Shown: positions 1 through 20,322 of the stretch, piece after piece | Position numbering within the stretch: the stretch's first letter is position 1 | Layout: each line of letters begins with the position of its first letter | Virus record (IMG/VR): IMGVR_UViG_3300046167_000253 | Span: 1 to 20,322 of that record | Reading direction: 5' to 3' (one strand) | Origin: a virus | Length of the DNA stretch: 20,322 nucleotides | Notes under the pieces: model-generated | Told to the model about the DNA's origin: nothing | The model's input: only the letters and a program-made list of their open reading frames with translations | Database searches by the model: none | Position numbers and translations under genes: made by a program

Positions 1-35
1 ATGCAGGCGCTTTTTGCTCAGGTTTTTGCAGGGGG

Positions 36-317
36 CTACCCCTCGTGTGCTTCTCGCCCTGACTTGGAGGCATGGCAGGGTGTGCATAGGCTTTGCCAGT
101 TGCTCACATCGAAGAATTCAGCACCCTGCCGCACAGGCACGACGTGATCCACCACGTTGGCAGGTCCGCCGCACCCAGTGCATTCGGGGTTAGTCTTTAG
201 GAATGCCAGCCGACTCTTACGCCATGCGTTGGTCCAGTATCTGCGATCTTGTGGCGTGTCTCGCTTACGTCCTTTGCGCCTCGGATCGGGCGTTTGCTTA
301 CGTGGTATCGTAGGCAT
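36..317 (-). CDS. HNH endonuclease (93 aa)
   Basis: Small HNH nuclease. After a basic, proline-rich N-terminus the zinc-ribbon and HNH core are visible: C46-x2-C49, the D57-H58 pair of the catalytic strand, N73, and C78-x2-C81-H82 followed by a lysine. In many tailed phages such an HNH protein is encoded next to the terminase genes and assists DNA packaging or cos cleavage (HK97 gp74 is the known example); in this genome it is the last gene before the left window edge, where terminase is expected. The start ATG overlaps the stop of the preceding frame as TGATG, suggesting coupled translation. The family call is firm; a packaging role is inferred from position, and a homing-type HNH is the alternative. 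Confidence 0.85.
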   Translation of the reverse strand: MPTIPRKQTPDPRRKGRKRDTPQDRRYWTNAWRKSRLAFLKTNPECTGCGGPANVVDHVVPVRQGAEFFDVSNWQSLCTPCHASKSGREAHEG

Positions 318-409
318 CAGCGTCGCTTGTAGCCTAGGTATCCAGTTAATACATACAGTTGATCGCCGACAACCCTACGCCGTGCATCATTGTTTGCCTT
401 CTCGTGCAT
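317..409 (-). CDS. Possible small protein overlapping the ninG 3' end (30 aa or longer)
   Basis: A short ORF starting at ATG 409 and ending at a TGA that overlaps the HNH start as TGATG. It fills the gap between ninG and HNH. The peptide is basic and ends in LTGYLGYKRR. The same frame stays open well upstream of the ATG, and from about position 500 down it reads like an amphipathic helix (for example RLRSLTDQQREARIHELRQ), whereas the ninG frame there looks low-complexity. There is no ATG, GTG or TTG upstream in the helical stretch, so a longer product would need a non-standard start or a +1 shift from ninG. No family recognised; the call rests on coupling, gap-filling and peptide character. 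Confidence 0.4.
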   Translation of the reverse strand: MHEKANNDARRRVVGDQLYVLTGYLGYKRR

Positions 410-893
410 TAGCTTCAGACGCTCCTGCCTTAGCTCGTGGATTCTTGCCTCTCTTTGCTGGTCTGTTAGCGAGCGCAGGCGTTCGTGTAATGTGTTGTTC
501 AGCCTCTCGTCGGTAACGTTCGCACAGTTGTCTAAGTTCTTCCATGCCATACTTTCGCGGGCGCTGTGCCTCTCGCATAATGTCCTGAGATCGTCCTTGC
601 TTAAGGCTGTCAAGTCTTTGACCGAAATACCACTGTCGCCCTTGGTCGTACAGATTGCAGGCAACGCATTGCGGGGCTGTGTTACCGATTCCGTCCGCTG
701 GATCGTGCCAACGGGTGGCCATGTGCCGCCTGCTTGCAAAATGCCCGCAATGGAGATGCCCAACATGGTAACGTGTGTGACAGGTAAAGCACTCGGCATA
801 ACCGTCTTTGTCTGCTGCTCGGTATCTGATCGCTTTGCTGTACCACTCATCGACCTTCTTCTTTAGTTGTGCGTGTGTCTGCTTCTTTGCCAT
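387..893 (-). CDS. ninG: NinG-family recombination/nuclease protein (168 aa)
   Basis: Matches the lambda NinG (Rap) family, a structure-specific nuclease that acts on recombination intermediates such as Holliday junctions and D-loops. The N-terminus is a basic helix; the zinc-binding nuclease core follows: C35-x2-C38, then HCGHF (C49, H51), then PQCVACN with C76, C79 and N80. The conserved part seems to end near residue 135; the remaining ~33 residues (TRTPALANRPAKRG and onward) are low-complexity and overlap another well-formed reading frame. The start overlaps the upstream gene by 47 nt. It lies at the end of the early/replication block, as ninG does in lambdoid phages. Confident on family, uncertain on the true C-terminus. 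Confidence 0.85.
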   Translation of the reverse strand: MAKKQTHAQLKKKVDEWYSKAIRYRAADKDGYAECFTCHTRYHVGHLHCGHFASRRHMATRWHDPADGIGNTAPQCVACNLYDQGRQWYFGQRLDSLKQGRSQDIMREAQRPRKYGMEELRQLCERYRREAEQHITRTPALANRPAKRGKNPRAKAGASEANAREGKQ

Positions 894-1233
894 TGCCGTT
901 AATTGCTTGGCTAATGTAGTCCTTTAACATTTCGCGCTCACGCTTACGGCTTTTGTATTCATCGGACTGCTCTACCCTGTGCCAGTTCGCCAGTAGTTTC
1001 CGCCTGTATGCCTCGCGTTGCTCTTTGTAATGTTTGTTGCACATATCCCAAAAGTCCTCGTTATATCGTGAAACATCAGGGTGCGCTGTGAACGTGCCGC
1101 TGTTGTTTATAAAATACTCCTTTTCCAAGTGGTGCGGCCTATAACGGCTTGCACATTCCGCGCCGTAAACTTCTGTGATGGCGTAGCGGCGTGAATCCAT
1201 CAGGTCCGCCCAAAATTGTTCAATTGGTGTCAT
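847..1233 (-). CDS. Hypothetical phage protein (128 aa)
   Basis: No family recognised. The protein is hydrophilic and rich in Tyr, Arg, Lys and Glu, with an aromatic N-terminus (MTPIEQFWADLMD) and a charged C-terminal half likely to be helical (YKEQREAYRRKLL, then EYKSRKREREMLKDYISQ). No signal peptide or membrane segment is present. Its start overlaps the stop of the upstream 108-aa gene (ATGA), and its 3' end overlaps ninG by 47 nt, so it sits inside the replication/recombination operon. A nucleic-acid-associated early role is a guess from position and charge only. Confidence 0.7.
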   Translation of the reverse strand: MTPIEQFWADLMDSRRYAITEVYGAECASRYRPHHLEKEYFINNSGTFTAHPDVSRYNEDFWDMCNKHYKEQREAYRRKLLANWHRVEQSDEYKSRKREREMLKDYISQAINGNGKEADTRTTKEEGR

Positions 1234-1556
1234 TTAAATAGATTTGTTTGTCCGTACCCTAATTGATCCTGCACTTCTGTTTGGTGGTTGTGTCTTTCCG
1301 CGTATTTCCTGCCTCTTAAATGCTCATTTTCCTCCTGCAACTTCCTGCGTGCGCGTGTAATCGCTTCACCGCTCGTTAAATCACCTTGTGAAAGATGTAT
1401 AAAAAAATCTGTTGCAGTCATTTCCTTACATTTAAATCCCATTTCCTCCAACTCATAGTGCCAAACGTAACCCATTAAAGTGTTGTCATTGTCTCGCAGT
1501 TTAGGATAAGAATTCAGCAAGGTTTGAACCCTTGTTTTGGTGTTATTAATGTTCAT
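1230..1556 (-). CDS. Conserved phage protein of unknown function (108 aa)
   Basis: Resembles a family of ~100-aa proteins common in phages and prophages of Bacteroidota and other phyla: an N-terminal LRDNDNTLMGYVWHYEL-type segment, a middle FFIHLSQGDLTSGEAI segment, and then TRARRKLQEENEHLRG. I know of no assigned function. The protein is soluble and mixed alpha-helical, with the Arg-rich RARRKLQEE helix suggesting nucleic-acid or protein contact. It ends in a hydrophobic tip (TNLFK). Its start overlaps the stop of the upstream P-like gene (ATGA), consistent with a replication-associated operon position. The family resemblance is from memory of the motif, not from a search. Confidence 0.75.
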   Translation of the reverse strand: MNINNTKTRVQTLLNSYPKLRDNDNTLMGYVWHYELEEMGFKCKEMTATDFFIHLSQGDLTSGEAITRARRKLQEENEHLRGRKYAERHNHQTEVQDQLGYGQTNLFK

Positions 1557-2128
1557 GACTGCGTGTCCTTCTGTCGTTTCTGCATCTCATCGCGCTCTGT
1601 GTACGTTAGGCGGTCTTCACCTGCCATCCAATCGGCTGGGTGTACCCTTGATGCCACTGGATTAATTTGAGTGGTGTATTCGGGCTGTAAATGCCTCATG
1701 CCTTCCTGCTGCATCCGCTCGGCCTCTTTGCGTTCGTTCTCTCGGATCGTCTGAACGACTGGCTGCTTCAGTTGGTCGTACTTGGTGAAGCAATCCACGA
1801 ACTGCGCCAACTTTAGGCGTTCGTAGTACGGTCCAAAGCTCTCTTTAGCCATCATGTACAGGCACAGGCGCCAATCTTCAAGGGTAAACGTTGGAAATTG
1901 CTGGACAAGCTCGTTCACCGTCATTGCAATGTGTTCGGGTTCTGTTAGTGTCTTGTTCGCGTCGATAAACTTGACGCAGCGGCCTAGCATACCGATCAGC
2001 GCGGCCCGTGTTGGTGCTTCGTCGCAGACTAATGCCGTGCGCACGTTCGTGCCTTTAAAGCACGTTTCCACCGTCAGGCGTGATACGTCCAGTTCTTGCA
2101 AATTCTGCAAGCTTTTCGCGGTTGACAT
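1553..2128 (-). CDS. Replication-associated protein, possible lambda-P-like helicase loader (191 aa)
   Basis: Follows the O-like initiator, as gene P follows O in lambda. The recognisable part is FPTFTLEDWRLCLYMMAKES, then YYERLKLAQFVDCFTKYDQL, similar in layout to helicase-loader C-terminal regions where a 'leucine-threonine-x-glutamate' helix precedes a 'Y' plus charged helix. The C-terminus is charged (ENERKEAERMQQEG). The frame is open up to an ATG at 2260 (235 aa), but that would overlap the initiator by 206 nt, so I chose ATG 2128, which still overlaps by 74 nt; a TTG near 2110 is also possible. It ends overlapping the next start by ATGA. The helicase-loader role is an inference from order and weak sequence pattern; it may simply be a conserved replication-region protein. 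Confidence 0.7.
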   Translation of the reverse strand: MSTAKSLQNLQELDVSRLTVETCFKGTNVRTALVCDEAPTRAALIGMLGRCVKFIDANKTLTEPEHIAMTVNELVQQFPTFTLEDWRLCLYMMAKESFGPYYERLKLAQFVDCFTKYDQLKQPVVQTIRENERKEAERMQQEGMRHLQPEYTTQINPVASRVHPADWMAGEDRLTYTERDEMQKRQKDTQS

Positions 2129-2798
2129 CTCTTTCAAGGTTATCCGCTCGCCGCTTGTTAGCTCTCCCGCCTTTGGGTGAGTTAAATACCAAGCCTTTCC
2201 ATCCGTTTGTAATTGCTGTATGAATTGCGTCGATGGCGTCTGTTTCTTCAGTGTGTTCATTTTGGAGTTTGATTAGTGCCCGCTGTTCGCTTTTGTGGGA
2301 TTTGTAAGTAAATCGGTGATCCGTCTTTTTATATTCTAGCCACTCAGACCATGCGGCTTCAAAGGCTTCTGTTTGCCATGGAAGAACCACAAGCAAAATT
2401 TCTTCCTTGTTTTGTAGTGTTTTAGTAATATGTTTTGTAAGTTGATTAGTACGTGTCCGTTTGCGCCCACCCCCCTGTCCGTTAGCACCCACCCCCCTGT
2501 CCGTTTGCGCCCACCCTAAAGTCCGTTTGTGCCCACCCTGTCCGTTTGCAACCACCCCCCTTTTGAGGTGGCCGCTTTGGATCAGTCGGTATATAATCTT
2601 TCGAGTACGGTCTTCGCTTATGCCGAGCGCCTCGGCTAGTTTGGCGTTGGTCATAAAGCAAGCCTTACCATTTTCCGCAAAGCTGGCAACCTCAGCCAAT
2701 AGAATACGATCCATCGGCGCGAGGTCAAGCCCCCAAATCTCCAGCGGTATCCAAATGCCTGTACGACTACCGTGGGCGCTTTTCATTGATCTGCTCAA
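2055..2798 (-). CDS. Helix-turn-helix replication initiator, lambda-O-like, with embedded origin (247 aa)
   Basis: The N-terminal domain is a winged helix of the phage replication-initiator type: TGIWIPLEIWGLDLAPMDRI, ending in a recognition helix region (MTNAKLAEALGISEDRTRKI, then YRLIQSGHLKRG). The middle (about residues 80-115) is a Gly/Arg/Gln-rich linker encoded by five DNA repeats. The C-terminal region (EAFEAAWSEWLEYKKTDHRF, then AITNGWKGLVF) matches DnaD/O-type C-terminal segments that contact the helicase or its loader. Proteins of this type bind iterons located in their own gene, as lambda O does. A second ATG at 2786 (MKSAHGSRTG) is an equally good start. It overlaps the upstream HTH gene by 32 nt. 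Family and role are well supported by architecture. Confidence 0.8.
   Translation of the reverse strand: MSRSMKSAHGSRTGIWIPLEIWGLDLAPMDRILLAEVASFAENGKACFMTNAKLAEALGISEDRTRKIIYRLIQSGHLKRGVVANGQGGHKRTLGWAQTDRGVGANGQGGGRKRTRTNQLTKHITKTLQNKEEILLVVLPWQTEAFEAAWSEWLEYKKTDHRFTYKSHKSEQRALIKLQNEHTEETDAIDAIHTAITNGWKGLVFNSPKGGRANKRRADNLERDVNREKLAEFARTGRITPDGGNVL
2454..2560 (-). repeat. Five iteron-like direct repeats: candidate replication origin
   Basis: Five tandem copies share the + strand core GTCCGTTTGCGCCCACCC with few substitutions; copies begin at 2454, 2476, 2498, 2520 and 2539, giving spacings of 22, 22, 22 and 19 bases. Three copies end in a run of six C. The spacing is not a multiple of three, so the copies are translated in different frames of the initiator and give unlike peptides (GQGGHKRT versus LGWAQTDRG), which means the DNA, not the protein, is conserved. 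An AT-rich stretch flanks them at 2395-2450. This is the layout of lambda ori: iterons plus an AT-rich unwinding segment inside the initiator gene. Confidence 0.75.
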
Positions 2799-2991
2799 TT
2801 GTTTCGGCTACCGCGTCGAATAGCTGCAACGGCTCCACGCCGTCCAGCTGTATGATTTGACCACTGTGCTTCAATATGCCTGACGGGTTACGGAAACAGT
2901 AATTTTCTACCGTGCGGCGGGTTACGCCAAGATCATCCGCGCACCTGTCTACCGTCTTGTAATGTTGCTTTATAAACTGTCTCAGATTCAT
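2767..2991 (-). CDS. Small helix-turn-helix DNA-binding protein (74 aa)
   Basis: A compact HTH protein of the Cro/XRE or YdaS-like size: the N-terminal half reads LRQFIKQHYKTVDRCADDLG then VTRRTVENYCFRNPSGILKH, i.e. a helix-turn-helix with TRRTVENY as the likely recognition helix. The C-terminal half (PLQLFDAVAETIEQINEKRP) is a probable dimerisation helix. An ATG at 3012 would add seven residues, but MNLRQFIKQ at 2991 fits better; either start overlaps the upstream 69-aa gene. It lies immediately before the replication initiator. It could regulate the early promoter or modulate origin firing; it is also a candidate ligand of the 20-bp palindrome at 5717-5736. DNA binding is well supported, the target is unknown. 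Confidence 0.75.
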   Translation of the reverse strand: MNLRQFIKQHYKTVDRCADDLGVTRRTVENYCFRNPSGILKHSGQIIQLDGVEPLQLFDAVAETIEQINEKRPR

Positions 2992-3142
2992 CGTATTCAA
3001 TATGAAGTTCATGTTTTATTTGCTTGGTGCGCAGATCCTCGACGTACTTGGCAAAGCTGCCATAGTTCTCAAACGTGACGCGCGTGTTTTGCTTTGGTAG
3101 CTTAACGATATACCGCACCTCAGAAAGGGAAATCTGCGCCAT
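2933..3142 (-). CDS. Hypothetical small early protein (69 aa)
   Basis: No family recognised. The short protein looks like a mixed alpha/beta fold: a beta-rich start (SEVRYIVKLPKQNTRVTFEN), an amphipathic helix (GSFAKYVEDLRTKQIKHELH) and a final hairpin (ESETVYKATLQDGRQVRG). It is soluble with balanced charge. It starts 23 bases inside the end of the DUF3127 gene and its 3' end overlaps the HTH gene, so it belongs to the same tightly packed replication operon. Its only visible clues are size and operon position. Confidence 0.6.
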   Translation of the reverse strand: MAQISLSEVRYIVKLPKQNTRVTFENYGSFAKYVEDLRTKQIKHELHIEYDESETVYKATLQDGRQVRG

Positions 3143-3461
3143 CTTTTGCAGGTTGCTGGGTTGGTGCTGGATTGCCTTCTACTATCTCATACTTCCAAGG
3201 CACTAGCGACATAAATACCCGCATTGGCTGCGTGTCGTCCTTTTGCCATTCGCTGCCGCGTACGTTGCAGCGTGCTCTGATCGTCTTGCCTTCAGGCAAT
3301 GCAACGGCTTCATCTACGTCGTCTTTCAGAAACTCCAGCGCCAAGGTCTGCGGATATTTGCCATCTTGAATTTCAACGTGTACTTCACACTTTCGAAAGC
3401 CGCTTTCGAATTCCATTGGTTTACAAACGCGCTTAATAACTCCCTCAATAATCAATTCCAT
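3120..3461 (-). CDS. DUF3127-family, SSB-like OB-fold protein (113 aa)
   Basis: Matches the DUF3127 family, small OB-fold-like proteins found mainly in Bacteroidota and their phages. Beginning at MELIIEGVIKRV, the protein has alternating beta-strands (ECEVHVEIQDG-like, QTLALEFLKDDVDE, KTIRARCNVRGSEW) and ends in a disordered Pro/Gln-rich tail closing with DGADFPF. That acidic-aromatic tip is the hallmark of bacterial SSB C-termini, which recruit replication partners. In the replication operon it therefore probably coats single-stranded DNA. The frame is open to an ATG at 3518, but that extension lies inside the upstream gene and I chose 3461. The family is fairly sure; the SSB role is inferred. 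Confidence 0.8.
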   Translation of the reverse strand: MELIIEGVIKRVCKPMEFESGFRKCEVHVEIQDGKYPQTLALEFLKDDVDEAVALPEGKTIRARCNVRGSEWQKDDTQPMRVFMSLVPWKYEIVEGNPAPTQQPAKDGADFPF

Positions 3462-3720
3462 GTTTTTTGTATGATTTAGTAAATTCAGTTTGTGAACAGT
3501 TGGGCAAGTCGATTGCACGCAACTGGTTTAATCGTAGCCGCTCGAATATCTCACGCCAGCGGCTTGGCGTTGGGTCTGTGTCTATTATTTCATCTTCTAA
3601 CCCGTCATCATCGTCCTTCATCGTGGACGTGCTGAGCAGGTGCAAAGCATAGTCTTTGACGTCTTCCACGTGTGCGGCTTGATCAGCCTCTACGCTGTCA
3701 AAGAATTCGTCGAGGTTCAT
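3445..3720 (-). CDS. Hypothetical acidic early protein (91 aa)
   Basis: No family recognised. The N-terminal two thirds is strongly acidic (MNLDEFFDSVEADQAA, then KDDDDGLEDEIIDTD), the C-terminal third more basic and probably helical (WREIFERLRLNQLRA, ending SYKKHGIDY). No membrane segment or signal peptide. Its start overlaps the methyltransferase stop (ATGA) and its end overlaps the DUF3127 start by 17 nt, so it is an integral member of the early operon. The acidic character is compatible with DNA mimicry or protein partnering, but nothing in the sequence proves that. Confidence 0.65.
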   Translation of the reverse strand: MNLDEFFDSVEADQAAHVEDVKDYALHLLSTSTMKDDDDGLEDEIIDTDPTPSRWREIFERLRLNQLRAIDLPNCSQTEFTKSYKKHGIDY

Positions 3721-4328
3721 AGGCTCGCAATTATTTCACTACAGAGTTCTGCTGGTATTTTGCTGCGCTCATAGTTGTTTTTCAAGCCCTGTGTTCCTGT
3801 GCGTGATCCGCGCGGTGCGGATTCATGGCACGGAGCGCCATTCTTGCACATTGGTCTAGGTTGCCAAGTTTTTGAATTAGTCCATATATCAGTGGGCTTC
3901 ATACGCGAATCACCGTACTGGCAATATGTTACTGTGTGGCGTTGCATCCCATCCAGCTCAGGCATTTTGCGCATCAATCCCCTAGGGTTCTCAATGAACC
4001 AAACGGCGGGCTGTATTTCGTTAATGATTCGCAACGTCTCACGTAGCAACTGAATGCCAAGCCTTGCCGTGTCTGTTTTTGGTATGTAAGCACCGCGCCC
4101 ACCAGTCCAATGGTGTCCAATGGCGGCGACACTGAAGCCAGTACATGGAGGCGAGGCCCAAACAACATCAGGCTTAAAGGGCAAAATACCCACGTCAAAC
4201 ATCAGTAAATCACAAACGTAATCAATGCCCTTAAAGTCATTAATGTCCGAGCTAAAAACCAGATGACCTTGCTGCTCGGCAGCTTTACCGATTGATCTAC
4301 TACCTGCAAAGAGTTCGAGTATCTTCAT
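3717..4328 (-). CDS. Compact C5 cytosine DNA methyltransferase (203 aa)
   Basis: Transfers a methyl group from S-adenosylmethionine to carbon 5 of cytosine in DNA. Motifs run in the standard order: motif I ILELFAGSRSIG (residues 3-14), an acidic SAM-binding strand (SSDIN), motif IV WASPPCTGFS with catalytic Cys62, motif VI WFIENPRG with Glu113, motif VIII-like CQYGDSRMKPTDIWT (136-150), and a short motif X (ERSKIPAELCSEI). At 203 aa it is far shorter than M.HhaI-type enzymes; only about 25 residues between motifs VIII and X are available as target-recognition domain. No restriction enzyme lies beside it, so it is an orphan, likely protecting phage DNA. Overlaps both neighbours by ATGA. Activity is probable since catalytic residues are intact; specificity unknown. 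Confidence 0.85.
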   Translation of the reverse strand: MKILELFAGSRSIGKAAEQQGHLVFSSDINDFKGIDYVCDLLMFDVGILPFKPDVVWASPPCTGFSVAAIGHHWTGGRGAYIPKTDTARLGIQLLRETLRIINEIQPAVWFIENPRGLMRKMPELDGMQRHTVTYCQYGDSRMKPTDIWTNSKTWQPRPMCKNGAPCHESAPRGSRTGTQGLKNNYERSKIPAELCSEIIASL

Positions 4329-4699
4329 TCGTCTATTTCGTGTTCAGAATAAACGCCTGCGGTGTAGAAGCCTGCGAGTTTCAATATTGCACGCGATAAG
4401 GCCCTTTTTTCAGCCATGGCAATCGGGTAAGCGTTTCGATTATTTGCTTTGCTGCTTTCTCCATACGTCTCCACTTGCCCAATTTCGCATTTTGCGTAGG
4501 CTTTTATGCAATATCTCCCATCCTTTGGGTCTGAGTATTCAGCGACGGTAGAAAAGCGCACTGTGGCCTTTATTTTGGCTTGTAGATGCTCGACGCCTCT
4601 GCGCGTCATAATGACAAAGCCGCGCGGGTCTTTATGGAAGTGATCAGGCTGCATGTCGTACTTCTCGGACAGCGCCCGCAGTTCATCGGTGTTGTTCAT
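4325..4699 (-). CDS. Conserved phage protein, possible ssDNA annealing/recombination factor (124 aa)
   Basis: A soluble alpha/beta protein whose C-terminal half carries NRNAYPIAMAEKRALSRAIL followed by KLAGFYTAGVYSEHE. An 'AE-x-RA-x-x-RA' helix before a small Gly-rich turn is a recurring feature of phage recombination or ssDNA-handling proteins, including some Erf/Rad52-like single-strand annealing proteins. The N-terminal part (FVIMTRRGVEHLQAKIKATV) is strand-rich. It sits between the primase-like gene and the methyltransferase, overlapping both by ATGA, which suits a DNA-metabolism role. The motif resemblance is weak evidence; I would treat the annealing role as a hypothesis and the gene as real. 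Confidence 0.6.
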   Translation of the reverse strand: MNNTDELRALSEKYDMQPDHFHKDPRGFVIMTRRGVEHLQAKIKATVRFSTVAEYSDPKDGRYCIKAYAKCEIGQVETYGESSKANNRNAYPIAMAEKRALSRAILKLAGFYTAGVYSEHEIDE

Positions 4700-5220
4700 G
4701 ACTCGAATTTTAATGGTTTTACATCGTAATTAATGAAGGGTGCATACCCTGACGCAAAGCGCAGGGAACTGAGATTGTTTGAAACGGGCACATCTACCAC
4801 TACATTGAACTGTTCTTCAATTAGATCCATGACGCGGCTGGCTTTTTCCCTGTGGTTGTTTTGGTCGATGCCTTCGACTGCAATTAGCATATAACAACCC
4901 TCGCCCATGCAGCTAATGCCACCCGATACGATGTAGGGCGCGGCCTCCATGTCTCGCGCTAAGTTCTCAGGATCAAAGCCACCGCGTTGGTGCTTGCCGT
5001 CTATGTCAACCTGTACTAGACCGCTGTGCTGCTGAATCGTGTCCTGTCTGCGGCTGTAAAATACACCGTGCGGCATGATCGCAGGGAGCTGTTTCTTGTT
5101 GTAGTCGTTTATCATGACGTCAGGCCGTACGTGTTCAAGCCACTCCATTAGGTACACGCGCCTCGTTTCGCGATCAAACGCGCCACGGCATGAACTTACT
5201 TGTATTGTTTCAACGTTCAT
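4696..5220 (-). CDS. VirE-N / BT4734-like primase-related protein (174 aa)
   Basis: Corresponds to the VirE N-terminal (BT4734-like) domain, common in Bacteroidota mobile elements and thought to belong to the archaeo-eukaryotic primase fold. Visible landmarks: NKKQLPAIMPHGVFYSRR (residues ~41-58), a conserved HSGLVQVDIDGK with the acidic DID that would bind metal, ISCMGEGCYMLI (strand-turn-strand), and a C-terminal NNLSSLRFASGYAPF. In larger proteins this domain precedes a VirE or D5-type helicase; here it stands alone and ends after the domain. It likely provides primer synthesis or a related nucleotidyl activity for replication. Start ATG overlaps the stop of the upstream 49-aa gene (ATGA). 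Confidence 0.75.
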   Translation of the reverse strand: MNVETIQVSSCRGAFDRETRRVYLMEWLEHVRPDVMINDYNKKQLPAIMPHGVFYSRRQDTIQQHSGLVQVDIDGKHQRGGFDPENLARDMEAAPYIVSGGISCMGEGCYMLIAVEGIDQNNHREKASRVMDLIEEQFNVVVDVPVSNNLSSLRFASGYAPFINYDVKPLKFES

Positions 5221-5366
5221 CGTTCTCGGTTTTGCTTTAGGTGCATTTTCATTTTGTCAATCAAGCGCAGAAACTCGCGTTCCTCGGCTAGGTCTTGCTG
5301 CCATTGGTTGAATGACGTCGGGGCTGTTACTTGTACGCTAGAGCGCACGCAAATAGGTTTGTTCAT
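5217..5366 (-). CDS. Small early protein (49 aa)
   Basis: Too short for routine ORF calling but well supported: its ATG overlaps the stop of the 37-aa gene upstream (ATGA) and its TGA overlaps the start of the VirE-N gene (ATGA), so translation is coupled on both sides. The first 20 residues are polar; the remainder (DLAEEREFLRLIDKMKMHL followed by a basic KQNRER tail) is a likely amphipathic helix. No family recognised. Position as the second gene behind the attenuator marks it as one of the earliest proteins made. Confidence 0.65.
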   Translation of the reverse strand: MNKPICVRSSVQVTAPTSFNQWQQDLAEEREFLRLIDKMKMHLKQNRER

Positions 5367-5476
5367 TGGTCTAGTTTTTCGTCTTGGTATTTGTCGTGTT
5401 GTTCGTCGGCCTCTTCAAAAAAGTCACGGCCTTCGTCTTCGTCGTCTGCTGGGTAGTCGTATCCTTCGCGCCACAT
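5363..5476 (-). CDS. Small, very acidic early protein (37 aa)
   Basis: A 37-residue ORF made almost entirely of acidic and polar residues (YPADDEDEGRDFFEEADEQ, then KYQDEKLDQ). Its TGA overlaps the next ATG (ATGA). The start ATG lies only three bases behind the U-tract of an intrinsic-terminator hairpin, so its translation initiation region includes that U-tract and its expression depends on read-through. No family recognised. Extremely acidic small early phage proteins are sometimes DNA mimics or inhibitors of host enzymes (T7 Ocr and Gam are much larger examples); that is only a suggestion here. Confidence 0.6.
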   Translation of the reverse strand: MWREGYDYPADDEDEGRDFFEEADEQHDKYQDEKLDQ

Positions 5477-5479
5477 GGT

Positions 5480-5512
5480 AAAAAAATAAAGCCCCGCCCG
5501 AAGGCAGGGCGC
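5480..5512 (-). terminator. Intrinsic terminator / attenuator before the early operon
   Basis: On the minus strand GCCCTGCC (5510-5503) and GGCGGGGC (5498-5491) form an 8-bp stem with one U-G wobble, closed by a UUCG tetraloop and followed by TTTATTTTTTT (5490-5480). The wobble becomes a mismatch on the plus strand, so it is built to act on minus-strand transcripts. It lies between the 57-aa leader gene and the start codon of the 37-aa gene, so it must be read through for early expression. Confidence 0.85.
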
Positions 5513-5516
5513 TGGG

Positions 5517-5690
5517 TTATTTTTTGAGTCCTTGAAGAATTAAGGTAAATCGGACTAAACATTCTTTTAGTGTATAATATCTGTCTGAGTTCATCTCAGT
5601 AGTTGCCAATTCTAATTTGATGTTGTCAATTTGATGTTGAGTAAAAGTAGCTGCGTTTGTCATGGTGTTGTTTGTTTGTGCGTTGTTCAT
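5517..5690 (-). CDS. Leader-position small protein (57 aa; 48 aa from second ATG)
   Basis: Lies alone between the probable early promoter and the attenuator hairpin, whose 5' flank begins right at its stop codon (the AAAAAATAA at the end belongs to both). The first nine residues are Asn/Gln/Thr-rich; a second in-frame ATG at 5663 gives a 48-aa protein beginning MTNAATFTQHQID. The body looks like two amphipathic helices (IDNIKLELATTEMN, then YYTLKECLVRFTLILQGLKK). No family recognised. Because translation ends immediately before the terminator stem, ribosome occupancy could influence hairpin formation; it could also encode a regulator of read-through. If the promoter is placed correctly, the first ATG would be almost leaderless. 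Confidence 0.6.
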   Translation of the reverse strand: MNNAQTNNTMTNAATFTQHQIDNIKLELATTEMNSDRYYTLKECLVRFTLILQGLKK

Positions 5691-5694
5691 GGTG

Positions 5695-5725
5695 CAATGA
5701 TACGCATCTTTTTTCGTTACGCAAA
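5695..5725 (-). promoter_or_regulatory. Probable early promoter, Bacteroidota type
   Basis: Read on the minus strand: TTTG (5725-5722), a 19-base spacer, then TATCATTG (5702-5695), matching the Bacteroidota -33 TTTG and -7 TAnnTTTG consensus with one mismatch. The first ATG of the leader gene begins four bases after the -7 box. It is the only such match in the stretch between the late terminator and the early genes. The TTTG box is part of the 20-bp palindrome at 5717-5736. Confidence 0.5.
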
Positions 5726-5736
5726 CTTTTGCGTAA
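5717..5736. promoter_or_regulatory. 20-bp palindromic operator candidate
   Basis: TTACGCAAACTTTTGCGTAA: perfect 9-base arms (TTACGCAAA / TTTGCGTAA) around a 2-base centre. It is in the non-coding gap between the late terminator and the leader gene and covers the putative -33 box, the usual position for a repressor dimer. The phage's own small HTH protein (2767-2991) is one possible binder, a host factor another. Confidence 0.6.
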
Positions 5737-5762
5737 AAAACTTTGATTTTTTTTTAGGGCAC

Positions 5763-5790
5763 AAAAAAAGGCCACCCCGTTGGGCAGCCC
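5763..5790 (-). terminator. Intrinsic terminator at the end of the late operon
   Basis: On the minus strand GGCTGCCC (5789-5782) pairs with GGGTGGCC (5777-5770) around loop AACG, with two G-U wobbles, followed by seven T (5769-5763). It lies 49 bases behind the stop of the last late gene and just before the early promoter, insulating the two transcription units. The wobbles would be mismatches on the opposite strand. Confidence 0.8.
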
Positions 5791-5838
5791 TTTAAATCAA
5801 CTTGCAAACAAACTAGGAAACAAACCTATTCGGCTAAG

Positions 5839-6024
5839 TTAGTCATTTTTTCGCGCTTCTCGGCGTTCCTTTCGCCTATCGCTTACGATCGCGCTTATTA
5901 GCGTGTCTAGCCATCCAAATACTTTGTTATCCGCTTCTGTTGGTGTGAGGTTTACAATGACCTTCACGAATGCCATAAGAGCCAAAACAATCTCGGCCCA
6001 ATAAGTCTGAATCAATTCACCCAT
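5839..6024 (-). CDS. Small single-TM protein, holin candidate (61 aa)
   Basis: One hydrophobic segment (AEIVLALMAFVKVIVNL, residues ~9-26) is followed by LTPTEADNKVFGWLDTLISA and a strongly basic tail (SDRRKERREARKND). Short N-terminus, one membrane span and a charged cytoplasmic tail is the format of small phage holin-like proteins; similar 'NLTPTExDN' proteins occur in marine phages, as I recall. It is the last gene of the late operon, two genes after the endolysin. A holin or membrane-accessory role is likely but unproven; the two small membrane proteins at 7129-7451 are rival holin candidates. Confidence 0.7.
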   Translation of the reverse strand: MGELIQTYWAEIVLALMAFVKVIVNLTPTEADNKVFGWLDTLISAIVSDRRKERREARKND

Positions 6025-6048
6025 GATGTAAAAATTTAGTGCAAGGTA

Positions 6049-6762
6049 TTAAAGCGGCATTAAACAATTGATTGCCGTGTGCCCACCTATGACCACGCCG
6101 CAACCGATTGCCTGCTTTTTGTAGTGCTTGGCATATGCAGCCGCGTAGCTATCGCGGTCGATGCCGCACCCCACCTGCATACCAAAGATCTTGCTGCGGT
6201 TGCCTACCAGCCACTCAACATAGGCCTGCGTGTGTATGTGCCCCTGTACCGTGCTCTGCATATCGTTCTTCGCCTTGGTGCGTGCTGTGCCACCTTCCCC
6301 GTGGCAGTACTGCACGCCGTCATACTCAATGCGTTCAATCCAATTCCATGAAGTGCCCAACACTTCGTTGTAGTCTTTAATCCATTCACGCGGCACTGAT
6401 GAGCTAAACGCCTTGCGCATTATTAGCCTGTCATGGTTGCCTATAATGACGTCAGCAATCGGAAACGCCTGCGCCCACTTATCTACGTGCTTTATAGCCT
6501 CCTGTAGCTCATACCCTCCACTCATTCCGTTGGCGTCTGTTTCGTGGTAAGATGCGTAATGATTGTCTAGAATGTCGCCTATAAAAATCACTTGGTTGCA
6601 GGCAAAGCGGTCGTACGTGTCTAAACAAAACTCAAAATATCCATCAAGCTCGAACGGACAATGTAAGTCACCTATAACCAAAATACGCCGTTCCTTTGTT
6701 CTTAGGTAGTCCAGCGCACGCATCTGCTGGGCGTTGATCCGTGGGCGTATGTCCTTAGTCAT
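6049..6762 (-). CDS. Calcineurin-like metallophosphoesterase (237 aa)
   Basis: All motifs of the binuclear-metal phosphoesterase fold are visible: VIGDLHCP (D32, H34), FIGDILDNH (D63), IIGNHDR (N109, H110, D111), CHGEG (H154) and QGHIHT (H175, H177). The enzyme hydrolyses phosphate mono- or diesters; the substrate cannot be read from sequence. The ~230-aa length is a single catalytic domain with no membrane or signal segment. It starts inside the last codons of the endolysin gene and is followed by a holin-like gene, so it is expressed late with lysis functions, an unexpected place for a phosphatase or nuclease. Possible roles are DNA or nucleotide processing, or removal of host signals at lysis. 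Family call is strong. Confidence 0.9.
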   Translation of the reverse strand: MTKDIRPRINAQQMRALDYLRTKERRILVIGDLHCPFELDGYFEFCLDTYDRFACNQVIFIGDILDNHYASYHETDANGMSGGYELQEAIKHVDKWAQAFPIADVIIGNHDRLIMRKAFSSSVPREWIKDYNEVLGTSWNWIERIEYDGVQYCHGEGGTARTKAKNDMQSTVQGHIHTQAYVEWLVGNRSKIFGMQVGCGIDRDSYAAAYAKHYKKQAIGCGVVIGGHTAINCLMPL

Positions 6763-7138
6763 ATAACCAAACTACATCCGCATCTTTTGCGGGGTGATCG
6801 TCCACGTGTATGAAGTCCTTGTGTATACCTATGCGATTAAATCCAGCCTCGTAAAGTGCGCCAAGGATATAGCCGCGCGTTCTGCTGTCACTGCATACAA
6901 TATCAACCGCCAAGCCGTCAAGGTGGGCGCTGTCTTTCTTTCCGCCGCTCGCCCGATTGTGTGCGCTGCATCGCACGCCTGAGCTGATCCGAAACGGTAC
7001 GCCAGCTTTGTGGCGGGCGTCGTCCAGCATCATTAAAAAATCCATGTCCATTATGTCGATACCAAGGCCCTCAGAATTTGTGCGGCATTTCTTGCACTTG
7101 CAATCAAATTCTTCAAAGCGAAAATACCTTAGTTCCAT
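6755..7138 (-). CDS. Peptidase M15-family endolysin (127 aa)
   Basis: A single-domain L-alanyl-D-glutamate / D-Ala-D-Ala peptidase of the M15_3 type, which cuts peptide stems of peptidoglycan. The zinc ligands are visible in the usual arrangement: SAHLDGLAVDI gives H72 and D79, and DFIHVDD gives H111. The preceding FRISSGVRCSAHN is the family's typical 'SGYR' strand region. There is no signal peptide, so release into the periplasm needs a holin or other membrane protein; three small membrane proteins surround it. Four cysteines near the N-terminus (CKCKKC and nearby) are unusual. Starts by overlapping the 40-aa gene, ends overlapping the phosphoesterase. Confidence 0.88.
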   Translation of the reverse strand: MELRYFRFEEFDCKCKKCRTNSEGLGIDIMDMDFLMMLDDARHKAGVPFRISSGVRCSAHNRASGGKKDSAHLDGLAVDIVCSDSRTRGYILGALYEAGFNRIGIHKDFIHVDDHPAKDADVVWLYD

Positions 7139-7251
7139 AACAGTGCGCAGGCGGCAATCAATATAATTAAATCCGCAACGTCTGCCCTACCGTACTCGCG
7201 AGCCTTATATATGACGTTGACGGTTATGGTTGCTAAGATAATCCAAATCAT
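7129..7251 (-). CDS. Tiny two-segment membrane protein, holin candidate (40 aa)
   Basis: Starts at ATG 7251, overlapping the stop of the coiled-coil gene (ATGA); its stop lies inside the first codons of the endolysin gene. The reading frame is open far upstream by chance, but the coupled ATG is the credible start. It has two hydrophobic stretches, MIWIILATITVNVIY and VADLIILIAACALLW, with a short charged loop (KAREYGRAD) between. That hairpin topology, length and position immediately before the endolysin fit a class II-type holin or pinholin. No family recognised. Confidence 0.65.
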   Translation of the reverse strand: MIWIILATITVNVIYKAREYGRADVADLIILIAACALLWN

Positions 7252-7451
7252 TTTTGAAGCTTTGCAATCATCAACTCGATTTTGTGGACGCTGGCTAATA
7301 GTTCTTTCATGTCGCTCTTTATCTCGTTGCTGTCTAGTTCCAACTGAATCACGCGGCTTTTCAGGCGTGCCACCGTGCTGTTGAGGTTTACCCATACACC
7401 AATCAAACCAGCTACCACAGGCAAAACGATTGCCACAATTTCCCACTGCAT
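7248..7451 (-). CDS. TM plus coiled-coil lysis-region protein (67 aa)
   Basis: Starts at ATG 7451, sharing TAATG with the stop of the 799-aa gene. An N-terminal membrane span (EIVAIVLPVVAGLIGVWV) is followed by a heptad-like coiled coil (RLKSRVIQLELDSNEIKSDM, then ELLASVHKIELMIAKLQK). One TM followed by a long coiled coil is the layout of i-spanins such as lambda Rz, and, in reverse order, of XhlA-type lysis accessories. It may help disrupt the outer membrane or support the holin. No lipoprotein partner with a lipobox was found nearby, so a spanin role is uncertain. Confidence 0.7.
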   Translation of the reverse strand: MQWEIVAIVLPVVAGLIGVWVNLNSTVARLKSRVIQLELDSNEIKSDMKELLASVHKIELMIAKLQK

Positions 7452-9850
7452 TACTTCTCTTTTTTCTGTATAATAAACCAATTCGAATTATGGCACAAGA
7501 TAGTGATGCCGTCATAAGAGCGGTTGAAAGCATAAGCGCCTGCGCCGTCAATAGTTACACCCGTATCGCTTGAATGCGGCTCAAGCTGTATGTTCTTGTT
7601 TGCGCTTATAGTCTCGTCGCTGTGAAATTGTACCGTGCGCCCTTCGTTTCCTGTTACGCTTGGCAGATATATGAAGCTCCTGCCGTTCGCTCCTGACCAT
7701 GTATTCATGACCATATAATCAACTGCCGTTACTTGGTAGGTAGATGCATCGCTGTTATTCACTGCCGTCACGGGCTGCTGTAGCAAGCGGCGAAATATAT
7801 TCGGGGCAATGTTGCCAGCATCGGGCGCAAAGGTATTGCGGATATTGTACACTGGTTCGCTGTCGTCCTGCGGGTCGTGCGTGTCAATTACTTCAGGCTG
7901 TGGCACAACAATATCCTCATCATTATCATCAAGCTGCCACGCTTCAAATTCGCCTTCAATCGGTCGTGCTATGAAAGACGTTTGAAACGGCAAGTAAAAA
8001 CCGCCTTCAATTTCTAACGTATTTAAGGGGCTGACAAATCGTTTATAATAGCCGCCGCGCTTAATCATCGTGCTATTGTTTTGGCCCGCTATAATTTCCT
8101 GCACTCCAAGCGAATGTATTGACGTATCTGCTTGCGGGTATAGTATCCCACTCCACTCGTTTATCACTTCACCCTGTCCTATATTATCATAAATATTTTT
8201 ATGGTTATCGAACGTGCCTGAACCTATCTCGACGCTTGGCTGATCAACAATTAGTTGGCCGTTATTTCCTGTGTTGGCCTCGTATACTACTTGGTCGCCG
8301 TTGGTCGCCGCTCCAGTCATGGCATACACGGCAATATTGGAAAGCTTGCCGTAGGCGTTCGCGCCGTTAATATCTGTGATAGGTGCACCACTATGGTCGT
8401 TTGCCATTATTGTAGCCGTCACACTTAAACCAGTTTGCTGAGAAGGTAAAACGGGTAAATCCACTAATAAATTCTGATCACCTACAGGCACTTCTAACAC
8501 ATTACTAAAAAAACTCTGTGCTAAAAATATTTGACCTGTGTTCCTGTCGAAATACATTGGATCTGGAGTCAAAGGAATATAAAAGAAACCACTTGAAGCC
8601 CATGCAGGGCCACTTATGTTCATGTTGTCAATGCTTACACTGCTTTGGTAGTTTCCGTATTCCGTAGTATCAGGACCAAAAGTAACAGAATTTGCTAAGA
8701 AAAGCGTTCCGCACTGAATGCGCAATCTTAAAACTAAACGGCCTAATATATCCTCACCAACTGGAAACGTGCCGCCGCCTGAGTAACTGTGATTGTATCG
8801 GAATTGCAAGCGCAGAACTGTGTCAGGTTCATAAACCAAATCATCATCAGTGATTTCCGTGCCAATCAATTCGCTATAAAGCCCCTGAGAATTTAAGAAT
8901 TGTGCGAACTGAAACAACACGGGCAAATTGGCGTTGGTTTCCCAAATTCGTTGGACCTTCTGCAATGGCGGCAAGAAAGTAGTCGATCCACCTGCAAGCT
9001 TTATAACGTCTTCACCCACTTCTAAGTTTACATCTACCGCCGTGGCGCTTGAGCTTACTGTGCCGCCTTTGGTGACGCTGTAAAAAGATAAATAGGTACT
9101 ATCAGTAACCGCGCCAATTGGTATGAAGTAAAACACGCCTTCAGCAAAAAACACGCGGCTGTTAAATGTGATCGCCAAATCTTGCAGCACTTTGAACGTA
9201 TCAAAAAACTCAGGTGTGCCGTTCTCATTCTGATTGTAAAAAGCTGAGTGGTTTACCTCTGACTCTATTAGCGCGTTCGTGCTCTGAAAATCTGTAGTAG
9301 GGTAAAAATTGTTGGCGTATTTGAATAAGACATCTGTGCTATTGTACACATGGAGCGCCCGCGTTTTCAGTAGGCATTTGTAAATATGCTGCGCTATATT
9401 GTCGCGGCCTGTGTATGCCGTGCCGTCGTTCGTGTACAATGTATTGGCAAGGTTGCCCAATTCGTCCACCGCGTTAAAAGTGTTTTGTATCGGATAAGCT
9501 TCATCCATTAGGCTTATCTGCTCAGACAGCAGCACACCCGTCCAAAACAATTCATTAGTAACCTGCCAACCCTTCCAAACTGACACCGTAAATTCTGCAT
9601 CCTCCGAGTTTGCTAATTGCCCAATAAAATTGGTGTGCTGTTGGGCGTTCTCAATAAGGGTGAATGTAAGTTCACTGCCTATGATTGGCTGCATTCGGTT
9701 TTCATTGTCGCCGCTGTATTGCAGCGTGAAGCCATCAGCGCCAAGATTAAACTCGAACGGCGATACTTGCCAGCCTGCTTGGTGAATGTTTAAACGGTAC
9801 TCAAGGCCGTTATCATCTTTGAAGTCTGCGTATAGTCGTATTGGGTCCAT
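7451..9850 (-). CDS. Distal tail / fibre protein with C-terminal tip domain (799 aa)
   Basis: Follows the tape-measure gene by three bases, where distal-tail, hub and fibre proteins are encoded in siphoviruses. The N-terminal ~150 residues (IRLYADFKDDNGLEYRLNIH, then GADGFTLQYSGD and RMQPIIGSELTFTL) resemble proteins found after the tape measure in Bacteroidota phages and may be the tail-tip attachment. The middle is beta-rich with no recognised enzyme motif. The C-terminal ~100 residues (STYQVTAVDYMVMNTW, ITYLPSVTGNEGRTV-like, GVTIDGAG, NSNWFII) match a small fibre-tip beta domain seen at the end of many tail-fibre proteins. Likely roles are tail-tip structure and host recognition in a single chain. 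Structural assignment is firm, receptor specificity unknown. Confidence 0.75.
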   Translation of the reverse strand: MDPIRLYADFKDDNGLEYRLNIHQAGWQVSPFEFNLGADGFTLQYSGDNENRMQPIIGSELTFTLIENAQQHTNFIGQLANSEDAEFTVSVWKGWQVTNELFWTGVLLSEQISLMDEAYPIQNTFNAVDELGNLANTLYTNDGTAYTGRDNIAQHIYKCLLKTRALHVYNSTDVLFKYANNFYPTTDFQSTNALIESEVNHSAFYNQNENGTPEFFDTFKVLQDLAITFNSRVFFAEGVFYFIPIGAVTDSTYLSFYSVTKGGTVSSSATAVDVNLEVGEDVIKLAGGSTTFLPPLQKVQRIWETNANLPVLFQFAQFLNSQGLYSELIGTEITDDDLVYEPDTVLRLQFRYNHSYSGGGTFPVGEDILGRLVLRLRIQCGTLFLANSVTFGPDTTEYGNYQSSVSIDNMNISGPAWASSGFFYIPLTPDPMYFDRNTGQIFLAQSFFSNVLEVPVGDQNLLVDLPVLPSQQTGLSVTATIMANDHSGAPITDINGANAYGKLSNIAVYAMTGAATNGDQVVYEANTGNNGQLIVDQPSVEIGSGTFDNHKNIYDNIGQGEVINEWSGILYPQADTSIHSLGVQEIIAGQNNSTMIKRGGYYKRFVSPLNTLEIEGGFYLPFQTSFIARPIEGEFEAWQLDDNDEDIVVPQPEVIDTHDPQDDSEPVYNIRNTFAPDAGNIAPNIFRRLLQQPVTAVNNSDASTYQVTAVDYMVMNTWSGANGRSFIYLPSVTGNEGRTVQFHSDETISANKNIQLEPHSSDTGVTIDGAGAYAFNRSYDGITILCHNSNWFIIQKKEK

Positions 9851-9853
9851 GGC

Positions 9854-11782
9854 TTAAAATCCTCTTACGCGGTTACGGTCGATTGCATTGCGCTCACTTG
9901 TTAGCAGTATGTCACGGCCTGAGATCTTGCCTGTGACCTGTACAGCTTGGCCGCCCATCATGCTTTGTAATTTGTCTAGTGGTGCAATAACTTCAGGGTT
10001 ATGTGATGCGCCTGAGTACTCACCCACCTGCGCGATGACTGGCCCGCTGACAATACCGCCCTCTGCAAATTGTGGTATTCCTAAACCTGCCCCCATAAAT
10101 TTACCAAGGCCGCCAACCGATGCGCCAAAAGCCCCACCAGTGAAAACACTGAGCAAGCCAAACACAACCAACAAGCTAACGGCCTGCGCCAACACTTTTT
10201 TCAGCATGTTTATTAATGCTTCCTCTAGATTAAACGATCCTTCAATCATTTGAGAGAAGATAGTTGTAAAGCTGTTGGCCATTTGCATACCAAAGGCCGC
10301 CATCTTTTGGCGTGTGCTGTCAATGCTGCCCTGTGCTTGCTTCACTATATCTTGCACCGCCGTGCCCATCCTTTGCAAACCCTTGACAACAGTGTTATCT
10401 ACAACGTCAACATGTAAAGGCTCGATAGCAATCATAAACGATTGTTTAACTGCCTCCATCTCAGCGGTGACCGTTGCAGCTGCTGCCGTTGCACTTGCTG
10501 CCATATCGCTCAGTCCTTTGTCAATGTCTCCTAACATTGTCTGCATTTTCAGCAGCTCTGCGTTCGCGTCCTCAAATGCTTTGGTTGCTTCCTTCTGTTC
10601 TGCTATTGCCTTACCTCCAAACTTCTCAGCTATTTTATCTTTTGCTTCCTTCTCGGCTTTGAGCAAATCAACTAAAGCCTGCTGATCAGTTATGGCCTTC
10701 TCAACGTTTCGCTTTTGTTCCTCAAGCGTCAAGTCTTTGTTTGCCTGTGCTAACTTCTCAACTGCCGTAACTGCTTCATTGGTTTTGTTATTCAACACAA
10801 TTAAACCAGTAACGACTAACGCGATGCCCGTGGCTACGATCGAAAAGGGATTTGCCAACATGGTAGCACTCAGCGCCATGAACGCCGTGCGTACAGCTTG
10901 CAAACCTGATAAAAGTGACGGCACAATCACAAGCAACGGACCAATGGCAGCGACTACCGCAGTAATTTGCAACGCCAGCTTTTTATTTTCAGGAGATAGG
11001 TTTTGAACCTTCTGCGTAAACGCTGTGAAGTCGTCTATTAATTCTTTGACCACAGGCAAAAGATCTTCAGCCAACGCCGCGCCTGCCAACTTCAGGTTGT
11101 CAAGTGCCGTGCTAAATTTACCCGATGCCGTTTCACTTAGCCGCTCCATTGCACCAGCAGCAAAACCACCCTCCTCGCTGAAGCTTTTCAGTACCTCATT
11201 AAACTGATCAACGCTCACACGCCCCGCGCCAAGTTTATCAGCAGGTAAGCCAGTAGCTTCAGCCAATGCGGTAAAGATTGGAATGCCTCGCTCGGCTAGT
11301 TGGTTCAGGTTCTCTAATTCTACTTTGCCTTTCGCGTTGACCTTGGCAAAGATTGCAGCTATCTCATCAATGGGCTGGCCACTGGTTGCAGCTATGTCGC
11401 CAAGAAATTGCAGTTGTGTATTGACTTCCTCCAAACCTGATCCCGATGCAATGAGCTGCCGCGCTGACTTCGCTACCGCCTCAATTTGAAACGGTGTCTT
11501 TGCGGTAAACTCGTTGAGGTTGGCCATCATATCGGCGGCCTGCTTTGCGCCACCTGTTAAGCTGATGAAACTCACCTCCATCGTTTCGAGGTCAGCCGCT
11601 GACTTAATAGCTGCCGCACCAAGTGCAGCAATCGGCATGGTAAGGCTGCGCGTCATGGACTTACCTAGCTGCTTCGTACTCCTGCCAAAGTTCTGCATCT
11701 TCCGCATAGAAGCGCCCAGTGCTTTATCAAACTGCCGCGTTTGCGCTCCGATGGTTACAATTAAATCATTCAGCTTTGCCAT
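9854..11782 (-). CDS. Tape measure protein, TP901 family (642 aa)
   Basis: Sets tail length and forms the tail-lumen core. The N-terminus has a basic amphipathic start and the TP901 core: AADLETMEVSFISLTGGAKQ, then TAKTPFQIEAVAKSARQL and LAERGIPIFTALAEATG. Hydrophobic segments follow at about residues 265-340 (ITAVVAAIGPLLVIVPSLL and IVATGIALVVTGLIVL) and near 545-585, with a coiled-coil Lys/Glu-rich part between. The C-terminus carries FAEGGIVSGPVIAQVGEYSG and NPEVIAPLDKL, typical of tape-measure tails. At 642 residues and about 1.5 angstrom per residue, the tail would be near 95 nm (estimate). Its start overlaps the GT chaperone frame by 13 nt. Confident. Confidence 0.93.
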   Translation of the reverse strand: MAKLNDLIVTIGAQTRQFDKALGASMRKMQNFGRSTKQLGKSMTRSLTMPIAALGAAAIKSAADLETMEVSFISLTGGAKQAADMMANLNEFTAKTPFQIEAVAKSARQLIASGSGLEEVNTQLQFLGDIAATSGQPIDEIAAIFAKVNAKGKVELENLNQLAERGIPIFTALAEATGLPADKLGAGRVSVDQFNEVLKSFSEEGGFAAGAMERLSETASGKFSTALDNLKLAGAALAEDLLPVVKELIDDFTAFTQKVQNLSPENKKLALQITAVVAAIGPLLVIVPSLLSGLQAVRTAFMALSATMLANPFSIVATGIALVVTGLIVLNNKTNEAVTAVEKLAQANKDLTLEEQKRNVEKAITDQQALVDLLKAEKEAKDKIAEKFGGKAIAEQKEATKAFEDANAELLKMQTMLGDIDKGLSDMAASATAAAATVTAEMEAVKQSFMIAIEPLHVDVVDNTVVKGLQRMGTAVQDIVKQAQGSIDSTRQKMAAFGMQMANSFTTIFSQMIEGSFNLEEALINMLKKVLAQAVSLLVVFGLLSVFTGGAFGASVGGLGKFMGAGLGIPQFAEGGIVSGPVIAQVGEYSGASHNPEVIAPLDKLQSMMGGQAVQVTGKISGRDILLTSERNAIDRNRVRGF

Positions 11783-12113
11783 TGATCTCTTTCTAATATT
11801 CGTTGTCTCAGTTCCTCTTTGGTGAGCTTGTCAGCCTTTGCCTTTGGCTTCTCCCATGGGAATTGCATCAGGTCCTTTGGCTGCAATTTACGCCCTTTTT
11901 TTAGGTGGGGCTGCATGATCATAGAACCAAGCCACCGCGTGCGCTCCCACTCCATCCGTTCACGCATCTCTTCGCTCTCTCGGTTGGCGTCAAGTGCAAG
12001 GCTTACCTCGCCAAATGTCATAGACCAAAACGCAGAAGGGGACAGGCGTAAAATGCCCATCCCCATCCGTATAATATCAGGCCAGCCAATCGGCTTGTCT
12101 GTGCCGTCTATGC
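11770..12113 (-). CDS. Tail assembly chaperone, downstream (T) frame of the G/GT pair
   Basis: Translated as a -1 frameshift extension of the upstream chaperone: after A AAA AAA (12120-12114) the shifted frame reads SIDGTDKPIGWPDIIR and then MGMGILRLSPSAFWSMTFGE, giving a 207-aa fusion (93 + 114 residues). 'LSPSAFWSMTFGEVSLALD' is the signature of GTA/phage TAC C-terminal segments (typically 'LSPEEFWRLTPAEL'), followed by a charged helical tail (LTKEELRQRILERDQ). An ATG at 12066 would give a separate 98-aa protein, but the conserved GWPDII lead-in lies upstream of it, favouring the fusion. The tail overlaps the tape-measure start. Chaperones of this type coat the tape measure during tail assembly. 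Confidence 0.8.
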
Positions 12114-12392
12114 TTTTTTTTCGCTACTGTATTCGCCGAGTGCATCAAAGCACTGGGTGACGTGTTCAAGTGTAATGTAATCTTCAAACGTCGGCAGGTC
12201 CATATCGAAGTCCTGCCCTTCAAAGGTGCATCCACATTCAACACCAACGAAACAAAGGAAGGCGCACGCCTCTGCACTTAGCTTCGACGGATCGGATAAG
12301 CTGAATACATTGACTTTTGTTTTACGCTCAAACTTCTTCAGCGCCTTCATGCTGTACCGCACTGGGTACTCTGTGCCGTTTACTTCAATCAT
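12108..12392 (-). CDS. Tail assembly chaperone, G frame (94 aa)
   Basis: Between the major tail protein and the tape measure, where lambda has G/T. The protein (TEYPVRYSMKALKKFERKT at the start; PTFEDYITLEHVTQCFDALG near the end) resembles phage TAC N-terminal domains: a beta start, a 'M-K-A-L-K-x-F-E' helix, and a helix containing EDY. It ends at YSSEKKA, where the A-rich slippery sequence redirects a fraction of ribosomes into the T frame. Start ATG overlaps the major tail protein's stop by ATGA. The G/GT ratio is critical for tail assembly in lambda. High confidence on role. Confidence 0.82.
   Translation of the reverse strand: MIEVNGTEYPVRYSMKALKKFERKTKVNVFSLSDPSKLSAEACAFLCFVGVECGCTFEGQDFDMDLPTFEDYITLEHVTQCFDALGEYSSEKKA
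12114..12120 (-). other. Programmed -1 frameshift site (A AAA AAA)
   Basis: Minus strand codons GAA AAA AAA GCA TAG contain the slippery heptamer A AAA AAA directly before the G-frame stop (TAG, 12110-12108). Slipping back one base enters the open T frame that runs to 11770. Position and downstream frame fit the conserved tail-chaperone frameshift of long-tailed phages. Confidence 0.82.
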
Positions 12393-12802
12393 TCAGCCGT
12401 TTGTGTAATTGCACCGCTCAACTCAAAGGTAGCGCTATAAGTAGCTGTGTCCTCCGTGCCGCCTGATTGCTCAAGGCTAGTGATGAAACCGCTAGCGCTG
12501 TAATTGAAGTCTTCGCCTACAACAGGATTGGCCTTTGCAAACTTTAAAGTTAAAGCTGTGCGATTGTCCAAAGCTGTAAACAAGTCAGAAACGTCATCAT
12601 TTGAAGCGTCGTTGTAATCAATCAAACCGCTAACGCTCATTGATCCTGATTTGACACCGCCGAGCAGCTCACGGAATCCCGCGCTGTCCTTTGTGGTAAT
12701 GTCGATTGTTTCCATGTTGAGAGAAAGCGAGCAATCTGTAGCCGCTGCGATCAGCGTGCCGCCGATGTATACACCCAATTCTGTACCGTTAAAAATGGCC
12801 AT
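12389..12802 (-). CDS. Major tail tube protein (137 aa)
   Basis: Polymerises as rings to form the tail tube. The protein is beta-rich and short, of the TP901-1/Phage_tail_2 type: FNGTELGVYIGGTLIAAATD, the conserved ETIDITTKDSAGFRELLGG, then SMSVSGLIDYND and the C-terminal TYSATFELSGAITQT strand. 'xIDxTTKDSxGxxExLxG' is the diagnostic segment. No extra Ig-like domain is attached, making it a minimal tube protein. It lies one base behind the 55-aa gene and overlaps the chaperone start by ATGA. Highly expected at this location between connectors and tape measure. Confidence 0.88.
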   Translation of the reverse strand: MAIFNGTELGVYIGGTLIAAATDCSLSLNMETIDITTKDSAGFRELLGGVKSGSMSVSGLIDYNDASNDDVSDLFTALDNRTALTLKFAKANPVVGEDFNYSASGFITSLEQSGGTEDTATYSATFELSGAITQTAE

Positions 12803-12803
12803 T

Positions 12804-12971
12804 TTATTCTTCTATTAAATCGTTATTATCTGAGTCCGTTTTTTTCTTTGGGGCGTCGAGGTATCCCTTTGCTTTTAGTTCTGCAGCAAAGTCAGAAGTG
12901 ACTGACGGCGTTGCGCCTTTCTTCCAGTTCTTACCGCGTAGCTTGCACGCCTTTTGAATTGTGACCTTCAT
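12804..12971 (-). CDS. Small basic neck/tail-region protein (55 aa)
   Basis: A short gene filling the gap between the 134-aa gene and the major tail protein; its stop lies immediately before the tail-protein ATG. The first 40 residues (KVTIQKACKLRGKNWKKGA, then PSVTSDFAAELKAKGYLDA) resemble small phage proteins of the format 'V-x-I-x-K-x-x-x-x-x-G-K-x-x-K-x-G-x-T-x-x-V-x-x-x-x-A-x-x-L-x-x-K-G-Y'. The C-terminus switches to acidic (DSDNNDLIEE). I know similar proteins beside tail genes but no function. The conserved spacing and coding character make the gene convincing although it is too short for a length-filtered ORF scan. Confidence 0.7.
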   Translation of the reverse strand: MKVTIQKACKLRGKNWKKGATPSVTSDFAAELKAKGYLDAPKKKTDSDNNDLIEE

Positions 12972-12980
12972 GCCTGCAAG

Positions 12981-13385
12981 TTAATCAATTTCAGGTTGAT
13001 CAGGAAACCACCCGTTTTCCTCCATGTACTCCTGTGTTCGGATCGTTGTATCGCTGGGCACGATATGCCCGAAAGGAAACTTTTGATTGACTTGCACGTA
13101 ACTGCTCAGGCTGTACCGCTCATCATTCGACAGCTCAGGAAAGCAAGCCACAAGGCGTTCGAGGTTTGCGGCAGGGTGAACGTTGATGAGGTAATCTGTG
13201 TCCACTTGCAAAGCGTTCTGTACTCCGTCAGGGTGTACGATAATCCCAAACACGGTCGAGGCCGCTTCGCCTTCCGCCTGTATCAAAACGGGGCGGGAGA
13301 TGTTGTATAGTTCGCGCGTGATTTGGTACGCTCTGCGCTCGCTTGTCTGCGTGTCCGTTGGTAGGACTATGATATAACCGTTCAT
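12981..13385 (-). CDS. Hypothetical neck/tail protein (134 aa)
   Basis: No family recognised. It follows the tail-completion/adhesin gene with a TAATG overlap. The protein is soluble and beta-rich at the start (NGYIIVLPTDTQTSERRAYQ), with a central segment DYLINVHPAANLERLVACFP and a C-terminal region rich in aromatic and acidic residues (TQEYMEENGWFPDQPE). The repeated 'I-x-x-HP' pattern (IIVHPDGV, LINVHPAAN) is the most noticeable feature. It is placed between the tail terminator and tail tube genes, so it is probably structural or a tail-assembly factor; it might also be a partner of the adhesin domains of the upstream gene. Confidence 0.6.
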   Translation of the reverse strand: MNGYIIVLPTDTQTSERRAYQITRELYNISRPVLIQAEGEAASTVFGIIVHPDGVQNALQVDTDYLINVHPAANLERLVACFPELSNDERYSLSSYVQVNQKFPFGHIVPSDTTIRTQEYMEENGWFPDQPEID

Positions 13386-16237
13386 TAGAATATGTCGTAA
13401 AAGGTATTGATGTTGCTTTCGATGTTCGTGCGGTTTCCTGCGCTGTCTTGGTCAACGGTGTAAAAAATTGCCTCTTGTATTTTGGCATGAATTTCTACAT
13501 TTGCTGTACCATCGACGACCGCCCCAATATCAACACTAGAACTTGACATTGCCGTTGGAGTGTTTGCCTGTGTTCCTTGGCTGCTGCCATTCATAAAGCT
13601 TTCCAGATTGGATGAGCTGACCACGTTAAACGTGAGGTTTTGGTTGAGCATACTCGAGTTCGTGTAGGATAAAGTATTAACCACGGTGTTCTGCTCCCTT
13701 CTGAATATTACGTTGCTTCTGTTGCTTGTTCCGTACATGAATCGCAAATCATTATCCTTTGTTGCTCCATCGCCTAACCTGAAGACCGTTGGGTCGTAAG
13801 TTCCGTGGCTTACATTATCAACAGAACAAACGACAATCATCGTGCTGTTAGTGTGGCTTATGCTTGCAGAAGAATGTAAGCTATTCGGGTCGCCATTAAA
13901 ATAAGCAGCGGGCTTCCCGTTCTCCAATATTACCCCGTTCGTACCGTCATAAATTTTTGGCATTTGCGAGGTAGTGGATTGCGTTGCATCGTTTGAGCCT
14001 GCTTGATCGTACCAAGTCCTGATGAATCCGTTGTTACTTCCACAGTGGTCAGCCAGTGCAACCGTATCGAGTTCACCGAATACGTTGAATCCTATATCAG
14101 CGTAGCTTGATCCGTTGTAAACCTCTACCGCGTCACCCGTGTAAGCTGTGCGAAGTTTCCGCAAAGAGTACGCCGCCTCTGCTCCTGAATACGTGTCGAG
14201 GAGTGGCGTGTTTTGGGTGTAATAGGCTCCTATGTTTTCTTCGATACTTATGGTATCGCTTGCAGACTTTACCGCAGAATAAATTATTGCTTCTTGAATG
14301 TGGTTTTTACCAGCGTTCGCTGGTGAGTCGTTTGTATTTCTCGAATTTATCTTGAATAAAGGTGAAGTTTGTGAGGCAAACGATTCTCCTCTTACCAAAA
14401 TTCTCTGAAAAAAGTCTCCCGTTTTATACGTACCTGTATAAGAATTATTATCTACAAAGGGAGTAAATGAAGAATACGTACCGCCCGAACGCAAAGCTGG
14501 GCTGTTGTCTGTGTCAAAATTGAAAATCCATTGACTGTTTCCATTATTAGGGTTAATAACAGAGAAAAAAGTTGCTGTTTGACTTGATAAAAGCCCCGCG
14601 TAAAGAGTTTCACCAAAAAAATGCAAAGCAGCTCTGTTTTCTTGTTTTACGATTGAACCGCTTGTATAAATATCAGGCTCTGCAGATGCCGTGCTTTGGG
14701 TCGCGTCGTTGCCGTTTCCGCTTTGGTCCTTCCATTCGCTGACCGTGCACGTTGTGCCTGTGCAGAAAGTCGTGATTGCGCTCTCGTCGATGTTGCCTGA
14801 ACCGTCAAAGCCGATCGTTGTGGTCGTGCTGTCTGATGCCCTACGAATTACCATGCACTCCGTAACGTTGCCGTTCAGCCTTCGCGTACTGTATGCCGCC
14901 TCTGCTCCGCTTCCGTAGGTTTCATTTAACAAGCCAACAAATGAAGGGGCTGCATCTTCCTCCTCCCACGACTGCACCAAGGTAAACGGTGGCACGCCAT
15001 ACGTTGCGCCGTCCTCGAATGCGTCAAACACTGCGACCGTATCCGCGTACGCTGTATCGTCTGCAAAGGTGTGAATTAAAGTATAGTCACCTATCACATC
15101 GTCGCCACTGATAAAGCCCGTTTTGTGGTAAATCTTTCGTTGGATAACCTTGCCCGCTGCTGGTGTGTCTGGAGATGGATCAATGAAAATGCCGTCGCCT
15201 TCTGACTTTACAGAATATCCGCGCTCGGCGTATATCGTTGGCATTTGTAAACCCGTTTCAACCTCATCTTCAAAACGGTTGGTGTAGCTAACCTGTGATT
15301 TGAATGCGCCCGCTGTAGCGTCGTATATGAGCGCCTGATTACCTTCGGGCGTGCCTACTATGCTCACGTCGCTCAGGTCGTTTAAGTCCGTAGGTACGGC
15401 GCTAGTATCGGCCTTTGCATTTAGTGCCGTTTGTGTTGCTGTGCTTACTGGCTTATCTGCGTCGCTTGTATTGTCTACGTTGCTAAAGTCGGCACTGTTC
15501 GCCTTGGCGTTTAGCTCGGTTTGGGTGGCCGTGCTTACGGGTTTATCTACGTCGCTCGTATTGTCAACGTTGCCTAGTCCAATCTGTGATTTTTGCAGCG
15601 TGTCGTTTGTCCATATATCACCGTCGTAAAATAGCACGTTGCCATCCTCTGGACCGCCCTGCTCAAATTGCACATCATCCAACTGCCCTAACTCAGTCAC
15701 GCCGCCCGTGCCATCTGCTGGCTGCCATTCCTGTGCGGCTGCATCGTAGGCAATGACTTGGCCATCGGTTACGCCTGTGGTGTCAACGTCATACAGATCG
15801 CCAAGCTTTGCGCCCGTGACTGGTGTGCCCTGTGCAATCTCTACATCGTCGCGCTTAATCCGAAAAGTAAAAGTTAGCACCTGAGCAAAGCGGCGCGGTG
15901 CGTCAATCGTATCAATGTCAACGTCATTGAATTGGATGCTCTCCACGTTCACGCCGTTGTATGTGCCGCTCACGCGATCCAGTGCGCCGCGTACCTTGCT
16001 GCCTAGATCAGCGGCAAGGGCATAGCTGTCAGCATAACACAGGAATTCAAAGCGTACCTCATCCAACGTACTCGGCCCGTCGTGCGTGTCTTCAGGCGCT
16101 ACGCTCAACAGTTGGTAAACGATGAACGGCGTCGCTGTCTCCTGCTCGGCTACCTCTGGAAATACGTTAACGCCAACGATATCCGTGACGTCTGTGTTTT
16201 GCGTTAATATTACATACGCGGCTATTCCTGCATTCAT
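13385..16237 (-). CDS. Tail completion (DUF3168/gp17-like) protein fused to fibre linker and two adhesin domains (950 aa)
   Basis: Residues 1-135 match DUF3168/gp17-like tail-completion proteins, normally ~130 aa free proteins (NTDVTDIVGVNVFPEVAEQE, RFEFLCYADSYALAADL, LTFTFRIKRDD). Residues 140-320 are a tail-fibre linker with LDDVQ/LSDVS units and a 30-residue repeat containing DKPVSTATQT at 223 and 253. Residues 444-675 and 682-950 are two divergent copies of a LamG/arabinofuranosidase-like beta domain: both begin GAEAAYS, contain W(K/Y)DQ(S/A)G and NDATQST, and close with IQEAI(I/F)Y. Such domains bind or act on glycans. The gene has the normal connector position, so the fusion would hang adhesins on the neck. 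Domain calls are confident; the neck-fibre role is inference. Confidence 0.8.
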   Translation of the reverse strand: MNAGIAAYVILTQNTDVTDIVGVNVFPEVAEQETATPFIVYQLLSVAPEDTHDGPSTLDEVRFEFLCYADSYALAADLGSKVRGALDRVSGTYNGVNVESIQFNDVDIDTIDAPRRFAQVLTFTFRIKRDDVEIAQGTPVTGAKLGDLYDVDTTGVTDGQVIAYDAAAQEWQPADGTGGVTELGQLDDVQFEQGGPEDGNVLFYDGDIWTNDTLQKSQIGLGNVDNTSDVDKPVSTATQTELNAKANSADFSNVDNTSDADKPVSTATQTALNAKADTSAVPTDLNDLSDVSIVGTPEGNQALIYDATAGAFKSQVSYTNRFEDEVETGLQMPTIYAERGYSVKSEGDGIFIDPSPDTPAAGKVIQRKIYHKTGFISGDDVIGDYTLIHTFADDTAYADTVAVFDAFEDGATYGVPPFTLVQSWEEEDAAPSFVGLLNETYGSGAEAAYSTRRLNGNVTECMVIRRASDSTTTTIGFDGSGNIDESAITTFCTGTTCTVSEWKDQSGNGNDATQSTASAEPDIYTSGSIVKQENRAALHFFGETLYAGLLSSQTATFFSVINPNNGNSQWIFNFDTDNSPALRSGGTYSSFTPFVDNNSYTGTYKTGDFFQRILVRGESFASQTSPLFKINSRNTNDSPANAGKNHIQEAIIYSAVKSASDTISIEENIGAYYTQNTPLLDTYSGAEAAYSLRKLRTAYTGDAVEVYNGSSYADIGFNVFGELDTVALADHCGSNNGFIRTWYDQAGSNDATQSTTSQMPKIYDGTNGVILENGKPAAYFNGDPNSLHSSASISHTNSTMIVVCSVDNVSHGTYDPTVFRLGDGATKDNDLRFMYGTSNRSNVIFRREQNTVVNTLSYTNSSMLNQNLTFNVVSSSNLESFMNGSSQGTQANTPTAMSSSSVDIGAVVDGTANVEIHAKIQEAIFYTVDQDSAGNRTNIESNINTFYDIF
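15410..15571 (-). repeat. Two 90-bp-spaced tail-fibre linker repeats
   Basis: Two in-frame copies (15571-15500 and 15481-15410) of a 24-residue unit, each containing NVDNTSD and DKPVSTATQT, spaced 30 codons apart. Protein is almost identical but many third positions differ, so the repeat is old and maintained at the protein level, unlike the iterons at 2454-2560. Confidence 0.8.
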
Positions 16238-16761
16238 TTCTTTTGCTTTTTTGCTTTCTCTCTCGCGGCCTTTCTTATCTGAAAATCATATTTCTTTTTC
16301 ATAGCCGTTAACGCAGCGCCTCGCGTGTTTGCTATTGATCGCGCAAATAAACCCTTTTGTTTGTTGCCTCCAAACTTTTGATCACCGCCCTCGACTATGT
16401 TGGCAAACCATCCATCGGCGTCTTTCGGTGCACGCCTACCTACACGCGGCCCAACCCAAAATGTACTAAAACGCTTGTCAATCTGCCAAACCTTTATCGA
16501 TCGGCGCAGCGTACCCGTTTTAATATCTAACGCCTTGCCCTTGCCCCTGCGTATTCGGATTACCTCGCGAGCGTCCTGTATGTTCCCTATCATCTCATCT
16601 TTGTACAGCTTACCCACCGCGCGATGTATCCGCGCCTGTACTTTTGGATCGCTGACCTGTTTGCGCAGCTGCTCGAATTGTTTCATCAGCGGCTTTATGT
16701 CTGCGCCGATTCCTTCAAAGCCTACCTTGCCACCTTTCTGCTCAAGTGATCCCTGTGCCAT
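16234..16761 (-). CDS. HK97 gp10-like head-tail connector (175 aa)
   Basis: A basic protein of the HK97-gp10/DUF family (head-tail or neck protein). Residues 20-110 carry the recognisable body: QFEQLRKQVSDPKVQARIHR, then IKTGTLRRSIKVW and a TFWVGPRVGRRAPKDADGWF segment, the family's 'TGxLRxSI' and 'VGP' signatures. The C-terminus is an extended Lys-rich helix (IRKAAREKAKKQKK). Its order between the joining protein and the DUF3168 gene is that of the HK97-type connector cassette. Overlaps the next gene by ATGA. Confidence 0.82.
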   Translation of the reverse strand: MAQGSLEQKGGKVGFEGIGADIKPLMKQFEQLRKQVSDPKVQARIHRAVGKLYKDEMIGNIQDAREVIRIRRGKGKALDIKTGTLRRSIKVWQIDKRFSTFWVGPRVGRRAPKDADGWFANIVEGGDQKFGGNKQKGLFARSIANTRGAALTAMKKKYDFQIRKAAREKAKKQKK

Positions 16762-17092
16762 GTGTTCCAGTTATTTCGCACAATAAGATAAGCTGATCAT
16801 TACGCCCAACTTCCTCAATGCCTTGTATGGTGTACGTGTTGCTATTGTATATAACGCGATCCGCTGGATTGATTGCCCGCGTGTCCGTGCTGCTGCGGAT
16901 CTTAAACCGTAGCCGCTGCACTGGTGTATCCTGATCGCCTGTGATCTTCTCGGCCATGCCTTCGCCTGCCTTCATCAGTTCAGCCCAAACCGTGACCAGC
17001 GTGGACCATGACGGCACGCGCTCGCCGTACGCGTTGGCGCTGGTGGTGTAGCTCTGAACCTCTATTCGTCTATCGCTCTGTCCTATCCTCAT
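16742..17092 (-). CDS. Phage head-tail joining / adaptor protein (116 aa)
   Basis: A small beta-barrel stopper of the Phage_H_T_join (SPP1 gp16-like) family, which closes the portal channel after packaging and links head to tail. Signature parts: IGQSDRRIEVQSYTTSANAY at the start, SWSTLVTVWAELMKAGEG, then RFKIRSSTDTRAINPADRVI and NTYTIQGIEEVGRNDQLILL. Length is normal for the family. Start overlaps the gp6-like stop by ATGA; end overlaps gp10-like by 20 nt. Confidence 0.88.
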   Translation of the reverse strand: MRIGQSDRRIEVQSYTTSANAYGERVPSWSTLVTVWAELMKAGEGMAEKITGDQDTPVQRLRFKIRSSTDTRAINPADRVIYNSNTYTIQGIEEVGRNDQLILLCEITGTHGTGIT

Positions 17093-17655
17093 ACTGATGT
17101 GATAACGCGGTAAGGGTTAAGTATAGCATACAGGCCAAGCGGTAACTTTGTGGCGATTGTACCCGTTACAACTGGCTGGCGCTGCTCGTATAGGTGCGCC
17201 ACCATCCAACGGATAGCGGTAAGAAAAGGCTTTGGTATATCGGCCTCGGCATATCCTACATTCATGTTAACCTGCACCGCGTTGAATGTGTCGTCATATA
17301 GATCGGGCACGCTGTCGAATGTGATCCGTGCGGCCTTGGTTTTTATGTCGGCCCACCACTTCGCAGCGGGTAGCGTCTGCGTGCTGTTCGCCGTGTCCGT
17401 GTACTGCACCGAGGTAATGGAGTTGACTGGACCGATCGGCAGGCGCACGTTATAAAAAAAGTCTATGTATCCAACGGCGTCAACATCACCGAGGCGCGTG
17501 TTACAATAGTCCTCAACCCACGCAATGGCTGCATCTCGATAGGCTTCTATTAGTGTATCCTCGTCTGTGTGATCAACTCTGAGATGCTCTTTGAGTTGTG
17601 CCACGGTTATAATGCTGTCAAGGTCGGGCGTGCCTGTTATTTCTACGGTCATCAT
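17089..17655 (-). CDS. gp6-like head-tail connector (188 aa)
   Basis: HK97 gp6/SPP1 gp15-type adaptor that binds the portal ring. After a short lead the family signature appears: VAQLKEHLRVDHTDEDTLIE, AYRDAAIAWVEDYCNTRL; the C-terminus has the helical LTAIRWMVAHLYEQRQPVV typical of the family. The frame is open to an ATG at 17709, but that extension encodes the terminator hairpin between capsid gene and this one, so the start is taken at the double ATG 17655/17652. Length is then ordinary for these adaptors. Being the first gene after the terminator, its expression depends on read-through or on a promoter I cannot identify. Confidence 0.85.
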   Translation of the reverse strand: MMTVEITGTPDLDSIITVAQLKEHLRVDHTDEDTLIEAYRDAAIAWVEDYCNTRLGDVDAVGYIDFFYNVRLPIGPVNSITSVQYTDTANSTQTLPAAKWWADIKTKAARITFDSVPDLYDDTFNAVQVNMNVGYAEADIPKPFLTAIRWMVAHLYEQRQPVVTGTIATKLPLGLYAILNPYRVITSV

Positions 17656-17672
17656 GTCGCTAAAATACGGAC

Positions 17673-17702
17673 AAAAAAAAGAGGGGCCGAAGCCCCCCTT
17701 TC
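17673..17702 (-). terminator. Intrinsic terminator after the capsid gene
   Basis: Minus strand GGGGGGC (17698-17692) pairs with GCCCCTC (17687-17681) around a UUCG loop, with one G-U wobble, extended by three A-U pairs and followed by eight T in all (17680-17673). It begins 23 bases behind the capsid stop. It probably lowers transcription of the connector and tail genes relative to the capsid. Confidence 0.85.
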
Positions 17703-17724
17703 CAATCAAACAAACCCAACCAAA

Positions 17725-19914
17725 TTAAGCATTCAAGTGCTTCGCAATAGACAAAGCTTTAGGCTGTCGCAAATCGAAGTCAAAGAATCGGTTCACGTGC
17801 AAAGCAATCTGTGCAGTGCCTGCGTCGCTGTACGGGTCAACTAGCAAATCAATGCCACCGAAGTAAGCCAAAATTCCGCCCTGTTGGAAGTTACCAAAGC
17901 AAAGAGCGCCCTCGGCTGCTGTTGTTCCGTCCTCTAAAAATCCGTTAGCGAGGTATGGCGTAGCAACGGCGTTGTACATATTAAAGCGGCCATTATCCCA
18001 AAGCGGGTTAACGTTAGTAACCTGCGCCAATGCCTTCGAAAGGCCGTAAGCGCCTGCGCTCATAACGTATGAAGCGCCTGCAAGGTTTGCCCCTTGTGCA
18101 AGTGCATCCGTTTCCATCTTGTTGACCATTGCAGCAGTCAAAGCGCCATCAGCAACATTCGACTGGTTTACTGTAGTCGATGCCATAATAGCGGCAAAGG
18201 CTGTTGTATCTACGTAGGCGTTCATCGCCGCGGCCAACTCGTTAGCAATCAAAGCATCTACCTCTGCACCGCCCTGCAAAATCAATTGCTTGCTGTACTT
18301 GGTGTTAGCTGCTACACGCTGCGGTGACAAAGTAACGTCATCCATTTCCATGGTTGAAGCTGCATCGGCTGAAACTTCTGTTTCACCTGTTCCGACTGCT
18401 TTATTGCTTACACGTGGAAACTGCAAGTTGCCTGTGGCGTTACGAATTACTGTCGTGCCGAGTCCTTCCAATACGGTAGGGGCGCGCAGTGCTTCGATTG
18501 CAGCGGGTACAACAGTTGGAACAAATCCTGAACCGTCGCCGCTTCCTGCTTGGAAGTCGTCAGCAGCTCCAGCACGCAAAGCCACTGAAGGAATTGCAAT
18601 TTGTCCAGCCATCTGTAGTCCTTGGCTTCGTGCCTCCTTGCTTGCCTCACTTGCCCACTCTGCTTCTGCACCTTCCAAGTTTCGGCCGTTTGCAACGGCA
18701 GCTACTGCACGGCTCAAGCTGAAAGAACTGTTTACACGCTCAACTTCGCGCTGCTCTGATGCGCCAGCCGTTCCGCTCTGCGCCATTCGTGCCACCATGT
18801 CCTGCTCACGTGTTTTGTGCTTAATCTTAACGTCAAGATCCTGCATCAAGCTGTCAAGCTTATCGCATCGCTCCTGCTCTGCTTCTGTCATAACGCGGCC
18901 TTCACTGTCCGCCTTTTGGCCGATTGCAACAAACTCTTCATAGTTTGCATTGCGCTGGCCTTTCAAATCGTTTAAAGTCATCTTTGTAATGTTTTGCGTA
19001 AAGTTACGCGGTTCTGTTTTTATCGTTTCAGGTTCTGCGCGCTTCTCCTCTACGGGTTCAGCTGCTACCTGTTCATCTTTCAATTCCTCCACTTCCTGCG
19101 CCGCCTCTGCCATGTTTCGCGCGTAGACTGATGCCGTCGGGCTGGCTGGGTATGTAACCGCCGACGTGTCTAATAATTTGCCCACCTTGGTAATTGTTCG
19201 CGTGCTGCGGTCCTCGCTCCACGTATCCGAGTCAATTGTAAAAGCGAACGAGCTTTGTGTAATATCGCCGCGCTTGATAAGCTTGTAAAGATCGCGCCCG
19301 TCCTGCGTGTCGGCAAGTGCTGCACGATACTTCAAGCCTTGGTCGTCTACGCTAAGTTCTAACGTGCCGTTCGTAGTTCGTGCCAATGGTGCGCCTGTGT
19401 GATTGAGTAAAAAACGTACGTCATCCTGCATGACGTCATCGAACGCGCCACGGGCTACGGTTTCTTTGAAGTATCCTAAATCATACTCTACATCAAAATT
19501 GCTCGCGTAGCCTTCGACTACCAAAGCATCATCGCCAGCGGCCCGCACTTCTGCCGTGCGCAGTTCTACGCTGTCGCCGTATTGGTTGCGCAGTTCTTCC
19601 GTGCGCTTGTCTTCTTCTTCTTTCATTGCTTTAACTTTTGATTCACTCCAATTCAAAGCGGTATCACCGCCCCAAAGTAAATAACTAATTGTGCCGCACG
19701 CTTCTGTATCGTCGGGCTTGTAATATGTTCGGGCGCGGCTAAGGAAGCTGTACATCCTTTTGGTGCGTGCCTCGCTGATTGCTTCTTTGTTTGATAAGAT
19801 CCGCGCGGTCTCTTTGCCTACCGCCGTCGCGCATTTTCCGCCTACCTCTTCATTGAGACGCAGGCCGCGCTTCGCGTTGTTTGTCATCGCCTCGGGGTAC
19901 TTACTAAACGCCAT
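17725..19914 (-). CDS. Prohead protease - HK97-fold major capsid protein fusion (729 aa)
   Basis: Three parts in one chain. Residues 1-95 carry a domain with the motif GTISYLLWGGDTALNWS, known to me from other phage morphogenesis proteins. Residues ~118-265 are an S78/HK97-type prohead protease: VEGYASNFDVEYD, catalytic His172 in FLLNHTGAPLA, the Ser221/Ser222 of TQSSFAF, and AVTYPASP. An acidic linker (268-300) and coiled-coil delta-like segment (310-375) lead to the capsid (~395-729), with GSGFVPTVVP, VSADAASTMEMDDVTLSPQR and the C-terminal HVNRFFDFDL. Protease and capsid are normally separate genes; fusions occur in some phages. A Met at 312 (18981) could start a free capsid. Overlaps portal by 11 nt. 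Confidence 0.88.
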   Translation of the reverse strand: MAFSKYPEAMTNNAKRGLRLNEEVGGKCATAVGKETARILSNKEAISEARTKRMYSFLSRARTYYKPDDTEACGTISYLLWGGDTALNWSESKVKAMKEEEDKRTEELRNQYGDSVELRTAEVRAAGDDALVVEGYASNFDVEYDLGYFKETVARGAFDDVMQDDVRFLLNHTGAPLARTTNGTLELSVDDQGLKYRAALADTQDGRDLYKLIKRGDITQSSFAFTIDSDTWSEDRSTRTITKVGKLLDTSAVTYPASPTASVYARNMAEAAQEVEELKDEQVAAEPVEEKRAEPETIKTEPRNFTQNITKMTLNDLKGQRNANYEEFVAIGQKADSEGRVMTEAEQERCDKLDSLMQDLDVKIKHKTREQDMVARMAQSGTAGASEQREVERVNSSFSLSRAVAAVANGRNLEGAEAEWASEASKEARSQGLQMAGQIAIPSVALRAGAADDFQAGSGDGSGFVPTVVPAAIEALRAPTVLEGLGTTVIRNATGNLQFPRVSNKAVGTGETEVSADAASTMEMDDVTLSPQRVAANTKYSKQLILQGGAEVDALIANELAAAMNAYVDTTAFAAIMASTTVNQSNVADGALTAAMVNKMETDALAQGANLAGASYVMSAGAYGLSKALAQVTNVNPLWDNGRFNMYNAVATPYLANGFLEDGTTAAEGALCFGNFQQGGILAYFGGIDLLVDPYSDAGTAQIALHVNRFFDFDLRQPKALSIAKHLNA

Positions 19915-20322
19915 CGCTCGAAACTTTATCGCTGTACTTGCCTAGGCGGTCCAGCGCGATTTGATTAACCTGCACCGTGTGCGTATCGCCTCCGTCCGTT
20001 GGGTTTAGTTCTTCCTTGCCCCTGACTTCGTTAATACTTAGCACGCCGTTGTTTAGCATCTTAGTATAAAAGTCTGCGCGGCTTTGCATATCGCCTCGGT
20101 ACAAATCGTTGAGGTTAAACTTGCTGTATATCTGTGGGCGCTCGCGTGACTGGATTAGCTTTCTGTCTATCTCCTGCTCGATACGCTTGGCCCAAGGTGC
20201 AATCGTGTGCCGTGCAAATTGTAGGTTTTGCTGTTCAACATTGTTGTATGTTGTTTGGCTTTCAAGCTGCACCAGTGTTGGCGGCACGCTAAAAATGCGG
20301 CATATCTCTTCAGCCTGAAACT
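19904..20322 (-). CDS. Portal protein, C-terminal part (cut by the window edge)
   Basis: Only the last ~139 codons are present; the frame stays open to the end of the window, so an apparent GTG start at 20287 is internal. The reading begins FQAEEICRIFSVPPTLVQ, the typical HK97-type portal segment, and continues ARHTIAPWAKRIEQEIDRKL, SKFNLNDLYRGDMQSRADFY, and LSINEVRGKEELNPTDGGDT. The 'LTINEVRxxEGLxPxxGGD' sequence near the C-terminus is diagnostic of this portal family. The dodecameric portal is the head's DNA channel. Its 3' end overlaps the protease-capsid start. Confidence 0.9.
   Translation of the reverse strand, partial: FQAEEICRIFSVPPTLVQLESQTTYNNVEQQNLQFARHTIAPWAKRIEQEIDRKLIQSRERPQIYSKFNLNDLYRGDMQSRADFYTKMLNNGVLSINEVRGKEELNPTDGGDTHTVQVNQIALDRLGKYSDKVSSDGV

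Follow-up and report, generated by a model that had tools for sequence, protein, structure and literature searches.

A predicted tandem operator over the early promoter of an uncultured phage, with a 74-aa HTH protein as its candidate regulator

The window, by which we mean the whole stretch of DNA that was analysed (20,322 bases), is an IMG/VR virus record that is classed as linear and may therefore be a fragment. In its list of open reading frames every plausible gene lies on the minus strand. The order is protease/capsid, tail-like genes, an M15 endolysin, a 61-aa ORF, a metallophosphoesterase, a gap of 148 bp and then the early genes, which include a protein with a primase-like N-terminal part, further small proteins, an HTH protein and an O-like replication initiator. 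A megablast search of the window returned no near phage record, and Rfam gave no match in the window. Among the nearest isolates, the metallophosphoesterase is 59.7% identical to that of Nonlabens phage P12024L/S and 52.4% identical to that of Flavobacterium phage 11b; for Cellulophaga phage phi14:2 the identity is 63.3% over 92% of the query. P12024L/S and 11b resemble the window in having the endolysin, phosphoesterase, gap and then Erf and SSB genes in that order, and our Erf and SSB labels were taken from the position relative to P12024L, while the HNH label at the left end was given by eye. However, the pair of dyads described below was not noticed when the gaps of these isolates were inspected by eye, and the HTH protein had no match in the phage collection searched (E up to 1). 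Our literature search found nothing on transcription control in this phage group. The features of the promoter and of the genes that it would serve are as follows.

5719 to 5734, minus strand: predicted operator O1, a perfect 16-bp dyad ACGCAAAAGTTTGCGT that extends to 5717-5736 and lies over the -33 TTTG, with its centre at about -36.5 from the predicted start
5722 to 5725, minus strand: -33 element TTTG (sequence match)
5702 to 5717, minus strand: predicted operator O2, an imperfect 16-bp dyad ACGAAAAAAGATGCGT, 17 bp from O1, with its centre at about -19.5
5695 to 5702, minus strand: -7 element TATCATTG (sequence match); TATCTTTG in many relatives
5689 to 5690, minus strand: predicted transcription start, 4-5 nt past the -7 box, placed by the spacing described for Flavobacterium johnsoniae in PMC6847099
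4696 to 5220, minus strand: BT4734-like/primase N-terminal protein of the early operon, given for context; it does not follow the operator class
2767 to 2991, minus strand: 74-aa HTH protein, the proposed autorepressor, whose third helix (25-33) bears the class difference
2055 to 2798, minus strand: O-like replication-initiation protein directly 3' of the HTH gene, given for context

Repeats of about 22 bp (TGTCCGTTTGCGCCCACCC-like) lie at 2454-2579 within the O-like initiator gene; they are iteron-like and form a candidate replication origin.

The original prediction placed a perfect 9+2+9 palindrome over the TTTG box of a Bacteroidota-type promoter in the gap. We confirmed the inverted repeat TTACGCAAAAGTTTGCGTAA at 5717-5736 on the minus strand, and it does cover the TTTG of TTTG-N19-TATCATTG (5725-5695, minus strand). 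As PMC6847099 describes it, a sigma-ABfr promoter has TAHHTTTG at -7 and, further upstream, TTTG at -33. The -7 box of the window has one mismatch to TAHHTTTG, and many relatives carry TTTG-N19-TATCTTTG, in which the box is exact. The pattern TTTG-N19-TAHHNTTG occurs once on the coding strand of the window and once more on the opposite strand, compared to a mean of 0.03 when one strand was shuffled 500 times by mononucleotides. The start position, 4-5 nt past the -7 element in the account of F. johnsoniae in PMC6847099, would coincide at 5690-5689 with the first ATG of the small ORF that occupies the first-gene slot. In F. johnsoniae most transcripts carry a leader, and translation may therefore begin at the internal ATG at 5663 instead.

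Taken by itself, the palindrome is only mildly unusual and makes weak evidence. In the 20 kb of the window its sequence has one site within 3 mismatches (0.01 expected), and when the 148-bp gap was shuffled 2000 times, 1% of the shuffles held a perfect palindrome with arms of at least 9 and a loop of 0-4. A palindrome of this kind is expected 0.33 times per window, though, and 25% of 60 shuffled windows have one. The window has a second perfect palindrome, TTCGAAAGCCGCTTTCGAA at 3392-3410 inside the SSB-like gene, which is probably there by chance. Given these frequencies, the argument rests on conservation among relatives. The expected frequency of 0.33 is also what speaks for regarding the palindrome as a chance occurrence, or as a hairpin of the transcript, with no operator function. 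We give this reading almost no credence, because in relatives the dyads are conserved as a pair and change their letters in concert, and because the palindrome lies upstream of the predicted start and would thus be outside the early transcript.

Relatives were collected from viral contigs by a search with the phosphoesterase (the best 80 of 138 matches) and by a search with the primase-like protein (17 loci, 6 of them on new contigs). In an alignment of 36 relatives chosen from the 80, the clade of the window has the same promoter and the same pair of dyads behind the phosphoesterase. Thus, the prediction of a palindromic operator over a Bacteroidota-type promoter stands, but the single site does not; it is one member of the tandem pair O1 and O2, in which the last base of O2 is the first T of the -7 box. 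The expected conservation was borne out in the same divided way, with the paired dyads kept and the exact letters of the palindrome kept only in L003, L009 and L014. A scan of viral contigs for the exact palindrome was tried as a test of conservation and rejected. It returned five contigs, three of which were close relatives; the copy in L101 lay within a gene of a phage-like stretch unlike the window, presumably by chance, and L099 was unrelated. This outcome indicates that the exact letters are the wrong test. In other genomes, O1 and O2 are both ATGCAGAAAGTTGCAT or nearly so, or both ACGAA..GTTCTT[GT]CG, and such identical changes in the two dyads suggest that they are read by a single protein.

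A scan for tandem dyads, to which no letters were supplied, covered the 5 kb that precede the HTH gene in 75 of the 78 loci in which an alignment search had found HTH homologues at the corresponding place, and in the window; L120, L143 and L177 are without upstream DNA and were left out. In loci of the close HTH classes that reach this promoter, the promoter was the best match of the scan (in L121, its second copy). The window scored 22, a value reached by none of 200 shuffled 1-kb stretches (maximum 21), but many entries score 19-21, a range that shuffled DNA can attain. At a cut-off of 19, and pooled with the first set, 94 loci passed, and 88 were kept after six of distant classes had been dropped (L165, L167, L168, L175, L176 and L077). 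These 88 locus entries, many of which are one contig fetched twice, reduce to 45 distinct combinations of operator and HTH protein. Before this count, 22 loci had been left out: 16 of two distant classes, L040, and five that start in or just before the early operon (L104, L139, L149, L152 and L159, of which L149 keeps about 250 bases before the p49 gene). O1 and O2 are spaced by 17 bp in 58 of the 88 entries and by 18 bp in the other 30. Within a genome they agree on average at 12.6 of 16 positions over 35 distinct pairs, four of which are of distant classes, and at 15.4 in the GCA class; when O1 and O2 are taken from different classes, they agree at only 9.1. Because the scan itself selects symmetry and likeness between O1 and O2, the mean symmetry (4.6 and 5.0 of 6) and the mean likeness of 12.6 are inflated, and the contrast between classes is the safer part of the result.

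Some further dyads were seen in the relatives. L004, L024 and L026 each carry two such promoters in series; the second lies 3' of the first slot gene or genes and has an O1/O2 pair of its own, of the CGT class. In one subclade a further dyad of the CGT kind, [TC]CACGCAAACGAGTGCGTAA, lies 3' of the HTH gene (L016 at 11555, L023 at 10847, L025 at 12294, L027/L028 at 11640). In other phosphoesterase clades, too, many loci show a promoter-like match at roughly this position, and in one of these clades (L036, L047 and L048) a perfect 16-bp palindrome TCCAAAATATTTTGGA lies over the -33 TTTG, about 510-528 bases behind the phosphoesterase. A tblastn search with the HTH protein (E up to 1) over L033-L055 found no homologue except in L035 and L040, and for this reason L036, L047 and L048 were kept out of the family; their palindrome may be an operator that serves a different, unrelated regulator.

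The 74-aa HTH protein is encoded about 2.7 kb downstream of the promoter in the same direction. No model in Pfam or NCBIfam matched it above the curated cut-off, and its PHROGs matches were weak. An AlphaFold model made with 24 aligned sequences has a mean pLDDT of 95.9 and five helices (3-11, 14-21, 25-33, 36-47 and 54-71). The helix at 25-33 is in the usual place of a recognition helix and reads RRTVENY in one class and LRTIKNW in the other. The structural matches of the model are modest, with Cro, MOR and HigA-type regulators among the nearest solved structures (Foldseek best E 0.8, Z 5-6). In VIA the top match was an enzyme, 6b9s (Z 6.1), followed by the E. coli protein 2eby (5.9), Xfaso 1 Cro (Z 5.6, rmsd 2.4 over 59) and the TP901-1 CI-MOR entry 6tri (Z 5.5); BFVD gave one match, to an unnamed entry, with an E of 8.6e-4. 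By HTH profile, the best solved relative was Gp37 (4j2n), which we take to be a mycobacteriophage excisionase, with an E of 0.0015 over 24 residues (13-36).

The original prediction named this protein as a candidate regulator of the operator, and the co-variation of the operator class with the HTH class now supports that, as far as sequences can. Over the 45 distinct combinations, the class of O1 and O2 tracks the N-terminal half of the protein. The helix motif [RH]RT goes with CGT at the end of the right arm of O2 in 38 of 38 distinct combinations (75 entries), and LRT goes with GCA at that place in seven of seven (13 entries). As for INDEPENDENCE, kinship makes the genomes non-independent, and class changes were counted on quick trees. 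When the tree was built from phosphoesterase DNA (34 rows), the operator and the HTH protein each switched class three times, and they agree in all three independent pairs; these are too few for significance in a sign test (p 0.25). As a control, quick gene trees were built from both sides for 29 genomes (11-29 rows each; 14 of 15 genes had enough rows). The HTH tree was the sole one of the 14 that needed one change of operator class. The other 13 needed 2-5, namely two for MWREG and for SSB and three to five for the remaining eleven, with three for the primase-like gene (11 rows) and four for the initiator. Within the HTH gene, residues 1-36 need one change and residues 37-74 need two.

It could be argued that the agreement reflects block linkage within one recombining early module, in which some other early gene is the true regulator. 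The mere two changes on the MWREG and SSB trees would fit this, our family searches covered only part of the early proteins, and L035 is a further point in its favour. That genome differs in class from the window at O1, at O2 and in the N-terminal part of the HTH protein, and along with this part the DNA from about 4700 to 2990 diverges too. Its identity to the window is 97-100% over 6100-5901, 91-98% over 5300-4701 and 91-100% over 2800-1601, but only 67-89% over 7200-6200 and 66-87% over 3600-2900, and these low-identity stretches make L035 a mosaic of several tracts and not a clean swap of two sites. Nevertheless, the single change is unique to the HTH tree, the primase-like DNA between operator and HTH gene does not track the class, the initiator needs its four changes although it too has an HTH domain, and the difference between classes lies in the third helix of the HTH protein. 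We therefore consider block linkage very unlikely as the explanation, and keep the 74-aa HTH protein as the probable reader of both dyads. The reading is not a matter of one residue. L040, with an HTH protein of 42% identity and the helix SRRTVYNY, has a single TGCAATAATTTGCA dyad (TGCA-N6-TGCA) over its -33 box; it breaks the simple rule of helix and class, and R25 alone does not set the half-site. In the distant HTH classes EKT (L164-L176) and SNT (L056 and others) the tandem-dyad scan gave low-scoring "pairs" but no credible one.

We suggest that the HTH protein shuts off its own early operon, and we hold this with reasonable confidence for a probably lytic phage of a Flavobacteriia-like host. 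O1 would cover the -33 box of the early promoter and O2 would reach from the spacer into the -7 box. The HTH protein would be made downstream, presumably from the same transcript, and a dimer on each dyad would block RNA polymerase; once enough of the protein had been made, its own operon would go off, early in infection. Sites that span both promoter elements point to exclusion of the polymerase, and since the HTH gene follows downstream with the same orientation, the simplest interpretation is negative feedback. The dimeric protein and the early shut-off of the original prediction are accordingly kept here as what we infer to be the most economical readings. MerR-type regulators act from inside a promoter spacer, and this precedent, together with the off-consensus -7 box of the window, might be cited for an HTH protein that activates the promoter, or an early-to-middle switch, from O1 and O2. 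Both are weak points. A protein on the -33 box at O1 and up to the -7 box at O2 should keep polymerase out, the -7 box matches the consensus in many relatives, and the early genes need to be on before any HTH protein exists, so activation seems to us highly improbable.

The original prediction saw no lysogeny genes in the window, and this agrees with a search for tyrosine integrase, serine recombinase/resolvase and ParA (PF00589, PF00239 and PF13614), which were found in none of 24 records, all of them fragments, the window included and one chimeric. The chimeric one is the L084 contig, which was still counted. It belongs to a 40.3-kb record, IMGVR_UViG_3300048115_000173 (L084, L180 and L181), that was considered as a near-complete genome and rejected: about 23-40 kb matches the window, the first 23 kb or so is mostly unlike it and has a second tail-like gene set, and the record is likely a chimeric assembly. 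PF01381 gave two weak matches and none above the cut-off in the 24 records, which excludes little because the model also misses the 74-aa HTH protein. Two short peptide patterns, searched for HTH relatives in 84,980 bacterial genomes, gave 63 pattern matches and no relatives. With no integrase, resolvase or ParA in the 24 fragments and no HTH relative in these genomes, lysogeny is unlikely, and the loop probably times a lytic infection. Could the HTH protein still be a CI-like or other lysogeny regulator of a temperate or plasmid-like phage, with O1 and O2 as immunity operators? The classic arrangement for immunity is an HTH protein with tandem operators, two specificities swapped between genomes resemble immunity groups, and Gp37 is the best profile match. 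Yet besides the negative searches above, no plausible divergent gene, opposing repressor gene or divergent promoter was seen beside the gap, where the plausible genes all run in one direction, and the regulator is located within the early gene run. We regard a lysogeny regulator as unlikely, and return to autoregulation in a phage that is probably lytic.

In lambda, Cro and CI act on tandem operators of about 17 bp over an early promoter, with feedback on the early operon. The layout described here is similar in its tandem operators over an early promoter, and the modelled HTH fold has Cro among its nearest structures. The differences are that no fold match exceeds a modest Z of about 6, that an integrase was not found in the records searched, and that a divergent promoter or opposing repressor gene was not seen. 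Another parallel is offered by the Aca proteins of acr-aca operons, small HTH proteins in an operon under their own control (PMC9410906). In the account given there, an Aca promoter is a strong early promoter with one or two inverted repeats, one always within the core promoter and the second similar, and the cognate Aca protein represses acr-aca promoters by about 90% on average. Here, O1 and O2 lie over the -33 and -7 elements, and a small HTH gene lies downstream in the same direction, presumably co-transcribed. Unlike in Aca systems, the HTH gene does not adjoin the first gene but sits beside the replication initiator, about 2.7 kb away; no anti-CRISPR gene is known from this locus, the dyads are 17-18 bp apart and both over promoter elements, and the promoter is of the Bacteroidota type. 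Repressor specificity and operator motif also diversify in cluster A mycobacteriophages, where according to PMC6550527 the N-terminal HTH and a C-terminal part both matter and evolve differently. Those phages are temperate, with many asymmetric sites along the genome as PMC9283540 describes, in contrast to dyads at one promoter here (two in L004, L024 and L026). In our reading, the present system is a form of Cro/Aca-like autoregulation in which the HTH protein has no library model, the tandem dyads span a promoter of the Bacteroidota type, and the two specificities can be exchanged.

Between the operator and MWREG, the first core gene of the early operon, lies a slot for the first gene. Its features, with the hairpins on either side, are the following.

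5763 to 5793, minus strand: terminator-like hairpin AAAGGGCTGCCC AACG GGGTGGCC TTTTTTT behind the upstream lysis/phosphoesterase genes (fold z -1.94, 6 of 200 shuffles as stable)
5517 to 5690, minus strand: small ORF in the first slot, 57 aa, or 48 aa with a 27-nt leader if it starts at ATG 5663; relatives have differing ORFs here
5491 to 5510, minus strand: terminator-like hairpin GCCCTGCCTTCGGGCGGGGC with a T tract, located after the slot gene and ahead of the remaining early operon, just before the start of MWREG (fold z -2.94)
5363 to 5476, minus strand: MWREG ORF, 37 aa

In 49 slot stretches, distinct by exact 700-base sequence, we counted 58 ORFs of at least 33 aa, some of which may not be genes; they fall into 32 blastp families, of which two represent core genes of the operon. 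Four of the 49 stretches have an empty slot, with the promoter meeting MWREG directly. The slot ORF of the window matches phrog_13462 weakly (E 0.00087), and ten representative slot ORFs had no match in Pfam, two of them having weak PHROG matches to families of unknown function. This variety fits a docking place for early accessory genes, and the ORFs are candidates for early accessory or anti-defence genes. As for the hairpins, simple hairpin scans had missed the one at 5763-5793, which was seen in the sequence and then folded, and the silence of the finder elsewhere therefore means little. The hairpin GCCCTGCCTTCGGGCGGGGC recurs behind differing slot genes in several relatives and is a possible attenuator. 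It stands between the promoter and the HTH gene, so co-transcription would require read-through. However, the slot gene of some relatives continues into MWREG, and together with the four direct junctions this makes the hairpin look like an optional feature and not a core one.

In archaeal viruses, anti-defence genes were found by way of a strong early regulatory sequence that is conserved before early genes (PMC11065993, as described there), and by analogy the slot behind the operator pair may be likened to these early regulatory sequences and to acr-aca operons. The archaeal viruses belong to another domain of life with another promoter machinery, and here an anti-defence role of the slot genes is a candidate role. 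The operator pair flags the first-gene slot, and the roughly 30 small-ORF families seen there make a short list in which to look for anti-defence or takeover genes. The system also offers a regulator-operator pair with two natural specificities in uncultured phages, suited to a swap test. If phages without lysogeny genes hold and swap repressor specificities, the selection on them must be non-lysogenic, either for timing of their own genes or for a block to superinfection. As a speculation that we rate as possible but doubtful, these could be immunity groups without lysogeny, in which the CGT and GCA pairs are mutually blind and are exchanged by recombination because a phage that is already replicating in the cell represses the early promoter of a newcomer of the same class, while the slot served by this promoter holds mostly anti-defence or takeover genes. 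If this were true, the operator pair would serve as bait for anti-defence or host-takeover genes in phages of the Flavobacteriia.
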